Shown here: positions 1-64,000 of the stretch, in pieces
Layout of the letters: every line of letters begins with the position of its first letter
How positions within the stretch are numbered: the first letter of the stretch is position 1
From: Victivallis lenta
GTDB taxonomy: Bacteria; Verrucomicrobiota; Lentisphaeria; Victivallales; Victivallaceae
Assembly: GCF_009695545.1 (NCBI RefSeq)
Contig: NZ_VUNS01000002.1
Span: 186,001 to 250,000, forward strand
Reading direction: 5' to 3'
DNA: 64,000 nt
The notes under the pieces: generated by a model
Told to the model about the DNA's origin: nothing
The model's database searches: none
The model's input: only the letters and a program-made list of their open reading frames with translations
Translations under genes and position numbers: made by a program

Positions 1-1
1 T

Positions 2-844
2 TTCCCGTATGTGGTCCGCTGCGTCTCCGAGATCATGAGCTCGAACGGTTCGACCTCGATGGCTTCGGTCTGCGGCGCGACGCTTGCGCTGATGGACGCC
101 GGCGTTCCGATCACCGCTCCGGTGGCCGGCATCAGCTGCGGCCTTGTGACCGGCAAGGACGGAAAGCGGCTTCTGCTGACCGACATCATCGGCGCCGAGG
201 ACCATTTCGGCGATATGGACTTCAAGGTCTGCGGCACGCGCGACGGCATCACGGGCTTCCAGCTCGACCTGAAGCTGCCGGGCATTCCGATCGACCTGCT
301 CTGCGAGGGGATGGAACGCAACCGCATCGCGCGGCTGAAGATTCTCGATGTGATGGAGGCCTGCATCCCGGCGCCGCGAGCGGACATCTCGCCGCGCGCT
401 CCGCGCCTCGAAGTGGTCAAGATCAATCCGGACAAGATCGGCGCGCTCATCGGCCCCGGCGGTAAAAACATCCGTTCGATCACCGAAGAGACCGGCACGT
501 CGATCGATATCGACGACGACGGCACCGTCAAGATCATGGCTCCGGATAAAGAGCACCTCGAAGCCGCCAAACTGCGGATTTCGGGCTGCACGGCGGAGCC
601 GGAGATCGGCAAGATCTACCGCGGCAAGGTTGTGACCGTGCGCGATTTCGGTGCTTTCGTCGAAATCCTGCCGGGCGTGGAAGGACTGCTGCACATCTCC
701 GCCCTGGCGGATTACCGGGTCAACAAGGTCACCGATATCTGCAACGAAGGCGACTACGTCTCGGTGAAGGTGCTCGACATCGATCCGTCGAACGGCAAGA
801 TCAGCCTGTCGCGGAAAGCCGCGCTGAAGGAGATGGGCGAGTAA
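2..844 (+). CDS. pnp: Polyribonucleotide nucleotidyltransferase (PNPase), 3' part
   Basis: PNPase degrades RNA 3' to 5' by phosphorolysis in the cytoplasm. The gene enters from the left edge, so the N-terminal core is missing; the frame is open from base 2. The visible part begins in the second RNase PH-like core ([17 protein letters not shown], then [19 protein letters not shown]), continues into a KH domain at about 415-545 ([14 protein letters not shown]) and ends in an S1 RNA-binding domain at about 600-830 ([20 protein letters not shown]). This is the normal C-terminal architecture and the gene stops shortly after the S1 domain. A strong intrinsic terminator follows. In many bacteria pnp lies downstream of nusA-infB-rbfA-truB-rpsO; here that cluster sits at the other end of the window, so the two are separated. 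Confidence 0.97.
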
Positions 845-870
845 TCCCCGTTCCGGACACGATATCCCGA

Positions 871-902
871 CGCTGCCGGTTTTCCCCGGCAGCGTTTTTT
901 TT
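871..902 (+). terminator. Intrinsic terminator of pnp
   Basis: A perfect 9-bp stem (871-879 with 886-894, CGCTGCCGG/CCGGCAGCG) with a 6-nt loop is followed by eight T residues. It lies 27 bp after the pnp stop codon. Confidence 0.9.
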
Positions 903-1030
903 GCATCTTCTTCCGCCCCACTTCATCGTGAACGGGAGTCGAAGGGAGCTCCGCGGCTCAGTTGTCCGTCCGGAACGCGATTCTGCGCCGGAGAACACGC
1001 CGACGCCGTAAGCCGGATGCGGCGGCCACA

Positions 1031-1062
1031 AAAAAACGGGGCGGAATTCCGCCCCGTTTTTT
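1031..1062. terminator. Symmetrical terminator hairpin
   Basis: A perfect inverted repeat with A6 on the left, a GGGGCGGAATTCCGCCCC core and T6 on the right. It can act in both directions. It sits 14 bp beyond the stop of the minus-strand pseudopilin gene, so its main role is probably to end that transcript and to block read-through from the pnp side. Confidence 0.85.
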
Positions 1063-1075
1063 CCGTTTGCCCGGC

Positions 1076-1753
1076 TCAGAAGAAGTTGTTGACAAAACTC
1101 CAGGTATTGCTGTCGTTCCAGCGCATTTCGACATCCGCCTTGCTCATGGATTCGACATGGCCGTCATAGAATCCGACATTCAATCCGTTGCTGTGGCGGT
1201 AGGCGCGGCGTCCGGACCCCAGCGCCGCGGCATCCTCGCCGAGATAGGCGTTGGTGCCATAGACGATCCAGTCAAGCGCATCCATCCAGCTGGCGGACGA
1301 ACTCGGCTTCTTGAAGCGCGTAAGTTTGTATGCATACTTTTCCCAGTTGTTCGCCTCGAGGCCGCTGTAGGTCAAACCGTAGGAGTACATCGCATTTCTC
1401 GCTCCTTCCGGGGCAATCACGGCAAACGAGTTCGGGCAGAGCAGCCCGACCGGCAGCGTGATATCCTTGGACTTGATGCTGCCTTCGCTCTCCGGCTCCG
1501 TCGACGCTCCGATGAGCCCGCGGAAGGCGGTCTTCATGTACCACTGCGGGTTCCCGGGGGGAATCCAGTAATCATCGTTGTTCGATGCATACAGCTGCGC
1601 CGCCTGATTGTACTGCTTGAGCACACCGGTGCAGGTGATGCGCTTGGCGGTATTCCGCGCCTGATTCAGCGCGGGCAGAAGCATCGAGGCCAGAATCGCG
1701 ATGATCGCGATCACGACCAGAAGCTCGATCAGGGTAAATGCTTTCTTGTTCAT
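1076..1753 (-). CDS. Type II secretion/type IV pilin-like pseudopilin with H-X9-DG motif
   Basis: A 225-residue prepilin-like protein. The start at 1753 is chosen because GGAGG lies 6 nt upstream and the class III prepilin signal then begins at once: [24 protein letters not shown], with the conserved Phe and Glu5 and one hydrophobic helix. Such proteins are cut by a prepilin peptidase and assembled at the inner membrane. The rest is variable except for a C-terminal H-X9-DG motif ([16 protein letters not shown]), known from the prepilin-type processing-associated H-X9-DG family of PVC bacteria. Unlike the three other pseudopilins here it has no adjacent regulator or glycosidase. It stands alone between a consensus promoter and a terminator. 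The function beyond membrane insertion or pseudopilus assembly is unknown. Confidence 0.93.
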
Positions 1754-1891
1754 CGTCGTCCTCCATCCCATAATGATCATATACGCTGGTTTTGCGGCAA
1801 CCCGGGGAATTAACAAGTTAACTTGCTTTTCAATATCTCCCGGCGGTGACTCTGTCAAGGCTGAAATCCTCACCACGGTTCTCCATAGATA

Positions 1892-1920
1892 ATTATACTA
1901 TAAGAAAACGGAATTGTCAA
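1892..1920 (-). promoter_or_regulatory. Consensus sigma-70-type promoter for the pseudopilin gene
   Basis: On the minus strand TTGACA (1920-1915), a 17-nt spacer and TATAAT (1897-1892) match the consensus at every hexamer position. It lies about 140 nt upstream of the ATG at 1753, leaving a long 5' leader. Confidence 0.8.
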
Positions 1921-1939
1921 TAGATCGCCGGAAAATTTG

Positions 1940-1967
1940 TTGACATTCTGAAAAAAACAGTTATATT
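1940..1967 (+). promoter_or_regulatory. Promoter of the DUF134-NifX gene
   Basis: TTGACA (1940-1945), a 16-nt spacer and TATATT (1962-1967); the overlapping TATTAT (1964-1969) gives an 18-nt spacer. It is divergent from the pseudopilin promoter, with 19 bp between the two -35 boxes. Confidence 0.7.
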
Positions 1968-1968
1968 A

Positions 1969-1982
1969 TGTGCATATGCACA
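1969..1982. promoter_or_regulatory. Perfect 14-bp palindrome, probable operator
   Basis: TGTGCATATGCACA is a perfect inverted repeat placed directly after the -10 box and 15 bp before the ATG of the DUF134-NifX gene. A dimeric repressor bound here would block transcription initiation. The encoded protein has a predicted helix-turn-helix, so autoregulation is the simplest idea, but the binding protein is not known. Confidence 0.6.
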
Positions 1983-1997
1983 CTAAAGGAGACATCC

Positions 1998-2786
1998 ATG
2001 CCGCGCAATCCCAAATGCCGTAAAATCTGCCTGAGCCCGTCCTGCCGGATATTTCAGGGGGCTTCCGGCCAGGCCGCCGTCGAACTCCGGCTGGATGAAC
2101 TTGAGGCGCTCCGGCTGGTCGACCTGGAGGAGTTCGACCAGGCGAAGGCGGCGCAGCATATGGAGATCTCGCGCGGCACGCTCCAGCGGCTGCTCTACGC
2201 GGCGCACCGCCGGGTCGCGCTGGCCCTGACCACCGGGCGGAGCATCGCAATCGCGGAGAACGGAAACGCCGTTCCCGCTCCGGGATGCCGCAGCTTTTCC
2301 ACCTGTCGCTTCTGCTGCCGTTCGAGCGAAACGGCGGCCAAACTTAAAACCCAAGGAGAAACCATGATTATCGCAGTCACCTGTGAAAACGACAATGTGT
2401 TCCAGCACTTCGGGCACACGCCGTCCTTCGCCCTCTTCACCGTCGAAGAGAACCGGCTGACCGGCCGCACCGACCTCCCGACCGGAGAGAGCGGCCACGG
2501 CGCGCTCGCCGGACTCCTGAAAGAGCATAATGTCGATGTGCTGATCTGCGGCGGCATCGGCGGCGGCGCCCAGCAGGCGCTGGCCGAGTGCGGCATCAAA
2601 CTCGTCGGCGGCGTCCGGGGAGACGTCACCGAAGCGGTCGGCGACTATCTGGCCGGCACGCTCGAAGCCAACCCGAACTTCAGCTGCAATCATCACCATG
2701 AACACGGTGAAGGCCACAGCTGCGGCGGCCACGGCCATCATCACGGTGAAGGCCGCAGCTGCGGCGGCCATTGCGGCAATCACTGA
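1998..2786 (+). CDS. DUF134 DNA-binding domain fused to NifX/NifB-type cofactor-binding domain with His/Cys-rich tail
   Basis: A 262-residue fusion. Residues 1 to about 100 (PRNPKCRKICLSP, then RLDELEALRLVDLE and QAKAAQHMEISRGTLQRLL) fit the DUF134 family, predicted DNA-binding proteins with an HTH. Residues 123 to about 230 (MIIAVTCENDNVFQHFGHTP, then DVLICGGIGGGAQQAL) match the dinitrogenase iron-molybdenum cofactor (NifX/NifB C-terminal) fold. The last 30 residues are rich in His, Cys and Gly (HHHEHGEGHSCGGHGHHH) and probably bind metal. The start at 1998 has AAAGGAG 6 nt upstream. A second start is likely: ATG at 2364 is in frame and preceded by AAGGAG at about 7 nt, so the gene may also yield a free cofactor/metal-binding protein. 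No other nitrogenase genes are near; metal handling or redox sensing is more likely than nitrogen fixation. Confidence 0.85.
   Translation: MPRNPKCRKICLSPSCRIFQGASGQAAVELRLDELEALRLVDLEEFDQAKAAQHMEISRGTLQRLLYAAHRRVALALTTGRSIAIAENGNAVPAPGCRSFSTCRFCCRSSETAAKLKTQGETMIIAVTCENDNVFQHFGHTPSFALFTVEENRLTGRTDLPTGESGHGALAGLLKEHNVDVLICGGIGGGAQQALAECGIKLVGGVRGDVTEAVGDYLAGTLEANPNFSCNHHHEHGEGHSCGGHGHHHGEGRSCGGHCGNH
2353..2366 (+). promoter_or_regulatory. Internal ribosome binding site and in-frame start codon
   Basis: AAGGAG followed after about 7 nt by ATG (2364-2366), in frame with the upstream ORF (codon 123) and exactly at the first residue of the NifX-like domain (MIIAVTCENDN). It looks like a retained start from an ancestral two-gene arrangement. 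Confidence 0.6.
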
Positions 2787-2804
2787 TCGCCGCTCTGCCG
2801 ATGC

Positions 2805-2837
2805 CGCCTCCCGCGAACCTTTTCCGGGAGGCGTTTT
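2805..2837 (+). terminator. Terminator of the DUF134-NifX gene
   Basis: Perfect 9-bp stem CGCCTCCCG (2805-2813) with CGGGAGGCG (2825-2833), an 11-nt loop, then TTTT. Confidence 0.75.
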
Positions 2838-2843
2838 CATGAC

Positions 2844-2879
2844 AAAAAAACGGCCCTCCCGCAAAAAGGAGGACCGTTT
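2844..2879 (-). terminator. Terminator of the aldolase gene
   Basis: On the minus strand a 12-bp stem with one mismatch (AAACGGTCCTCC with GGAGGGCCGTTT) ends in a run of seven T. It lies 24 bp past the aldolase stop. Confidence 0.75.
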
Positions 2880-2903
2880 CTTCCTGTAAATTCCCGAAAG
2901 AAC

Positions 2904-3884
2904 TTATTTATCGTAAGCGTGGCCGGCCGAGCCGAGCACTTCGACGTTCTTGCGCTTGTAGAGCTCCTTCAGGGCCGTACGGGCCGGGCCGAGGTACTTG
3001 CGCGGGTCGAATTCCGCCGGCTTCTCGTTGAAGACCTTGCGGATCGCGGCGGTCATCGCCAGACGGCCGTCGGAGTCGATGTTGATCTTGCAGACTGCCG
3101 ACTTCGAAGCGGCGCGGAGCTGGTCTTCGCCGATGCCGATCGCGTCCTTCAGCTTGCCGCCGTTCTCGTTGATGATCTTGACCAGATCCTGCGGAACGCT
3201 TGAGGAGCCGTGCAGCACGATCGGGAAGCCCGGAATGCGCTTTTCGATCTCGGCGAGGATGTCGAGACGGATCTTCGGATCGTCGCCCGGCTTGAACTTG
3301 TAGGCGCCGTGGCTGGTGCCGATCGCGATCGCAAGGGAGTCGACGCCGGTGCGCTTGACGAAGTCTTCGACCTCTTCCGGCTGCGTGTAGGTGTGGTGTT
3401 CGGCCTTCACGTCATCTTCGACGCCGGCCAGGACGCCGAGCTCGCCTTCGACGGTCACATCGAACTTATGGGCGTATTCGACCACCTTGCGGGTCTCGGC
3501 GACGTTCTCTTCATACGGCAGGTGCGAGCCGTCGATCATGACCGACGAGAACCCCATGTCGATGCAGCTCTTGCAGGTCTCGAAATCCGGGCCGTGGTCG
3601 AGATGCAGGCAGATCGGAATCCCCTTGCCGCCGGAGATCTCCTTGGCATACTCGACGGCGCCCTGCGCGAGATAGCGCAGCAGCGTCTGGTTCGCGTACT
3701 CGCGGGCGCCCTTCGAAACCTGAAGAATCACCGGGGATTCGGTCTCGACGCAGGCCTGGATGATCGCCTGGAGCTGTTCCATGTTGTTGAAGTTGTACGC
3801 CGGAATCGCGTAGTGACCTTTCATCGCCTTGGCGAACATCTCTCTGGTGTTCACGAGGCCGAGATCTTTGTAGCTGACCGCCAT
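2904..3884 (-). CDS. fba: Class II fructose-bisphosphate aldolase
   Basis: A 326-residue zinc-dependent aldolase that splits fructose-1,6-bisphosphate into dihydroxyacetone phosphate and glyceraldehyde-3-phosphate. Family signatures visible: YAIPAYNFNNMEQ at the N-terminus, the LHLDHG block with catalytic Asp and Zn-binding His, VEGELGVLAGVEDD, the GTSHGAYKF Zn-ligand region and VLHGSSSVP, which with the later NIDSD segment binds the phosphates. Length is normal. The ATG at 3884 has AAGGAG upstream. The gene is monocistronic: it ends at its own terminator and is divergent from the sialate esterase-like gene. Housekeeping glycolysis/gluconeogenesis. Confidence 0.96.
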   Translation of the reverse strand: MAVSYKDLGLVNTREMFAKAMKGHYAIPAYNFNNMEQLQAIIQACVETESPVILQVSKGAREYANQTLLRYLAQGAVEYAKEISGGKGIPICLHLDHGPDFETCKSCIDMGFSSVMIDGSHLPYEENVAETRKVVEYAHKFDVTVEGELGVLAGVEDDVKAEHHTYTQPEEVEDFVKRTGVDSLAIAIGTSHGAYKFKPGDDPKIRLDILAEIEKRIPGFPIVLHGSSSVPQDLVKIINENGGKLKDAIGIGEDQLRAASKSAVCKINIDSDGRLAMTAAIRKVFNEKPAEFDPRKYLGPARTALKELYKRKNVEVLGSAGHAYDK

Positions 3885-4036
3885 AAGAAGACTCCTTCGT
3901 TGTTGTGAATTTCCACCGAATGATTTCGGTATTCAGCCTGAGGATATAACTTAACTTGCCTTGCCGCAAAATGCAAGGCCGCCCCCGGAAAAAAGCAGGG
4001 CAAATTCAAAAACTCCTTCAATTTTCGTCCCGGCAA

Positions 4037-4065
4037 TTGCAAATTGCGGAACTCGGGATTATAAT
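4037..4065 (+). promoter_or_regulatory. Promoter for the sialate O-acetylesterase-like gene
   Basis: TTGCAA (4037-4042), a 17-nt spacer and a perfect TATAAT (4060-4065), 43 bp before the ATG at 4109. Confidence 0.65.
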
Positions 4066-4108
4066 AAATCCATCCACTCACGTCACAAACGAAAGGGAGT
4101 TCAACAAA

Positions 4109-6226
4109 ATGCTCAGAAGGATCCCGATCCTGGCGGCGTTCGCCGTCGCGCTGCTCCTCGCCGCCTGCACGGCGGTCAGGCCGGAGAAGATGGCGGCGAA
4201 CTATTCGGTACACAAAATCTACGGCGACTACATGGTCCTGCAGCGTGAAAAGCCGATCCGGATCAGCGGGCATGCCGCTCCCGGCGAATCGGTGCTGGTC
4301 GGCATCGGCGGCAACAGCGTTTTCGCCACCGCCGGCGACGACGGCGAGTGGGCGGCCGTGCTGCCCGCCATGGAGGCCGGCGGCCCCTACCTGGTCAGCG
4401 TCACCGGCGCACCGGGCAGCGAACCGGTCATCTTCAAGGATGTGCTGATCGGCGACGTCTGGCTCGCGAGCGGGCAGTCGAATATGGAGATGCCGGTTTA
4501 CAGCAAGGGCAGGCACTGGTCCACGCTGAACGGCAAAGAAGAGGCGGCGCAGGCGACCTACCCGAACATCCGCCTCTACAACGCGACCTCGAAAAAATAT
4601 GTCTCCCCCGGCAAGGTCCAGCATGAGGTCGTCGGGCCCGGCTGGCAGCTCTGCACTCCCGAAACCGCGGCGCCGTTCAGCGCGGTCGCCTTTTATTTCG
4701 GTCGCGAGCTGAACAAGGACCTGAACGTTCCGATCGGCCTCATCAGCGCGAGCTGGGGCGGCACGGCCATCGAGCCGTGGATCAGCTATGATGCCTACAA
4801 ACGCGCCGGCCGCGTCCGTGAGCTCATGAAGATCGAGGGTCTCGGCAAGACCAGCGCCGAGCTCGAAGCGAAATACAAAGCCGAGCAGGAGAAGGCCCGC
4901 AAGAAGTTCTCCGAGTGGGAAAAGCGCTTCTACTCGACCTACGCGAAGGAGACGGCGGCCGCCGCCGGCTGGAAGAATCCGGATCTCGACGATTCGTCCT
5001 GGACCAAAGTTGAATCGACCCGCAACTCGTTCCCCGAAGGCATCGACGGCGTCGCCTGGTACCGCCGGACGGTCGATATCCCGGCTGCCTGGGCCGGCAA
5101 AGAGCTGGTCCTTTCGCTCGGCGCCGTCGACGACTGCGACGAAACCTTCTTCAACGGCGAAAAGGTCGGCGCGACCGGCTCCGATGTCGAAAGCTACTGG
5201 TCCGTCCCGCGCAAATACAAGGTTCCGGGCAAACTCGTGAAGGCCGGACGCAACGTCATCGCGGTCCGCGTCAGCGACATGTTCATCGACGGCGGCATCC
5301 AGGGCGCCGACGACGAACTCTTCCTCTCACCCGACGGCAAGCAGAAGATCAGTCTCGCGGGAGACTGGAAGCTCAAGCTTGAATTCGCCGCCGACCTCAG
5401 GAAGATCGGCAACCGCCCGGACCCGCTCGCCTACATGAACACGAACGAACGCCACCCGAGCTTCCCGTCCACGCTCTACAACTCCATGATCGCGCCGTGG
5501 ACCGGTTATCCGCTGCGCGGCTTCCTCTGGTACCAGGGCGAGACCAACGCCGGCGCGCCGGAGGATTACCTGAAGCTCCAGCAGCTCCTCATCTCCGACT
5601 GGCGCACGCTGTGGAACGACCCGAAACTGCCGTTCCTCTTCGTCCAGCTCTCCGGCTACGAGAAGCATACGCCCGACAAGCCGCTGCCGGACGATTACTG
5701 GGTGGACCGCAAGCCCGGCAATCCGGTCTGGGCCCCCTTCCGCGAAGCGCAGGCCGCGACGCTCAGGAAGGTGCCTTACACCGGCATGGCGGTCTGCATC
5801 GACGCCGGCAACCACTCCGACATCCACCCGGCCAACAAGCAGGCGGTCGGCTATCGGCTGGCCAAAGAAGCCGAACGCATCAGCTACGGCAGGGACATCG
5901 TTTCCGCCGGGCCGATGTTCAAATCGATGACGGTCAGGGACGGAAAGGCGGTCATCTCCTTCACGAACGTCGGCGCCGGGCTTGAAGCCAAAGGCAGCAG
6001 AGACGGCAAGCTCGGCTGCTTCGCGATCGCCGGCAAAGACGGCAAATTCGTCTGGGCGGACGCAGTCATCGACGGCGACACCGTCGTCGTGAGCTCGCCG
6101 GAAGTCAAGGAGCCGGCTGCCGTCCGCTACGGCTGGGTCAGCTACGCCGGAAACCTGAATTTCTACAACAAAGACGGCTTCCCGGCCTGTCCGTTCCGGA
6201 CCGACATGCCGGATTACGTCAAATAA
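4109..6226 (+). CDS. Sialate O-acetylesterase-like (SASA/SGNH) lipoprotein with inserted beta-sandwich
   Basis: A 705-residue secreted esterase, expected to remove O-acetyl groups from sugars of host or plant glycans. The start at 4109 has AAAGGGAG upstream and begins a lipoprotein signal peptide (MLRRIPILAAFAVALLLAAC, lipobox LAAC). The SGNH signatures of the family are present: WLASGQSNMEM with the nucleophilic Ser near residue 124, SASWGGTAIEPW, the GFLWYQGETNAG block, and the C-terminal DAGNHSDIHP with the catalytic Asp-x-x-His near residue 570. A galactose-binding-like beta-sandwich (about residues 290-410, AWYRRTVDIPAAWAG then AVDDCDETFFNGEKVG) splits the catalytic domain, as in large bacterial family members. 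True substrate (sialic acid or xylan acetyl groups) cannot be told from sequence. Confidence 0.9.
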   Translation: MLRRIPILAAFAVALLLAACTAVRPEKMAANYSVHKIYGDYMVLQREKPIRISGHAAPGESVLVGIGGNSVFATAGDDGEWAAVLPAMEAGGPYLVSVTGAPGSEPVIFKDVLIGDVWLASGQSNMEMPVYSKGRHWSTLNGKEEAAQATYPNIRLYNATSKKYVSPGKVQHEVVGPGWQLCTPETAAPFSAVAFYFGRELNKDLNVPIGLISASWGGTAIEPWISYDAYKRAGRVRELMKIEGLGKTSAELEAKYKAEQEKARKKFSEWEKRFYSTYAKETAAAAGWKNPDLDDSSWTKVESTRNSFPEGIDGVAWYRRTVDIPAAWAGKELVLSLGAVDDCDETFFNGEKVGATGSDVESYWSVPRKYKVPGKLVKAGRNVIAVRVSDMFIDGGIQGADDELFLSPDGKQKISLAGDWKLKLEFAADLRKIGNRPDPLAYMNTNERHPSFPSTLYNSMIAPWTGYPLRGFLWYQGETNAGAPEDYLKLQQLLISDWRTLWNDPKLPFLFVQLSGYEKHTPDKPLPDDYWVDRKPGNPVWAPFREAQAATLRKVPYTGMAVCIDAGNHSDIHPANKQAVGYRLAKEAERISYGRDIVSAGPMFKSMTVRDGKAVISFTNVGAGLEAKGSRDGKLGCFAIAGKDGKFVWADAVIDGDTVVVSSPEVKEPAAVRYGWVSYAGNLNFYNKDGFPACPFRTDMPDYVK

Positions 6227-6240
6227 CCCGGCAACGGAAG

Positions 6241-6263
6241 GGCGGCTCCGGCCGCCTTTTTTT
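6241..6263 (+). terminator. Intrinsic terminator after the SASA esterase gene
   Basis: GGCGGC (6241-6246), tetraloop TCCG, GCCGCC (6251-6256), then seven T. It separates the two esterase genes transcriptionally. Confidence 0.85.
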
Positions 6264-6303
6264 GAGCCCGCATCCAACACTCAAATATAAGGACTGTTCC
6301 GAA

Positions 6304-7269
6304 ATGCTGATCGACAAACCGATCGACGAATTGCGCACCTATCTCGGCAGCTCCCCGCTGCCCGAGGATTTCGACTCGTACTGGGATGAATCGCTGGCCG
6401 AACTGGCCGCGCTGCCGCCCGAGATCGAACTGATTCCATCCGAATTCCAGGCTCCGAATGCGGAGTGCTTCGACCTCTGGTTCACCGGCACCGGCAACGC
6501 CCGGGTCCATGCCAAGCTGCTCCGGCCGGCCGGGGCGACCCGGAAACACCCGGCCGTGGTCCAGTTCCACGGTTACTCCGGCAATTCGGGGGACTGGTGC
6601 GACAAGCTCAATTACGTCTCGGCCGGCTTTACGGTCGCATCGCTCGACGTGCGCGGTCAGGGCGGCCCTTCGCAGGATGTCACGCCGGTCACGGGAACGA
6701 CGCTGCGCGGCCACATCATCCGCGGCGTGGACGACCCCGACCCGAAGAAACTGCTGTTCCGCAACATCTTTCTCGACACCGCCCGGACCGCCCGGATCGT
6801 CATGGCGATGGACGATGTCGACGAAACCCGCGTCGGCGCCATGGGCGGCTCGCAGGGCGGCGGCCTCACCCTCGCCTGCGCCGCGCTCGTGCCGGAGCTG
6901 AACCGCGCTTCCGCGACCTTCCCGTTCCTCTCGGACTACCGCCGGGTCTGGAACATGGATCTCGCCAAGGCCGCCTACGATGAGCTGCAGTACTATTTCC
7001 GCTGGTTCGACCCGACTCATGCGCGGGAGGAGGAGTTCTTCCGCCGTCTCGGCTACATCGACGTCCAGAACCTCGCGCCGCGCATCCGCTGCCGGATCAT
7101 GATGGCGACCGGGCTCATGGATACGGTCTGCCCGCCGTCGACGCAGTTCGCCGCCTTCAACAAGATCACGGCGCCGAAAGAGCACGTGTTCTACCCGGAC
7201 TTCGGCCACGAAGGGCTGCCCGGACACAACGACCGCACGTTCCGGTTCATGACGGACATGCTGAAGTGA
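6304..7269 (+). CDS. Acetylxylan esterase/cephalosporin-C deacetylase family (CE7-type), cytoplasmic
   Basis: A 321-residue alpha/beta hydrolase. Start 6304 is preferred (AAGGA about 11 nt upstream); an upstream GTG at 6262 lies at the end of the terminator. No signal peptide, so it probably deacetylates imported oligosaccharides in the cytoplasm. CE7 hallmarks: DVRGQGG, the nucleophile elbow GGSQGGG (Ser near residue 183), the catalytic Asp in GLMDTVCPPST (about 270) and the His in FGHEG (about 300). Length and motif spacing match the family. The gene ends 7 bp before the carbonic anhydrase start, so those genes are probably co-transcribed, although the functions are unrelated. Confidence 0.9.
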   Translation: MLIDKPIDELRTYLGSSPLPEDFDSYWDESLAELAALPPEIELIPSEFQAPNAECFDLWFTGTGNARVHAKLLRPAGATRKHPAVVQFHGYSGNSGDWCDKLNYVSAGFTVASLDVRGQGGPSQDVTPVTGTTLRGHIIRGVDDPDPKKLLFRNIFLDTARTARIVMAMDDVDETRVGAMGGSQGGGLTLACAALVPELNRASATFPFLSDYRRVWNMDLAKAAYDELQYYFRWFDPTHAREEEFFRRLGYIDVQNLAPRIRCRIMMATGLMDTVCPPSTQFAAFNKITAPKEHVFYPDFGHEGLPGHNDRTFRFMTDMLK

Positions 7270-7276
7270 GAGGAAC

Positions 7277-7945
7277 ATGGAAGAATCCATTCATAAACTG
7301 ATCGAGGGTTTCCGCAGTTTCCACAACACCTGGTTCGCCGGCGACTCCGAATTGTTCGACAAGCTCCGGCACGGACAGCATCCGCGCGCATGCGTGATCT
7401 CCTGTTCCGACTCCCGGGTCGATCCGGCGATTCTGCTCGACACTGACCCGGGCGATCTTTTCGTGATCCGGAACGTGGCGAATCTGGTTCCGCCGTACGA
7501 ACCGGATACGCGCCACCACGGCGTCAGCGCCGCGCTCGAATATGCGGTTACAGAGCTCGGAATCGGGCACCTGATCCTGCTCGGGCACTCCGACTGCGGC
7601 GGCATCAAGGCGCTGATGCGGCGCAGTGCCGAAGAACCGGCCGGGCAGTTTCTCGACCCGTGGCTCGACCTCGCGGAGCCGGCCAAGCTCGCGGTCAACG
7701 CCTCGATGACGGAATCGCCGGAAACGACCCGCTGCCGCGCCTGCGAGGAGGCCTCCCTGATTCTCGGGCTCGAGAATCTGCTGACCTTCCCATGGGTCCG
7801 CGAACGCACCGGCACCGGCAGCCTCACGCTGCATGCGTGGTATTTTCACATGCCGAGCGGGCAGCTGTTCCGGTTCGACCGCGACCGCAACGGCTTTTTC
7901 CGGCTCGACAACAACCTTCTTCACCCAACCGGAGACCAAGAGTGA
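7277..7945 (+). CDS. Beta-class carbonic anhydrase
   Basis: A 222-residue zinc enzyme interconverting CO2 and bicarbonate in the cytoplasm. The zinc ligands of the beta class are visible: Cys in ISCSDSRVDP (about residue 43) with its Asp-Arg dyad, and His and Cys in LLGHSDCGGIKAL (about 103-106). The GDLFVIRNVANLVPP segment is also typical, and the length is normal. The start at 7277 has a weak GAGGAA upstream. Its stop codon overlaps the GTG start of xseB (GTGA), so xseB is translationally coupled to it. Confidence 0.94.
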   Translation: MEESIHKLIEGFRSFHNTWFAGDSELFDKLRHGQHPRACVISCSDSRVDPAILLDTDPGDLFVIRNVANLVPPYEPDTRHHGVSAALEYAVTELGIGHLILLGHSDCGGIKALMRRSAEEPAGQFLDPWLDLAEPAKLAVNASMTESPETTRCRACEEASLILGLENLLTFPWVRERTGTGSLTLHAWYFHMPSGQLFRFDRDRNGFFRLDNNLLHPTGDQE

Positions 7946-8244
7946 GTACTGAATCATCCCGCGAAGAGCTCGAAGCCCTGCCGTTCGAGCAGGCACTTGA
8001 AAAACTGGAAGCCCTGGTCGCCAGAATGGAGACCGGCAAACTGCCGCTCGAAGAGCTTATGCAGAATTTCGAAGCCGGCAGTGAACTGGCGAAAATCTGC
8101 CGGGCCAAGCTCGATACGCTCGAACGCAAAATCGAGCTGCTGACCCGCGACGACGGCGACCGGGGGAGCTGGACCGACTTCGAAGCCGAAGTCCCCTCCC
8201 CGACCCGGAACGCGCCGCAGGACGACGAAGGGATGCCGTTCTGA
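7942..8244 (+). CDS. xseB: Exodeoxyribonuclease VII small subunit
   Basis: A 100-residue protein; the XseB core (LPFEQALEKLEALVARMETG then LPLEELMQNFEAGSELAKIC and LDTLERKIELL) is a two-helix coiled unit that binds XseA to form exonuclease VII, which degrades single-stranded DNA. The start is GTG at 7942, overlapping the carbonic anhydrase stop as GTGA, with GGAG 7 nt upstream (7931-7934). It has an acidic C-terminal tail beyond the usual domain. The large subunit gene xseA is not in this window. Confidence 0.92.
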   Translation: MSTESSREELEALPFEQALEKLEALVARMETGKLPLEELMQNFEAGSELAKICRAKLDTLERKIELLTRDDGDRGSWTDFEAEVPSPTRNAPQDDEGMPF

Positions 8245-8263
8245 GGAGCGCTCACGCTCCCGG

Positions 8264-8815
8264 TCAGGAGCCGAGCTTCCGGCCGGTTGCCTTGTCCACC
8301 TGATAGAGCAGCCGGTCGGCGAAGCGGAAATCGAATCCGTCGCCGGTCAGCTTGCGCAGTTCGTCGAGGTAGCGGAAATAATAGTCGGCCGCCTCTTCCG
8401 GTCTGGACGGAATCTCTCCTGCGCCGAGCACGACGAAACCGTTCCGTGCATTCAATGTCTGGAACGTGCCGGGATTCACGAACCGCAGAATCGCGGTCGC
8501 CATGGTAAGCCCGACGTTCCGGCAGCCGAGCAGCCGCAGAAAGAGCTCCTTCCCCTCCCTGTGCTTCCCCGGAGCGATCTTCGCCGCGCCGGCAAGGTCG
8601 CGGAACAGGGTGTCGTCGATCTCCGGATAGCGGTTCAGCTCCCAGAGCACGATCTCGTACAGCGCGGCCCGGGTCCAGTTCTCCGGGCGGCTGCCGAGAT
8701 CGAGCGAATCGAGCCGCTTCATCAGCGGAGTCTGATACTTCGGGATCTTCGCCTCCCACTCGTCGAAACTCCGGATTCCCTCCGGCAGGGCTTTGTCCAG
8801 ATCACACCTCTTCAT
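8264..8815 (-). CDS. Uncharacterised protein with a possible helix-hairpin-helix (DNA-glycosylase-like) core
   Basis: A 183-residue protein not assigned to a named family. The segment LLGCRNVGLTMATAILRFV followed by PGTFQTLNARNGFVVLG (about residues 95-130) resembles the HhH-Pro pattern of DNA glycosylase-like proteins, where a G-x-G loop precedes an A-x-A-I-L helix and a P-x-x-F strand, but the usual catalytic Asp position reads Asn (TLNARN). The rest is helical with many Arg and Leu. It has a strong RBS (GGAGGAGGGG) and starts just downstream of the family B polymerase gene on the same strand, 24 bp apart, so the two are likely one transcript. A role in DNA repair is inference. Confidence 0.7.
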   Translation of the reverse strand: MKRCDLDKALPEGIRSFDEWEAKIPKYQTPLMKRLDSLDLGSRPENWTRAALYEIVLWELNRYPEIDDTLFRDLAGAAKIAPGKHREGKELFLRLLGCRNVGLTMATAILRFVNPGTFQTLNARNGFVVLGAGEIPSRPEEAADYYFRYLDELRKLTGDGFDFRFADRLLYQVDKATGRKLGS

Positions 8816-8839
8816 TTCCCCTCCTCCTTCTTCTCCGGT

Positions 8840-11020
8840 TCAAATGCCGAGCGGACTTTTCTCCTCCGGCAGAAACGCCTTGAAATTGGCGTACAGCTCA
8901 TCGAGCTTGTTCAGATAGTAGGCGACGTTTTCATCGCGCTCCCCGGCCGGCGCCTCCGACAGCAGCTTCGCGTTGTCGACCACCGAGACTTTCTTCTTCT
9001 CGCCGGTCAGGTAGTAGGTCACCTGGTCGCCGGCCTGAAAGTCGAGCTTCGAGCGGATGGCGAGTTCGTAGGCGGCGCTGCGCCGCCCGGTTCCGGCAGC
9101 CAGTTTCCGCTTGTAGGTTTCGGGCGAATCGTTCAGGTTCTCGCTTTTGGCGAGGTCCGCAAGCGGCAGCTCGCGCCGCTCGATCTCTCCGCGCATCTTC
9201 TCGTACATCGCCGGAACCGACGCGAAATCGCGCTTCAGCAGCAGCTCGACCAGACGCGAGATGAACCGCCGCTGGAACGGCTCGAGACCGCGCGATTTCA
9301 GAGCCGCCCCCGTGATGCTGACCGTTCCGTCGAGCCCGAGCAGCGCATAATTCTTGCTTTTGTAGGAGAACATCGCGGCGTAGGCGGAGTCGAGCTCCAC
9401 CTCGATGCCGGGCGGCAGCGCCCCCTGAATCCGTTTCTGAAAGGCGCTCTTGCCGGTCACCCCGGCCGGCGGCTGGAAGTAGATGCCGTCGGTGTCCATC
9501 TCAAGGACATTCGCGCCCGACGAGGTCAGGAAATCGAGCATCATGGTCAGGATCTCCCGCCCGCGCGCCGTGACCCGCTCGGCAAGGTCGTAGTCGTTGA
9601 ACGTCCCCTGCGAAAATCCGAGATAGCCGTAGAACGAGTTGATGAGGATCTTGAACGTCCCCTGCAGCGCCTTCAACTCGTTCTGTTCGGCCGGATCGCG
9701 CGTGGAACGCATCGCGTCCTTCGCCTCGAGCCGGAAGGTCCGCAGCGCATCGAGCAGCCGGGGAAACACGCGCAGACCGTCGCGCGACGGCGCCCATCCC
9801 TCGGCCAGCAGAATCGACGGATACAGCGAGCGCACGTCGCAGTGCCAGACGTTCTCGAACACGCCGACCTCGTCCGCCCGGGTCAGCGCCCCCGCGAAAC
9901 GGCGGGCCGGCTCCGGCAGCGGCAGCGAATGCCGCGCTTTCAGGTACTCGGAGACGAAAAGCGCGTCGAGGCTCGTGCCGCTGCCGCGGACGATCACATC
10001 CTGATACTTCATCGGCAGGATCGACGTCTGGTAGAAGTAGCTCGGACTCAGGAGCGCCCCGAGGCTCCGCGTCTCACGCACGTCGTCGAGCGCATAGGCG
10101 AGCAGCAGCGCGCGCTCTTCCTCCCACGCCTGCGAAATCCGGGCTCCGTCGATGTAGGTGCGCTCTTCGGAGGCGAAATTGAAATGCTTTGCCAGGTACT
10201 TGAGGTTGTAGGACTCGAGATCGCGGTTCGACACGTCGTACATCATCGCAAGGTGCAGCGTATCGACCACATGCCGTCCGAAGAGGTCGTACCGGGTATA
10301 GTTGATGATCCGTTCAGCCAGGCTGAACCGGCTCGACCGCTTCTTCGGCGTCGCGCCGCCGCGCCCGAGCGTCAGCCGCACCTTGTGCCGCTTCGCGCGC
10401 GCCTCGAGATACGGCAGGTCGAAGCGGCAGAGGTTATGCCCCTCGATCACGTCGGGGTCGCGTTCCGCAACCGTCCGCACGAACGTTTCGATCAGCTCTT
10501 TTTCGCCCATCGCATCCTGCGACAGCGCCAACTCCCAGCCGGTGGAGTCGCACATCGAAATAATGACGATCTCGTCCCCCGCACGGTCCGGATTCGGAAA
10601 GTCGAAGCCCGGCGTAGTCCTGACTTCGAGGTCGAACTGAAGCCGCCGCAGTTCCCGGAATTCCATCCCGGCGAACAGCCGCGTCTCCTCCTGCTGCAGA
10701 ATCTGCTGTGCGTAATCCCGGAAGACGAAATACGCCCCCCGGCCTTTTTTCAGGTGCTTCAAAGCGAGTTCATACTCCGAGACGGTCGGAAACTTCGCCA
10801 GGAAACGGAAAACCATATTCCCGTCGAACGGCGAAACCGCCGCCGTGCCGGAAAAATCCTCCAGCTGCTCCGGCGCACTCAGCAGCAGCATCGGCGTAAA
10901 CGGCACCGTCTCCTGCCGGAATCCGCCGCCGTCATGATAGAAGAAAACCGCATCGTCATCGCGCGTCTCCACGGCAACCACGCCGCTGCGCCTGGAATTC
11001 ACGAGTTTTTCAAGAAACAT
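8840..11020 (-). CDS. Family B DNA polymerase with 3'-5' exonuclease domain (Pol II-like)
   Basis: A 726-residue polymerase. The exonuclease motifs are intact: Exo I LQFDLEV (about residue 130), Exo II EGHNLCRFDLPYL (about 195) and Exo III YALDDVRETRSL. The polymerase motifs follow: motif A DVRSLYPSILL (about 393), motif B KILINSFYGYLG (about 460) and motif C EMDTDGIYF (about 508), where the usual DTDS is DTDG. Slightly shorter than E. coli Pol II (783 residues), mainly at the C-terminus. Both activities should work; the role is probably repair or translesion synthesis rather than replication. It has an RBS (GGAGGTGGGG) and is followed by the putative HhH protein. Confidence 0.93.
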   Translation of the reverse strand: MFLEKLVNSRRSGVVAVETRDDDAVFFYHDGGGFRQETVPFTPMLLLSAPEQLEDFSGTAAVSPFDGNMVFRFLAKFPTVSEYELALKHLKKGRGAYFVFRDYAQQILQQEETRLFAGMEFRELRRLQFDLEVRTTPGFDFPNPDRAGDEIVIISMCDSTGWELALSQDAMGEKELIETFVRTVAERDPDVIEGHNLCRFDLPYLEARAKRHKVRLTLGRGGATPKKRSSRFSLAERIINYTRYDLFGRHVVDTLHLAMMYDVSNRDLESYNLKYLAKHFNFASEERTYIDGARISQAWEEERALLLAYALDDVRETRSLGALLSPSYFYQTSILPMKYQDVIVRGSGTSLDALFVSEYLKARHSLPLPEPARRFAGALTRADEVGVFENVWHCDVRSLYPSILLAEGWAPSRDGLRVFPRLLDALRTFRLEAKDAMRSTRDPAEQNELKALQGTFKILINSFYGYLGFSQGTFNDYDLAERVTARGREILTMMLDFLTSSGANVLEMDTDGIYFQPPAGVTGKSAFQKRIQGALPPGIEVELDSAYAAMFSYKSKNYALLGLDGTVSITGAALKSRGLEPFQRRFISRLVELLLKRDFASVPAMYEKMRGEIERRELPLADLAKSENLNDSPETYKRKLAAGTGRRSAAYELAIRSKLDFQAGDQVTYYLTGEKKKVSVVDNAKLLSEAPAGERDENVAYYLNKLDELYANFKAFLPEEKSPLGI

Positions 11021-11154
11021 GCCCCACCTCCATCCTCACTGGATTGTCATATGCAGGAATGTACCACCTCCGCGCCGTTTTCGCAACCGCCGCACTGGAA
11101 ATATGCATCTTTCTTCCCGCATCCAACCCTGCGGAGGTAAAGCCGGAACGAGCA

Positions 11155-12249
11155 TCAGCGCAGTTTGAGCGTCGCCAGCGCGATCAGCGCAAAGACGCCG
11201 GAGAGAATCCAGAAGCGGACCACGATCTGCGTTTCGGTCCACCCCCGCCGCTCGAAGGTGTGGTGGATCGGCGTGCACGGGAAAATCCGTTTCCCGGTCA
11301 GCTTGAAGTACGGCACCTGCAGCATGACCGACCCGGCCTCCATGACGAAAACCCCGCCGACCAGGATCAGCAGCACCTCCTGCCGCACGAGCACGGCCAG
11401 AAATCCGACCGCGCCGCCGAGGGCGAGGCTGCCGGTGTCCCCCATGAACATCGAAGCCGGGTGGCAGTTGTGCCAGAGAAACCCGATGCAGCCGCCGCAG
11501 ACCGCAGCGGCGAACACCATTCCCTCGCCCGCACCGGGAATGAACGGGACCTTCAGGTAGTTCGCAAACACCGCATGCCCCATCAGGTACGCGAAAGCCG
11601 CGTAGGTCAGCGTGCAGAAGATCGTGCAGCCGGTCGCAAGGCCGTCCTTGCCGTCGGTGAGGTTCACCGCGTTCGAGGTCGCCACGACGGTGCCGACTGC
11701 CACCAGCACCGTCCACGGCGTGCAGATGAGCACCGGGTCCTTGAAAAACGGCACCATGAAATCATCCATGTACGGCCCGACCTCGGGCATCAGGAAAAGC
11801 GCCCAGACGCCGAGCCCGGCGATCACGATCTGGCACAGCAGCTTGTACCGCCCGGGCAGGCCGTCGCGGTCCTTGTAAACGACCTTGCGGTAATCGTCGT
11901 AAAAACCGACCAGCGCAAAGGCGAACGTCGAGACGACCAGCAGGATCGAAATCGGGCTGCTCATGACGTTCCAGAAACAGGCCGAAATCAGAATGCCGCC
12001 GATCATGAGAATCCCCCCCATGCAGGGTGTCCGGCTTTTCTCCTTGTCGATGAATTCGGCGGGGACCAGCCCCTCCAGCCGTTCGCTGGTCCTGACATTG
12101 AGCCTGCGCAGCCAGCGGGCCGTTCTGCCGCCGAGCAGAATCACGATCAGGAAGGCGGTGAGCGCCGCGCCGCCGGCGCGGAAGGTCACGTAATCGAACA
12201 GGCGAAACGGCAGGAAATCGTTACCGAGCAGCGAAAGAAGGTACAGCAT
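11155..12249 (-). CDS. mraY: Phospho-N-acetylmuramoyl-pentapeptide-transferase (MraY)
   Basis: An integral membrane enzyme (364 residues, about ten hydrophobic helices) that moves phospho-MurNAc-pentapeptide to undecaprenyl phosphate, forming lipid I. Diagnostic blocks: SRTPCMGGILMI near the N-terminus, FYDDYRK (catalytic Asp pair), NAVNLTDGKDGLA, MFMGDTGSLALGG and the PIHHTFERRGW loop. The start is set at ATG 12249 because the protein then aligns with family N-termini (LLSLLGNDFLPF, then YVTFRAG); an in-frame TTG at 12258 lies 4 nt after GGAG and could be used instead. No mur or fts genes are adjacent, so mraY is detached from the usual division/cell-wall cluster. Confidence 0.96.
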   Translation of the reverse strand: MLYLLSLLGNDFLPFRLFDYVTFRAGGAALTAFLIVILLGGRTARWLRRLNVRTSERLEGLVPAEFIDKEKSRTPCMGGILMIGGILISACFWNVMSSPISILLVVSTFAFALVGFYDDYRKVVYKDRDGLPGRYKLLCQIVIAGLGVWALFLMPEVGPYMDDFMVPFFKDPVLICTPWTVLVAVGTVVATSNAVNLTDGKDGLATGCTIFCTLTYAAFAYLMGHAVFANYLKVPFIPGAGEGMVFAAAVCGGCIGFLWHNCHPASMFMGDTGSLALGGAVGFLAVLVRQEVLLILVGGVFVMEAGSVMLQVPYFKLTGKRIFPCTPIHHTFERRGWTETQIVVRFWILSGVFALIALATLKLR

Positions 12250-12350
12250 TGGCGTCAAAAATCTCCGGAAAAAATGTTATGGGCAGGTATGCGACATACT
12301 ATATGCCCCTTCCCGTTTTTTTCCAGTCGCGGAGACAACAAAATCGCAAG

Positions 12351-12388
12351 AAAAAGCGCCCGGGTTCCAACTGCCGGAAGCCGGGCGC
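12351..12388 (-). terminator. Intrinsic terminator (minus strand)
   Basis: GCGCCCGG (12388-12381) pairs with CCGGGCGC (12363-12356), extended by a CTTCC/GGAAC inner part, followed on the minus strand by TTTTTC. It ends the esterase operon and its remnant gene, upstream of mraY. Confidence 0.8.
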
Positions 12389-12403
12389 GGCACAAGAAAA
12401 AAT

Positions 12404-12749
12404 TCACTCCTGCAAAGCGGCGGCGGCCACCCGCAGCAGCACGGAACCGAGTTCCCGCGCCTTCGCCGCATCAAGCACACAGCCGCGCATGTTCGCATAC
12501 GGAATTTCGAGCGCCAGCGCGGCCCGGACGAAATCGAATCCTCCGCAGCAGCAGCTCAGCATCCGGCCCTTCGCATAATTCTCCGCCGTGTTCCAGCCGG
12601 TGCCGAAACGGATGTTGTCCGAAGCCGAATACGGCAGCCCGGGCGGCAGTTCGCGCTCAAGCCGCGCGGCCCATGCATCCATCGCCCGCTCCATCCGTCA
12701 ACAACCGGACGGCGACATTTCCGCCCGGAAAATCCGTGCCGATCCGCAT
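12404..12749 (-). pseudogene. Probable remnant of an M14-type carboxypeptidase gene (internal deletion plus frame change)
   Basis: Two pieces in different frames look like the ends of one family. Reading from ATG 12749, which has AGGAGG 8 nt upstream (overlapping the TAG stop of the preceding esterase gene), the first residues are MRIGTDFPGGNVAVRLL. This resembles the N-terminus of cytosolic M14 carboxypeptidases, but the frame ends after 30 codons. The other frame, open from 12694 to 12404 (96 residues), contains DNIRFGTGWNTAENY and the end ALEIPYANMRGCVLDAAKARELGSVL (read in two parts), like the M14 C-terminus. The zinc-binding middle (HxxE and distal His) is absent. ATG 12694 has no RBS. 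I infer a gene that lost several hundred codons. A sequencing error alone would not explain the missing middle. Confidence 0.55.
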
Positions 12750-12761
12750 CGGAAGCGCCTC

Positions 12762-14009
12762 CTATTCCGCCTCCTGCACGAAGGTCTCCGCATTACGCGG
12801 GGAGTATGCGTGCGTGCGTCCCTGCTTCCAGACGATCTTTTTCGGCGCGGAGATGCCGTTGTAGAGCGCGGCCACGCCGGAGGGCGGACAGACGTAATCG
12901 CCGAGCCCGGCTTCGATCGTGACCGGACATTTGATCCGCGTCCCGAAAAAGGCCGAATCGATGTAATCGAGCCCCGGCGCATAATTCGGGCGCCATCCCC
13001 TGAGCCGCCCCCGCGTAATGCCGGAGAGATCGCAGAGCCACGGAATTCCGGCAAAGCACTGCGTCACATCCGGATCGAGCGCGGCGGCCGCCAGCGCCTG
13101 GAATCCGCCCTGGCTGCCGCCGGAGACGGCAAGCGTCTTCCCGTCCCACTCCGGCAGACTTTTCAGATACTCCAGGGCACGCAGCAGCCGCAGGACCATC
13201 CCCCTGAAATAGGTCGTCTCACGCTCCCGGTTCTCGTCGTCGCGGAAACCGTAGGCGCGGAGTTTTCCATTCTTCAACTCGTTGTAATAAGACTCCGGCC
13301 GCCCGTTCTCAATGCCGTGGGCGTTGATCTGGAAGGCGATGCGTTCCTTCCCCTGCTTCACCGGCCTGCTTGCGCCGACCACGGCGTAGCCGCGGAACAG
13401 AAGCTCCGCCTCCAGCGACTTCGGCTCCGCATTCTTCGGCATGCAGAGGTATCCGGAAACCGGCATGCCGCCGGCGCAGGCGATCTTCAGGTCATAACAC
13501 TTCACGGCGGGATCTCCGCTGTCGACCTCCTCCATCTCCAGGACCTTGAGCGGGATCTTCGCCAGTTCCGCCTTCTGTGCGGCCCAGAAGGCGTCGAAAT
13601 CCTCCGGAATTTCCCCGCCGCCGATCTGCCCGACCGCCGCGCCCGCGCCGCCGTCGAAGCCGAACTTGTCCCTGCCGCGCATCAGCGGCTTGCCGTCCGC
13701 ATCGAACGGATCGACCTTGATCCGGACGAAGCCGGGCCGGTCTATCGAGGTCTCGATGACCAGCGGAGAATCCGACGAGGCTTCGCCGCTCTCCTTCCTG
13801 CCGTCATCCCCGGTGCGCGTCCATACGAGCTTTTTGCCGGGGAGCGGTTCGCCGTCCTCGAGAAGCCGGAGCGTGAAGGTCATCTTCTCCCCCAAAGCAT
13901 ATTCGAGCGGAGACTTGTCGGTTTTGCAGGAGAACGAAAACTCCCCGGCCCGGAGCGCCGCGGCAGCCAGAGCGAAGAGCAGGAGAACGAGGCGGAAACG
14001 CGTTTTCAT
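12762..14009 (-). CDS. Secreted CE7-type acetylxylan esterase with N-terminal Ig-like domain (copy 2)
   Basis: A 415-residue alpha/beta hydrolase with a Sec signal peptide (MKTRFRLVLLLFALAAAALRA). Residues 22-130 form a beta-rich, Ig-like segment (FTLRLLEDGEPLPGKKLVWTR). The esterase part carries the nucleophile elbow SGGSQGG (Ser near 297), the Asp in GLGDYVCPPSG and a His in GRTHAYSP. Its start overlaps the stop of the upstream paralogue by 4 bp. The two proteins share length, domain order and many blocks (FDAFW, SGYLCMP, NAHG, ETTYF, LPEWDGK, GLGDYVCPPSG), so they arose by tandem duplication. Probably deacetylates hemicellulose or a similar polysaccharide outside the cytoplasm. Confidence 0.9.
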   Translation of the reverse strand: MKTRFRLVLLLFALAAAALRAGEFSFSCKTDKSPLEYALGEKMTFTLRLLEDGEPLPGKKLVWTRTGDDGRKESGEASSDSPLVIETSIDRPGFVRIKVDPFDADGKPLMRGRDKFGFDGGAGAAVGQIGGGEIPEDFDAFWAAQKAELAKIPLKVLEMEEVDSGDPAVKCYDLKIACAGGMPVSGYLCMPKNAEPKSLEAELLFRGYAVVGASRPVKQGKERIAFQINAHGIENGRPESYYNELKNGKLRAYGFRDDENRERETTYFRGMVLRLLRALEYLKSLPEWDGKTLAVSGGSQGGFQALAAAALDPDVTQCFAGIPWLCDLSGITRGRLRGWRPNYAPGLDYIDSAFFGTRIKCPVTIEAGLGDYVCPPSGVAALYNGISAPKKIVWKQGRTHAYSPRNAETFVQEAE

Positions 14010-15343
14010 TCCGCCGCCTCCGCCGTCAGGGTGAACTTCTCGCCGGAGGGATTGCCGTTGTGACCGGCCGACTGGGTGTAAACGATCTCCTTCGGCCCCT
14101 TCGCCTCCTCATAGATCACGGCCATGCCGGAGGGCGGACAGACGTAATCGCCGAGTCCGGCCATGAGTTTGACCTTGCCGTCGTAGCGCCGCATATGGTA
14201 GATCGTGTCGTAATACTTCAGCGCCTCGGTCGGCCTGATGTGCCAGGTGCCGCGCAGATGTCCCATCGCCGCACCACCGATATCGCACATCCACGGCTGG
14301 TTCAGAACGGCTTCAGTCACATCCCCGTCGAGTCCGGCGGCGATGCCGGCCTGCATGCCGCCCTGGCTGTGGCCCTGCACGGTCAGATTTTTCCCGTCCC
14401 ACTCCGGCAGGCTCTTCGCATACTCGAGCGAGCGGATCAGCCGCAGCATCATGCCGTTGAAGTAGGTCGTCTCCGGGTCCTCATTCTCTTTCCGGTCGAA
14501 CGCATACCCCTTGAGCTCCCCCTTGGAAAGCTCCGAATAGTACTCCTTCGGCTGGCCGTTCAGGAAACCGTGCGCGTTGACCGAAAGCACGATGCGGTCC
14601 TTCGCCATGCCGTCGTTCTTCCCGATCGGATAGACGCCGTAACCGAAATAGACCACGGTGACCGGCAGCGACTTCGGCTTCGCGTTCTCCGGCATGCAGA
14701 GGTAGCCGGACATCGGCTTGCCGCCGGGGGCGCTCACCTTCACATCATAACAGACCACGCCTTTGGCGCGGCAGTCGACCGGAACGCGCTCGAGCTCCTT
14801 CATCGGAACGGCCCTGACCCGCTCCTTCTGCCGCTCCCAGAACGCGTCGAAATCCTTCGGCTCGGGAGCGACCGGCAGTCTGCCGGGCTCAACCGCCGCT
14901 CCGGAGGTGACCGTCACGGCCCGCGAACCGTTTTTCAGCGCGGAACCGTCCGCGTCGGCGGCCTTCACGCTGAGCCGGATGAAGCCGGGCTTCGTCCCCT
15001 TCGTCACGACCTTCACCGGAGCGCCGGATTTCGCTTCGCCCTTTTCGACCACGCCGTCGTCGCCGCGCCGCTCCCAGGAGATCAGTTTTCCCGCCTCCGC
15101 CGGTTCGCCGTCCTCGCAGAGCTCGACGGTGAAGACGACCGGCTCGCCGATCTTGTAGGAAACCGCCGGCTTGTCGGTTTTCACCCGGAACGAGAAGATT
15201 CCCTTTTTCGCCGGCTTTTCGGCCTTTTCGGCCTTTTCAGCCTTCGCCGGGGCGGTCTTTCCTGCTTCGTTCACCGACGTGCATCCGGCCATCAGCAGAA
15301 AGCAGGCGAGCGCCGCCGCGGAGAGCATGGAGTGGATTGACAT
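14006..15343 (-). CDS. CE7-type acetylxylan esterase lipoprotein with N-terminal Ig-like domain (copy 1)
   Basis: A 445-residue lipoprotein: the start at 15343 (AGGAG upstream) gives MSIHSMLSAAALACFLLMAGC with lipobox LMAGC. A Lys/Ala/Glu linker with the triplet KAE repeated follows (about residues 25-45), then the Ig-like domain (FTVELCEDGEPAEAGKLISW) and the hydrolase domain: GHSQGG nucleophile elbow (about 322), GLGDYVCPPSG and SAGHNG for the Asp and His. The Gly before the nucleophile differs from copy 2 (VQGHSQGG versus VSGGSQGG). Membrane tethering of this copy against free secretion of the paralogue suggests division of labour. First gene of the operon, with no clear promoter in the 172 bp upstream. 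Confidence 0.9.
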   Translation of the reverse strand: MSIHSMLSAAALACFLLMAGCTSVNEAGKTAPAKAEKAEKAEKPAKKGIFSFRVKTDKPAVSYKIGEPVVFTVELCEDGEPAEAGKLISWERRGDDGVVEKGEAKSGAPVKVVTKGTKPGFIRLSVKAADADGSALKNGSRAVTVTSGAAVEPGRLPVAPEPKDFDAFWERQKERVRAVPMKELERVPVDCRAKGVVCYDVKVSAPGGKPMSGYLCMPENAKPKSLPVTVVYFGYGVYPIGKNDGMAKDRIVLSVNAHGFLNGQPKEYYSELSKGELKGYAFDRKENEDPETTYFNGMMLRLIRSLEYAKSLPEWDGKNLTVQGHSQGGMQAGIAAGLDGDVTEAVLNQPWMCDIGGAAMGHLRGTWHIRPTEALKYYDTIYHMRRYDGKVKLMAGLGDYVCPPSGMAVIYEEAKGPKEIVYTQSAGHNGNPSGEKFTLTAEAAE

Positions 15344-15515
15344 GAGATTTCTCCTGTGTTCCCCGAAAAGCTGCCGTTTCTTCGGCCACGGGCCTCGGGT
15401 CCCGCCTGCGGCGGGCTTCGGGCGCATTCCGGGGGGGCCCCGCTCTTTCAAGAGAGAGGCATGGTTAATGTTTCAATGGCCTCGAATACCATTTGTTTGA
15501 TTGTGTGATATCCGA
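15344..15515. other. Intergenic segment between two minus-strand operons
   Basis: It holds the RBS of the lipoprotein esterase gene and a GC-rich hairpin CCCGCCTGCGGCGGG (about 15403-15417). Near the stop of the 15516 gene a short inverted repeat (GTGATCGGATATCAC on the minus strand) could be a weak terminator, but it has no T run. I see no convincing promoter hexamers. Confidence 0.4.
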
Positions 15516-16799
15516 TCACTTTTCGATCGATTTGTATCCCCGCCAGAGCAGAACGCATAGAACGACCAGCATGGCGCCGACCACAAGCACGAGCCCCCGG
15601 CGCATCCAGTTGACCTTCTCCGGGTGCCAGTCGGGATTCGGCCTCTCCGGCCCGAGCGCATAGCGAACCGGCGCCTCCGCCGGAGGCTTCGCAATCGAGA
15701 CGCCGTGCGAATCCCCGCCATACGCGAGGGTCAGCAGCGGGGACGCGTCGCCGAATACGGCCTCGTAAACCGGGGAAAGCGCCGTCACCGAGCAATTTTC
15801 CAGCGGCGCAAGCCCTTCGTTCCGAATCACGATGCGATAAAACGGGAAGCGGCTCTCCGGCAGGTCGAGCCGCAGCCGGCGGAACCTCCCGCCGTCGATC
15901 GAATACAGCTCTCCGTCGGCCAGCCGGATATACTTTCCACCGTCGGAACTGCCGTAAACGGTCGCCTTCCGCGCAAAATCGCCGGAGGAGGTTTCGAGTT
16001 CGAAGCCGTTGACCGGGTACGGACCGCATTCGAACGTCAGCACGGTCGTGTCGCCGTCCGCCTTTTCCGGAGACGACGGCCGCACCCGCTCGGAAAGCTC
16101 TTCCGCGACCGGCAGCTTTTCGCCGTCGAGACACGCCTCGATGCGGTCGATGCGGAGCCGCCGCCGCACGGCGAATTCGGCGTCGCCGAGAATGCCGCCG
16201 TTGACCCGCCGCCCCGGCGACGCCGCCCCTCCCGGATAATCCATGATACGGACCCGGATGACCCGGTCGCTGACCGCCGCCGGGAAACGAAACTCGCGCC
16301 GCCCGGCCTCCACCGTTCCGGAGTAGTCGAAAAACGGCTCTGCATCAAGCACGGTCCGCCAGTTTTTTCCGTCCGGCCCGGCCTCGACCCGGACGAGCTT
16401 CTCGAAATCCCGCTCGGCAGTGCGGATGCGGATCGCCGTGACCGGTTTGCCGCCCGCATTATCGAAAAGGACCCCGGCGGTCGGATCAGTCGAATCGTAA
16501 CGCCGCGCCGGCAGCTTCGCCGGCAGCAGCGGGGTTTCGGAGGGAAGTGCTTCGACCGCGGCGCGGCGGACGGCAAGCGGAATCTCACGGCCGTCCGGGG
16601 CAAACAGCAGCAGCTCGCGGCGGCAGTCATCCACCCGGCGGTAAAGCTCGCGGTCCAGCCGGAACACGCCCGCCGCTCCGCTCCCCTCCCCTCGGGTCAG
16701 CGTCCTGACATACGGCTGCGCGGAAAGTTCATCCCGCCCGGCCGCGCCGAGCAGGCAGCCGGACATGAAAAGCATCGCCAGGAGCGCACGGGTCAGCAT
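15516..16799 (-). CDS. Secreted, C-terminally membrane-anchored protein with discoidin-like segments
   Basis: A 427-residue protein with a signal peptide (MLTRALLAMLFMSGCLLGAAG) and a C-terminal membrane helix (GLVLVVGAMLVVLCVLLW) followed by a short basic cytoplasmic tail, so most of the chain lies outside. Two beta-rich stretches (about 100-200 and 240-340: SDRVIRVRIMDY, FRRLRLDLPESRFPFYRIVI) resemble the F5/8-type sugar-binding fold and the DUF3999 family; I cannot assign it firmly. The ATG at 16799 overlaps the stop of the upstream hydrolase gene by 7 bp (ATGCTGA), indicating translational coupling. The context with an esterase and a ThuA protein suggests glycan binding at the cell surface. 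Confidence 0.75.
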   Translation of the reverse strand: MLTRALLAMLFMSGCLLGAAGRDELSAQPYVRTLTRGEGSGAAGVFRLDRELYRRVDDCRRELLLFAPDGREIPLAVRRAAVEALPSETPLLPAKLPARRYDSTDPTAGVLFDNAGGKPVTAIRIRTAERDFEKLVRVEAGPDGKNWRTVLDAEPFFDYSGTVEAGRREFRFPAAVSDRVIRVRIMDYPGGAASPGRRVNGGILGDAEFAVRRRLRIDRIEACLDGEKLPVAEELSERVRPSSPEKADGDTTVLTFECGPYPVNGFELETSSGDFARKATVYGSSDGGKYIRLADGELYSIDGGRFRRLRLDLPESRFPFYRIVIRNEGLAPLENCSVTALSPVYEAVFGDASPLLTLAYGGDSHGVSIAKPPAEAPVRYALGPERPNPDWHPEKVNWMRRGLVLVVGAMLVVLCVLLWRGYKSIEK

Positions 16800-17941
16800 T
16801 CGATGAACTCCGAGCTGTAACAACGGCCGTCCGCCGCCAGCAGGTTGAAGAAAACCGCTTTCGCGCCGCGCGGCAGCGGAGCGGTGAAAGCACCGCCCTC
16901 GATCCGGGCCGGAACCGAACTCCACGCCCGGTCCGGCCACATGCCGGAAGCGCGCGTAAAGTTCAGAACGCCCGAAACGCCTCCGGCTCCGGCCGCGTCG
17001 AAGCCGCAGCGAACCGTCTCCCCGGCGATCTCGGGGCGCGCGAGCGACGGCAGCGCCCGGCCCTCAAGCGACGCGGCGGCAAAGTCGAACACCGTCTCCT
17101 CGCTCCAGCACTCGGTATGGTTGTGCGGATAGGCGAGCCGGACCGACAGCCGCCTGCCGGCGGCGGGAACCGCCCGGTACGACTTCCGCAGCGCGTCGAA
17201 CGGAAATGCAAAATCGTTGCTGCCCGAAAAAAACAGCGTCGGGCACGCGATATTCCCGAGCCGGTGCGCCGGGTCCCACAGCTCGAACCAGCGGCGGCGG
17301 AGCTCCGGCGTCAGGCGCGGATTGTCGTACCCGAGCCCGCTCTCCGGCGTATTGAAGAATCCGCAGCCGTAAACCGGAATCGCAAATCCGTAACGGTCGT
17401 CGGTTCCGGCGGCGAGACAGGTCAGCACCCCGCCCCAGGAGATGCCGGTGACCCCGGTCCGCTCCGGATCGACGCCCGGCATCGAACGCAGCAGCGTATG
17501 CGCCGCCGCGGCCGCCCGCACCGCGTGGTACGGCCACTGCTCCTCCGGCGGCAGATCCGCCTCGTGCATGCTTTCGCTCCAGCCGGAAGGGCCGCTGAAC
17601 TCATGCCGCGGCCAGCTCCGGTTGCAATACGGATTGACCGACCAGCCCGGGACGCAGCCGCAGGTATCCATCGAGATTGCCGCATAGCCGCGCCGGTTCC
17701 AGAGCGCGACCCAGTCGGCCAGCGCGGTCGCACCGCCTCCGTGAATCAGCACGACGCCGGGAACCGGGTTCTCCGGCGAAGCCCCTTCCGGCACTCCGCA
17801 GCAGGCAAAAACCCGGGTCGGCCTGCCGCGCCAGGCGGGGCCGGAGTAAAACAGCTGTTTCACGCCGGGATAATCGAAAAGAGCGGCCGGAAACACCTCC
17901 GGCATCGCATACAGCGCCTCGCGGTCTCCGAACAGCTCCAT
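16793..17941 (-). CDS. Alpha/beta hydrolase of the acetylxylan esterase/dienelactone hydrolase group
   Basis: A 382-residue protein without signal peptide. Catalytic elements: oxyanion HGGG (VVLIHGGGATA), nucleophile elbow TGISWGG (about residue 169), Asp in FFSGSNDFAFP and His in YPHNHTE. A C-terminal beta-sandwich of about 100 residues (GFDAAGAGGVSGVLNF) follows the hydrolase core. It is the middle gene of a three-gene operon with ThuA upstream (3-bp gap) and the anchored protein downstream (7-bp overlap). Probable carbohydrate esterase acting in the cytoplasm; substrate unknown. Confidence 0.82.
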   Translation of the reverse strand: MELFGDREALYAMPEVFPAALFDYPGVKQLFYSGPAWRGRPTRVFACCGVPEGASPENPVPGVVLIHGGGATALADWVALWNRRGYAAISMDTCGCVPGWSVNPYCNRSWPRHEFSGPSGWSESMHEADLPPEEQWPYHAVRAAAAAHTLLRSMPGVDPERTGVTGISWGGVLTCLAAGTDDRYGFAIPVYGCGFFNTPESGLGYDNPRLTPELRRRWFELWDPAHRLGNIACPTLFFSGSNDFAFPFDALRKSYRAVPAAGRRLSVRLAYPHNHTECWSEETVFDFAAASLEGRALPSLARPEIAGETVRCGFDAAGAGGVSGVLNFTRASGMWPDRAWSSVPARIEGGAFTAPLPRGAKAVFFNLLAADGRCYSSEFIEC

Positions 17942-17944
17942 GGT

Positions 17945-18604
17945 TCAGTCCTCCAGCAGATCGTCGATCAGCGTTTTCACATTCCGGACGAAATCCGGGT
18001 GGCGGGTCACGCAGGGCAGATGCCCCGGCAGAAAGTTGACGACCCGCCCGCCCCAGCGCGTGAACGACTCGGTGCACTGCGGGAAGGTTCCCATGCTGAT
18101 CGTGGTGTTCATCAGGATCGTGAACGGCCGGGTCTGTTCGAGCCCGGTATAGATCTCGTCCTGCGGGAAATCCATCGGAACGAGCTTTTTCACCAGCCGG
18201 TGGCGGCACTTGGCCGGAACGACCTTGTAGGGTTCATGCGGGTGGAAGCTCGCCTCGAAGCCGTCCGGGTCGTTGCCGCGCACCCAGCGGAAACCGGACG
18301 ATTCGCGGAACCAGTCGTAAGGCCAGAAGGCCGAACTTGCACCGTGCAGCAGCAGCATCGGCCTGCCGGCTTCGCAGTATTTTTTCACGGCCCCGGCCGC
18401 CTTCCCGTCCGGAATCGGCAGCCCGCAGGTGTCGGCGATCATGTTCAGGATCAGCAGATCGCACTCCTTCGCCAGATCGCAGGCCGTAAAGCACGACCAG
18501 TCGTTTTCCACAAATTTCATCTGCGGGTAGTCGCCCGCGATTTCCTCATACGTATTCCGCCCGGGGGAGGTATTGAAATGGTCGTCCGCCGCAAAAAGAA
18601 TCAT
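17945..18604 (-). CDS. ThuA-like domain protein
   Basis: A 219-residue protein. ThuA (trehalose utilisation) proteins have a class I glutamine-amidotransferase-like fold and occur in sugar catabolic operons, but their biochemistry is poorly known. Visible features: MILFAADDHFN at the start, CDLLILNMIADTCGLP, GRPMLLLHGASSAF (the small-residue elbow of the fold) and the family-typical RWGGRVVNFLPGHLP near the C-terminus. The start at 18604 has AGGTGA upstream. First gene of the operon with the hydrolase and the anchored protein, so a sugar-processing role is likely. Confidence 0.8.
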   Translation of the reverse strand: MILFAADDHFNTSPGRNTYEEIAGDYPQMKFVENDWSCFTACDLAKECDLLILNMIADTCGLPIPDGKAAGAVKKYCEAGRPMLLLHGASSAFWPYDWFRESSGFRWVRGNDPDGFEASFHPHEPYKVVPAKCRHRLVKKLVPMDFPQDEIYTGLEQTRPFTILMNTTISMGTFPQCTESFTRWGGRVVNFLPGHLPCVTRHPDFVRNVKTLIDDLLED

Positions 18605-18695
18605 CGTTTCACCTGTCAGAATTAAACATCGGCTCCATTCTCTTATTTTAGCACCCGTTCCGCGCATTTTCCAGTTTCCGGCCGGAAGAAACCAT

Positions 18696-18735
18696 GAAAA
18701 ACGCGTTTCCGCCCATACCGGGAAACGGAAACGCG
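18696..18735 (-). terminator. Terminator of the redox operon
   Basis: On the minus strand GCGTTTCCG (18734-18726) pairs with CGGAAACGC (18711-18703), followed by GTTTTTC. It lies just after the Old Yellow Enzyme homologue gene. Confidence 0.8.
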
Positions 18736-18756
18736 CGAAAGCCGCGGAAACTCCCG

Positions 18757-20214
18757 TCACCCTTCGCGGAATTTCCGCTTGATTTCCTTCACGCACTCGC
18801 ATTCGGGGCGCGATTTATAGAAATCATCGAGCGGGTAGCAGCCGGAGACCATGCCGCCGCGCGGCGCCGTGGTGCAGTCGCCGAAGGTGCGGCAGATCCG
18901 CTTCGTCCTGAGCGGACCGCCGGCCAGTGCGTCGGCGGGGAGCTCGGGATATGCGATGACCATGCGGCCGATGCCTACCATGTCGGTCTTTCCGGCACGC
19001 ACCGCCGCCTGTCCGGCCTGCGGCAGGAACTCCTGCAGACAGGTGTAGCCGGAGCCGATGAAGATCATATCCGTTCCCCGGAAATGCTCCTTGACCTCGG
19101 CGACCGCGCGAATCTGCCGCGCCGCGCCGCACACCGGGTCCTCCGGCGGCAGGTAGCCGTCCGAAACCGGGTAATAGGCCGGACGCTGGAAGTGCGGGTT
19201 GTAGTACGGGCTGCATACCGTCGTGCAGATCAGCTCCACGCCGAGCGAACGGCAGAGCTCGAGGAACTTCAGCGGTTCGGTCAGGTCGCAGCCGAGCCCG
19301 GTGCCGTCGCCGCCGAACGCATATTTGTAATTGCCGACGCCGATATCGCCGCGCTGCATCGGGATGCCGACCTTGTCCGGCCCCTTTTCGAACGGCAGAC
19401 AGTCGAAGATCGAGAAGCGCGTGCCGATCTCGAGCCCCGGAACCTCGCGCCTGATCCCCTCGACGATCTCGCGGAAGAAGCGGGTCCGGTTTTCGAAGCT
19501 GCCGCCGAATTCGCCGGGACGGTCGAAGCCCGAAAGCAGCTCGTGCCCGAGGTATCCGTGCGCCATTTTGACGTCGACGAAATCGAACCCGGCCTCCTCC
19601 GCGAGCTTCGCAGCCCCGATGAAACGGCGGATGATGTTCCGGAGCTCGTCGTCCGAAACCACATTCGCTGCCGTGTTGCGGAACTTCTCGTCGAGCAGCG
19701 GGTGGCAGTAGGCGGTCACCGACTCGAGCTTCGCGTCATCATGCGGATGGCTGTAACGGCCGGAGTGGGTCAGCTGGAGGCCGATATAAAGATCGTCCGC
19801 CGTGCCGAACTTCTCCGCGTGGCGCTGCCGCATTTCGGAACAGAGCGCCTTCAGTTTCGGCATGGTCCCGGGGGTGATCATAAGCTGGCGGGTATTGCTC
19901 TTGCCGGACTCCATCACGGCGCACGCCTCGCAGCCGAACAGCAGCTTCGCGCCGCTTTCGGCGAAATGCAGCCAGCGGCGGCGGGTCAGTTCGGAGGGCG
20001 AACCGTCCGGCAGGCAATCCCACCCCTCCATCGGCAGGATACACCAGCGGTTGCCGATCCTGCGCCCGTGGTACTCTAGCCCCTGCGCGAGCGGACTCTC
20101 CGGCGCGGGCAGGATCGCATCGTCGATTTCGAGATCGAGCTTCAGCGCCTTCAGATGCGCCCGGAAAGCGTCGGCGGTTTTGAACGAAGTGATTTTCGGA
20201 TAATTTTCTGCCAT
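18757..20214 (-). CDS. Old Yellow Enzyme-type NADH:flavin oxidoreductase
   Basis: A 485-residue flavoprotein; the TIM-barrel FMN domain of this family reduces activated C=C bonds or related substrates with NAD(P)H. Typical blocks: GRRIGNRWCILPMEGWDC near the N-terminus (FMN edge), GLQLTHSGRYSHP (active-site His region), AGFDFVDVKMAHGYLGHELL, FGGSFENRTRFFREIV (NRxRF motif) and IGSGYTCLQEFLP, GIGRMVIAYPEL for phosphate binding. It lacks the C-terminal FAD/NAD domain of dienoyl-CoA reductases, so it is a single-domain form with a long N-terminal extension. Last gene of a four-gene operon; it starts 3 bp after the regulator stop. Substrate unknown. Confidence 0.88.
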   Translation of the reverse strand: MAENYPKITSFKTADAFRAHLKALKLDLEIDDAILPAPESPLAQGLEYHGRRIGNRWCILPMEGWDCLPDGSPSELTRRRWLHFAESGAKLLFGCEACAVMESGKSNTRQLMITPGTMPKLKALCSEMRQRHAEKFGTADDLYIGLQLTHSGRYSHPHDDAKLESVTAYCHPLLDEKFRNTAANVVSDDELRNIIRRFIGAAKLAEEAGFDFVDVKMAHGYLGHELLSGFDRPGEFGGSFENRTRFFREIVEGIRREVPGLEIGTRFSIFDCLPFEKGPDKVGIPMQRGDIGVGNYKYAFGGDGTGLGCDLTEPLKFLELCRSLGVELICTTVCSPYYNPHFQRPAYYPVSDGYLPPEDPVCGAARQIRAVAEVKEHFRGTDMIFIGSGYTCLQEFLPQAGQAAVRAGKTDMVGIGRMVIAYPELPADALAGGPLRTKRICRTFGDCTTAPRGGMVSGCYPLDDFYKSRPECECVKEIKRKFREG

Positions 20215-20216
20215 TT

Positions 20217-20741
20217 TCAGAACCTGTTTTCCTTTCTGATATGTAAAATCAAAAGCTCGCAGTCGGTCAGCGCCTCATACGTATGCTCGAGCAGCGCGTC
20301 GAACTGCAGCGACTGCCCGGCCGAGAGTTCGTAGGACTCCGACGGCAGCGTGAGCCGCAGCGTTCCGTCGAGAATCCAGCAGAGCTCGTAATCGTCCCGA
20401 TGCACGTTCGGGTGCGACACGCGCGACCCCTTCCCCGCCCTGCCGTGCAGGCAGCGGATGTTTTTGTAATTGATCTCCCGGAACAGGAAATCCTCGTTCC
20501 GGTGCGCCGTCGCCTTCAGCGGGTGCGACAGCCGCGCCTCGGCCAGATTCAGCAGCTCCGCCGCCGTGATGCCGAAGACGCGCGCGAGCCGGTAGAGCGT
20601 GTCGAGTTCGGCGCGTGTCCGGTTCCGCTCGAGCTTCGAGATCACCGCCGCGGAGACGCCGCTCTCGGCCGAAACCTCCCCGATGCTGAGGCCGGCCCGC
20701 TTGCGCAGCTCGCGCAGGATGGTGAAGTCGAACTGCTCCAT
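20217..20741 (-). CDS. XRE-family transcriptional regulator with C-terminal cupin domain
   Basis: A 174-residue regulator. Residues 1-65 form an HTH of the XRE type (ELRKRAGLSIGEVSAESGVS, then AVISKLERNRTRAELDTLYRLA). Residues 95-174 form a cupin barrel (VHRDDYELCWILDGTLRLTL, SAGQSLQFDALLEHTYEA), which in this family binds a small effector. It sits inside the redox operon it may control, 4 bp downstream of the flavoprotein stop. The start at 20741 is supported by homology with family N-termini; the RBS is weak (GGGTGA), consistent with translational coupling. Confidence 0.9.
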   Translation of the reverse strand: MEQFDFTILRELRKRAGLSIGEVSAESGVSAAVISKLERNRTRAELDTLYRLARVFGITAAELLNLAEARLSHPLKATAHRNEDFLFREINYKNIRCLHGRAGKGSRVSHPNVHRDDYELCWILDGTLRLTLPSESYELSAGQSLQFDALLEHTYEALTDCELLILHIRKENRF

Positions 20742-20745
20742 CGCG

Positions 20746-22605
20746 TCACCCGTAAACCGTTCCGTTGCGGTATGCGGCCCAGACCGTCTCGAACCAGCCG
20801 TCGGTCTCCGGAAACGGGCGGCACGGCTCCCAGCGGACGCGGACGCCCTGCGGCGTCGCCGCCGTCTCGAGCACCTTGCCGCGGAAGGCGGGGTTCTCCG
20901 GCACGATCGAGCCGTCCGGCCGCAGCACCGCCGCGCTGCCGCGCGAACCGGTTCCGGTCGCGGCCAGGAACGAGATCGCCTCAAGGTAGACCCACGACGC
21001 GAACGCGAGATGGAAGTTCGTGACCGCATGGTCGGCGTCCTCGAACGGATAACCCTCTTGATACATCGCGTCGAGCAGATTGCGGGCCGCGTCGGCCGCA
21101 TCGTCGAGCTTGTCCATCCGCCGCAGGTGGCCGGCATACCCGGTCATGCGCTCCTGAAGCTCCCGGCGGTCCTTCCGCCAGTCGCGCGTTCCGGCGAGAC
21201 GGCGCAGCAGATCCTCCGCGAGCAGCGCCGCCGCCGCCTCCGCCTTCTCAAAATCGAGCGTCGGCCTGCGGTATTTCGCCGCGATGAACTCCGCCGCGCG
21301 GAATGCGCCGACCTGCCCGGCATTCAGGGCGGAGCCGCCGGGACGGGTCACGCCGTGCGAACCGTTCACCTCCCCGATCGGGAACAGATGCGGAACGTTG
21401 ACCGATTCGTACCAGACGTTCCCGGCCAGCCCGCCGTTGTTGTGCTGGGCGCAGACCGCGATCTCGAGCATTTCGCTGCGGATGTCGATATTGTGGTCGC
21501 GGTAGAGCTCGATCGCGCCCGGATTCATCGCCTCCAGCCGTTCGATCGGGGTGCCGAAGCAGGCGCCGGATTTTTCGAGATACTCCCGCGCCTCGCCGGA
21601 CAGCTCTGCGAAGTCGAGCCCGGCGGTGTTCGAGCGGAAGTCCAGAAAGACCCGCCTCCCCCTGCCGACCGTCTCCTCGTGCACCAGCAGATCGATCTGC
21701 GACGAGCCGTCCGGCACCTTGCGCACATCGAACGGCCACTGGTAGCCCTTGAGAAAGATCATCGAATTCATCGTATTCGGATCTTTGTAATGGTCGAGCA
21801 GGAATTCGCGCTCGTCCGAAACGCCGTCCGCCGCGGTCGAGACGAAACGCGGCAGCACCTGCATGTAGGTGCCGGAGACGTTCCAGCGGAAGCGCGTCGA
21901 AGCGAGTCCGAACTGCGACTCCGGCAGATTCTGCGCCGCCGCGCCGATCTTGAGCGCAAGCCCGATGCCGCCCATGTGTCCGGCCGGATAGACGCTCGAG
22001 GCGTAGAGCCCGCCCGGGCCGCCGACCGCGAACACGGTGTTCTCGGCGAGGTACGCTTCGAACTCCTTCGTCTCCCGGTTCCAGACGACCGCTCCGGCCG
22101 CGCGGCCGTCGACGGAGACGAGCTCCGCAGCGTTGCGCTGCTCGGCGATCTCGACCCCGGCCGCTTTCACCGCCCGGATCAGCGCGAGACACATCTCGCG
22201 CGAGGTGTACGGCCCGCAGCTCGTCGCGCGCCGTTTCGGGTCGTGGTCGGTCTTGTAGCCGATGTACTGGCCGAATTCGTCGCAGGGGAACGGCACGCCG
22301 AGGTTCACGAGATTCATGAAGCAGCGCACCGACATCGCGGCCTCGACCAGCGCCACATCGCCGTGCACCGAGCCGCCGTCGAAGAGCGTCCGGCCGAGCA
22401 GCGCGGGCGAATCCGGCTCGGCGCCGTAGACGCCGAGCTTGTAGTAGGTCTGCTTGTCGCTGCCGGTGTTGATCGAGGTGCCGCGCTTCAGCCCCTCGGA
22501 GAGCAGCAATATGTCGTCGACGCCGAGCGACTTGAGCCGCAGCGCGGCCGCGAGGCCCGACGCGCCGGAGCCGATCACGAGCGTGTTGAGTCTGCGCGTT
22601 TTCAT
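20746..22605 (-). CDS. FAD-dependent oxidoreductase (fumarate reductase/succinate dehydrogenase flavoprotein type)
   Basis: A 619-residue flavoprotein. The dinucleotide-binding motif is at the N-terminus (LVIGSGASGLAAALRLKSLG), then TSINTGSDKQTYYK and a second FAD-contact region AVGGPGGLYASSVYPAGHMG; the C-terminal half has LFPIGEVNGSHGVTRPGGSALNAGQVG, the FAD-closing block of this family, followed by a helical domain. No Fe-S or membrane subunit gene is adjacent, so electrons must come from another carrier. The start codon ATG at 22605 overlaps the SDR stop by one base (TGATG). Probably acts with the SDR and the OYE homologue on one substrate; which one cannot be said. Confidence 0.87.
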   Translation of the reverse strand: MKTRRLNTLVIGSGASGLAAALRLKSLGVDDILLLSEGLKRGTSINTGSDKQTYYKLGVYGAEPDSPALLGRTLFDGGSVHGDVALVEAAMSVRCFMNLVNLGVPFPCDEFGQYIGYKTDHDPKRRATSCGPYTSREMCLALIRAVKAAGVEIAEQRNAAELVSVDGRAAGAVVWNRETKEFEAYLAENTVFAVGGPGGLYASSVYPAGHMGGIGLALKIGAAAQNLPESQFGLASTRFRWNVSGTYMQVLPRFVSTAADGVSDEREFLLDHYKDPNTMNSMIFLKGYQWPFDVRKVPDGSSQIDLLVHEETVGRGRRVFLDFRSNTAGLDFAELSGEAREYLEKSGACFGTPIERLEAMNPGAIELYRDHNIDIRSEMLEIAVCAQHNNGGLAGNVWYESVNVPHLFPIGEVNGSHGVTRPGGSALNAGQVGAFRAAEFIAAKYRRPTLDFEKAEAAAALLAEDLLRRLAGTRDWRKDRRELQERMTGYAGHLRRMDKLDDAADAARNLLDAMYQEGYPFEDADHAVTNFHLAFASWVYLEAISFLAATGTGSRGSAAVLRPDGSIVPENPAFRGKVLETAATPQGVRVRWEPCRPFPETDGWFETVWAAYRNGTVYG

Positions 22606-23363
22606 CAGAGCCGCCCGATCTCCATACCGCCGTCGACGTTGATGACCTGCCCGGTCGAATATGCGAGGTCGCCGCGCAGCAGCATCGCGACCGCCTTGCC
22701 GATGTCGGCCGGTTCTCCCCAGCGCGGCTGGAGCGTGAGCCCCTCCGCGATGAGCTTGTCGTACTTCTCCCTGACCACGCTGGTCATGTCGCTCGAAATC
22801 ACGCCGGGACGGATCTCGTAGACCGGTACGCCGAACTCGGCCATCTTCACGGCGAAGAGCTTCGTCGCCATCGCGACGCCGGCCTTCGAGATGCAGTATT
22901 CGCCGCGGCTGATCGAAGCGACCGTGGCCGAAATGCTGCCGACGTTCACGATCGTCCCGGCGATCCCGTTCTCCGCGAAGTAGCGGCCGACCAGCTGGGT
23001 CAGGAAGAAGGGGCCCTTGAGGTTGATGTCGAGCACGCGGTCGAAGCTCTCCTCGCTCATATCGAGCAGGTCCGCGCGGACCAGCGGCGCGACGCCGGCG
23101 TTGTTCACCAGCGCCTCGAGCGACCCGAAGGTGTTCCGGATCAGCGTCAGCAGCATTTCGCGGTCCCCCCTGGCGGAGACGTCGCAGCGGAAATAGACCG
23201 CCTTCACGCCATACCTCTTCCCGAGCTCGCGGCAGCGTTCCACGAAGGCCGACTCCTCCTTCCGCCCGCAGAACGCGACGTTCCACCCGTCGGCGGCAAG
23301 TTTCTCCACGATTCCGGCGCCGATCCCGCGGCCGCCGCCAGTCACCAGGGCTGTTTTCGACAT
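22605..23363 (-). CDS. Short-chain dehydrogenase/reductase
   Basis: A 252-residue NAD(P)-dependent SDR. Cofactor motif TGGGRGIGAGI (residues 8-18), NNAGVAP, catalytic Ser in VGSISATVA and Tyr/Lys in YCISKAG (YxxxK), all in classical spacing; the C-terminal GQVINVDGGMEIGRL is also typical. The RBS region AGGAAAGGAA precedes the ATG at 23363. It is the first gene of the redox operon and probably oxidises a hydroxyl group on the substrate (a sugar, sterol or aromatic ring). Confidence 0.92.
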   Translation of the reverse strand: MSKTALVTGGGRGIGAGIVEKLAADGWNVAFCGRKEESAFVERCRELGKRYGVKAVYFRCDVSARGDREMLLTLIRNTFGSLEALVNNAGVAPLVRADLLDMSEESFDRVLDINLKGPFFLTQLVGRYFAENGIAGTIVNVGSISATVASISRGEYCISKAGVAMATKLFAVKMAEFGVPVYEIRPGVISSDMTSVVREKYDKLIAEGLTLQPRWGEPADIGKAVAMLLRGDLAYSTGQVINVDGGMEIGRL

Positions 23364-23408
23364 ATTCAATTTCCTTTCCTGTTTTCCGAACGCTATATTT
23401 TTCTTTAA

Positions 23409-23458
23409 ATTATATCCCGCAAGAAACATTGCAAGCATTCCCCGCAAAAAAGTTGACA
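23409..23458. promoter_or_regulatory. Divergent promoter region between SDR operon and 23491 gene
   Basis: On the minus strand TATAAT (23414-23409) lies about 46 bp upstream of the SDR start; a -35 candidate at 17 nt (TGCTTG, 23437-23432) is weak. On the plus strand TTGACA occurs at 23453-23458 but no good -10 follows at proper spacing. Confidence 0.4.
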
Positions 23459-23490
23459 AATTCCCGATGATACAACCCAAGGAGGTCCTT

Positions 23491-24792
23491 ATGCCCGAAA
23501 TCTGCATTCCCCCGGCCGCGTCGGAGTCCGGAATCGCGCTGCGAGACGGCTTCTGCGCCGGCGCCGTCGCCGAAGCGGTCCGTGTTCTGGCGGCCGGATA
23601 CGCCCCCGAGCTCGAATTCTTCACGGGTCCCCTGCCCGACCATGCGGACGGCGTCGGCGTCGAAACCGTGAAGCTGCCGGCTCCGGCGGAACCGTACCTC
23701 GGCTGCTGGCGGGCCGTGGTCCGGCTGTCGGGCCGTTCCGCCGATCCGGCTTTTCCGGACCGTTTTTCGGAACTGGCCGCGAAATTTCCGGCGGCCGCCG
23801 CGGCAAGCGCCGGAATCCGGTTCGCCCGGATCGACCCGGCGGAGGCGGCTGAATTCGCTTCGACCCTCCACCACGGCATCCCGAAACGGACCGCAATCCT
23901 GCCGCTGCTCTGCGAAATCGACCTGACCGGCTCCGCATTCACCGCTCCCTCCGCTCCGGAAGAGGCGCCGGACCGCGCCATGTGGCAGAACATCCGCCCT
24001 GCCGCCGTCGAAGCGGCGGCCGCCGCCTTTTTCGACGCCGATCCGGGACCGTTGCCGGAGGAATGCGCCGGGAAAAGCGTCCGCATCATCCGCTCCGCGC
24101 CCGCCGCCGACTTCGCCTGGCGCGACTTCACGCTCGAACTCGCCGTGCGGATGCCCGGCAGCGTCGATTTCGAAACGGCGTTCGGTGGACTCCTGGCGAA
24201 ACTTCCGGCCGAAAACGTCACGGCGAACGGCATCTGTTTCTGCGGCATCTGGCCGGAGAAAGAGGCCCGCTTCGAGTTCGAATCCCTGCTCGAGCGGCCG
24301 TACGGCTGCGCCCGGGTCGAACTGCGCGCCCGCGTCCGGGTGGCAGCTTCGCAAGGGAGCGGAACCGCGCCCGAACCGCCGGACCCGAACCGGAGCGTGG
24401 CGCCGTTCGACCCGGCGGCGCTCGAACGCGCCCTCGCCGCCCGCATCGCCGAAGCGCTCGGCCTCACGATGGACCGCGAACTCTGCCGCGGCGAATTTCC
24501 GCCGCCCGGGTGCGGCACAGCGCCGGCCGCCTCGGTCCGGCTGACCGGCGTCGCCTCCGGCAACCGCAGCACCGGCTATCGGGTCCTCGCCCAGCTGCGG
24601 CTCCGCGCTCCGCACCGGGACGAGCTGTTCCGGCGGCTGCTCGCCTTCGATGCGCTCTTCCCGCGCTACGATGAAACGCTCGGCGCATTCGCGGTCCGCG
24701 CGCTGCTGAAGCGCGACTTCACGCTCGGCTGGAAGGAGGAGAACGGACGCAACACGATCACGGCCGGCCTGTCGCTCGAGCTGGTCCTGTAA
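23491..24792 (+). CDS. Unrecognised protein with three related internal segments
   Basis: A 433-residue soluble protein I cannot assign to a family. The start at 23491 is set by AAGGAGG 5 nt upstream; an in-frame ATG at 23467 precedes the RBS. The chain appears to hold three copies of a unit of about 140 residues: a helix with A/V-E-A-x-x, an acidic or proline-rich loop, then two long beta strands (CWRAVVRLSGRS; RDFTLELAVRMP; YRVLAQLRLRAP) followed by a helix and a hydrophobic L-x-x-L-F/L-P turn (KFPAA; LLAKLPAEN; FDALFPRYD). It ends in ENGRNTITAGLSLELVL. The layout recalls phage tail-terminator or minor-capsid proteins, but no phage genes are near. No signal peptide or membrane segments. Confidence 0.65.
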   Translation: MPEICIPPAASESGIALRDGFCAGAVAEAVRVLAAGYAPELEFFTGPLPDHADGVGVETVKLPAPAEPYLGCWRAVVRLSGRSADPAFPDRFSELAAKFPAAAAASAGIRFARIDPAEAAEFASTLHHGIPKRTAILPLLCEIDLTGSAFTAPSAPEEAPDRAMWQNIRPAAVEAAAAAFFDADPGPLPEECAGKSVRIIRSAPAADFAWRDFTLELAVRMPGSVDFETAFGGLLAKLPAENVTANGICFCGIWPEKEARFEFESLLERPYGCARVELRARVRVAASQGSGTAPEPPDPNRSVAPFDPAALERALAARIAEALGLTMDRELCRGEFPPPGCGTAPAASVRLTGVASGNRSTGYRVLAQLRLRAPHRDELFRRLLAFDALFPRYDETLGAFAVRALLKRDFTLGWKEENGRNTITAGLSLELVL

Positions 24793-24831
24793 CGCCTTGC
24801 TTTTCGTGCAATCGATGTTATATTAATGAAC

Positions 24832-24857
24832 GGACGTCCTGCGGCGTCCTTTCTTTT
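24832..24857 (+). terminator. Terminator-like hairpin between the 23491 gene and glyS
   Basis: A 7-bp stem GGACGTC/GGCGTCC (one G-U pair) with tetraloop CTGC, followed by TTTCTTTT. It lies 40 bp after the upstream stop codon. A TATATT -10-like box at 24819-24824 precedes it, so it could instead act as an attenuator in a glyS leader. Confidence 0.6.
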
Positions 24858-24914
24858 CATTATAACAGTGAGGGATCGAGCCACGGTTTCTCAAACAACG
24901 CTAAGGAAGAAAAA

Positions 24915-26252
24915 ATGGCCGAAGAGAGTGTGAAGAATCTGGAGCTGATGGATAAGATCGTCAGTTTGTGCAAACGTCGCGGATTCGTGTTTCCGAGCTC
25001 GGAGATCTACGGCGGTATCAACGGATTCTGGGATTACGGCCCCTACGGCGCCCGGATGAAGCGCGCCGTCGAAAACCTCTGGTGGCACGAAATGGTCGAG
25101 ACCCGCGACAACGTCGAAGGACTCGATTCGACGATCATCTGCCATCCGCGGGTCTGGAAAGCCTCCGGCCATCTCGATCAGTTCAGCGACCTCATGACCG
25201 ACTGCCGCAAGTGCAAGTCCCGCTACCGCGTCGACCAGATGGAGGACCCGACCACCTGCCCGAACTGCGGCTCGAAGGACCTGACCGAACCGCGTGAATT
25301 CAATCTGATGATGAAAACCTTCGTCGGCCCCGTGTTCGACGAGGAACATGCCGCCTACCTGCGCGCCGAGACCTGCCAGCCGATTTTCGTCGACTTCCAC
25401 AGCGTCCGGGTGGCGACCCGGCAGAAGCTGCCGTTCGGCATCGCGCAGATCGGCAAGGCGTTCCGCAACGAGATCAACCCGCGCAACTTCACGTTCCGCA
25501 GCCGCGAATTCACGCAGATGGAGATGGAATTCTTCTGCGACGGCGAGGAGGGCATGGAGTTCTTCGAGTACTGGAAGGCGCAGCGGATCAGCTATTATAA
25601 GAACAAGCTGAAATTCAAGGATGACTTCTTCCGCATCTACGAGCACGAGAAGCTCGCCCACTACGCGAAGGCCGCGATCGACATCGAAGTGAAGTTCCCG
25701 TTCGGCTGGGGAGAGCTCGAGGGCGTCCACCACCGCGGCACCTGGGACCTGTCGCGCCACAGCGAATTCTCCGGCGAGGATCTCGCGTACATGGATCACG
25801 ACAACGGCCGCAAGTTCATGCCGACCGTCATCGAAACCTCGGTCGGGCTCGACCGCACGATGCTCGCGCTGCTCTCCGCCGCCTACGACGAAGAGAAGGC
25901 CGCGACCGCGAAGGAGGGGATGGAGGAGGATACCCGCGTCGTGCTGCACCTGCCGCCGCTCGTCGCGCCGATCCAGGTCGCCGTCCTGCCGCAGTCGAAG
26001 AAGCTCAAGGAGCAGGCGTACAATCTCTATAAGGACATCGACCGCCACTTCCGCGCCGAATACGACGAAACCGGCAGCATCGGCAAGCGTTACCGCCGCC
26101 AGGACGAAATCGGCACGCCGTACTGCATCACCTACGATTTCGAGTCGGCCAACGACAACTGCGTGACCGTCCGCGACCGCGACACGATGCTGCAGGACCG
26201 CGTGAACGTGACCCAGCTGCGCGACTACCTCGAAAAGAGAATCGAAGCGTAA
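24915..26252 (+). CDS. glyS: Glycyl-tRNA synthetase, dimeric single-chain type
   Basis: A 445-residue class II synthetase that charges tRNA-Gly. It is the eukaryote/archaea-like homodimeric form (GlyQS), not the alpha2beta2 type. Motif 1 region: FPSSEIYGGINGFWDYGP; a Zn-ribbon insertion with CRKCKSRY and CPNCGSK; motif 2 FRNEINPRNFTFRSREF; motif 3 ETSVGLDRTMLALL; the C-terminal anticodon-binding domain starts near VLHLPPLVAPIQVAV. The ATG at 24915 has AAGGAAG upstream. A strong terminator follows. Confidence 0.97.
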   Translation: MAEESVKNLELMDKIVSLCKRRGFVFPSSEIYGGINGFWDYGPYGARMKRAVENLWWHEMVETRDNVEGLDSTIICHPRVWKASGHLDQFSDLMTDCRKCKSRYRVDQMEDPTTCPNCGSKDLTEPREFNLMMKTFVGPVFDEEHAAYLRAETCQPIFVDFHSVRVATRQKLPFGIAQIGKAFRNEINPRNFTFRSREFTQMEMEFFCDGEEGMEFFEYWKAQRISYYKNKLKFKDDFFRIYEHEKLAHYAKAAIDIEVKFPFGWGELEGVHHRGTWDLSRHSEFSGEDLAYMDHDNGRKFMPTVIETSVGLDRTMLALLSAAYDEEKAATAKEGMEEDTRVVLHLPPLVAPIQVAVLPQSKKLKEQAYNLYKDIDRHFRAEYDETGSIGKRYRRQDEIGTPYCITYDFESANDNCVTVRDRDTMLQDRVNVTQLRDYLEKRIEA

Positions 26253-26262
26253 GAACGTAAAG

Positions 26263-26292
26263 AGAGCTCCGGTGCGCCGGGGCTCTTTTTTT
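26263..26292 (+). terminator. Terminator of glyS
   Basis: A 10-bp stem (AGAGCTCCGG with CCGGGGCTCT, one G-U pair), tetraloop TGCG, followed by seven T including the last stem base. Confidence 0.88.
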
Positions 26293-26322
26293 CAGGGCCG
26301 CCAACGAACAGGAGATGAGATT

Positions 26323-27144
26323 ATGCTGACACGCGCCGATATCGAAAAAATGGTGAACCACCTGTACCGCCAGACCGGAGCGGACCGCTTCTTCGAAGAG
26401 CCGGACATCAGAATCGCCGCGGCGGACGATCCGTTCTTCCTCAAATTCAAAGAGATCATCGGCCCGTTCCATTGGACGCCCGATGAAGTGCTGAAACGCA
26501 AATTCCCCGATGCGCAGGCGAAATCGGTCATCGTCTGGGTGCTGCCGGTCAACCGCAAAGCGCGCGAGACCAACGCAGCCGAGAAGGTTCATCCGTCCGT
26601 CGAATGGGCCGCCGTCCGCAGCTTCGGCGAAATCCTGAATGAGGAGATGCGCGCGCAGCTCGCCGGGCTGCTGACCCGGGAGGGATTCCCCGCCGTCGCT
26701 CCGCACCTCGAACAGAAGGAGGTTTATCCGGCGCCGGGCTGGGATGTGAAGAACTTCACATCGAGCTGGTCCGAGCGGCACGTCGCCTTCGTGGCCGGGG
26801 CCGGCACCTTCGGGCTGTCGGCCAGCCTGATCACCGAACACGGCACGGCCATGCGGCTCGGTTCGGTCGTGACCGCACTCGAGCTGCCGGCGGACAAGCG
26901 TCCCTACGGCGACGACCCGTTCGCCTGGTGCACCCGCTGCGGCGCCTGCATCCGGCGCTGCCCGGCCCATGCGGTCGGCGCGAAATTCTCGGACCGCGAC
27001 AAGCCGGCCTGCGCGAAATACGCCGTCACCGAAATCTCCCGCGAACGCGAACACACCTACGGCTGGCTCGAGCGGGCGCTCGGCTGCGCCCTCTGCCAGA
27101 CCGCCGTGCCGTGTGAATTCCGCCGTCCGGGAAAAGGCGCATGA
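26323..27144 (+). CDS. Epoxyqueuosine reductase-like iron-sulfur protein
   Basis: A 273-residue protein. The C-terminal third carries a ferredoxin-like 4Fe-4S motif (WCTRCGACIRRCPAHAV, CxxCxxCxxxCP, about residues 205-220) and a later CALCQTAVPCEF, resembling the second cluster region of QueG, in which CxxC and PCE survive. The N-terminal two thirds (SVIVWVLPVN; WSERHVAFVAGAGTFG, AGLGxxG-like; SLITEHGTAMRLGSVVT) match the cobalamin/QueG-like fold. It is about 80-100 residues shorter than E. coli QueG, so it is more likely a relative than the tRNA-modifying enzyme itself. AGGAG precedes the ATG at 26323; the stop overlaps the next gene by 4 bp. Confidence 0.82.
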   Translation: MLTRADIEKMVNHLYRQTGADRFFEEPDIRIAAADDPFFLKFKEIIGPFHWTPDEVLKRKFPDAQAKSVIVWVLPVNRKARETNAAEKVHPSVEWAAVRSFGEILNEEMRAQLAGLLTREGFPAVAPHLEQKEVYPAPGWDVKNFTSSWSERHVAFVAGAGTFGLSASLITEHGTAMRLGSVVTALELPADKRPYGDDPFAWCTRCGACIRRCPAHAVGAKFSDRDKPACAKYAVTEISREREHTYGWLERALGCALCQTAVPCEFRRPGKGA

Positions 27145-27536
27145 TCGCCCCGCGCCACACGCGGCCTCCGATCCCGCCGGATCACGGCGGAGAGCCGCCG
27201 GTCACCCGGGAGTTCAACCGCTGGCTCTACGGCCTCGTCCTGCCGGGGGCCGTGTTTCTGTGGTCGCTCTTCATCCTCGCCGGCGGCCGCTTCCGTATTC
27301 CGCTCCGGATCCGGTGGCGGGAGTTTGTCGATATGACCGGCCCGGAAGCATATGCAGTCGGTTTCCTGCTGCTGCTGACGGCCGTGCTCGTCCACCGGGT
27401 CCGCTTCTGGTACGAACTTTACGAGTCGCCGCCGCTTTACTGGAAACGGCAGGACCAGCTGCTGCTCCTGCTCTGCCTCATCCCGCTCGGCTACCTGCTC
27501 TGGCGCCTGATTTCGCTGATCGTTTTCGGCCGCTGA
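27141..27536 (+). CDS. Small membrane protein of unknown function
   Basis: A 131-residue protein with three predicted membrane helices (WLYGLVLPGAVFLWSLFILA; AYAVGFLLLLTAVLVHRV; LLLLLCLIPLGYLLWRLISL). The N-terminus is a Pro/Arg-rich cytoplasmic stretch. The start ATG overlaps the Fe-S protein stop (ATGA), so translation is coupled and the two may work together, for example as membrane partner of a redox enzyme. No family recognised. Confidence 0.75.
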   Translation: MIAPRHTRPPIPPDHGGEPPVTREFNRWLYGLVLPGAVFLWSLFILAGGRFRIPLRIRWREFVDMTGPEAYAVGFLLLLTAVLVHRVRFWYELYESPPLYWKRQDQLLLLLCLIPLGYLLWRLISLIVFGR

Positions 27537-27652
27537 GGAGAAAATCGGTAAAAATTCCCGTTTTTCCGCTAAGAAACCGCCCGGGGAAGCGTCTTTACAG
27601 GCAGATATCCGAAATCGGCGGAAAGAAATTCCGCGGAAATATGTATTGTCGA

Positions 27653-27680
27653 TTGAAAACCGGAAAAACAACAATATATT
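27653..27680 (+). promoter_or_regulatory. Promoter of the GspE-like ATPase operon
   Basis: TTGAAA (27653-27658), 16-nt spacer, TATATT (27675-27680). Transcription would begin near 27687, which excludes the in-frame TTG at 27646 and supports the GTG at 27715 as start. Confidence 0.6.
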
Positions 27681-27714
27681 TATCGCAGAGACAGACGGAC
27701 AAAAAGGGAAACAG

Positions 27715-29190
27715 GTGAACTACAATCCGATTCTACTGGGAATACTGGGAGTCTGGGCTTACTCAGGCATCTATACGCTGTTCTATGTGGACCGGCGGGA
27801 AGATGCGCCTTCCCGCGGCCGCGGCTGGCTGAATGCCGCGGCGCTGTTCGCCGGGCCGCTGGTGCTGCTGCTCTTCACCCTCTCCGACGCGCTCGGCCAG
27901 CTGCGTTCCCAGCTGGGCGGCCTTTTCTCGAAATCCGGCGGAAAGCGGCGGAAGATCGACATCGAGCTGCTCGATTCCCGCGGCCAGCCTGCGCTCGACT
28001 CGAACCACGGCGGAGAGACCGGCGAGGCGATCCACAGGACGAAGGTGCTGATCTTCGAAGCGCTCGGCAAGCGCGCAAGCGATATCTTTTTCGACCCGAA
28101 GCCGAACGGCACGGTCGTGGTGCGTTACCGCGTCGACGGCGCTCTCCGCGTCGTCGAGGAGATGAATGCGTCGCTCGGCGCGAGCACGGTCAGCGCGATC
28201 AAGGTCGCTGCCGGCATGGACATCACCGAAAAGCGGCGTCCGCAGGACGGCGCTTTCAGCTGCGTCAGTTCGCGCGGGCCGGCTTCGTTCCGCGTGGCGA
28301 GCGTCGGCGCATTCGGCGGGGAGAAGATCACGATCCGTGTGCTCTCCTCCACCGCCGGACCGATGACGCTGAAGGACGCCGGCGTCTCCGGCGAAAACCT
28401 GAAGATCATGCAGAGCGCGATCCGCATGCCGTCCGGCATGATCCTCATGTGCGGACCGACCGGCAGCGGCAAAACCTCGACGCTCTACGCGATGCTGCAG
28501 GCGATCGACTATTCGATGAAAAACGTGATCTCGATCGAAGATCCGATCGAACATGTAATGGAGAACATCAGCCAGATGGAGGTCAACACCAAGGCCGACA
28601 TCACGTTCGCAAAGCTGCTGCGCAACGCGCTGCGGCAGAATCCGGACATCATCTGCCTCGGCGAGATCCGCGACGAGGAGACCGCGCAGGTGTCGGCCCA
28701 CGCGGCGCAGACCGGCCACCTCATCATTGCGACCGTCCACAGCAACGACAACCTCGGCACGATCGACCGGCTGGTGAATCTCGGCATCCCGCTGCGCAGC
28801 GTGGCGGCCACGCTGCAGCTGATCGTCTCGCAGCGGCTGGTCCGCAAGCTTTGCCGCTGCAAGAAGCCGGTGGAACTTTCGCCGGAGCTCAAGGAATATT
28901 TCAAAAGCCAGAACCTGAGCACGAAAAACGTCTGCGGGCCGGTCGGCTGCCGCGAGTGCGACGGAACCGGTTACAGCGGCCGGACCGCCCTGTTCGACCT
29001 GATGATCATGAACAACTCGCTGCGTTCGGCGCTCGAAGCTGAAGGCGCGACCCTGTCGAGCATCAAGGAGAAAATCGAAGCGGAGCACGGCAGCACGATC
29101 CTCGCCTACGAGGGATTCAAGCTGGTGGCCGCGGGAGTCACCTCGGTCGATGAAGTCGAGCGCGTCACGCTGAATCTGGAGGCGAAATAA
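27715..29190 (+). CDS. Type II secretion/type IV pilus assembly ATPase (GspE/PilB family) with N-terminal membrane segments
   Basis: A 491-residue secretion ATPase. The N2 region starts near residue 100 (ASDIFFDPKPNGTVVVRYRV), then Walker A GPTGSGKTST (about 248), the Asp box EDPIEHVME, Walker B IICLGEIRDEETA, the His box ATVHSND and a C-terminal tetracysteine zinc site (CRCKKP, CGPVGCRECDGTGYSGR). The usual N-terminal N1E domain, which binds GspL/PilC partners, is replaced by two hydrophobic helices (NPILLGILGVWAYSGIYTLF, AAALFAGPLVLLLFTL). The ATPase may therefore be anchored directly. Start GTG 27715 is chosen from promoter position and GGGA upstream. It is followed 2 bp later by a CvpA-like gene. 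A plausible motor for the many pseudopilins. Confidence 0.9.
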   Translation: MNYNPILLGILGVWAYSGIYTLFYVDRREDAPSRGRGWLNAAALFAGPLVLLLFTLSDALGQLRSQLGGLFSKSGGKRRKIDIELLDSRGQPALDSNHGGETGEAIHRTKVLIFEALGKRASDIFFDPKPNGTVVVRYRVDGALRVVEEMNASLGASTVSAIKVAAGMDITEKRRPQDGAFSCVSSRGPASFRVASVGAFGGEKITIRVLSSTAGPMTLKDAGVSGENLKIMQSAIRMPSGMILMCGPTGSGKTSTLYAMLQAIDYSMKNVISIEDPIEHVMENISQMEVNTKADITFAKLLRNALRQNPDIICLGEIRDEETAQVSAHAAQTGHLIIATVHSNDNLGTIDRLVNLGIPLRSVAATLQLIVSQRLVRKLCRCKKPVELSPELKEYFKSQNLSTKNVCGPVGCRECDGTGYSGRTALFDLMIMNNSLRSALEAEGATLSSIKEKIEAEHGSTILAYEGFKLVAAGVTSVDEVERVTLNLEAK

Positions 29191-29191
29191 G

Positions 29192-29803
29192 ATGGAAAAC
29201 CTGATTCTCTGGGGAGTCCCCGTCATCGGCGCGCTGATCGGCCTCGGCAGCCGCCTGTTCAAAAGCTATACGTCGCTGCTGAACTTCGCCTTTGCCGTAT
29301 ATCTCTCGATCTGGACCGAAAGCATGATCTCCTCGCTGTTCCGGGTGCCCGGCAACGCCGCGCCGTACAAATCCGCCGTCACGATGCTGTTCTGTGCGAT
29401 CCTGGCCTGGGTGCTGCTGATGAAGCTGACCGACCAGCTCATGCCGGAGGAGCGGGAGTTCGTCTTCCCGCCTCTTCTAGACAAGCTCGGCGGCGGGTTC
29501 TGCGGTTTTCTCGCCGGAATGGTGCTGATCAACTTCGCCGCCTTCCTGCTCTGCGCCACGCCTCAGAAGACCATCGTCACCGGCTTCGTCTCGCTGCCGG
29601 CGCTCGAGCGGGCCAGCGCGGGGAACCTCGTCTCCTTCACGCACCTGATCGACAGCGTGACCTTTCAGAAGTACTCCCGCGGCCAGCGTGCCGAGACGCT
29701 CGAGCGGCTGATCCGCCAGGCGGACCCGCCCCCGCCGCCGGAGGAGGAGCAGCCGCCCTCCGTACCCGCCAACCTGAGAAACACAGCCAGCCCGAGGAGG
29801 TAG
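29192..29803 (+). CDS. CvpA-like membrane protein
   Basis: A 203-residue protein with four hydrophobic helices (ILWGVPVIGALIGLGSRLF, LLNFAFAVYLSIW, MLFCAILAWVLLMKLT, GFCGFLAGMVLINFAAFLL) arranged like CvpA/colicin V production family proteins, including the central DKLGGGFCGFLAGM segment. The C-terminal tail is cytoplasmic and ends in a Pro/Glu-rich stretch (DPPPPPEEEQPP). GGAGG lies about 9 nt before the ATG, inside the end of the ATPase gene, and only one base separates stop and start, so the two products are probably made together. Function unknown; pairing with a secretion ATPase is unusual. Confidence 0.75.
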   Translation: MENLILWGVPVIGALIGLGSRLFKSYTSLLNFAFAVYLSIWTESMISSLFRVPGNAAPYKSAVTMLFCAILAWVLLMKLTDQLMPEEREFVFPPLLDKLGGGFCGFLAGMVLINFAAFLLCATPQKTIVTGFVSLPALERASAGNLVSFTHLIDSVTFQKYSRGQRAETLERLIRQADPPPPPEEEQPPSVPANLRNTASPRR

Positions 29804-29810
29804 GTCTTCT

Positions 29811-29829
29811 CCATATAGATCCATATAGA
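29811..29829. repeat. Short tandem repeat
   Basis: CCATATAGAT CCATATAGAC, two copies of a 10-bp unit differing at the last base, just after the CvpA-like gene. No function evident. Confidence 0.5.
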
Positions 29830-29833
29830 CAGC

Positions 29834-29873
29834 CGGGCTCCGCGAAAGCAGCGTTTTTTGCGGAGCCCGTTTT
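29834..29873 (+). terminator. Terminator after the CvpA-like gene
   Basis: A perfect 10-bp stem CGGGCTCCGC (29834-29843) with GCGGAGCCCG (29860-29869), a 16-nt loop and TTTT. Confidence 0.8.
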
Positions 29874-29933
29874 CATTTGCCGGAAACGAACCGGGCGAGT
29901 CGAAAAAAATTCCGAAATTCCGCTGCCGGGGAC

Positions 29934-29962
29934 TTGCACCCTTCTGTATCATACAGCATAAT
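29934..29962 (+). promoter_or_regulatory. Promoter with built-in operator for the GntR/LacI regulator
   Basis: TTGCAC (29934-29939), a 17-nt spacer and CATAAT (29957-29962). The spacer contains the perfect inverted repeat CTGTAT-C-ATACAG (29944-29956), which suggests repression by a dimeric regulator, most simply the encoded one. The same two hexamers with the same spacing precede the regulator gene ending at 57130. Confidence 0.7.
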
Positions 29963-29988
29963 AACAGCAAACACAGTACAGGAGCTGT

Positions 29989-31053
29989 ATGAACCAGAAT
30001 GCAATGAAACTTGATTTTCTGTATGAAAATCTGAAACGCGAACTCTCTCGGCTGGCGCCCGGCGAACGCTTCCTGTCGGTCCGCGACATCATGCGCGAAT
30101 ATAACGTCAGCCAGCAGATGGTGGAACGGGCGCTCGACCGGTTCACAACCGAAGGGCGGCTCGAGTCGATTCCGCGCAAGGGGTGCTTCATCCCGCGGCC
30201 GATCCGCAATCCCGAGGCGGTGCCGCCGACCTACATGGTCGCGGTTCCGAACTGGATATCGCCCGACATCGATGAAATTCAATCCGCGCTCCAGCAGCTT
30301 CAGCCGGACTATCCCGACATGCGGCTGCTGCTCTACCGGTTCGATTTCCGCTATGCGATCCCTCCCGAGCTGGCGCTCCGGGCCGAGAACGTGAAGGGCA
30401 TGCTCCTGATGCCGGGCCGGGTCAACACGCTCGGGGAAACCGACGTGGCCGCGCTGAACGTATTCCGCCGCCACGGCCCGCTCATCGTGCTCTGCCATCA
30501 CCTTGCGAACTTCAACGTGCCGTCGGTCGGGCTGGACGACATGTTCGCCGGGAACTGCGCCGCCCACCACCTGTACAGCCTCGGGCACAAGAAGATCGGG
30601 ATTCTGGTCAGTGAACCGCCGAGCAGCATCATCGGCAACCGGGTCTCCGGAATCGAAAATTACGCGCGGCTGCACGACATGGAGGTCGAGGTGATCGACT
30701 GCGGCATCCAGGGCGGGGAGGCCGCGCAGGAAAAGACCTACCGTAAATTCGAGCAGGTGATCCGGCGCGGCTTCGACTTCACGGCGCTCGCCGGGATTTC
30801 GGGCGACTCCGTCACCGGCGCCCTGAACGCCTGCCACAACTGCGGAATCGCGATTCCGGACCGGCTCAGCGTGGTCGTCATCGGCAACACCGCCGTGACC
30901 GCAACCTGTGCGCCGCCGCTCGACACCGTATCGGTCGAGCTGACCGAACAGATCCGGCTCGCGCTCGAAATGCTCTCTTCCGGACACTGCGAGAGCCGGA
31001 CGGTCCAGCCGGAGCTGGTCAGGCGAAATTCGGTGACGGCACCGGACTCCTGA
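29989..31053 (+). CDS. Chimeric GntR-HTH/LacI-type sugar-responsive regulator (module A)
   Basis: A 354-residue regulator. Residues 1-70 form a winged HTH of the GntR type ([51 protein letters not shown]). The rest is a LacI/GalR-like periplasmic-binding domain ([71 protein letters not shown]). This is the AraR-like architecture, in which a sugar releases the repressor. The start at 29989 has AGGAG upstream. It heads a module with a pseudopilin and a secreted glycosidase, which it probably controls along with itself through the 29944-29956 operator. Confidence 0.9.
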
Positions 31054-31157
31054 AAAGAGGCCTCTCTTCTGACGAGCTTTCGCCGGCAGCACACCGGTTA
31101 ACGCCGCCGGGCAAATGCCGGAATCCATACTCACAACCCTTTACTGAAGGCAGACAA

Positions 31158-31844
31158 ATGAAACCATTGAAATTCACCCTGATCGAACTGCTCGTAGTTA
31201 TCGCGATCATCGCGATTCTCGCCTCCATGCTGCTTCCGGCGCTGAACCAGGCGCGTTCCTCGGCCAAGTCGAGCGAATGTCTGAACAACCTGAACCAGAC
31301 CATGAAAGGCGGCATTCTCTATTCACAGGACTACAACGGTTTCCTCACAGTCAAAACCCGTCGGGACGGCAATTCGCTGCTGTGGAACCAGATTTTCGTC
31401 GCGGACCGCTACGCGCCGCGCAAGACCATCAACTGCCCGGTCAACCTTGAAGATACGACCGGCAACTGGTTCCGCCGCAGTTACGGCATCTACCGCAGCG
31501 ACATCGGAACCTTCTGCAACACCTACAAAGACGAGATCGGCGACTTCTATGTACGCCCCTCCTCCGATGACTACCACTACTACGCGCTGCATCGCATCAA
31601 ACAGCCGTCGAAGCTGGCAATGTTCACCGATACGCGCACCTTCCAGGGAACCGATCTCGGGAAAGGATATGTGTTCTTCAATCCGATGCCGAACAGCGGC
31701 CTCGACGGACAGACCAGTTTGAACCACCGCGACCGCGCGAATACCGCTTTCTCCGACGGCCACTGCGCCGGCCTGAACCGGGGCCGGCTCAAAGAGCTTC
31801 ATTTCAGCAAAGTGGTCATCGGCGACGGCCAGTTTCCCCTGTAA
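31158..31844 (+). CDS. H-X9-DG pseudopilin (module A)
   Basis: A 228-residue prepilin-like protein: short basic leader MKPLK then [19 protein letters not shown] with Glu5 at the expected position, and a C-terminal H-X9-DG motif ([17 protein letters not shown]). The globular part is Cys-poor and rich in Tyr and Asn ([16 protein letters not shown]). An RBS (GAAGGCAG) precedes the ATG. It lies 104 bp after the regulator and 26 bp before the glycosidase gene, so it is probably co-transcribed with the latter. Predicted to be processed by a prepilin peptidase and inserted into the inner membrane or a pseudopilus. The role in this module is not known. Confidence 0.93.
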
Positions 31845-31870
31845 CTTCAATTCAGAGAAAGACGATCCAG

Positions 31871-34330
31871 ATGAAATGCTCTCTTGCTTCCATACTCACC
31901 GCCGGAATATTTGCCGTAACGGGAGCTGCCGCGACCGGCGGCGACGCCGCCGGCGTCATCGTCGCCCGGGGGACGACCGGCATCTTCTTCGAAAGCGAAT
32001 CGCCGGAATTCACGCTCCGTCCCGGCTCCGAACGACCGGTTTCCTACACGGTTCGCGACCGGCATGGCCGCATCCTCGCGGAGGGCGAATGGCCCGAAAA
32101 CGGCGAAGGGACACTCACACTCCCGAAACTTGAACGCGGCATTTACACGATTACGCTGAAAAGCGGGGGAAACGCCTGCTCCGGAGCCGGAACCTTCGGT
32201 GTGGTCGCCGACGTTCCGGAACGGCCGGAAAATCCCGATATGTACTTTGCGCTGGACACCGCGCAAAGCTGGTGTGCGGTCGGTTCGAAACGCAACATCC
32301 GCTTCCCCGGCAACGGCTTCGAAACCGTAACCGAAGCCGCGCACCGTTCCGGTCTCGCATGGGTCCGGGACCGCATGAGCTGGTCGGACATCGAGAACGA
32401 ACCCGGGGCGTTCCGGCTCTGCCAGTACATTCCGAACGGCTGGCTGCTCGGCAGACGCGGCATCAGAGTGTCGAATACCTATCACGACGCTCCGAAATTC
32501 ACGAAGAAACACAGCAAAGACCTGCCAGACGACCTCTTCGCGACCTACCGTTTCGCCAGGAACGTGGCCTCGAAAGCGAAAGGCTGTACCGAAGCATGGG
32601 AGTTCTGGAACGAAGAAGACGCCGGTTTCACTGTCGAGGGCGCGTGGGATTACGCCGCGAACCTGAAGGCGGCAAGCCTCGGCTACTGGGCGGGAAATCC
32701 GAACGCCGTGATCCTGAACGGCGCGTTCTGCGTCTATCCTCTGCGCGACTACACGGATGCGGTGTTCAACAATGATGCGGCAGAGTACATCTCCGCCTTC
32801 AACTTCCACACCTATAAGCCGATCCGGGAATATCCGGAGGTCATCTCCGGACTGCGGAAATTCCTCGCCGGGCACGGGGTCCCGGAGCTGCCGATCTGGC
32901 TCACCGAACACGGCACGCAAGCCCCCGGACCGGCTTCGACGAAAAGCTATTACCCCGGACTGAAAAGTTACTCGCCGGAACAGGAGATGACCGTTGCGGA
33001 ATTCATCCCGAAAGCGCAGATCACGATGCAGAGCCTCGGCGTCGCACGCGATTTTTTCTTCATCCTCTCTCCTTATAACGAGGGCGTGAAGGATTGGGGC
33101 CTGCTGCGCAAGGATTACACCGCCCGTCCCGGCTATTTTGCGTTTGCCGCGATGGTGAAGGAGCTCGGCAATGCAAAGCTTCTCGGAAAACTCGATACGC
33201 CGAAGGGAATCCGCGCATTTCTCTACGAACAGCCGGACGGCACGCAGACCGTCGCATTCTGGAGCGAATCCGACCTCGATCTCGAAACCAATGAAAAAAT
33301 TCAGGTCGGTTCAAAGGAACTGCACAAACGCACGTTCACGATCGCGGCGAAGGAGGGCGCCTTTACAGTCCGGGATCTCTTCGGAACGCCGTCGCAAGCT
33401 GCGGCCTCCGGGGGGAGGCTGACTCTCACCTCGACCCGTTACCCGGCTTACGTCGGAGGACTCGCCGGCCTCGTTCCATCGCATCCGTCCCCGGCACCCG
33501 GAAGATACGCGATGAAGCCGACGAAAAACGACCGCACGGTCATCCTGCGCGCCGATCTTTCGGAAGATTTCATTCTCGGCAGCGGGCGCAGCAGCGTCGA
33601 CCTGCCGGGAAAGTCAGGCAGGCTCACGCTTCAGGCGTACAACTTCTCCGACACGCCGAAGAGCGGAACCATCACCGTTGCGGGAGGCCATGCCGAGGGC
33701 CTTCCGGAAAGCATCACGATTCCGGCAATGGGAAAAGTCGAGCTGCCGCTGCTCTTCACACCGCACATTCCGGAAAAGGAGTTTCACGGCAGAATGGAAT
33801 TTTCCGGAACATTCAACGGAAAGCCGGTCAGCCGCCTCCATATCCCGGTATTCCTGTTCGGGAAAAGCGTCGCATCGGGAAAAACAATGACGCTCGAAGC
33901 AATCAGCGACCCGAAACGGTGGCGGAACAACTCCTCCGGAAACATGACGGCGGCCTATGATGAAAAGGAAGGGGCAATTCGCTTCGATGTGGAATTCCCG
34001 CAGCACGGCGACCGCTGGATCTATCCGGAATTCATCCTGAAGCCGCGCGAGTCGTTCCGGCGGGCACGCGGAGTCGCGTTCGAAATCAAAACCGTGCCGT
34101 CAATGCCGAAAGAGGCGGTCTTCATGGCGGTCATGGGGCGCGAAAAAGAACACGGACGCGCCGTATTCATCCGCTTCCCGATGCCGTCGGCGGAGTGGGA
34201 GGAACGGATCATCAGCTTCGACGAATTCGTCCCGAATCCGGAGAACATCGAAATGATCCGCCTCGGAGTCAACCCGAAATCAGACCGCCAGAGCTACTGG
34301 GTCCGCAACCTGAGGGTTTTCTACAGATAG
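31871..34330 (+). CDS. Secreted clan GH-A glycoside hydrolase (GH39-like) with C-terminal beta-sandwich domains (module A)
   Basis: An 819-residue exported enzyme with signal peptide MKCSLASILTAGIFAVTGAAA. After a beta-rich N-terminal domain the TIM-barrel carries WVRDRMSWSDIENEPG, then the acid/base Glu in AWEFWNEEDAG (about residue 247) and the probable nucleophile Glu in WLTEHGTQ (about 346), typical of clan GH-A retaining enzymes such as GH39 or GH5. The C-terminal third (about 550-819) is a beta-sandwich that may bind carbohydrate (GDRWIYPEFILKPRESFRRA). It should cleave a polysaccharide or oligosaccharide outside the cytoplasm. Family and substrate need a profile search; GH39 is only my best guess. 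Confidence 0.82.
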   Translation: MKCSLASILTAGIFAVTGAAATGGDAAGVIVARGTTGIFFESESPEFTLRPGSERPVSYTVRDRHGRILAEGEWPENGEGTLTLPKLERGIYTITLKSGGNACSGAGTFGVVADVPERPENPDMYFALDTAQSWCAVGSKRNIRFPGNGFETVTEAAHRSGLAWVRDRMSWSDIENEPGAFRLCQYIPNGWLLGRRGIRVSNTYHDAPKFTKKHSKDLPDDLFATYRFARNVASKAKGCTEAWEFWNEEDAGFTVEGAWDYAANLKAASLGYWAGNPNAVILNGAFCVYPLRDYTDAVFNNDAAEYISAFNFHTYKPIREYPEVISGLRKFLAGHGVPELPIWLTEHGTQAPGPASTKSYYPGLKSYSPEQEMTVAEFIPKAQITMQSLGVARDFFFILSPYNEGVKDWGLLRKDYTARPGYFAFAAMVKELGNAKLLGKLDTPKGIRAFLYEQPDGTQTVAFWSESDLDLETNEKIQVGSKELHKRTFTIAAKEGAFTVRDLFGTPSQAAASGGRLTLTSTRYPAYVGGLAGLVPSHPSPAPGRYAMKPTKNDRTVILRADLSEDFILGSGRSSVDLPGKSGRLTLQAYNFSDTPKSGTITVAGGHAEGLPESITIPAMGKVELPLLFTPHIPEKEFHGRMEFSGTFNGKPVSRLHIPVFLFGKSVASGKTMTLEAISDPKRWRNNSSGNMTAAYDEKEGAIRFDVEFPQHGDRWIYPEFILKPRESFRRARGVAFEIKTVPSMPKEAVFMAVMGREKEHGRAVFIRFPMPSAEWEERIISFDEFVPNPENIEMIRLGVNPKSDRQSYWVRNLRVFYR

Positions 34331-34332
34331 CT

Positions 34333-35961
34333 TCACGGACGCGCCGGCTCCGCACCGGCGCCCGCCTGCGGCGGGATGAAGCAGTAGACGTAGCTGTCCG
34401 ACTTCGGGGCGCCGGCGAGCGCGCGGAACCAGCCGGGGACCGCCCGCTCTTCCTCGATCCGGATCTCGGGCGTCATCGCAAAGCCCGCCGCCGCGAGCCG
34501 CCCGAGCCATTTCGGGCGGCGCTTTTTGCGTCCGTCGAACAGAATCAGCGCCCCTTTTTCGCGGATTTCGTTTTCATCGATCCACTGGCTGAAATTCGGA
34601 TTCGCCGAGAAATACGCCTCCGGCCGGTCGGTTGAATAGACCGCGATGTTGCACGATTCGCGCCGGTCGCCGATCACGAACGGCAGCGGTACGGCGTACT
34701 GCCTGCGCCACTCGGCGGTCAGCCGCGCCGCCAGCGCCTTCCCCGGAAAATTCTCATAGTCGCAGCCGCGCTTCAGATACGGCTGCTGCCAGAGGCTCCG
34801 GACCACGAAAATCGTCACGAATACGACGCCGAGCAGCAGGATGAACCCCGTGAACGCCCGCAGACTGAAAGCGTTGATATACGGCTTGAACCAGAGCACG
34901 AAAAAAAGCCCGAGCAGCGGGAAGCACGGCACGACCCATGAATAGTTGATCGAACCGCCCGAAACGACCGAGAACAGCAGCGTCAGAATGAACGGCCCCC
35001 AGGCCAGGATCGCGACGAACCGCCGGTCGAACCGCCCGGACGGCATCGCTTCGTCGCGCCGGAAGAAGAGCAGGAAGAACGGAATGAGCGGCACGATCAG
35101 CACCGACAGCGTCCGGGTAAAGCTCCGCAGCGGATATTTCAGCAGCCGCTCGTAGGTGAATGCGAAGGCCGGAGCCCCGTCGTCGAGCGCCGCCCGGTCG
35201 AAGGCGTAGCGGAAGGCAACCATGTCGTTGCCGCCGAGCCAGATCAGGTTCGGCAGGCACATGACCGCGAACAGCACCGCTCCGAGGTACGGACCCGGCC
35301 GGCGGAACGCCCGCCTCCCCTCCGGCGTCGCCAGCATGACGGCGAACATCGAGACGAACAGCACCGCTCCGTAATATTTGATCATGAAGCAGCAGCCGGC
35401 CAGAAACCCGGTCAGGAGCCAGCTGCCGATCCGGTTGCCGTCCTTCAGCGAACAGTAGAACGACCAGATCAGCAACGGCCAGAAGCCGAGCTCCATCACA
35501 TCGTCGCAGAGCTCAACCGACTTGATGCCGTAAAAGTTCACCCCGAGCAGAAAGATCACCGCCAGAAACGCCCCGGCCGGCGAAGTCATGCGCAGCGAAA
35601 GCCGCCATACCGCCCAGAGCCCCGTGATAACGAACACCTGGCTCAGCAGGTAGCTGTTCCACAAGCTGTTCCCGGTCAGCAAACTGCCGAGGTAGCCGAT
35701 CCATGCGCCCAGATACGGGTTCTTATCGTAGCCGAACTGGAAATAACTGCCCCAGATGATATTCTCGGGAACGTCGATAAACACGTTGTCGAGCGCCAGC
35801 AGCGGAGCGACGAACCAGACCGCGCCCCAGGCGCAGAGCAGAACCGTCAGGAACCGGCGGAGCTTTTCCGGTTCCGCAGCCGGAAGAAATGCGGAAGGCG
35901 GCAGGAACGATTCGATCCGGGCGCGCAGGCGGCCGGCGGCGGCGGAAAGTGTCTCTCTCAT
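34333..35961 (-). CDS. Membrane glycosyltransferase of the GT39/ArnT-like (PMT) type
   Basis: A 542-residue protein with about ten to eleven membrane helices and a C-terminal soluble part. The first extracellular loop carries the acidic motif expected for this family (NVFIDVPENIIWGSYFQFG), and the second loop FYGIKSVELCDDVMELGFWP is also typical. Such enzymes use polyprenyl-phosphate sugars as donors to modify lipid or protein acceptors on the outer face of the inner membrane. It is convergent with the module A glycosidase gene, 2 bp between the stop codons, and there is no partner glycosyltransferase nearby. Acceptor unknown. Confidence 0.82.
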   Translation of the reverse strand: MRETLSAAAGRLRARIESFLPPSAFLPAAEPEKLRRFLTVLLCAWGAVWFVAPLLALDNVFIDVPENIIWGSYFQFGYDKNPYLGAWIGYLGSLLTGNSLWNSYLLSQVFVITGLWAVWRLSLRMTSPAGAFLAVIFLLGVNFYGIKSVELCDDVMELGFWPLLIWSFYCSLKDGNRIGSWLLTGFLAGCCFMIKYYGAVLFVSMFAVMLATPEGRRAFRRPGPYLGAVLFAVMCLPNLIWLGGNDMVAFRYAFDRAALDDGAPAFAFTYERLLKYPLRSFTRTLSVLIVPLIPFFLLFFRRDEAMPSGRFDRRFVAILAWGPFILTLLFSVVSGGSINYSWVVPCFPLLGLFFVLWFKPYINAFSLRAFTGFILLLGVVFVTIFVVRSLWQQPYLKRGCDYENFPGKALAARLTAEWRRQYAVPLPFVIGDRRESCNIAVYSTDRPEAYFSANPNFSQWIDENEIREKGALILFDGRKKRRPKWLGRLAAAGFAMTPEIRIEEERAVPGWFRALAGAPKSDSYVYCFIPPQAGAGAEPARP

Positions 35962-36066
35962 AAAGCAATCCTCAATTCGTATTCAAGCATTTGCGGAATA
36001 TAACGCGAATCCGTCAAAAAGCAAATGATTCCGGCAAAATTAACCGGTTTCCGGCAATCGGCGCGG

Positions 36067-36095
36067 TTGACGCGGGGCATACGGAAGGTTATATT
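36067..36095 (+). promoter_or_regulatory. Promoter of the MFS-YmdB-ribBA-gltS run
   Basis: TTGACG (36067-36072), a 17-nt spacer and TATATT (36090-36095), 46 bp before the MFS gene ATG. Confidence 0.7.
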
Positions 36096-36141
36096 ATAAA
36101 GATATGTTTATAAATCCGTCTTACATCAGAACAGGGAGACC

Positions 36142-37356
36142 ATGACTCGTCACACGCTCGCGCTCTGGCGGCTGTCGCTGCTCACCGCGATCCACTTCAC
36201 GGTCGATATGCTGTCGGGAACGCTGCCGGGCTTCCTGCCTGCGCTGCGTCAGGAGTATGCGCTCTCCCTCGTCGCCGGAACGGTGCTCCTGACGCTCTGC
36301 AGCTTCAGCTCGAACGGCATCCAGCTCTGGGCCGGAACGCTGCGCAAAGCCGCGAAGCGGCCGAAGCTGGTCCAGCTCGGGCTTCTCCTCTCCTGCGCGA
36401 TCTGCTTCGCCGGACTCGCGCCGCAGACGGGAGCGTTCGCATTCCTGGTCGTGCTGGTCCTCGTGCTCGGCACCGGAGTCGCGTTCGCCCATCCGGAGGG
36501 GCTGCGCGGCATCTGCGCCATTCCGGAGGGGTCGGTCACTCCGGCGGTGGCGACCTCGCTTTTCATGCTCGCCGGTTTCACCGGATATGCCACGGGGCCG
36601 CTGATCGGCGGAGTGCTGGTCGAAAAGTTCGGCTTTGCCGGGCTCTATTTCCTGCTGATCCCGGTCGGCCTGCTGCTCTGGCTCTTCCACCGGGCGCGGG
36701 TCCGGCTCGCACTCGACAATGCGCCGGAGCCGCACGCCGCACCTGCACACCGTGCGTCGAAGCCCGTCTCGGCCGTGCCGGTCTCCCCGCTGACCTTCCG
36801 CGAACTCTTTCTTCTCGCGGTGCTCATCAATGCCGGGTGCGGAATCATGCAGGGGCTGCTGCCGAGTTACATGGAAGAACTCGGCTTCACGCTCAGCTTC
36901 GGCGGATTTTCCGGCACGCTTTTCGGCCTCGGAGCCGGACTCGGCGCGTTCGGCACGAGCTTCCTCATCAAGCGCTACCGGGTGCTTTCCTGCCTGAAAC
37001 TTGAGATCGCCGCCGGCATTCCGCTGCTCGTGCTCTATCTCGCGCTGGCCGGCAGCCGCTGGGCCGCCTGCCTCGCGCCGCTCGCCGGAATGCTGGTCGG
37101 CGCCGGATTCCCGCAGCTCGTCGTGCTGGCCCGCACGGCGCAGGGATCGCTCGCACTCGGCGCACGGATGGGCATGATCGTCGGCGGCAGCTGGGGCATC
37201 GCCGGAATCATGCTGCTGCTGGCGGGCGTGGCCGGCAAATATTTCATGCTCAAAACGGCAATGTACCTTGCGCCGGCCTGTTTCGCGGCCGCGCTGGCCA
37301 TGCTGTTCATTCTCGGGAAGCGGGGCGGCAGCCGCGCCGTGCCCGTTCAACGGTAA
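36142..37356 (+). CDS. MFS transporter
   Basis: A 404-residue major facilitator with twelve predicted helices in two halves joined by a cytoplasmic loop (LDNAPEPHAAPAHRASKP). The first helices (LSLLTAIHFTVDMLSGTLPG) resemble the fosmidomycin-resistance-like branch of the family. The ATG at 36142 has CAGGGAGA upstream. It leads four closely spaced plus-strand genes (gaps of 15, 14 and 24 bp). Substrate unknown; a drug or small-metabolite exporter is more likely than a sugar importer. Confidence 0.85.
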   Translation: MTRHTLALWRLSLLTAIHFTVDMLSGTLPGFLPALRQEYALSLVAGTVLLTLCSFSSNGIQLWAGTLRKAAKRPKLVQLGLLLSCAICFAGLAPQTGAFAFLVVLVLVLGTGVAFAHPEGLRGICAIPEGSVTPAVATSLFMLAGFTGYATGPLIGGVLVEKFGFAGLYFLLIPVGLLLWLFHRARVRLALDNAPEPHAAPAHRASKPVSAVPVSPLTFRELFLLAVLINAGCGIMQGLLPSYMEELGFTLSFGGFSGTLFGLGAGLGAFGTSFLIKRYRVLSCLKLEIAAGIPLLVLYLALAGSRWAACLAPLAGMLVGAGFPQLVVLARTAQGSLALGARMGMIVGGSWGIAGIMLLLAGVAGKYFMLKTAMYLAPACFAAALAMLFILGKRGGSRAVPVQR

Positions 37357-37371
37357 GGAGGAGAAAACGTC

Positions 37372-38163
37372 ATGAATCTGCTGTTCATCGGCGACGTCGT
37401 CGGCAAGGGAGGACGCGAAGCCGTCCGGCTCCTGGTCCCCGAACTGCGCCGGGAATTCAACTGTCAGTTCGTCATCGTGAATGCCGAAAATTCGGCGGCG
37501 GGCTCCGGCCTGACCTCGGGGTGCGCCCGGGAACTGCTCGAGAGCGCCGATGTGCTGACCAGCGGCGACCACGTCTGGGACCAGCGCGGCTTCGATGCCG
37601 AAATCGACCGGTTCGACCGCGTCCTGCGCCCGGCCAACCTGCAGAAGGGACAGCCCGGCCGCGGCTGGGGCGTCTACCGGAATCCGGCCGGCGGCGAAAT
37701 CGCTGTCATCAACCTGCAGGGCAAGGTGTTCATGCGCGAATCGGCCTACAACCCGTTCGAAACGGTTGAGCGGATTCTCGCCGAAGAGCTGCCGAAATCG
37801 GTGAAAAGCATCTTTGTCGACTTCCATGCCGAGGCGACAAGCGAAAAGCTCGCGATGGGGTATCTGCTCGACGGGCGGGTCACCGCCGTTCTCGGCACCC
37901 ATACGCACGTGCCGACCGCTGACGCCCTCGTGCTGCCCGGCGGAACCGCGCGCCAGACCGACGTCGGCATGACCGGCGCGGCAACGAGCGTGCTCGGACG
38001 CGATGTGAAGGACGTTCTCTACAAATTCACGACCGGCATGCCGAACCGGCTCGCCGTCGTCGAAAAGGGGCCGATCCGGCTGGACGGAACGGTCGTAAGC
38101 TATGACTATCTGACCGGGCGCGCAACCGATATCCGCCCGGTTTCCCGCGAAATAACGATTTAA
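37372..38163 (+). CDS. YmdB-like metallophosphoesterase (cyclic-nucleotide phosphodiesterase family)
   Basis: A 263-residue calcineurin-like enzyme of the YmdB type, which in Bacillus hydrolyses 2',3'-cyclic nucleotides and affects biofilm formation and motility choice. Metal-ligand motifs: GDVVGKGGR at the N-terminus, [34 protein letters not shown] and [10 protein letters not shown], all in family order. Length matches. The RBS (AAGGAGGAG) is strong. It sits between an MFS gene and ribBA. Confidence 0.9.
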
Positions 38164-38177
38164 CGGAGCTTCGGAAT

Positions 38178-39377
38178 ATGAGCGAAATTGCATTCGATCC
38201 GATCGAGGACCTCGTCGCCGACATCAAGGCCGGCAGGATGGTCATCATCACCGACGACGAAAACCGCGAAAACGAGGGGGACCTCGTGCTCGCCGCCGCC
38301 AATGTCACGCCGGAGGCGATCACCTTCATGGCGACCCATGCGCGCGGGCTCATCTGTGCGCCGCTGACGGCGGAACGCGCGGCGGAGATCAATCTTTCGA
38401 CCCCGGCGTCGCTCTCCGACCCGTTCGGGACGGCCTTTACGCAGAGCGTCGACGCCCGCAAGGGAACCACGACCGGAATTTCGGCCTTCGACCGGGCCCG
38501 GACGGTCCGGACCCTGATCGACCCGGCGGCATCGGCGGCGGACTTCGTCTCGCCGGGCCACCTGTTCCCGCTCATCGCCCGGCCGGGCGGCGTGCTGCGC
38601 CGTGCCGGACACACCGAGGCGGCGGTCGATCTCGCCCGCCTCGCCGGGCTGACCCCGGCCGGCGTCATCTGCGAAATCATGAACGACGACGGCACGATGG
38701 CGCGGATTCCGCAGCTCGACGAGTTCCGCAAAAAGCACAACCTGAAGTGGGGGACGGTCGCCGAGCTCATCGCCTACCGCCGCCGCCACGAGCACCTGAT
38801 CATCCGCGGCGAAAGCGCGCGGCTGCCGACCGTGTTCGGCGAGTTCCGCGTGACGCCGTACCGCACGAAGGTCGATTCGTTCGAGCATCTCGCGCTCGTC
38901 TACGGCGACGTGAAGGACAAGGAGAAGGTGCTGGTCCGGGTTCACAGCGAATGCCTGACCGGCGACGTCTTCGGCTCGGCCCGCTGCGACTGCGGCGAGC
39001 AGCTTCACGCCGCGATGCGCCAGATCGTCGAAAACGGTTCCGGCGTCATCGTCTACCTGCGGCAGGAGGGGCGCGGCATCGGCATCTTCAACAAGATCCA
39101 CGCCTACAAGCTCCAGGACGAAGGGTGCGACACGGTCGAGGCGAACGAACAGCTCGGCTTCCCGGCCGACCTGCGCGAGTACGGCATCGGCGTGCAGATC
39201 CTGCTCGACCTCGGCGTGAAGTCCGTGCGGCTGCTGACCAACAACCCGAAGAAGCTGGTCGGAATCTCCGGCTACGGGCTCGAAATCGCCGAGCGCGTGC
39301 CGATCGTGATCAAGCCGTGCGAAGAGAACGAGTTCTATCTCAGGACCAAGAAAGAGCGCATGGGTCACCTGATCTGA
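38178..39377 (+). CDS. ribBA: Bifunctional DHBP synthase/GTP cyclohydrolase II
   Basis: A 399-residue riboflavin enzyme. The N-terminal RibB half makes 3,4-dihydroxy-2-butanone 4-phosphate from ribulose-5-phosphate ([16 protein letters not shown], the acidic metal site; later [14 protein letters not shown]). The C-terminal RibA half opens GTP ([20 protein letters not shown] with the three Zn-binding Cys, then RQEGRGIG and LLTNNPKKL). Both active sites look intact. ribBA feeds FMN and FAD synthesis, which suits a genome with several flavoproteins, but ribD, ribE and ribH are not in the window. Confidence 0.97.
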
Positions 39378-39401
39378 CGAAGCGGCGGAGGAAAAAGATC
39401 G

Positions 39402-40781
39402 ATGGAAACGGTGGTCATGTCTTTCTGCGGGCTCTGCCTGCTGCTGATTCTCGGCAAGCTCGTCCGCACGGCGGTTCCGCTCTTTCAGCGGCTCTACCTG
39501 CCCGCGTCGGTGATCGGCGGGCTGATCGGGCTGCTCTGGATCAATACGCTCGGGAAGGATGCGCCGCCGGAGTGGCATGCCAGCTGGAACGCGCTGCCCG
39601 GCTTTCTCATCAATATCGTCTTCGCCGCGCTCTTCATCGGAGCGAAGATTCCGAAACTGCGTACGATCTGGCACGAAGCCGCCCCGCAGCTCTGCATGGG
39701 GCAGCTCATCGCCTGGGGGCAGTATGTGATCGGGCTCGGACTGGCCTTCGCCGTCCTCGTGCCGCTGTTCGGCGTCAACGCCGCCTTCGGCAACCTGCTC
39801 GAAATCGGCTTCGAGGGCGGGCACGGGACAGTCGCCGGGCTGACCAAAACCTTTACGGATTTCAACTGGGAGGCCGGCATCGCCCTCGGCTACACGATGG
39901 CGACCGTCGGCATGGTGCTCGGCATCACGCTCGGCATGGCGCTGATCAACCTTGCGGTCCGGCGGGGCTGGGTCAGAAATATCCGGACCTTCAGCGAGCA
40001 GACGCCGCATGAGCGGATCGGCGTCTACCCGAAACACGCGCAGCCGCCGGCCGGACGCCAGACGGTCCAGAGCGATTCGGTCGACTCGCTCGCGCTGCAC
40101 GTCGCGGCGCTCGGACTGGCCGTGCTGATCGGCTACGGGCTCCAGAAGCTGCTGGCGGGCTGCAATCAGTTCATGCCGGAATCGATTCAGAACCTGAAAA
40201 TCCTGACCAGCTTCCCGCTCTTTCCGCTCTGCCTGATCGGCGGGCTGATCCTTCAGAAGCTCCTGCTGCTGATCCGGCTCGACTCGCTGGTCGACCAGGG
40301 GCAGATCCAGCGGCTCGGCGGAGCGTCGCTCGACTTTCTCGTCGTGGCGGCGGTCGCCTCGATCCGGCTGGACTTCGTGCTCAACTACTGGATGCCGCTG
40401 CTGCTGCTCGTGCTCGGCGGAACCGCATGGAGCGTATTCATGGTGCTCTACGCCGCGCCGCGGCTTTTCGAGGATGCGTGGTTCGAGCGGGCGATCGCGG
40501 AGTTCGGCCAGTCGCTCGGCGTCACCGCAACCGGCCTCCTGCTGCTCCGCACGGTCGACCCGGAGAACCGGACGCCGGCGGCGGCGAGCTTCGGCTACAA
40601 GCAGCTGCTGCACGAACCGATCATGGGCGGCGGCATCTGGACCTCGCTGGCACTGGTCCTCGTCTTTACGCGCGGCATCGGCGAGGTCTGGCTGATCTCG
40701 GCCGGAATGCTGGTGCTCTGGCTGCTCTTCTGGCGCTTCGCCCTGAAACGCGAGCCCGGAGCCCGCATAAAAAACAGCTGA
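39402..40781 (+). CDS. Sodium/glutamate symporter-like protein (GltS family)
   Basis: A 459-residue transporter with about ten helices. The family repeat with Gly-rich reentrant loops is visible in the first half (GFEGGHGTVAGL) and in a weaker form in the second (EPIMGGGIWTS), around a central cytoplasmic loop (RTFSEQTPHERIGVYPKHAQ). It should import glutamate or a related dicarboxylate with sodium. The start at 39402 has GGAGG upstream. Last of four plus-strand genes; convergent with the GH4 gene. Confidence 0.85.
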   Translation: METVVMSFCGLCLLLILGKLVRTAVPLFQRLYLPASVIGGLIGLLWINTLGKDAPPEWHASWNALPGFLINIVFAALFIGAKIPKLRTIWHEAAPQLCMGQLIAWGQYVIGLGLAFAVLVPLFGVNAAFGNLLEIGFEGGHGTVAGLTKTFTDFNWEAGIALGYTMATVGMVLGITLGMALINLAVRRGWVRNIRTFSEQTPHERIGVYPKHAQPPAGRQTVQSDSVDSLALHVAALGLAVLIGYGLQKLLAGCNQFMPESIQNLKILTSFPLFPLCLIGGLILQKLLLLIRLDSLVDQGQIQRLGGASLDFLVVAAVASIRLDFVLNYWMPLLLLVLGGTAWSVFMVLYAAPRLFEDAWFERAIAEFGQSLGVTATGLLLLRTVDPENRTPAAASFGYKQLLHEPIMGGGIWTSLALVLVFTRGIGEVWLISAGMLVLWLLFWRFALKREPGARIKNS

Positions 40782-40824
40782 CCGGATTTCATGCAGGCTC
40801 CGTTTCCCCCGCTCCCGCGGCGCG

Positions 40825-42204
40825 TCACCGGCTCCAGCCGGCGGGCAGATGGTCGCGTTCGGCTTCGAGAAGCTCGTTCATGATATTCCGGGCGTCGCCG
40901 AGGTTGTTCACGATCGGATCGGTCGCCAGCGCGCGCAGCAGAAGCTTCCGGTCGCAGCTGACGGCGGCCTCGACGGTCAGTTCATGCGTATCGAGCACCT
41001 GGTGCGTGAGCCCGAGGAGGCCGCGCGGCATTTCTCCCGCCGGCAGCGGCCGGGGCCCCTGCATGTCGAGCTCGCAGCGCAGTTCGAGAAACGCATCGTC
41101 CGGCAGATTCGCCACCGCCCCGCGGTTCGCGGAGTTGATGTAGAATTTCTTGCCGAGACCGCCCCACATCGATTCGATGATGTCGGTGGCGTGGTCGCCG
41201 CGCCCGGTTTCGAAAAGCCTGGAGATCGGCGTCTCGCCGGTTGCGAGTTTTTCGGTTTCGGCCCACGCTTCGGCCATCTCGTCGGCACGGTTGTAACCGT
41301 CGAAGCAGATGATCGGCTCCGGCGTGACCGGCGTGACGCCGTAGCCCTGGAAGAACGGAACGTACTCCTTCGTATGGCTCGCGGCGGTCGGGAATGCGCC
41401 GTAAAGCTCCATCAGCGCAAGCTCGTAATTCGCGTTCAGCCGCGGCTTCGCCTTCGGCGACGGGGCGCGGTCGTACTCATGCCGGGCGGCTTCGCGGGTC
41501 TTTTCGAGCAGAAGCGGCAGCAGGTCGCGGCCGTCGTAGCGGCATTCAAGAATCCAGGTGCAGTGGTTGACTCCGGCGATCCGCAGGTCGAATTTCGCGT
41601 CGACTTCGGGCGTGAATTCCGAGTCGTCCGCGATGATGCCGAGCTTGCGCAGGTACATCAGGCGGACGTACGGCTCATGGTTCCCGTCGCAGAGCGCGAA
41701 ACTTCTGACCGCGGGCGCGTGCCGCATCAGGCCGATGCCGAGCACCGAGGTCGGATTCACGAAGTTGATCAGCCACGCCGCCGGGGCGAGCTCGCGCACA
41801 TCCTGCGCAATGCGCAGGACCTCCGGCAGTTCGCGGAGCGCACGGAAGATTCCGCCCGGTCCGATCGTATCGCCCGAACACATCGTTACGCCGTATTTCC
41901 GCGAAATCCGCGTGTCGAGCTCCCGGTAGCAGGCGTTGCGGAACGAGAATGACAGGACGACGAAATCGGCTCCCTCCAGAACTTCGCGCCGGTCGGTGGA
42001 GCCGATGATCCGAAGCGGCACTCCGGCATGCGTTCCGGCGCGCTCCGCGATTTTCATCATGGTTTCGAGCACGGCCGGCTCCGTATCGACCAGCGCGAGC
42101 GTTCCCGAGTTCAGGATCGGGCTGTGAACCATGTTGTAGATGACCGGCTTGCCGAAAAAGTAGCTGCCGGCCCCGATGACGACGACCTTCGGGCCTTGTT
42201 TCAT
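40825..42204 (-). CDS. Family GH4 glycosidase (NAD- and metal-dependent)
   Basis: A 459-residue cytoplasmic glycosidase using the GH4 oxidation-elimination mechanism. NAD-binding motif at the N-terminus (VVVIGAGSYFFGKPVIYNM), the metal-ligand Cys in ALCDGNHEPY and the ligand His in IAGVNHCTWIL, typical of the alpha-galactosidase/alpha-galacturonidase (MelA, LplD) branch. The family requires Mn2+ and often Cys in reduced form. AGGGAGGA precedes the ATG. It is divergent from an AraC-type regulator that probably controls it. It would finish the breakdown of imported alpha-linked oligosaccharides, perhaps pectin-derived. Confidence 0.9.
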   Translation of the reverse strand: MKQGPKVVVIGAGSYFFGKPVIYNMVHSPILNSGTLALVDTEPAVLETMMKIAERAGTHAGVPLRIIGSTDRREVLEGADFVVLSFSFRNACYRELDTRISRKYGVTMCSGDTIGPGGIFRALRELPEVLRIAQDVRELAPAAWLINFVNPTSVLGIGLMRHAPAVRSFALCDGNHEPYVRLMYLRKLGIIADDSEFTPEVDAKFDLRIAGVNHCTWILECRYDGRDLLPLLLEKTREAARHEYDRAPSPKAKPRLNANYELALMELYGAFPTAASHTKEYVPFFQGYGVTPVTPEPIICFDGYNRADEMAEAWAETEKLATGETPISRLFETGRGDHATDIIESMWGGLGKKFYINSANRGAVANLPDDAFLELRCELDMQGPRPLPAGEMPRGLLGLTHQVLDTHELTVEAAVSCDRKLLLRALATDPIVNNLGDARNIMNELLEAERDHLPAGWSR

Positions 42205-42233
42205 ATGCGAATCCTCCCTGGTTTTCTTCCCAT

Positions 42234-42279
42234 ATTATACTCCGGAACAGTTGCATTCAACAGAGGACGGATGTATTAT
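42234..42279. promoter_or_regulatory. Divergent promoters of the GH4 and AraC genes
   Basis: Plus strand: TTGCAT (42251-42256), 17-nt spacer, TATTAT (42274-42279), serving the AraC gene. Minus strand: TATAAT (42239-42234) 30 bp upstream of the GH4 start, without a good -35, as expected for an activator-dependent promoter. Confidence 0.6.
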
Positions 42280-42314
42280 ATCGGGTAATTTTGTCGCACA
42301 ATGGAGGGTCAGGG

Positions 42315-43121
42315 ATGATTCGAGAAGCCGTTTACCGCCCGACGCTGGAGGGCTCCGTCGCCGCGCCGCTGCGGGCACGTTCCACAGGGCATTACCGGAT
42401 CGAAGACCCGTGCTGGGAGGAAGAGCCGCGCCGGAAGACGTTCCTCGAACTCTTCTGGTGTACGGCGGGAGAAGGAACTTTTGTCGCGGAAACCGGCACA
42501 TGGCACCTGCGCCCCGGCGACGTGTTTTTCTATTTTCCGGGCGATGTGCACCGGATTTCGGCACAGACGGTGCCGTGGGAGTATTACTGGATGACCTGCG
42601 ACGGAGCCCACCTCGACGAGGTCATCGCCGGATTCGAACTCGAACGGCGGACGCATCCGGCCGGAAAGGCGCCGCGCGATCTCTTTGCCCGGCTCGGCCT
42701 CGAATTGCGCGACCTGACCCGGAGCGGCGAATACCGGGCCGGGGCGACGGCGTATGAAATTCTGTCGCTCGGCTGCTGCCGCGGCGATGAAAATATTCCG
42801 GACGGCGCAGTCGAAACCTTTCAGCAACTGGTGGAGGAGCGCTTCGACGACCCGTCGCTGACGATCGGCTCCATCGCCGGAGAACTCGGCATCCACCGCT
42901 CGACGCTGGCCCGCCTGGTTCGGCGGCGGACCGGGATTTCTCCGGTCGAATATCTGGTCTCGCGCCGGATTCAGGAGGCGGCCGGACTGCTGGCCGGAAC
43001 CGGGCTGTCGGTCAAGGAGGTCGCCGCCGCCGCCGGCTGCACCGACCCGAATTACCTTGCGAAGCTGCTGAAGCGACGGCTCGGCCGGACGCCGACCGAA
43101 CTGCGGAACGAAGGACGGTGA
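42315..43121 (+). CDS. AraC-family transcriptional regulator
   Basis: A 268-residue regulator: an N-terminal cupin (FLELFWCTAGEGTFVAETGT, HLRPGDVFFYFPGDVHRIS) for sugar sensing and a C-terminal pair of HTH motifs (SIAGELGIHRSTLARLVRRR; VKEVAAAAGCTDPNYLAKLL, RRLGRTPTELR). The start at 42315 has GGAGG 7 nt upstream; the in-frame TTG at 42291 precedes the RBS. It is transcribed away from the GH4 gene and is its likely activator. Confidence 0.93.
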   Translation: MIREAVYRPTLEGSVAAPLRARSTGHYRIEDPCWEEEPRRKTFLELFWCTAGEGTFVAETGTWHLRPGDVFFYFPGDVHRISAQTVPWEYYWMTCDGAHLDEVIAGFELERRTHPAGKAPRDLFARLGLELRDLTRSGEYRAGATAYEILSLGCCRGDENIPDGAVETFQQLVEERFDDPSLTIGSIAGELGIHRSTLARLVRRRTGISPVEYLVSRRIQEAAGLLAGTGLSVKEVAAAAGCTDPNYLAKLLKRRLGRTPTELRNEGR

Positions 43122-43139
43122 ACCGCCGCCTCCGCCGCT

Positions 43140-44030
43140 TTATGCGTGCAGGCGCGCCTCTCTTCGCCCGAGCGCCCGGAAGCGTTCCACGGCACGGCGC
43201 GGCGCGATCCGGCAGGCGGCCATATTCGCTTCGTTCTGGAGCGACCGGAGGCGCGGAGCCCCGGCCAGCCGCCCGAACAGCGCCGGCCAGTCGATCGTCC
43301 CGTCGCCCGCCAGCAGGTGTTCGTCGTCAAAACCGTGGTTGTCGTGCAGATGGCAGGTCACGATGTGCGGCAGCAGCGAAGCAAGCGTGTCGGTTTCGAA
43401 CCGGACGTTCCCGCGCCAGCGGCGCCGGATCCACTCGACCATCCTGTCGGAGTGCTTGCCGGGCGTGCCGTCCATGAGGTTCGCGTGCCCGGCATCGAAG
43501 CAGATGCCGAGCGACGGTGAACGGAATGCGGCCAGAACCCCCAGCAGCTCGTCCGGCGTATCGGTCGGAAACAGCGTGTTTTCGATCGCCAGGACAAGTC
43601 CGCGCGCTTCGGCGGCCGGCAGCAATTCGGCAAGCGATTCGCGCGCCCGGTTCCGCAGCTCATCAGCCGGGCGGCCGCTGTCGTTGGTCCCGATATGCAA
43701 TGTGACGGTTTCGACGCCGAGCGAAGCGCAGATTTCGAAAAAGCGCTTCTGCCCGGCGAGCAGTTCCGGGCGGCGAACCGGGTCGGGACAGTTCAAATCC
43801 CAGCCATCCCCATACGGCGCATGGGCGTTCAGGAAACGGATGCCGGTCCGGGCGCTTTCGGTTTGCAGCAGCCGGATGCGGAGCGGCTCCGCCGCCAGCC
43901 GTTCGAGCTCCGGCGGGGTCAGCGACAGACACTCCGCGCCGTCTGCGGCGCAGGAGTCGAAAAATTTGCCGAGCTGGTCGTTTTCAAGCTGTTCGAAATG
44001 CAGGAAGTGGGATACCGGAAGCGTATGCAT
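43140..44030 (-). CDS. Sugar phosphate isomerase/epimerase-like TIM-barrel protein (module B)
   Basis: A 296-residue AP-endonuclease-2-like TIM barrel. Metal-ligand positions are visible: VTLHIGTNDSG, LAIENTLFPTDTP, GICFDAGHANLM and VTCHLHDNHGFDDEHLLAGDG (read in two parts), as in xylose-isomerase-like epimerases. The start at 44030 has AAGGAGG upstream; an in-frame TTG at 44048 overlaps the RBS. It follows the GH5 gene by 14 bp and probably processes the released sugar, so module B couples hydrolysis with catabolism. Confidence 0.87.
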   Translation of the reverse strand: MHTLPVSHFLHFEQLENDQLGKFFDSCAADGAECLSLTPPELERLAAEPLRIRLLQTESARTGIRFLNAHAPYGDGWDLNCPDPVRRPELLAGQKRFFEICASLGVETVTLHIGTNDSGRPADELRNRARESLAELLPAAEARGLVLAIENTLFPTDTPDELLGVLAAFRSPSLGICFDAGHANLMDGTPGKHSDRMVEWIRRRWRGNVRFETDTLASLLPHIVTCHLHDNHGFDDEHLLAGDGTIDWPALFGRLAGAPRLRSLQNEANMAACRIAPRRAVERFRALGRREARLHA

Positions 44031-44044
44031 GGCGTTCGCCTCCT

Positions 44045-45562
44045 TCAATTCACTTTGTTCCGCCGGAAACCTTCGAGAAGGACCCGCCTGCGGTCGGTAT
44101 CGGCGGCCGGACGGATATCCCCGCGGTTCGTCCCGGCCTTCTCGACGTCCCAGACCGGGGATTCACGAAAGGCGTGATAGGTCCAGTCCCAGCCGTACTC
44201 CTCGAAGAGTTCGATGCAGTCGCGCAGATAGTCCGCCGCGCCCGGCGCCCAGATTGCCGCCGAAAATTCCCCGACATAAATGCGCGCGCCGTATTTTTTC
44301 TGGAAATCCCGCACCGGCTGCAGGTCACGCCGCAATTTCTCCTTGTCGTAGTCGGTTCCGGCGATCTTTCCCGGGTAGGGAATCGGCTTTTCGCCGGGCT
44401 TGAGCCTGCCGTCCCGCACCTTGACCCGTTGATGCGTATAAGCCCCCGGCTTATACATGTGAACCTGGTAGATGATGTTCTTCAGCTTGAGCGGGGCCAG
44501 ATAGCGGAAGGTTTCCGGAGCATCCCATCCGTTGGATTCGAGAATGACCGGCCGCTCCGGATCGATCTCCCGAACCGCTTCGGCCGCCCGGCGCTGGAGG
44601 TTCCAGTAGTCGTACGGGGCGCGGCGGATCTGGGACGGTTCGTTGACGAGGTCATAGCCCCAGACTGCCGGGTTATCCTTGAAACGCTCCGCGATCTTCT
44701 TCCAGACCGCGATGAAATGGTCGGCATACTCCTTCTCATGGAACATCGCCATCTCGCCGCTTTCGTACCGGCCGCCCGGCAGGGTATGCAGATCGATGAC
44801 GAACCGGATGCCTTTCCGGTATCCGAGCGGAAACATCTTCTCATAGTGGTCGAGCATGCCGTCGAGCCAGACGTCGTACTCCCCGAGATCGCGGTCGGTG
44901 CCGGCCTTTCCCCAGTTGCGGATCATCTGGGCGCGGACGAGATTCACGTTCCACTCCCCGAGCGTGTCGAAATCCTCCGCCTTGAACCGGACCGGGGACA
45001 TCACGCCGCGGAACTGCGGCGCGGAGGCGACCGTGTCGGAATAGACGGCCGTATACGGTTCGGCGGGGGCCCCGAACAACTTCGTGACCCGCAGCGAACC
45101 GAGATCGAACTCCACCTCGCCGCTGCTCTCCTGAAGCCCGAGTTTCAGCAGCGATTTTTTTCCGGGCCTGCCGATCAGGGCGGCAAACGAAATGTCCCGC
45201 CAGTCGAACGTGCCGTCGAGACGGACGACGTTGTTCCAGTACTCCTTCCCGGTTTCGTCGGTGAAATTCAGCATGAATTTGACGCCGTTGTAGTAGTTTA
45301 CCGGCGCAGAAACCCCTTTTGCGCGGGCGCGGATCGTTAATTCCACCATGCTGTCCGCCCAGGGAGCGAGATCGAACTCCGCCTCGGCGCAGTTCATCGC
45401 CTCCTTCTCCTCCGGGCGGATGACGACGCGCAGATACTGCTTCCCGTCACGGGTTTCAAGCGTCGCGCCCCTGCAAAGCTTCCAGTCCGATTTGAGCGGT
45501 GCGGCCGAGGCCGTCAGGCAGAGCAGCAGGAGCGGGAGAAGAAATTTCCGGATCGACTTCAT
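44045..45562 (-). CDS. Secreted GH5-type glycoside hydrolase (module B)
   Basis: A 505-residue enzyme with signal peptide MKSIRKFLLPLLLLCLTASA. Residues 25-170 are a beta-sandwich that may bind carbohydrate (VELTIRARAKGVSAPVNYYN). The TIM barrel has VIDLHTLPGG, the acid/base Glu in YDLVNEPS (about residue 307), QVHMYKPGAYTH and the nucleophile Glu in YVGEFSAA (about 431), the normal GH5 layout. GGAGATG precedes the ATG. Secreted endoglucanase, mannanase or xylanase activity is plausible; the subfamily cannot be read by eye. It lies 64 bp after the pseudopilin gene. Confidence 0.9.
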   Translation of the reverse strand: MKSIRKFLLPLLLLCLTASAAPLKSDWKLCRGATLETRDGKQYLRVVIRPEEKEAMNCAEAEFDLAPWADSMVELTIRARAKGVSAPVNYYNGVKFMLNFTDETGKEYWNNVVRLDGTFDWRDISFAALIGRPGKKSLLKLGLQESSGEVEFDLGSLRVTKLFGAPAEPYTAVYSDTVASAPQFRGVMSPVRFKAEDFDTLGEWNVNLVRAQMIRNWGKAGTDRDLGEYDVWLDGMLDHYEKMFPLGYRKGIRFVIDLHTLPGGRYESGEMAMFHEKEYADHFIAVWKKIAERFKDNPAVWGYDLVNEPSQIRRAPYDYWNLQRRAAEAVREIDPERPVILESNGWDAPETFRYLAPLKLKNIIYQVHMYKPGAYTHQRVKVRDGRLKPGEKPIPYPGKIAGTDYDKEKLRRDLQPVRDFQKKYGARIYVGEFSAAIWAPGAADYLRDCIELFEEYGWDWTYHAFRESPVWDVEKAGTNRGDIRPAADTDRRRVLLEGFRRNKVN

Positions 45563-45626
45563 TTTATCATCTCCAATCTGTTGTAAACTTTCGTCATTTG
45601 CATGGCGGCGTTCTTTCCGCCGTACG

Positions 45627-46361
45627 CTAATTGCGTTCGGTCGTGCCCCAGAAATAACCGTTTTCGGCGTCTTTGTAATCGTTCGGGATGCTTTTGATGC
45701 CGCGCTGTTCGACGTGTCCGTCCGCAAAGCAGACGTTCGCGGCGGAGCGCCCGCCGTGCCGCCACTCTCCGGTGCCGCTCCCGGCGGTGTTGACCATCTG
45801 GCTGACGGAAGCCGCCTGCGGGTCCGGGTAGCTGCCCCACTGGTCGGTGTCGAACATCGCGGCGCGCCGGCTCGGCGATTTGATCCGGCCGATTTTCATT
45901 TTGAAGGTCATTTTGCGGGCCGAAGCGAAACCGCGGGCGGTGTCGTCGTCCTTCGGGTCGTTGATCGCGTAATGCCGCGTCGAGACGGTCGCGTCATATT
46001 CGGCGACAGAGGCCGGGCAGGCGAACGGACCGGTCGGAATTCGTTTGGTGCTGGGCCCGGGAGCAAAGCAGTTATCCCTGATTTCGGTTCCGGGAGAATG
46101 AATCCGCATCAGCATATCCTGCCATTTGCCGGAATAGGCGGCCGGCGCCGGAATGATGTTGCAGTTTCCGGCCGGGATCACTCCGTCGTTGCCGTCCACA
46201 TAGATCGCCATATATGTGCCGAGCTGTTTCAGGTTCGACGTGCATTGAATATCCTTCGCCCGGGAGCGCGCCTGGTTCAGCGCCGGCAGCAGCATCGAAG
46301 CCAGAATGGCGATAATTGCGATAACGACCAGCAGTTCGATCAGCGTGAAGTTTCTTCTCAT
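45627..46361 (-). CDS. H-X9-DG pseudopilin (module B)
   Basis: A 244-residue prepilin-like protein: MRRN then [19 protein letters not shown], a variable middle with several Lys-Arg clusters ([17 protein letters not shown]) and a C-terminal H-X9-DG motif ([17 protein letters not shown]). AAAGGAG lies upstream of the ATG at 46361; the longer frame from 46436 has no RBS. It is first in a transcript with the GH5 and isomerase genes, started by a promoter with perfect consensus hexamers. Confidence 0.93.
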
Positions 46362-46464
46362 GGTTCCGGCTCCTTTACAAGATGGTTTTCTGGTGGAATG
46401 TTCGGTTTTGATTGGACATATTCTTATTAAATTCACTATATAACAATGGATTTATCTGGTTTTA

Positions 46465-46493
46465 ATTATACCGGAAAAATGGGCGGATGTCAA
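46465..46493 (-). promoter_or_regulatory. Consensus promoter of the pseudopilin-GH5-isomerase operon
   Basis: Minus strand: TTGACA (46493-46488), exactly 17 nt, TATAAT (46470-46465). Transcription would start near 46458, leaving a leader of about 95 nt. A promoter this strong needs repression, which the divergent GntR/LacI regulator could supply. Confidence 0.8.
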
Positions 46494-46542
46494 GCTTTTT
46501 TGCCATTCAAACCGAAAAAATCACAAATCTTTAATGATCGTC

Positions 46543-46570
46543 TTGTAAAATCCATAGATCAGTATATGGT
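46543..46570 (+). promoter_or_regulatory. Possible weak promoter of the module B regulator
   Basis: TTGTAA (46543-46548), 16-nt spacer, TATGGT (46565-46570). An imperfect inverted repeat CCATA-N8-TATGG overlaps it (46552-46569). Confidence 0.4.
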
Positions 46571-46609
46571 ATTATTGAAGATATGGAAAACGATAACGGA
46601 GGTTGGCCC

Positions 46610-47635
46610 ATGTACCCGTCCTGCCAGGAGGATATCATTGCGGAGTTGAAACGGCGCATCGACGCCGGCGATTATACGGAGATGCTGCCGCCCGCGTCAC
46701 AGCTGGCCGGGGAGTTCCGGGTCAACGTCAAAACCATGAACAAGGCGCTGAACCGGCTGGCGGCCGCCGGGGTGGTCGAACGCCGGAAGCGTTTCGGGAC
46801 CGCTGTCCGCCCGTCCGGGGGCGCGGCCGGAGAGGCGCGCATGATCGAAGTCGTCTTTTCCGGTTTCACCGCTCCGTTCCTGCACCCGTTCTGGAGCGAA
46901 GTGCTTGAGGGACTTCACGATGTTTTTTCCGCAGCAGGCTGCCGGATGATTCTGAATCACATCGTTTCCGAGCCGGAGACCCATCTGTTCGACCTGAGCC
47001 GGATCCGGCTGTCGGAGGCGGCGGGCCGGGTTGTGGTCGGCCCGGGAGAAAAGCGGCTGCTGGACTGGATCGCGGCGACCCGGCGGCCGATGATCTGCGC
47101 CGGAGACGAGGTCTCGGACCCCGATATGCCCGGCGTCTTCTTCGACTTCACGCGCGGCATCGGCGATGCGATCGACTATCTCGGAAAACAGCGCAAATGC
47201 CGCCGGATCGGTTTCATCGGGCATATCGAGGCGTGGATCAATCCCGGCATGCTCCAGAAGTTCCATGCGTATTTGCATGCGGTGCAGCGCTACATGCAGA
47301 TGGACCGCGCACTGATCGAAGGGTGCTGGCCGAAACCCGGAAACGGCCGCACGGCGGTCCGGAACCTTCTGGCCCGGACCCGGCCGGACGCGCTGCTCGT
47401 CGCCTCCGACCTGCTGATTCCGGAGATCGCGGCGGAGCTTGAGGCGCAGGGAATCCGTATCCCGCTGGTCGGCTGCGACGGCCTCCGGCTCGAGAAAGTT
47501 CCGGACGACTACCGGACGATCAGCGCGGCGCGGCGCGAATGCGGCCGCCGCGCCGCCCGGCTGCTGCTCGACGCAATGGACGGCAAACTCACCGGAAAAA
47601 TCGGCCGCCACGCGATCGAGGCTGAATTCCGTTGA
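46610..47635 (+). CDS. Chimeric GntR-HTH/LacI-type regulator (module B)
   Basis: A 341-residue regulator. The GntR-type HTH is at residues 1-70 (DIIAELKRRIDAGDYTEMLP, ASQLAGEFRVNVKTMNKALN, KRFGTAVRP). The ligand domain is LacI-like (IEVVFSGFTAPFLHPFWSEV; RVVVGPGEKRLLDWI; CRRIGFIGHIEAWINPG; PDALLVASDLLIPEIAAEL; IPLVGCDGLRLEKVP). The start at 46610 is taken because GGAGG lies 7 nt upstream; an in-frame ATG at 46583 has only a weak site. It is divergent from the pseudopilin-GH5 operon and is followed 160 bp later by the 1573-residue secreted protein, so it may control both sides. Confidence 0.88.
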   Translation: MYPSCQEDIIAELKRRIDAGDYTEMLPPASQLAGEFRVNVKTMNKALNRLAAAGVVERRKRFGTAVRPSGGAAGEARMIEVVFSGFTAPFLHPFWSEVLEGLHDVFSAAGCRMILNHIVSEPETHLFDLSRIRLSEAAGRVVVGPGEKRLLDWIAATRRPMICAGDEVSDPDMPGVFFDFTRGIGDAIDYLGKQRKCRRIGFIGHIEAWINPGMLQKFHAYLHAVQRYMQMDRALIEGCWPKPGNGRTAVRNLLARTRPDALLVASDLLIPEIAAELEAQGIRIPLVGCDGLRLEKVPDDYRTISAARRECGRRAARLLLDAMDGKLTGKIGRHAIEAEFR

Positions 47636-47795
47636 AACGGCGGACAAATGCCTGATTTCTTTTGGACTGTATTGATATTTTATCCCCAACCGCATTCATC
47701 GGACAATGCCGTCAAAAGGATTCCGGGGAAATCGCGCCTATATTATTCCACAAGTTCATGATCCGTTATGACAGCAAACAGAAAGGGACCTGCTC

Positions 47796-50700
47796 ATGCG
47801 TCTTTTTCCGCTCTCCGCGGCCCTTGCCGCCATTCTGACGGCAGGAAGCCTGCCGGCCGTCGTCATCGAAGAGAATTTCAAAGGATATGCCGACTATGAC
47901 CCGGCCCACGAGAACTGGATGTTCCGCGGCGTCGGCGGCGAAGTGATCGACGGCGAATACCGCTTCAACGGCGTCGCGATCGAAGCCGCCGAGGAAGGTG
48001 ACGTCCATCCGGCTCTCGTCATGGGGCAGCTGCGCGATTTCCCGGCCGGCCCGAAGGTCGCCGCCGAAGCCGAGTTCACGCTCGGCGGCCGCGGTTTCAG
48101 CTTTCTCGACCCGGCGAAGAAAACCGCGCGCAGCATCGGGCTCGTGATCCTCGACCGCAAATTCTCGCGCGGCACGCGGGACGCCATGACCATTCCGACC
48201 CTGTTCCTGACGCTCGACGAATCGCCTGACGGCGCCCGCTCGGTCCGGTTCGCCTATGCCGGAGAGCCCAGACTGAACCCGGAACGGACCGTCACCGCCG
48301 ATGCGAAAGAGTGGAATCCCGCCGGCAGCTACCGCTTCTCCCTGACGCTGGCCGACGGAACCGCGACCGGAACTATCACCGGAGCCGACGGCAGGGTGCT
48401 CTTCAAGGGGACGCTCCGCGATCCGGCCTTCAGCCGCGTCTTCGCCTCCGCCTGTCCGGGCTTTGCGAATCAGCGGATGGCCGGAGCCCTGCGGAGCTTC
48501 CGCGCCGACAACCTCGATTCGGCCGTCCCGAAACCGGCGCTCACCCCGATTCCGCTGCCGTCCTCCTGGACTCTGACCCTCGACAAGGGCGGCGCCCGCA
48601 CCGTCACCCCGGGGCCGGACGGCATGATCGACATCGCCGGAATCGCCGGAGGTTTCGGAACCGGACGCACCGCCCGCCTCGAATGCGAAGTGACCGCCCC
48701 CGCAACCGGACGCTACATCGCCGGGGCCGAAGGCGACTGGTTCTGGCGGCTCTCGGTCAACGGCCACCCGGTCATCGACCTCATGAAATCCGGCAACGGC
48801 CGCGGCGAACAGGTCTTCGAGCTCCCGCTCAACGCCGGCAAGAACCGCATTGCGGTCGAAATCGGCAGCGGCAGCAACGGCTGGAACTACCGGCTCGGCG
48901 TGCCGGATCCCGAAATCATCCGCAGCCGCGAAGCACGGCTCCACCTCTACGGCGCCGACCGGGTGATCTGGAATCTCGACCGCCTGATCGACGACCTCAA
49001 GAACCTTAAGCGCTGGAAGATCGAAATCCCGGCGGCGGAGTCCGAAATTCTTGCGCTCCGCCGCACGATTCCGGCCGATCTCTCCGGCCGCGACGCGAAA
49101 AAATACGACGCGAAGCTCGATGAACTCTACCTCGCCGTCTACAACGCCTACCGCGCCGTGCAGCTCGACGACCTGCGGCGCGAAGCGGCCGGAATCGGCG
49201 AACTCCTGAACCGGGATTTCTCCGCCGAACTCCGGCAGCTCGAACTCCTCTCGAAGCGGCTGCGCCGGGCGGTCCGGAGCAACAACGCGGCGGAGGCCGA
49301 AACCGTCTCCGCCTCCGCGCGGCAGGTTCTCGACCGGATGACGCCCGATTTCGACCGCTTCCGCGAAGGCGTCTCCTTCGGACGCAACTTCGGCCGGTTC
49401 GGCTGGCTGACCGGCGACAAGGTCAGCTCCTACTCCTCCGGCGACGGACTGCTGGCCAACCAGGTGCTCTCCTCCGGCGGGCTCCTGCGCCAGTACGTCA
49501 CGAGCCCGGACGGCAAAAAGCCGTGGCGGCTCGATTTCCGTTTCACCGGCACCCCCGACCCCGCCACAGCCGAGCGGCTCAACGCGCTGCCGACCGTCGG
49601 AGAAAACGCCGAAGTCGAATTCGGCTATGACCCGAGCTCCTTCTACTCCGGCAGCACGCCGAAGCAGGTCAAGGTCAAAGCGATCAACTGGGTCCGCAAA
49701 CAGTTCGCCTGCGCCGACAACTTCGTGGCGGACATGAGTCTCGCCTCCCCGGCGCTGCTGCTCGAAAGCGCGCTCGACACTCTCGTCATCGATGAACCGT
49801 CGACCGGCCCTTTCACTCATATCGGCTACCGGAACGCCGACGGTGAAATCGTCTCGCAGCCGCTTGAGGAGGGAACCGTTTACGACCTCGAAAGCGACGG
49901 AAAGCTCGGCGCGAACTGGGTGCTTCTCTGGAGCGGAAACCATACCGACACCGACCTCTCGCGCCACGCCGGCAGCATTCCGGTGCAGGTCGTCTTCCAG
50001 CGCCAGCCGAAGCGCATCGAAAAAGAGGGCGGCCAGTACCGGATCACGCTCGGCAAGCCCGGCGCGGTCTGGCTCAATACGCCGTTCGGCGCCCGCATCC
50101 AGCCGGCCGGCAACTGGCTCGGCAGCCTGCCGCCCGCCGCCGCCGGACGCTGCGACGTGCAGGGACGCGCCGCTCTGGCCTATCCGGTCGGGCTGCGCGA
50201 ATACTTCCGGCCGGCCGGGGACGACCGGGTCGAGCTCGTGAACCGCAGCGAATTCCGCCGTTTCGACGACAACGACTGGCAGCTTGCCCCGCTCGAATTC
50301 ACCGCCGTCCCGCCGGTGCTCGCACTGATGGCGGAACGCGGCTTCGACGCGGAACTGCCGGCGGAGCTCGTCGATCTCGGCTATCCGACCATCTACGGAC
50401 CGCTGCAGGCCGTTCCGGGCGACACGCTCCGCTGCACGCTGCCGGTTCCGCAGGCGCCCCGGACGCTTTTCCCGCGCAACACCGAAGCTCCGGCCGACAA
50501 GGTCGCCGAGCTCGTCAAGTGGAACCTGAGCGCCGTCGAGGGAACCCGCTTCCGCACCTACTGCGAGAACATCGCCCGCAGCTGGCACTCCCTCACCCCG
50601 ACCGCGGGGAACGGCATGGCCACGAAGTCATGGAACTACCTCACCCCCGAATTCCGGGCATATATCGCCGGCCAGGACGGGTTCCTGACCCGGAATGCGC

Positions 50701-52517
50701 TCGGCTATCGCGGCAACCGTTTCTGGCGCTCGCTCTGCGAACCGTATTCCGGAACGAAGTACTTCTACTCCTTCTCGATCGCCTGCAAGGACCCCGGCGA
50801 CGTCGGCGTCTTCGGCGACCGCGGCTACGGCGTGGCGAACCACCTGCTGCTGCTCGACCTCTTCGCCTCGTACGGCGGCTGCGGCGATGCCGTGAAGGCG
50901 GTCTGGCGCGACAACTCCCCCCTCGCCCCGCCGATGGCCATCCGCGACGGGAACACCGTGACCGTCGATAAGATGCAGGGCTACCTGACCGGCGTCCACG
51001 ACTGGGCGTGGATGGAGGCCGGCAGCAACGACTGCGGCGACAACGGCCCGGTCGTCGACTGCGGACAGGCCGTCTTCGGCGGCGTCGCCGCGCTCCGCCG
51101 CATGGCGGAAGAGTTCGGCAACGACGAAGAGCGCGCCCGCGCCTCCTACCATCTCGCCAAGTCCCAGCTCTCCCAGATCGGCCGCCCGGCCTTCCGCGAG
51201 TACGGACATGCGACCGGGACACTCGGGCCGGACCATATGAACGTCGGTTTCCGCGAATTCATCACGCCGGATTCCTTCGCAAACTCCCCGATGATCGGCA
51301 AAACGCCGCGCAACGAATATGACGGCTCGCTCGATTCGCTCTTCTGCTACGCGTATCTCGACTGCCCCGACATCTATTTCCCGTATGCGAAATACGTCTG
51401 GGACGACCTGCGCCATTACGAGAACGACCGGGCAATCTACTGGCCGAACCGCGACCGCGGCAAAAGCAGCATGATGGGACACCTCTACTCGCGCATCGCC
51501 TATCTCATGCTGGACGGAACGCCGCAGTCCCGCGGGCTTGAGCTCCTCGACCACTGGACGAAAAAAGCCGTGTTCTACGAACGCTCCGGGGCGGTCCGCG
51601 AAACCATGCCGATGGCGCTGACCGGCGGCTGCCCGCTGACGCTGACCGAATGGCTGCCGCTCCCGGCGCCGGACTTCACCTTCACGCCGTCGCGGAAACT
51701 CGCGCGCCTGACCTTCCGGAACGTGCCGGAGCAATACGCTTTCCGCGCCATCTCGTCGCAGCCTCCCGCCGCCGTCCGCGTCAACGGGAAAGCCGCCGAA
51801 TACGACTACGATCCGGCCGGCTGGGCGCTGTCGGTTGCGCTCCCGGCCCAGGAAACCGCCGAAGTCGAGATCGAATACGCCGAAATCGCCCCGGACCGGA
51901 TTCAGCTGATGCCGCTGCCCCCCGCCCCGGACCGGATTCCGGCCGCGCCCGGACTCGACCCCGAGTCATTCACCCCGGCCGCCGCGAAAGCGCGCACGCC
52001 GCGCGTACCGGAGAAGGAGCTCTACCGCAGCAACTTCTCCGGCCCGGCCTCCGCCGCGCAGGCCAACGCGGGCGGCTGGAGCTTCAACTCCTGGGGCGAC
52101 CCGAAAAACCCGCTCTCCGGCGGCCTGACCGGGGATACGCCCGAAACCGGCATTCCGGCGCGCGCGCTCGAAATCAAAGCCGTCCCGGTCAACTACGCCG
52201 GACGCGCCACCGGCGTCATCAAACTTGCGCCGAACCTGCGCGAACTCGTGCTGCGCGGCGAATTCACCCTCTCGCGCGACTATCGCGGCAACCGGCCGCG
52301 CGTCTTCTTCTGGAGCGGAAAATCAGCCCACTTCTTCGACCTCCCGGCCGCAAAACCCGGAGAAACGAAGCGGTTTGAAATCGTCCTGCCCGTCGCCGAG
52401 TTGCCGGCAGGCACCGGGGGAGTGAATCTTCAGCTGATCAGCCAGTTCGACGAAAAGCAGAGTGCGACCCCGGCCGGAAGCGTCTACTTCCGTTCGGTCG
52501 TTCTCACCGGCCGCTGA
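47796..52517 (+). CDS. Very large secreted protein, probable carbohydrate-active, family not recognised
   Basis: A 1573-residue exported protein (signal peptide MRLFPLSAALAAILTAGSLPA, no membrane anchor). Regions by eye: residues 20-250 a laminin-G/lectin-like beta domain (VVIEENFKGYADYDPAHENW, FRADNLDS); about 260-370 a PA14 or CBM-like unit (TGRYIAGAEGDWFWRLSVNG, FELPLNAGKNRIAVEIG); about 385-530 a charged helical segment (LDRLIDDLKNLKRWKIEIPA); then a core with VHDWAWMEAGSNDCGDNGPV and GRPAFREYGHATGTLGPDHM, with repeated Tyr/Trp/Asp and His as in alpha/alpha-toroid enzymes; about 1280-1370 a beta-sandwich; and a last domain (YRSNFSGPASAAQANAGGWS) mirroring the first. Likely a polysaccharide lyase or hydrolase. 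An RBS (AAAGGGACC) is present. Confidence 0.75.
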   Translation: MRLFPLSAALAAILTAGSLPAVVIEENFKGYADYDPAHENWMFRGVGGEVIDGEYRFNGVAIEAAEEGDVHPALVMGQLRDFPAGPKVAAEAEFTLGGRGFSFLDPAKKTARSIGLVILDRKFSRGTRDAMTIPTLFLTLDESPDGARSVRFAYAGEPRLNPERTVTADAKEWNPAGSYRFSLTLADGTATGTITGADGRVLFKGTLRDPAFSRVFASACPGFANQRMAGALRSFRADNLDSAVPKPALTPIPLPSSWTLTLDKGGARTVTPGPDGMIDIAGIAGGFGTGRTARLECEVTAPATGRYIAGAEGDWFWRLSVNGHPVIDLMKSGNGRGEQVFELPLNAGKNRIAVEIGSGSNGWNYRLGVPDPEIIRSREARLHLYGADRVIWNLDRLIDDLKNLKRWKIEIPAAESEILALRRTIPADLSGRDAKKYDAKLDELYLAVYNAYRAVQLDDLRREAAGIGELLNRDFSAELRQLELLSKRLRRAVRSNNAAEAETVSASARQVLDRMTPDFDRFREGVSFGRNFGRFGWLTGDKVSSYSSGDGLLANQVLSSGGLLRQYVTSPDGKKPWRLDFRFTGTPDPATAERLNALPTVGENAEVEFGYDPSSFYSGSTPKQVKVKAINWVRKQFACADNFVADMSLASPALLLESALDTLVIDEPSTGPFTHIGYRNADGEIVSQPLEEGTVYDLESDGKLGANWVLLWSGNHTDTDLSRHAGSIPVQVVFQRQPKRIEKEGGQYRITLGKPGAVWLNTPFGARIQPAGNWLGSLPPAAAGRCDVQGRAALAYPVGLREYFRPAGDDRVELVNRSEFRRFDDNDWQLAPLEFTAVPPVLALMAERGFDAELPAELVDLGYPTIYGPLQAVPGDTLRCTLPVPQAPRTLFPRNTEAPADKVAELVKWNLSAVEGTRFRTYCENIARSWHSLTPTAGNGMATKSWNYLTPEFRAYIAGQDGFLTRNALGYRGNRFWRSLCEPYSGTKYFYSFSIACKDPGDVGVFGDRGYGVANHLLLLDLFASYGGCGDAVKAVWRDNSPLAPPMAIRDGNTVTVDKMQGYLTGVHDWAWMEAGSNDCGDNGPVVDCGQAVFGGVAALRRMAEEFGNDEERARASYHLAKSQLSQIGRPAFREYGHATGTLGPDHMNVGFREFITPDSFANSPMIGKTPRNEYDGSLDSLFCYAYLDCPDIYFPYAKYVWDDLRHYENDRAIYWPNRDRGKSSMMGHLYSRIAYLMLDGTPQSRGLELLDHWTKKAVFYERSGAVRETMPMALTGGCPLTLTEWLPLPAPDFTFTPSRKLARLTFRNVPEQYAFRAISSQPPAAVRVNGKAAEYDYDPAGWALSVALPAQETAEVEIEYAEIAPDRIQLMPLPPAPDRIPAAPGLDPESFTPAAAKARTPRVPEKELYRSNFSGPASAAQANAGGWSFNSWGDPKNPLSGGLTGDTPETGIPARALEIKAVPVNYAGRATGVIKLAPNLRELVLRGEFTLSRDYRGNRPRVFFWSGKSAHFFDLPAAKPGETKRFEIVLPVAELPAGTGGVNLQLISQFDEKQSATPAGSVYFRSVVLTGR

Positions 52518-52524
52518 CTTTACG

Positions 52525-52577
52525 CGACGCCGCGGGAGCCCTCGAAGGAGCGCGTCTCCTCAGGGTTCCGCGGCGCT
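52525..52577. terminator. Inverted repeat between convergent genes
   Basis: A long imperfect stem (CGCCGCGGGAGCCCT against AGGGTTCCGCGGCG) between the 1573-residue protein and the ABC ATPase gene. It lacks a T run, so if it terminates it may act as a Rho-assisted or processing structure. Confidence 0.45.
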
Positions 52578-52590
52578 GCGGGAGGAAGGC

Positions 52591-53382
52591 CTACTCGAGC
52601 ATCGCCCAGAAGCGGCCCGACTTGTTTTTCCAGAGCTTGATCGGCAGCCCGTAGGCCGCGCTCAACACCTCTTCGCGCAGAACGGTTTCGCGGTCGCCGT
52701 ACTCGACGATGCGGCCTTTGGCAAGGATCATGCCTTCGTTGAAAACCGGCAGGATGTCCTCGATGCGCTGGGTGATGAAGATGATCGTGACCTCCGGCAG
52801 CTTCTCGGCGATCTGGCGGATCTCTTCGAGCAGGAACTCGCGGCCGGCCATGTCGAGATAGACGCTCGGTTCGTCGAGAATGACCAGTTCGGGTTTGGTC
52901 AGCAGCGCGCGGGCGATCATGATCTTGACCTGCTCGCCGCTCGACATCGTGAAAATCTCCTGGTCGATCAGGTGGGCGCAGCGGAAGCGCTCCATCAGCG
53001 CCTTCGCCGTGTCAACCTCTTCCGCAGTGGCCTTGCGGGTCAGTCCGAGCGTGCCGTCGAAACCGGAGAGCACCATTTCAAGCCCGGTGCTCTCGGTATT
53101 CGTGAACTGGCTCATGAACGGACTGACCCAGGCGATCTTCTTGCGCAGCTCGACGAGGTTGGTCTGCCCGAAGCGGTTGCCGAGCACGTCGACCGTGGCT
53201 CCGAATTTCGGCCATGCATAACCCATCATCGTTTTGACCAGCGTGGTTTTGCCGGCGCCGTTCGCGCCGAGGATGAAGCAGCGTCCGCCCTTTGCAACCT
53301 GCCAGTTCAGGTCGTGAATGATTTCGCGCCCGCCGAGAAAGACGTTCGCATGTTTGATGTCGATTGCAAGTTCCGTATTCAT
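52591..53382 (-). CDS. Orphan ABC transporter ATP-binding protein
   Basis: A 263-residue single ATPase domain. Walker A LGANGAGKTTLVK (about residue 38), the Q-loop region AWVSPFMSQF, the signature FTMSSGEQVKIMIARAL in place of LSGGQ, Walker B LVILDEPSVYLDM and the switch residue at the end of IIFITQRIEDI, where the usual His is Gln. No membrane partner gene is adjacent. Its start overlaps the tyrA stop by 4 bp (ATGA). The sequence resembles the ModF/YlmA-like ABC proteins found without permeases. Role unknown. Confidence 0.85.
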   Translation of the reverse strand: MNTELAIDIKHANVFLGGREIIHDLNWQVAKGGRCFILGANGAGKTTLVKTMMGYAWPKFGATVDVLGNRFGQTNLVELRKKIAWVSPFMSQFTNTESTGLEMVLSGFDGTLGLTRKATAEEVDTAKALMERFRCAHLIDQEIFTMSSGEQVKIMIARALLTKPELVILDEPSVYLDMAGREFLLEEIRQIAEKLPEVTIIFITQRIEDILPVFNEGMILAKGRIVEYGDRETVLREEVLSAAYGLPIKLWKNKSGRFWAMLE

Positions 53383-54269
53383 TCCTGTTCCCTGCTTTTA
53401 TATTCCAGCCAGCTGTCGCGCAGCAGTTTGCCTTCGGCGAACTCCCGCTCGAATCCGTCGAAATCGCCGGATTCGATCAGGCGCCGGAATTTTTCATAGC
53501 GGCGGTCGAAATCGCGCATGGCGCCGAGCACATACTCACGGTTGTTTTCGATGATCTCCCGCCACATGATCGGGGAGCTTGAGGCGATGCGGGAAGTGTC
53601 GCGGAAGCCGGTCGCGCAGCCGCGGAACCGTTCGAGCTTCGTCTTCCCGTCCGGCGAATCGAGAATCGAAAGCGCCAGCGCCGACGCCAGGATGTGCAGC
53701 ACATGGCTCGTATGGGCGACAAGATCGTCGTGACGCGCCGCCGAAATGCGCGACGTGCGCGTGCCGACCGACTGCCAGAGCTCCTCCACCATCCGGACCG
53801 CGTCCTCCGGGGAATCCTCGTACGGGCAGACGAAAACGTCCGCATTCCGGTACAGCGTCGGGAAGGCCGATTCCGGCCCGGACTTCTCGGTGCCCGCCAT
53901 CGGGTGGCCGCCGATGAAATGGACGCCGTAGGGTCTCAGGCAGAGCGCCGCCTTCATGACGCCGGATTTGCAGCTGCCGAGGTCGCTCACGACCGAACCG
54001 GGGCGGAAACAGGAGGCGTAGGTCATGAGATAGTGCTCGATCTCCGGCAGCGGCAGGGCGAAAAGCGTGAGGTCGGCCTTGCCGAGCGTCTCCTCCAACG
54101 AGTCGCCGCATTCGTCGAGCACGTCGCAGTCGACCGCCCAGCGGCGGATGGACTCCCGGCGGGTCCAGCCGATGCGGCGATAAACTCCCCCGCGCAGCGC
54201 CATGCCGAGCGAAGCGCCGAGCAGCCCGAGTCCGATGATCGCAACGACAGTATTTCGGGGCTGATCCAT
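53379..54269 (-). CDS. tyrA: Prephenate/arogenate dehydrogenase
   Basis: A 296-residue NAD(P)-dependent enzyme of tyrosine synthesis that decarboxylates prephenate (or arogenate). Rossmann motif VVAIIGLGLLGASLGMAL, then SDLGSCKSGVM, the HFIGGHPMAGTEKSGPESA active-site block with catalytic His, and the helical dimer domain (AARHDDLVAHTSHVLHILAS). No fused chorismate mutase or ACT domain. The ATG at 54269 has GAAAGGAA upstream. It overlaps the ABC ATPase gene by 4 bp. Confidence 0.94.
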   Translation of the reverse strand: MDQPRNTVVAIIGLGLLGASLGMALRGGVYRRIGWTRRESIRRWAVDCDVLDECGDSLEETLGKADLTLFALPLPEIEHYLMTYASCFRPGSVVSDLGSCKSGVMKAALCLRPYGVHFIGGHPMAGTEKSGPESAFPTLYRNADVFVCPYEDSPEDAVRMVEELWQSVGTRTSRISAARHDDLVAHTSHVLHILASALALSILDSPDGKTKLERFRGCATGFRDTSRIASSSPIMWREIIENNREYVLGAMRDFDRRYEKFRRLIESGDFDGFEREFAEGKLLRDSWLEYKSREQE

Positions 54270-54341
54270 GATAATTCCTTTCGATAGATGATTAATATAC
54301 CATGAACCGCAGGCCGATGCAACCCGCCCCGCCGGAAAAGT

Positions 54342-54373
54342 AAAAAGAAGTTCCGCCCGCATCGCGGAACTTC
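54342..54373 (-). terminator. Terminator of module C
   Basis: Minus strand: GAAGTTCCGC (54373-54364) pairs with GCGGAACTTC (54357-54348), then TTTTTA. It lies 18 bp after the glycosidase stop. Confidence 0.85.
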
Positions 54374-54391
54374 CCGGAGCGTCGCGCCCGC

Positions 54392-56401
54392 TTACCGTTC
54401 CACGGTGATTCCGGCGATCTGATTCGACCAGCTCTCCCGGAGCACCGGCGCTTTCAGCACGATCCGCAGGTAACGCATGTCCGCCGGGACGGGTTCTGCG
54501 TTGCACATGACGTAATGGTCGAATTCCGAACGGCGCACAAGTTCGAATCGAAGCGGCAGGCGAGTGAAGTTCCGGCCGTCCGGCGACCCCTCCAGTTCGT
54601 AGTAGTCGTTCAGGTCTTTGCCGCGATGCCGAAACCAGAAGTAGACGTCGGCCTTCACCTCTCCGAAGCGCGAATTGTCTCCGGCATGGAAGGTTCCGAC
54701 CGGGCAGCGGCCGCCGTCGGCGCCGTCGGCGCTCAGCCGCCGTTCATCGATCTTCAGTCGGAGCGGGCAGCCGCCGAAATACTCCGCCGCATTGGAACTG
54801 TCCGTCGTGACGTACTCCGAAACCGTACCGGGCAGGATGCCGGCAAGCAGCTGTCCGCGCATCCGGCTGAAAAGCAGCGCCGCCGGTTTCTCCAGACGGA
54901 ACGGTTCCTCCCGCCCGGCATGGACCGCCTCCAGCCGCACGTTCGACTTCATCACTTCGGCGATCATTTCGTCATAAGGGCGGTCCGTTCCGTCCACCAG
55001 CCCGAAGTTGAAGCTCTCCCCCACGGGCAGGCTGCGCATCATCACCGGCTGGTCGAAAAAGATGAAGTAGCCGAAACCGATGCACAGCGGATTCGCGGCC
55101 ATCCGCTCGGTATAGTGGCGGTAAGCCAGTCCGCGGGAACGCTGGTCCCGGACGGTGCTGACCGAGTTGTAAGGACGCAATCCCCGCCGGTCGCAGACGA
55201 AGCTGAATTCGGTGAGGAAGACCGGGTTGTCCAACTCCCGGAGCCTCGGCATCAGCCCGGTCGACCACTGGGCATAAAGATCGTATTCGTTGAGCATGAC
55301 CGCATCGGTGAACTCCGCCGCCGCATAGATCCATTCGTCGGACTGGCCCCGGCAATGCGATGCGCCGAACCACAGGTGCCCCGGATCGTATCTGCGGAAA
55401 AGCTCCCGGACGATCCGATGGTAGTGACGCGAAGCTTCCGTGATGAAATCCGCGACATCCTCCGCCGGAAGCGCGATTCTCTGCCGGTTTTCCAGCATCG
55501 CCCCGCGGCCGCCGGAGACGCGGAACAGTTCGGCGGCTTCCGCTTCTCCCCGGCGGCGGATCAGGAAATCGACCAGCGCCTGTTTCGACGCGACTGCGGG
55601 TTCGGCGGCCGCAAGTTCGTTCACGTCGCGCGCCTCCCAGCCGTTCTCGTTTTCCGTGGAGTAGGCGATCAGCATCGGATCGTCCCTGCGCCGGGCCGTC
55701 AGGGCGGCGACCTCCTTCCCGGCGGCAGCGGCGAAACCGGGGTCGTAAATGTCGATCCGGCGGCGCGGCAGACGCTTCACCGTGCGGAAAGTCCAATCCT
55801 CGACATACGGAAGGCCGAAGGTTTCGCCCCATCCCCATTTGGCAGTCGAGTTGAAGCCCCATGCGATCAGCCGCCTGCGGTTAACCTCCTTCGACTTCTC
55901 ATAATAACCCGGTCCGTATTTTTTCTCCAGGTTGGCGGCGAGAAAATTGACCTTGCCGCCGGATATTCCGTCCGGCACGCGCTTCAGGTCCGGCAGTTCG
56001 AGAAATCCCTGCCGCGCGGAGCCGTCCGGTTCCTTCAGCGGAGATGAGTAACCGCCTTCACGATAACCGACCGCGTCGCAGCCGATGATGAAGCAGCGGT
56101 GTCCCTCCGGCGTGATCAGCCACCAGCGCCCGTCGATTTTCTTCTTGCGGAAGCGGCCTGTCGCCTCAAAGTCCCCGGCGTCGAGCCGTCCTCCGAAGCG
56201 GTCGAACCGGGCCGAATCAAACCCGGCATCGCGGATCAGCGGCCATTCGCGGGCGGCCTCGGCGCGGAGCTGTTCGTCGCAGGTGACTTTCCCCGGCCAA
56301 TCCTCGCCGGTATACTGTCCGTAGCGGTCGACTTCCAGGGAGGGGGCGTCAGCCAGAAGCGTTCCGGCCACTCCGAGCATTGCGAAAATATATCGTTTCA
56401 T
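54392..56401 (-). CDS. Secreted clan GH-A glycosidase, beta-agarase-like (module C)
   Basis: A 669-residue enzyme with signal peptide MKRYIFAMLGVAGTLLADA. The N-terminal part has the DGRWWLITPEGHRCFIIGCDA block known from beta-agarase-like enzymes (GH50/GH86 type). The barrel then gives the acid/base Glu in AYSTENENGWEA (about residue 248) and a probable nucleophile Glu in PVFLTEFSFVCDR (about 396), plus WFGASHCRGQSDEW. The C-terminal 170 residues are a beta-sandwich (EYVTTDSSNAAEYFGGCPLR) resembling F5/8-type binding domains. It ends the regulator-pseudopilin-glycosidase operon, 18 bp after the pseudopilin stop. Substrate unknown; the agarase label marks only motif similarity. Confidence 0.83.
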   Translation of the reverse strand: MKRYIFAMLGVAGTLLADAPSLEVDRYGQYTGEDWPGKVTCDEQLRAEAAREWPLIRDAGFDSARFDRFGGRLDAGDFEATGRFRKKKIDGRWWLITPEGHRCFIIGCDAVGYREGGYSSPLKEPDGSARQGFLELPDLKRVPDGISGGKVNFLAANLEKKYGPGYYEKSKEVNRRRLIAWGFNSTAKWGWGETFGLPYVEDWTFRTVKRLPRRRIDIYDPGFAAAAGKEVAALTARRRDDPMLIAYSTENENGWEARDVNELAAAEPAVASKQALVDFLIRRRGEAEAAELFRVSGGRGAMLENRQRIALPAEDVADFITEASRHYHRIVRELFRRYDPGHLWFGASHCRGQSDEWIYAAAEFTDAVMLNEYDLYAQWSTGLMPRLRELDNPVFLTEFSFVCDRRGLRPYNSVSTVRDQRSRGLAYRHYTERMAANPLCIGFGYFIFFDQPVMMRSLPVGESFNFGLVDGTDRPYDEMIAEVMKSNVRLEAVHAGREEPFRLEKPAALLFSRMRGQLLAGILPGTVSEYVTTDSSNAAEYFGGCPLRLKIDERRLSADGADGGRCPVGTFHAGDNSRFGEVKADVYFWFRHRGKDLNDYYELEGSPDGRNFTRLPLRFELVRRSEFDHYVMCNAEPVPADMRYLRIVLKAPVLRESWSNQIAGITVER

Positions 56402-56419
56402 CCGGAAAACCTCCCCGAT

Positions 56420-57133
56420 TCAGTACGCCTGCACCACATTATTCTTGTGGACGACGGTAAACAGATTGACCGGTTCCGATTTCAGCTCGTTCACCCCCAT
56501 CGGCTGAACGTGTCCGTCGAAGAAGCCCGGGTTGGCCCGGTCGCCGTGACGGGTGATCGCGGCAATCCTGTTGCTGCTCTCCTCCAGATAGGCGGTCGGC
56601 GAAAAGTTGTAGATGCCGTAGGTGAAATTGGCGGAATGGGCGGCAGTTGCGGCAGCGTCGATGAAAAAAACGGTTTTCGAGGGAGATTTCACATGCGACG
56701 GACGGAAGCAAGAGCGGCTCGGATCGTTATTGTCGAAGCTGACGCAGTTCCCGAGAATCCCGTTGTCATCCATGTAATTCTGATCTTTTCCGGCAGAATA
56801 CATCGCATATGCGCCCCAGCAGGCGTTTACCTTGTTTGCGGGGATGGGGTCGCTCGGGCAAACCGCCGCCTTCCGCGTCAGGTAAGCCGGAAAAAACGGC
56901 CTCTCCAGGCCGGCCCAGCAGCCGTAATCCGCCGTATAAATCGCCGGCGTGCAGCCGAAGTCGTCCGCATACAGCGCCATTGCGGCCAGAAGCTGCCGGG
57001 TGTTGTTGACGCAGCCGGAAGAACGCGCCTTCTCCCGCGCCTGATTCAGCGCGGGCAGCAGCATCGAGGCCAGAATCGCGATGATCGCAATCACGACCAA
57101 TAGTTCGACCAGAGTGAAATGTCTTCTCATCAT
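56420..57133 (-). CDS. H-X9-DG pseudopilin (module C)
   Basis: A 237-residue prepilin-like protein: MMRRH then [19 protein letters not shown], a middle with several Cys ([21 protein letters not shown]) and the C-terminal H-X9-DG motif ([17 protein letters not shown]). The start codon overlaps the regulator stop by 4 bp (ATGATGA region), with AGGAG 5 nt upstream, so the pseudopilin is made whenever the regulator is made. Its first coding bases are almost identical to those of the pseudopilin gene at 1076-1753 (63 of 65 bases over 1655-1719 and 57035-57099). Confidence 0.93.
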
Positions 57134-58272
57134 GCTTTCTCCTGTGATGATTCCCGGGGTTGATAAATGCTTGTGCTGGCGCGTTTGACCAGCACGCTCG
57201 GAATAATCGTCTGCATCGGCGGCTTTTCACCGCGGCGGATCATGCCGTCGAGATATCGGACCGCGCATTCGCCGATCTCTTCGGCCGGCTGCCGGACCGA
57301 GGTCAGCTTCGGCGTAACCAGCGAGCAAAGCTCGTCGTCGTTGAAGCCGACAAGAGAAAAGTCCTCCGGGATGCGCCTGCGCCCGTCCCGCACCGCCGCA
57401 ATGGCGCCGGGAGCGAGCTCATCCCACAGCAGCACCACCGCCGAGGGAGGATCGTCGACCGACATCAGCCGGTGCATGGCCGGATAAGCGTACAAATCGA
57501 GTCCCACGTCGGCTGGGCGCATATGAGCGAGCGGAGTTCCGAGCTCGGAGACATAATCCGGACGGTAGGCGATTCCGTAATCGGCAAGCGCCCGGCGATA
57601 GGCGTCGAAGCGCTCCCGGACCGACCTGACCGTCTCCAGGAATTCAAAGCCGCTGAGGATGAATCCGATCCGGACGTGCCCGAGCTCAATCAGATGGGAG
57701 ACCGCCTCGTACATCGCCCGGCAGTTGTCGGTGGCCACCACCGGAATCGGCAGGCCGTCGATGCCGTTGTCCACACAGACCATCGGTATTTCGGCGGCGC
57801 ATCGCCTCACAAGCTCCCGGTTGCTGAAATAAGGCAGCAGGATGATTCCATCGACCTTGTTGTTGCGGCAGCGGCGCAGGTATTCGGCCTCGCGCTCGGA
57901 GTCGTAGCGGGTGGCGCAGGCGATCATGGAATACCCGAGATTCGCGGCGGCGCGCTCCGCGCCGACCATCATCAGGTGGCCGATCGAATCCTGCAGATTG
58001 GAACAGATGTAAGCGATCTGCCGCCCCTGTTCGTCCGGCCGGCGCGCACGGCCGTGGGTGACGGCCACGAAGGTGCCTTTCCCCTGCACGGAATGGATGA
58101 CGCCGCTGTGCTTCATGACGTCGAGCGCCTTAAGGACGGTCTGACGGGCGACGCCGAAGCGTTTCGCCAGCTGCTGTTCGGTTGGAATCCGTTCGCCGGC
58201 GGCAAAAACGCCGGAGGTGATTTCCTCCGACAGCTCCCGGCAGATTTCCCTGTATTTCGGTTGTATGGACAT
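57130..58272 (-). CDS. Chimeric GntR-HTH/LacI-type (AraR-like) regulator (module C)
   Basis: A 380-residue regulator. Residues 1-72 form the GntR wing-helix ([60 protein letters not shown]). The LacI/GalR-type ligand domain follows ([91 protein letters not shown]). This is the AraR architecture. Start 58272 has AAGGGAGAG upstream. It is the first gene of a coupled operon with a pseudopilin and a secreted glycosidase. An AraR-box-like palindrome lies about 104 bp upstream of its ATG. Confidence 0.9.
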
Positions 58273-58300
58273 ATCCGCTCTCCCTTTGGCTTCTGCCTTA

Positions 58301-58329
58301 ATTATGAAAAAGAAATCGGCCGGGTGCAA
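58301..58329 (-). promoter_or_regulatory. Promoter of module C
   Basis: Minus strand: TTGCAC (58329-58324), 17-nt spacer, CATAAT (58306-58301), 28 bp upstream of the regulator ATG. Hexamers and spacing are identical to those of the module A regulator at 29934-29962. Confidence 0.7.
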
Positions 58330-58375
58330 GAAAAACGGCGTTTTTTTTGAACAAATCCGCCTCCTCCGCCAAAAT

Positions 58376-58387
58376 TTGTACATACAA
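58376..58387. promoter_or_regulatory. AraR-box-like palindrome
   Basis: TTGTA-CA-TACAA, perfect arms, inside AATTTGTACATACAACC. Bacillus AraR, which has the same domain architecture as the downstream regulator, binds ATTTGTACGTACAAAT; 13 of 16 positions agree here. It lies 46 bp upstream of the -35 box of module C, so repression would need looping or a second site. Confidence 0.5.
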
Positions 58388-58511
58388 CCCGGCGGGCGGC
58401 ATCCGCCGGCCGGAACCGTTCCCGGAAGCCCTTCGTCCTCCGGCGGACAAAAGGATTTTCCGCCGGTCCGGCCAATTTGCGTTTTTTAGTCCGGAGTGCC
58501 GTTAAAAAAAC
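58388..58511. other. Intergenic DNA without recognisable features
   Basis: Part of the 412-bp gap between the regulator start and nusA. It holds GC-rich inverted segments (CGGCGGGCGG, CCGGCGGACAAAAGGATTTTCCGCCGG, read in parts) that may form a weak hairpin, but no gene. Confidence 0.4.
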
Positions 58512-58539
58512 TTGATTATCTCATAAAATCAACTATATT
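58512..58539 (+). promoter_or_regulatory. Promoter of the nusA-infB operon
   Basis: TTGATT (58512-58517), 16-nt spacer, TATATT (58534-58539). The predicted leader is about 140 nt. Confidence 0.6.
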
Positions 58540-58578
58540 ACCCAAGTAACTTAATAGTCTGGTACCGGTAAGTGTGAA

Positions 58579-58610
58579 GTGGGTGCAGCTCTGCCCGCTT
58601 TTTTATTTTG
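58579..58610 (+). terminator. Terminator-like hairpin in the nusA leader (possible attenuator)
   Basis: A short GC-rich stem with G-U pairs (GTGGGTG with TGCCCGC, 58579-58585 and 58592-58598) is followed by T6ATTTT. It lies between the promoter and the nusA start, with no gene in front of it, so it would end only leader transcripts. A second small hairpin GGGAG-AA-CTCCC follows at 58639-58650. Confidence 0.5.
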
Positions 58611-58684
58611 CGGAACAAGGCTCTCGGCCGGATGATATGGGAGAACTCCCCCGGATGTGGGGAAAATGCAATGGGAGGGTTGAT

Positions 58685-59923
58685 ATGGGAAACGAGTTGC
58701 TTCAGATTCTCGACTACATCGAGCAGGAGCGCGGAATCAGCCGCGACAGCTTGATTCGCGCTTTGGAAAATGCCATTCTGATCGGGTCGCGCAAAAGCAT
58801 CCACCCGGCCAACGAGCTGAAGGTCAAGATCGACCCGGCGACCGGGGCGATCCGCGCCTGGGCCATGCTCGAGGTCGTGGAGGAAAATCCGACCTGCGAC
58901 CAGCTCGTCGTCGCCCGCGCCCGGGAGCGTTTCCCGGACGTGAAGCTCGGCGACATCGTCGAGTGGGAGGTCACGCCGCACAACTTCGGCCGCATCGCGG
59001 CGCAGACCGCGCGGCAGGCGATGATCCAGCAGCTGCGCAAGGCGGAGAAGGAGAACGTCCAGGACGAGTTCGCCGACCGGGTCGGCACGATTCTGAACGG
59101 CATCGTCCGCCGTTTCGACGCGGGCAGCATCATCATCGACTTCCAGCGCGCCGAGGGGATCATGCCCGCCAAGGAGAAGGTCCACGGCGAACAGTACCAG
59201 CCCGGCGAGCGGATCAACGCCTACCTGCAGAAGGTCGACATCAACACGGCGGGGCCGAGCCTGATCGTTTCGCGCGCCTGCCCCGAATTCGTCCTCAAAC
59301 TCTTCGAGCGCGAGGTCAGCGAAATCCATGACGGCGTCGTGGTCATCAAGGGAATCGCGCGCGAGGCGGGCAACCGGACCAAGGTCGCCGTCATGAGCAC
59401 CGACCCGCGGGTCGACCCGGTCGGCTCCTGCGTCGGCGTCCGCGGCAACCGCGTGCGCAACATCACCGCCGAGCTCGGCATGGAGCGGATCGACATCGTC
59501 CCGTGGGATGCCGACATCCGCAAATATGCGACAAACGCGCTGCTGCCCGCCAAGGTGCAGTCGGTCGAAGTCAACGAAGAGAAGCACGAGCTGGTCGTCC
59601 GGGTCACCGAGGAGCAGTCGAAACTCGCGTTCGGCAAGAAGGCGCAGAACGTCCGGCTCTGCTCGAAGCTGATCGGCTGGAACATCACGATCCAGAATGA
59701 GGAGCCGAAGGACGAGAAAGGCTCGATCCGCGACCAGCTCCGCCAGGCGGCGGCCAGGCTCGCGGCCGACCTCGACATCTCGGAGAAAACCGCGAATCTG
59801 CTGATCAGCAACGGATACGTTACCGTGGACGGCGTGAAGGAGGCGGGGCGCGACACGCTTCTCGAGCTTGAAGGCGTCGATGCGGAGGAAATCAACCATG
59901 CGTTTGAACATCTCGACGCGTAA
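58685..59923 (+). CDS. nusA: Transcription termination/antitermination factor NusA
   Basis: A 412-residue factor that binds RNA polymerase and nascent RNA. N-terminal RNAP-binding domain (NELLQILDYIEQERGISRDS), S1 domain (GTILNGIVRRFDAGSIIIDF), KH domains (VGSCVGVRGNRVRNITAELG; VRVTEEQSKLAFGKKAQNVR) and a short C-terminal HhH segment (NGYVTVDGVKEAGRDTLLEL). It lacks the two long acidic repeats of E. coli NusA, as in many non-proteobacteria. The start at 58685 has GGGAGG upstream. rimP, usually the gene before nusA, is not present here. Confidence 0.95.
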   Translation: MGNELLQILDYIEQERGISRDSLIRALENAILIGSRKSIHPANELKVKIDPATGAIRAWAMLEVVEENPTCDQLVVARARERFPDVKLGDIVEWEVTPHNFGRIAAQTARQAMIQQLRKAEKENVQDEFADRVGTILNGIVRRFDAGSIIIDFQRAEGIMPAKEKVHGEQYQPGERINAYLQKVDINTAGPSLIVSRACPEFVLKLFEREVSEIHDGVVVIKGIAREAGNRTKVAVMSTDPRVDPVGSCVGVRGNRVRNITAELGMERIDIVPWDADIRKYATNALLPAKVQSVEVNEEKHELVVRVTEEQSKLAFGKKAQNVRLCSKLIGWNITIQNEEPKDEKGSIRDQLRQAAARLAADLDISEKTANLLISNGYVTVDGVKEAGRDTLLELEGVDAEEINHAFEHLDA

Positions 59924-59950
59924 GTGCTGCCGCAACAGGAGGATTTGAAA

Positions 59951-62053
59951 TTGGGTAAGATTCTTAAAGTAAAGGACATCGCAAAGCAGTACGGCGTCCC
60001 GGCAAAATCAGTGATCGAAGAACTCGCCGGTCAGGGAATCGAAGCGGACGACGCCGAAAACAGCGTCATTCCGGACGATATGATCGAACTGGTCGAGATG
60101 TATTTCGCCGACCTCTACGATCAGGACAGCGAACCGGCCGCGGCCGCCGACAAGAAACCGGCCAAAAAAGGCGGCAAGAAACCGCCGGCCGGGCGCAGGG
60201 AAGAGCACGGCGGCGACCGCGGCAAAGGCAGTCCGCACAAGGGCGGGCGGCCGCAGCCGGCCGCAGTTTCTTCCGCACGTGCCGCGGGCGGGAAGGTCAC
60301 GCTGCCTGCGCCGATCATCGTCAAGGCGCTGGCCGAAGCGGTCGGCAAGAAGCCGAATGAACTCATCACCGACCTCATCAAGCTCGGCGAACTCGCCGGC
60401 ATCAATCAGCCGATCAGCGAGGCGAACGCGCGGAAGCTCTGCGCCTCCTACGGCTACGAGCTCGAAATCGGCGCCGCGCCGAAACCGGCTCCGGCGCCGG
60501 CGGCCCCCGCCAAGCCGAAGCCGGAGGACAACCCGGCCAACCTGAAGGAACGGCCGCCGGTCGTCACTTTCATGGGTCATGTCGACCACGGCAAGACCTC
60601 GCTGCAGGACGCCGTCCGCCACACCCATGTGACGGCGCAGGAAGCCGGGGCGATCACGCAGCATATCGGCGCTTCGACCGTCACTCACAACGGCAAGCCG
60701 ATCACGTTCATCGACACCCCGGGACACGCGGCTTTCACGAACATGCGCGCCCGCGGTGCAAACCTGACCGACATCGTCGTTCTGGTCGTCTCCGCGACAG
60801 AGGGCTTCAAGCCGCAGACCGTTGAGGCGATGAACCACGCCAAGGCGGCCAAGGTTCCGATCATCGTGGCCATCAACAAGATCGACCTGCCGGAAGCCGA
60901 TCCGGACAAGATTCTGCTCCATATGCAGCAGAACGGCCTCACCAGCGAAGACTGGGGCGGCGACGTCGGCACCGTCCGCGTTTCAGCCAAAACCGGCCAG
61001 GGACTCCCGGATTTGCTGGACCGCATCCTGCTCGAAGCGGAGATCCTCGAGCTCAAGGCCAATCCGAAACGGCGCGCGGCCGGAGCCGTGCTCGAAGCGC
61101 AGATGGAGGTCGGTCTCGGCCCCACGGCGAGCGTCCTGGTGCAGGACGGCACGCTGCATGTCGGCGACACGATTCTCTGCGGAGAGCATTACGGCCGGAT
61201 CCGCACGCTCATCAACGACAAGGGCGAGCGCGTCAAGACGGCGGGGCCGAGCGTTCCGGTGAAGGTGGTCGGGCTCTCCGGCGTTCCCGAAGCGGGCGAC
61301 CGGCTCGAGATCTTCGAATCCGAGAAAGCGGCGCGGGCCGAGGCGCAGGAGCGGGTCGCCGCCAAACGCGGCAACATGCTCGCCACCAGCGCCATCGCAA
61401 CAGCGGAGGACCTGTTCAGCAAGCTCAACAGCAATAACCAGAATTCGCTGAACATCATCATCAAGTCCGACGTGAAGGGGTCGGGCGAAGCGATCGCCCA
61501 CTCTCTCGCCGAGCTCCCGCACGAGAAGATCAAGGCGGAAGTCGTGGCCAATGCGGTCGGCCCGATCAGCGAAAACGACATTTCGCTCGCCGCGGCGACG
61601 AACTCAATCGTGGTCGGCTTCCACGTCCGGGTCAATCCGGGCGTGAACGAGATGGCGAAGAAGCAGAAGGTCGAAATCCGCCTGTACAGCATCATCTACG
61701 AGCTGCTCGAGGACATCACCGATGCGCTCGCCGGCAAACTCGAGCCGGAAAAGCGCGAGAAACCGATCGGCGAAGCGAAGATCCTGCAGATCATCGAACT
61801 CTCGAAGGGGCCGAAAATCTGCGGCTGCATGGTTGAATCCGGTTCGGTCCGGGTCGGCGCCAAGGCACGGGTCCGGCGCGACGGCGACCTCATCTACAAC
61901 GGGGAAGTCGCGAGTCTGCGCCGCTTCAAAGACGACGTGAAGGAGGTGAAGGCGGGCCTCGAATGCGGCATCCGCCTCGACAACTTCGCCGACTTCCTGG
62001 TCAACGACGAAATCGAAATTTACGAAATCGAGCTCAAGAAAGCGACTCTCTGA
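59951..62053 (+). CDS. infB: Translation initiation factor IF-2
   Basis: A 700-residue GTPase that brings initiator tRNA to the ribosome. The start is TTG at 59951: AGGAGG (59937-59942) lies 8 nt upstream, and the IF2-N domain begins at once (GKILKVKDIAKQYGVPAKSV). A Lys/Ala/Pro linker follows, then a second IF2-N-like segment (LPAPIIVKALAEAVGKKPNE). The G domain starts near residue 208: GHVDHGKTSL (G1), DTPGHAAF (G3), NKIDLP (G4); then domains II to IV (GPKICGCMVESGSVRVGAKA). It is 27 bp downstream of nusA. Confidence 0.96.
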   Translation: MGKILKVKDIAKQYGVPAKSVIEELAGQGIEADDAENSVIPDDMIELVEMYFADLYDQDSEPAAAADKKPAKKGGKKPPAGRREEHGGDRGKGSPHKGGRPQPAAVSSARAAGGKVTLPAPIIVKALAEAVGKKPNELITDLIKLGELAGINQPISEANARKLCASYGYELEIGAAPKPAPAPAAPAKPKPEDNPANLKERPPVVTFMGHVDHGKTSLQDAVRHTHVTAQEAGAITQHIGASTVTHNGKPITFIDTPGHAAFTNMRARGANLTDIVVLVVSATEGFKPQTVEAMNHAKAAKVPIIVAINKIDLPEADPDKILLHMQQNGLTSEDWGGDVGTVRVSAKTGQGLPDLLDRILLEAEILELKANPKRRAAGAVLEAQMEVGLGPTASVLVQDGTLHVGDTILCGEHYGRIRTLINDKGERVKTAGPSVPVKVVGLSGVPEAGDRLEIFESEKAARAEAQERVAAKRGNMLATSAIATAEDLFSKLNSNNQNSLNIIIKSDVKGSGEAIAHSLAELPHEKIKAEVVANAVGPISENDISLAAATNSIVVGFHVRVNPGVNEMAKKQKVEIRLYSIIYELLEDITDALAGKLEPEKREKPIGEAKILQIIELSKGPKICGCMVESGSVRVGAKARVRRDGDLIYNGEVASLRRFKDDVKEVKAGLECGIRLDNFADFLVNDEIEIYEIELKKATL

Positions 62054-62055
62054 AT

Positions 62056-62427
62056 ATGGCGGAAAAAGTAGACCGTTTAACCCGGGTCAACGCGCTGCTG
62101 AAGCGCGAGTTGGCCGAGGCGATCGAACGGGATCTCGTGATCCCGTCCGGCATGCTCGTATCGGTGACGGAGGTCAACGTCAGCGTAGACCTCCGCAACG
62201 CGACCGTTTATGTCAGCATCTTCGGCGGGAAAGCCTCCGACCGGCAGGCGGTCATGCACGGGCTGGCCGAGGAACGGCTGAACCTGCAGTCCCGTCTCGG
62301 GCGCACGCTCGCTTTCAAGCATACGCCGGTGCTGGACTTCCGGCTCGACACTCGCACGGAAAAGGGCGACCGGGTGCTGGAGCTGCTCCAGCAGGCCGAA
62401 AGGGAGGAATCCGGGCGCGATGAGTGA
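62056..62427 (+). CDS. rbfA: Ribosome-binding factor A
   Basis: A 123-residue single KH-like domain protein that helps mature the 30S subunit. Visible blocks: RVNALLKRELAEAIERDLV, VSVTEVNVSVDLRNATVYVS and the C-terminal TPVLDFRLDTRTEKGDRV. The start at 62056 is 2 bp after the infB stop with no separate RBS, so translation is coupled. Its 3' end overlaps the next gene by 8 bp. Confidence 0.93.
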   Translation: MAEKVDRLTRVNALLKRELAEAIERDLVIPSGMLVSVTEVNVSVDLRNATVYVSIFGGKASDRQAVMHGLAEERLNLQSRLGRTLAFKHTPVLDFRLDTRTEKGDRVLELLQQAEREESGRDE

Positions 62428-63436
62428 AACGATCTCCCTCCCCGAAGCGGCGAAACTGCTGCAGGAAAAAGAGCGGATCCTGATTCTGACGCATGAACGC
62501 CCCGACGGCGACGCATTCGGGTCCGCGCTCGGGATGCAGGAGTTCCTGCGCGACTGCTGCGGCAAGCGGGCCGAGGCGTATCTCCCCGCTCCCCCCGCGT
62601 CGCGCTACGCGGAGCTGATCGGTTCCTGCAAGCAGACGCTGACGCCGGAGGAGCTCGGCAATTACGACCTGATCCTGCTGCTCGACTGCGCGAACCGGGA
62701 GAGGATCGCCTGCGGTCCCGCAATCGGGAGCGCCTCGCTGCCGGGGCTGGAAACGCCGCCGATGCTGAATGTCGACCACCATGTCGGCAACAATGTCGGC
62801 GCGCGCTGGAACCTCGTGATTCCGGACGCGGCGGCGGCGAGCCAGATCGCGGCCGAAATCGCGCTCGAATTTCCGTGCCGCATCCAGCCCCGCCCGGCCA
62901 CGCTCTGGCTGCTCGGAATCCTGACCGACACCGGTGCCTTCCGTTTCTCGAACACGCTCGGGCGCACGCTCCGGGTGGCGGCCGAGCTGCTCGACTGCGG
63001 CGCCGATCTCGAAGGAGTGGTCAACGCGGCCTACTATTCGAAGCCGCTCCGCCAGCAGCGGTTCGAGGTCGAGCTGCTCGAAACGCAGGAGCGGGTCGCG
63101 CTGGACGGCCGGTACATCTACGCCTATATTCCGGACGAACTGTTCCGGAAGTACGACTTCGACATGCGCGACGGCGAAGGGCTGATCGAACTCCTGCGCG
63201 AGGTGGCCGGAACGAAGATCGTCGCACTCTTCTACCGGAAGGGCGACAGCTTCAAGGTTTCGCTCCGCAGCAAGGACCAGCGTTATCCGGTCGGTCCGCT
63301 GGCGCGCGCCCTCGGGGGCGGCGGCCACGACATGGCGGCCGGCATCACGCTCACCGGGATGAATCACGAAGAGGTAGAAGCGCTGCTGCTCGAAAAGGCG
63401 GCCGCGCTGCTGGACCAGGATGCAAAACAGGATTAG
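62420..63436 (+). CDS. nrnA: DHH-family phosphoesterase, NrnA-like (nanoRNase/pAp phosphatase)
   Basis: A 338-residue enzyme that degrades very short RNA oligomers and dephosphorylates pAp. DHH motif I ILTHERPDGDAFGSALG, the DHH triad in LNVDHHVGNN, motif LGILTDTGAFRFSNT and the DHHA1 domain with GGGGHDMAAG near the C-terminus. The start overlaps rbfA by 8 bp. nrnA between rbfA and truB is a known arrangement in several phyla and fits with pnp and nusA in RNA turnover. Confidence 0.92.
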   Translation: MSETISLPEAAKLLQEKERILILTHERPDGDAFGSALGMQEFLRDCCGKRAEAYLPAPPASRYAELIGSCKQTLTPEELGNYDLILLLDCANRERIACGPAIGSASLPGLETPPMLNVDHHVGNNVGARWNLVIPDAAAASQIAAEIALEFPCRIQPRPATLWLLGILTDTGAFRFSNTLGRTLRVAAELLDCGADLEGVVNAAYYSKPLRQQRFEVELLETQERVALDGRYIYAYIPDELFRKYDFDMRDGEGLIELLREVAGTKIVALFYRKGDSFKVSLRSKDQRYPVGPLARALGGGGHDMAAGITLTGMNHEEVEALLLEKAAALLDQDAKQD

Positions 63437-63442
63437 GAATTC

Positions 63443-64000
63443 ATGCGATACAACCCTTCCAAACACCGGTTGCCGCCGTTTCACACCAGCGGAGTGCTGC
63501 TGGTCGACAAGCCGTTGGAGTGGACCAGCTTCGATGTGGTGAACTTCGTGCGCTCCCGCTTCAATATCCCGAAAGTCGGCCATTGCGGGACGCTCGACCC
63601 GGCCGCGAGCGGGCTGCTCGTGCTCGTGCTCGGCAAGTTCACGCAGCTCTCCTCGAAATTCAGCGGGGAGGACAAGGTCTACGAGGCGAAGCTCCAGCTC
63701 GGGCTGGAAACCGACTCCGGCGACCTGGATGGCGAAGTGATTTCCACGCGCGACTGGTCCGCCGTGACGCCGGAGCTGCTGCGTGAGACGCTGGCCGGTT
63801 TCGTCGGCGAGCAGCTCCAGACGCCGCCGATGGTTTCGGCCGTCAAGAAGGACGGAAAAAAGCTCTATGAGCTGGCCCGCCAGGGAGTCGAAGTCGAGCG
63901 CGAGGCGAAGCCGATCACGATTTTCTCGATCGACGTCACGAAGCTTGAACTGCCGTTCTGCGAATTCACCATGCGCTGTTCGAAAGGGACCTACGTCCGT
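63443..64000 (+). CDS. truB: tRNA pseudouridine synthase B, 5' part
   Basis: The first 186 residues of TruB, which makes pseudouridine 55 in the tRNA T loop; the gene runs off the right edge. Catalytic motif GHCGTLDPAASGLLVL with the nucleophilic Asp (about residue 52), then KVYEAKLQLGLETDSGDLDG and QTPPMVSAVKKDGKKLYELA, RQGVEVER, typical of the family. The RBS is weak (AGGA). Six bp separate it from nrnA. The C-terminal PUA domain lies outside the window. Confidence 0.95.
   Translation, partial: MRYNPSKHRLPPFHTSGVLLVDKPLEWTSFDVVNFVRSRFNIPKVGHCGTLDPAASGLLVLVLGKFTQLSSKFSGEDKVYEAKLQLGLETDSGDLDGEVISTRDWSAVTPELLRETLAGFVGEQLQTPPMVSAVKKDGKKLYELARQGVEVEREAKPITIFSIDVTKLELPFCEFTMRCSKGTYVR

Follow-up and report, generated by a model that had tools for sequence, protein, structure and literature searches.

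Within the 64-kb stretch of DNA analysed here (the window), from the gut-type Lentisphaeria bacterium Victivallis lenta, a GTG at position 27715 opens a 491-aa frame for a PilB/GspE-type ATPase that stops at 29190, and one base past that stop an ATG at 29192 opens a 203-aa frame for a CvpA-like membrane protein (Table 1). The ATPase matches Pfam T2SSE (PF00437) over residues 110–483 at 336.7 bits, against a gathering score of 24.9, and retains Walker A (G247–T254), the Asp box, Walker B, the His box and four cysteines. A first-pass annotation of the same DNA had read the ATPase motifs and the tetracysteine site as complete, and all are indeed present, with the metal site spaced CxC...CxxC where EpsE has CxxC...CxxC. 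Its scores fall below the cut-offs of the NCBIfam equivalogs for GspE (TIGR02533, 357.7 bits against 630) and PilB (TIGR02538, 358.1 against 676), as well as of the models for ComGA (NF041000, 253.5 against 300) and TfpB (NF053534, 310.2 against 850). Among PDB sequences EpsE matches best (263 bits), and a Foldseek search with the AlphaFold2 model finds PilF, PilB and GspE as the nearest solved folds (best E 7e-38), the best matches being to the PilB/PilF structures (PDB 5oiu, 5zfr, 5tsh). The protein thus resembles GspE/EpsE (PDB 4ksr, 1p9r) in its N2/CTD fold, Walker motifs and cysteine site, but differs from it in having membrane segments instead of the GspL-binding N1 domain and CxC for CxxC.

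The partner gene is a weaker match to its family: the window protein scores 27.4 bits against Pfam PF02674 (CvpA/Colicin V production protein), where the gathering score is 29.3, and planctomycete homologues beside equivalent ATPases reach 33–37 bits, above that cut-off. Its AlphaFold2 model has four long helices, in keeping with the approximately four transmembrane helices of CvpA, and Foldseek matched this model to no solved fold. Unlike E. coli cvpA, which precedes purF (PMC6705877), the window gene adjoins an ATPase gene, and its product has a proline-rich tail. Upstream of the pair, window positions 26272–27144 encode an Fe-S protein resembling QueG (epoxyqueuosine reductase) at 41 bits, far below the cut-off of 200.

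Table 1. Features of the ATPase–CvpA locus and of related loci. Coordinates are window positions unless a locus handle (L) is given.
Feature	Coordinates	Strand	Evidence or remark
Membrane-anchored PilB/GspE-type ATPase, 491 aa, GTG start	27715..29190	+	T2SSE 336.7 bits; AF2 pLDDT 83.7; PilF/PilB/GspE best folds; conserved start and N-terminus
First transmembrane helix, residues 5–27	27727..27795	+	invariant W14; neutral-to-negative N-tail, suggesting N-out
Second hydrophobic segment, residues 38–57, proposed re-entrant hairpin	27826..27885	+	AF2 helix break at conserved G47-P48; flank charges +1.8, +3.1
N2 domain; alpha2 helix and alpha2-beta4 loop (residues 152–180) near-canonical	28015..28350	+	AF2 model; identity comparison
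Walker A GPTGSGKT, residues 247–254	28453..28476	+	
Walker B LGEIRD, residues 315–320	28657..28674	+	
Four-cysteine metal site CxC...CxxC, residues 380, 382, 412, 415	28852..28959	+	
CvpA-like four-helix membrane protein, 203 aa, proline-rich C-terminal tail	29192..29803	+	Colicin_V 27.4 bits; AF2 pLDDT 90.8
Second ATPase–CvpA pair of the same genome	L021:5081-7350 (C16:41-43 kb)		ATPase without Walker-A Lys, Walker-B Glu, His box and cysteines
Kinase-fusion loci	L066:9812-13654, L064:7257-10286, L067:409-3972, L076:806-3607		
Degenerate ATPase fused to zinc ribbon and ankyrin repeats	L144:4157-7342		between tandem PilT and CvpA genes

A membrane anchor in place of the N1 domain

The Pfam search of the window ATPase found no N1 (MshEN) domain, and residues 1–80 are occupied by membrane segments. 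With 23 relatives as input, AlphaFold2 models helices at residues 5–27, 33–45 and 47–71 followed by N2 and the CTD, with the helix break coinciding with the conserved G47-P48. A membrane anchor takes the place of the N1 docking domain, and the earlier description of a self-anchored ATPase, with hydrophobic segments where N1 should be, is upheld by the missing MshEN match and by the modelled helices at residues 5–71. That description allowed for a different true start that would remove the helices, which was not borne out: the start is safe because most orthologues share it (M-x-[YF]-N-P) and because W14 and P48 are invariant in an alignment of 24 relatives.

Averaged over 36 relatives, the N-terminal tail is neutral or negative, the loop between the two segments carries a charge of +1.8 and the stretch after the second segment +3.1. 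Together with the positive-inside rule, these flank charges suggest that the N-terminus lies outside, and that the protein makes one true crossing followed by a re-entrant GP segment. The kinase-fused relatives described below agree with this arrangement: a kinase on the inside would be followed by one crossing, by a long Ala/Pro linker on the outside and by another crossing, with the GP segment and the cytoplasmic ATPase coming last. A second ATPase type in planctomycetes has a longer hydrophobic stretch at the place of the GP segment, apparently forming a full hairpin.

In current descriptions, the ATPases of type IV filament machines are cytoplasmic engines that the platform, together with GspL or PilM, holds at the membrane. 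PilB is such a cytoplasmic ATPase, in contrast to the anchored window protein, and the competence-pilus ATPase ComGA, which like the window protein lacks N1, is not known to have a transmembrane anchor or a CvpA partner. A self-anchored clade with a fixed CvpA would be a natural system for learning how such engines push on the membrane.

A clade in Lentisphaeria and Planctomycetota

About 70 further genomes among the sampled Lentisphaeria and Planctomycetota carry a pilus/secretion-type ATPase built into the membrane in this way, nearly always adjoining CvpA. Across 198 genomes of the Lentisphaeria class, full-length members score at least 570 bits, whereas the next PilB/GspE proteins reach at most 385 and lack the N-terminus. 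The ATPase, intact or degenerate, occurs in 36 of these genomes, the matching CvpA type occurs in the identical 36 (35 from the class-wide search and one, G165, found locally), and the remaining 162 have neither. CvpA lies directly downstream of the ATPase in 36 of 37 Lentisphaeria loci, the exception (L073, in G072) being an ATPase that has lost its membrane segments and has altered catalytic boxes. This perfect co-occurrence confirms the initial suspicion that the gene one base downstream is a true partner, and chance pairing is excluded because the pair is conserved across the 37 loci. The named Lentisphaeria carriers are all Lentisphaeria/Victivallales MAGs; within the family of the source genome, 56 of 78 genomes are without the pair.

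Outside the class, a contig search with the single protein gave no relative; a search with an alignment of the N2 segment did, and the family segment retrieved contigs of Phycisphaerales, Brocadiia and Sedimentisphaerales. In a phylum-wide search of Planctomycetota, 38 of 392 genomes qualified by score (at least 542 bits, against at most 502 for ordinary enzymes). The planctomycete ATPase loci that we inspected have the membrane segments, and CvpA is the next gene in 29 of 31; of the other two, L242 has a longer related gene below the reach of the model and L251 apparently has none. The family was not found in the remaining Verrucomicrobiota sample. A GspE with N-terminal helices and a CvpA neighbour, which the first-pass annotation had suggested seeking in other PVC genomes, is thus found in both Lentisphaeria and Planctomycetota. 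In a tree of the ATPases a fully supported branch sets the Lentisphaeria members apart, and a common origin of the Lentisphaeria type and the two planctomycete types is likely.

The window ATPase belongs to a discrete PilB/GspE clade and is not a truncated gspE. The alternative of an ordinary divergent gspE with a mis-called start and a CvpA neighbour by chance is refuted, as both the N-terminus and the neighbour are conserved across two phyla, and we found no point in favour of it. The parts of this system, a PilB-type ATPase and CvpA, are known, but their combination, an anchored ATPase clade with a near-obligate CvpA in two phyla and joined to complete systems, is apparently undescribed: a search of open-access literature, which covered few subscription journals, did not find it.

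Kinase fusions and degenerate copies

Four loci encode single chains of 933–1280 aa in which a zinc ribbon, a Ser/Thr kinase and a long Ala/Pro linker precede the anchored ATPase. Elsewhere the catalytic site has decayed: in eight Lentisphaeria members the Walker-A lysine is gone, in most of them together with the Walker-B glutamate and in several with the cysteines as well. All eight retain the anchor and CvpA, so that these two features are more conserved than catalysis. The second pair of the source genome is of this kind, and purifying selection acts on its orthologues in sister species, with dN/dS between genomes G073 and G074 of 0.12 for the ATPase and 0.15 for CvpA, compared with 0.08–0.09 for active ATPases. 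Judged by these ratios, the degenerate copies are kept genes and not wreckage. Selectively kept inactive copies and kinase fusions together suggest a layer of control that is undescribed in the literature we found.

Gene neighbourhood and possible role

In three planctomycetes (G357, G461 and G409) the two genes are the last of a type II secretion system (T2SS) operon that already contains gspE and gspF. The operon runs gspE (with N1/MshEN), gspF, G, H, an I-like pseudopilin, J, K, a PilN/GspL-like gene, an M-like gene, one unassigned gene and the gspD secretin, followed by the pair, which, inside operons with a full gsp set, is an addition to a complete T2SS. As these three genomes are closely related, the linkage may represent one event. 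A PilT gene lies upstream of the pair in 11 of 31 planctomycete loci, and three Lentisphaeria loci have CpaB and FHA-CpaF (Tad) genes near the pair, with a LysM lipoprotein gene upstream. In six Lentisphaeria loci a tandem PilT, a chain of about 730 aa with two PilT-type ATPase domains (e.g. L025:6474-8684 and L066:7003-9195), follows immediately past CvpA; this adjacency is weak evidence, because 154 of the 198 genomes of the class have matches to tandem PilT, and we rejected it as a specific partner.

The first-pass annotation had proposed that this could be a self-anchored motor for a reduced or divergent system that serves scattered pseudopilins. Several observations fit this proposal: N1 is absent and the anchor present, no T2SSF gene was found within the window, and the source genome has at least 150 scattered prepilin-type N-terminal methylation genes (150 scored of 283 candidates), including one at window positions 31158–31844. 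(An 819-aa protein without a Pfam match, at 31871–34330, follows a prepilin-type gene and a regulator resembling GntR/LacI.) The anchor stood up to analysis, but the reduced system is in part contradicted: what the annotation itself had named as counter-evidence, a complete canonical gsp operon whose own gspE serves the pseudopilins, is largely borne out. Several T2SSF genes lie elsewhere in the genome, so that the reported absence of GspF holds for the surroundings of the pair but not for the genome: one gsp cluster (C4) has a secretin, gspE, gspF, pseudopilins and gspK, and a second (C10) has a C-like gene, a secretin, gspE with MshEN and gspF. A reduced system served by this motor is unlikely because of these canonical clusters, complete or nearly so and each with its own gspE, and of the two PilB and one PilC genes on C20. 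Canonical T2SSF proteins are likewise encoded in all 25 of the carrier genomes tested, and the 56 pair-less genomes of the same family may also weigh against the proposal. With canonical gsp clusters in its own genome and a place inside T2SS operons in others, the pair is additional, apparently an extra motor beside the ordinary T2SS or pilus motors and not a replacement for them.

We therefore favour, with a probability of about one half, the reading that ATPase and CvpA make up an accessory motor complex in the inner membrane, serving type IV filament machines (T2SS or pilus-like); gene neighbourhood and surface conservation argue for this reading, whose mechanism we infer. Canonical ATPases of these machines act on the GspF/PilC platform (PMC10191384); in the Pul system PulL anchors PulE via the N1 domain, and the modelled PulE–PulF contact is made by the N2 alpha2 helix and the alpha2-beta4 loop (PMC10790770). 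In active members of the anchored clade the alpha2-loop shares 46% identity with canonical enzymes, against 50% among the canonical enzymes themselves, while the rest of N2 shares 31% against 42%. This conserved surface may reflect platform docking in trans, although the loop is also near the nucleotide site, which counts against this reading. TfpB, a second extension motor of Acinetobacter (PMC8213720), offers a precedent for an extra PilB-type motor alongside the normal one.

In such an accessory motor, each subunit of the hexamer would have its N-terminus outside and enter the membrane twice, with a transmembrane helix and with a re-entrant GP segment, so that the ATPase ring would be fixed there without GspL or PilM. 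CvpA would pack against these anchors, and the N2 face would still dock on a platform of the GspF/PilC type. Beside ordinary GspE or PilB the pair might then alter filament dynamics, for instance through a second extension mode or subunit turnover, and in some lineages the fused Ser/Thr kinase might control it, or a non-hydrolysing regulatory copy might take its place. The loss of the active site in at least eight members counts against a pure motor role.

A more radical possibility, which we regard as doubtful, is that ATPase and CvpA form a new motor-platform, in which the ATPase membrane segments, ringed by CvpA, would substitute for GspF/PilC and act directly on pilin-like or other membrane substrates to move them. 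Because all 25 tested carriers encode the canonical platform, the comparison could not show CvpA replacing GspF. If true, a two-component machine, some of its forms under kinase control and others with a pseudo-ATPase, would be spread over Lentisphaeria and Planctomycetota.

The main rival to an accessory motor, less probable but to be taken seriously, is a stand-alone membrane machine or signalling device detached from pilins, in which the ATPase drives or gates CvpA as a transporter or channel, or else senses and signals, with the kinase and FHA partners and the inactive copies acting as switches. Such a role would account for the many loci where the pair is isolated: it stands alone throughout the other Lentisphaeria family, and most pairs, those of that family and of the window among them, adjoin no filament gene, which also counts against an accessory motor. 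The kinase fusions, the anchor and CvpA of the inactive copies, an FHA gene directly upstream of the pair in one planctomycete and a putative ECF sigma/anti-sigma pair (assigned by reading) upstream in two genomes of that other family point the same way, as does enteric CvpA, which has been tied to deoxycholate resistance with a proposed role in export (PMC6705877). Against it, where the neighbours are informative they are filament genes (the T2SS operon, PilT and Tad), and active members retain the platform-facing N2 surface. The pair also gives CvpA, a protein of unsettled role, its first strong functional context.

A Tad cluster about 50 kb from the window pair was considered as a partner and rejected, as only three relatives have the pair adjoining Tad genes. 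Tad-like clusters with an FHA-domain CpaF occur at two places in the source genome (L022:4723-12236, on C2 at 262–270 kb, and L023:1652-18405, on C45). One Tad-like cluster thus lies some 50 kb from the pair, and similar CpaB and FHA-CpaF genes are found directly behind the pair in relatives.
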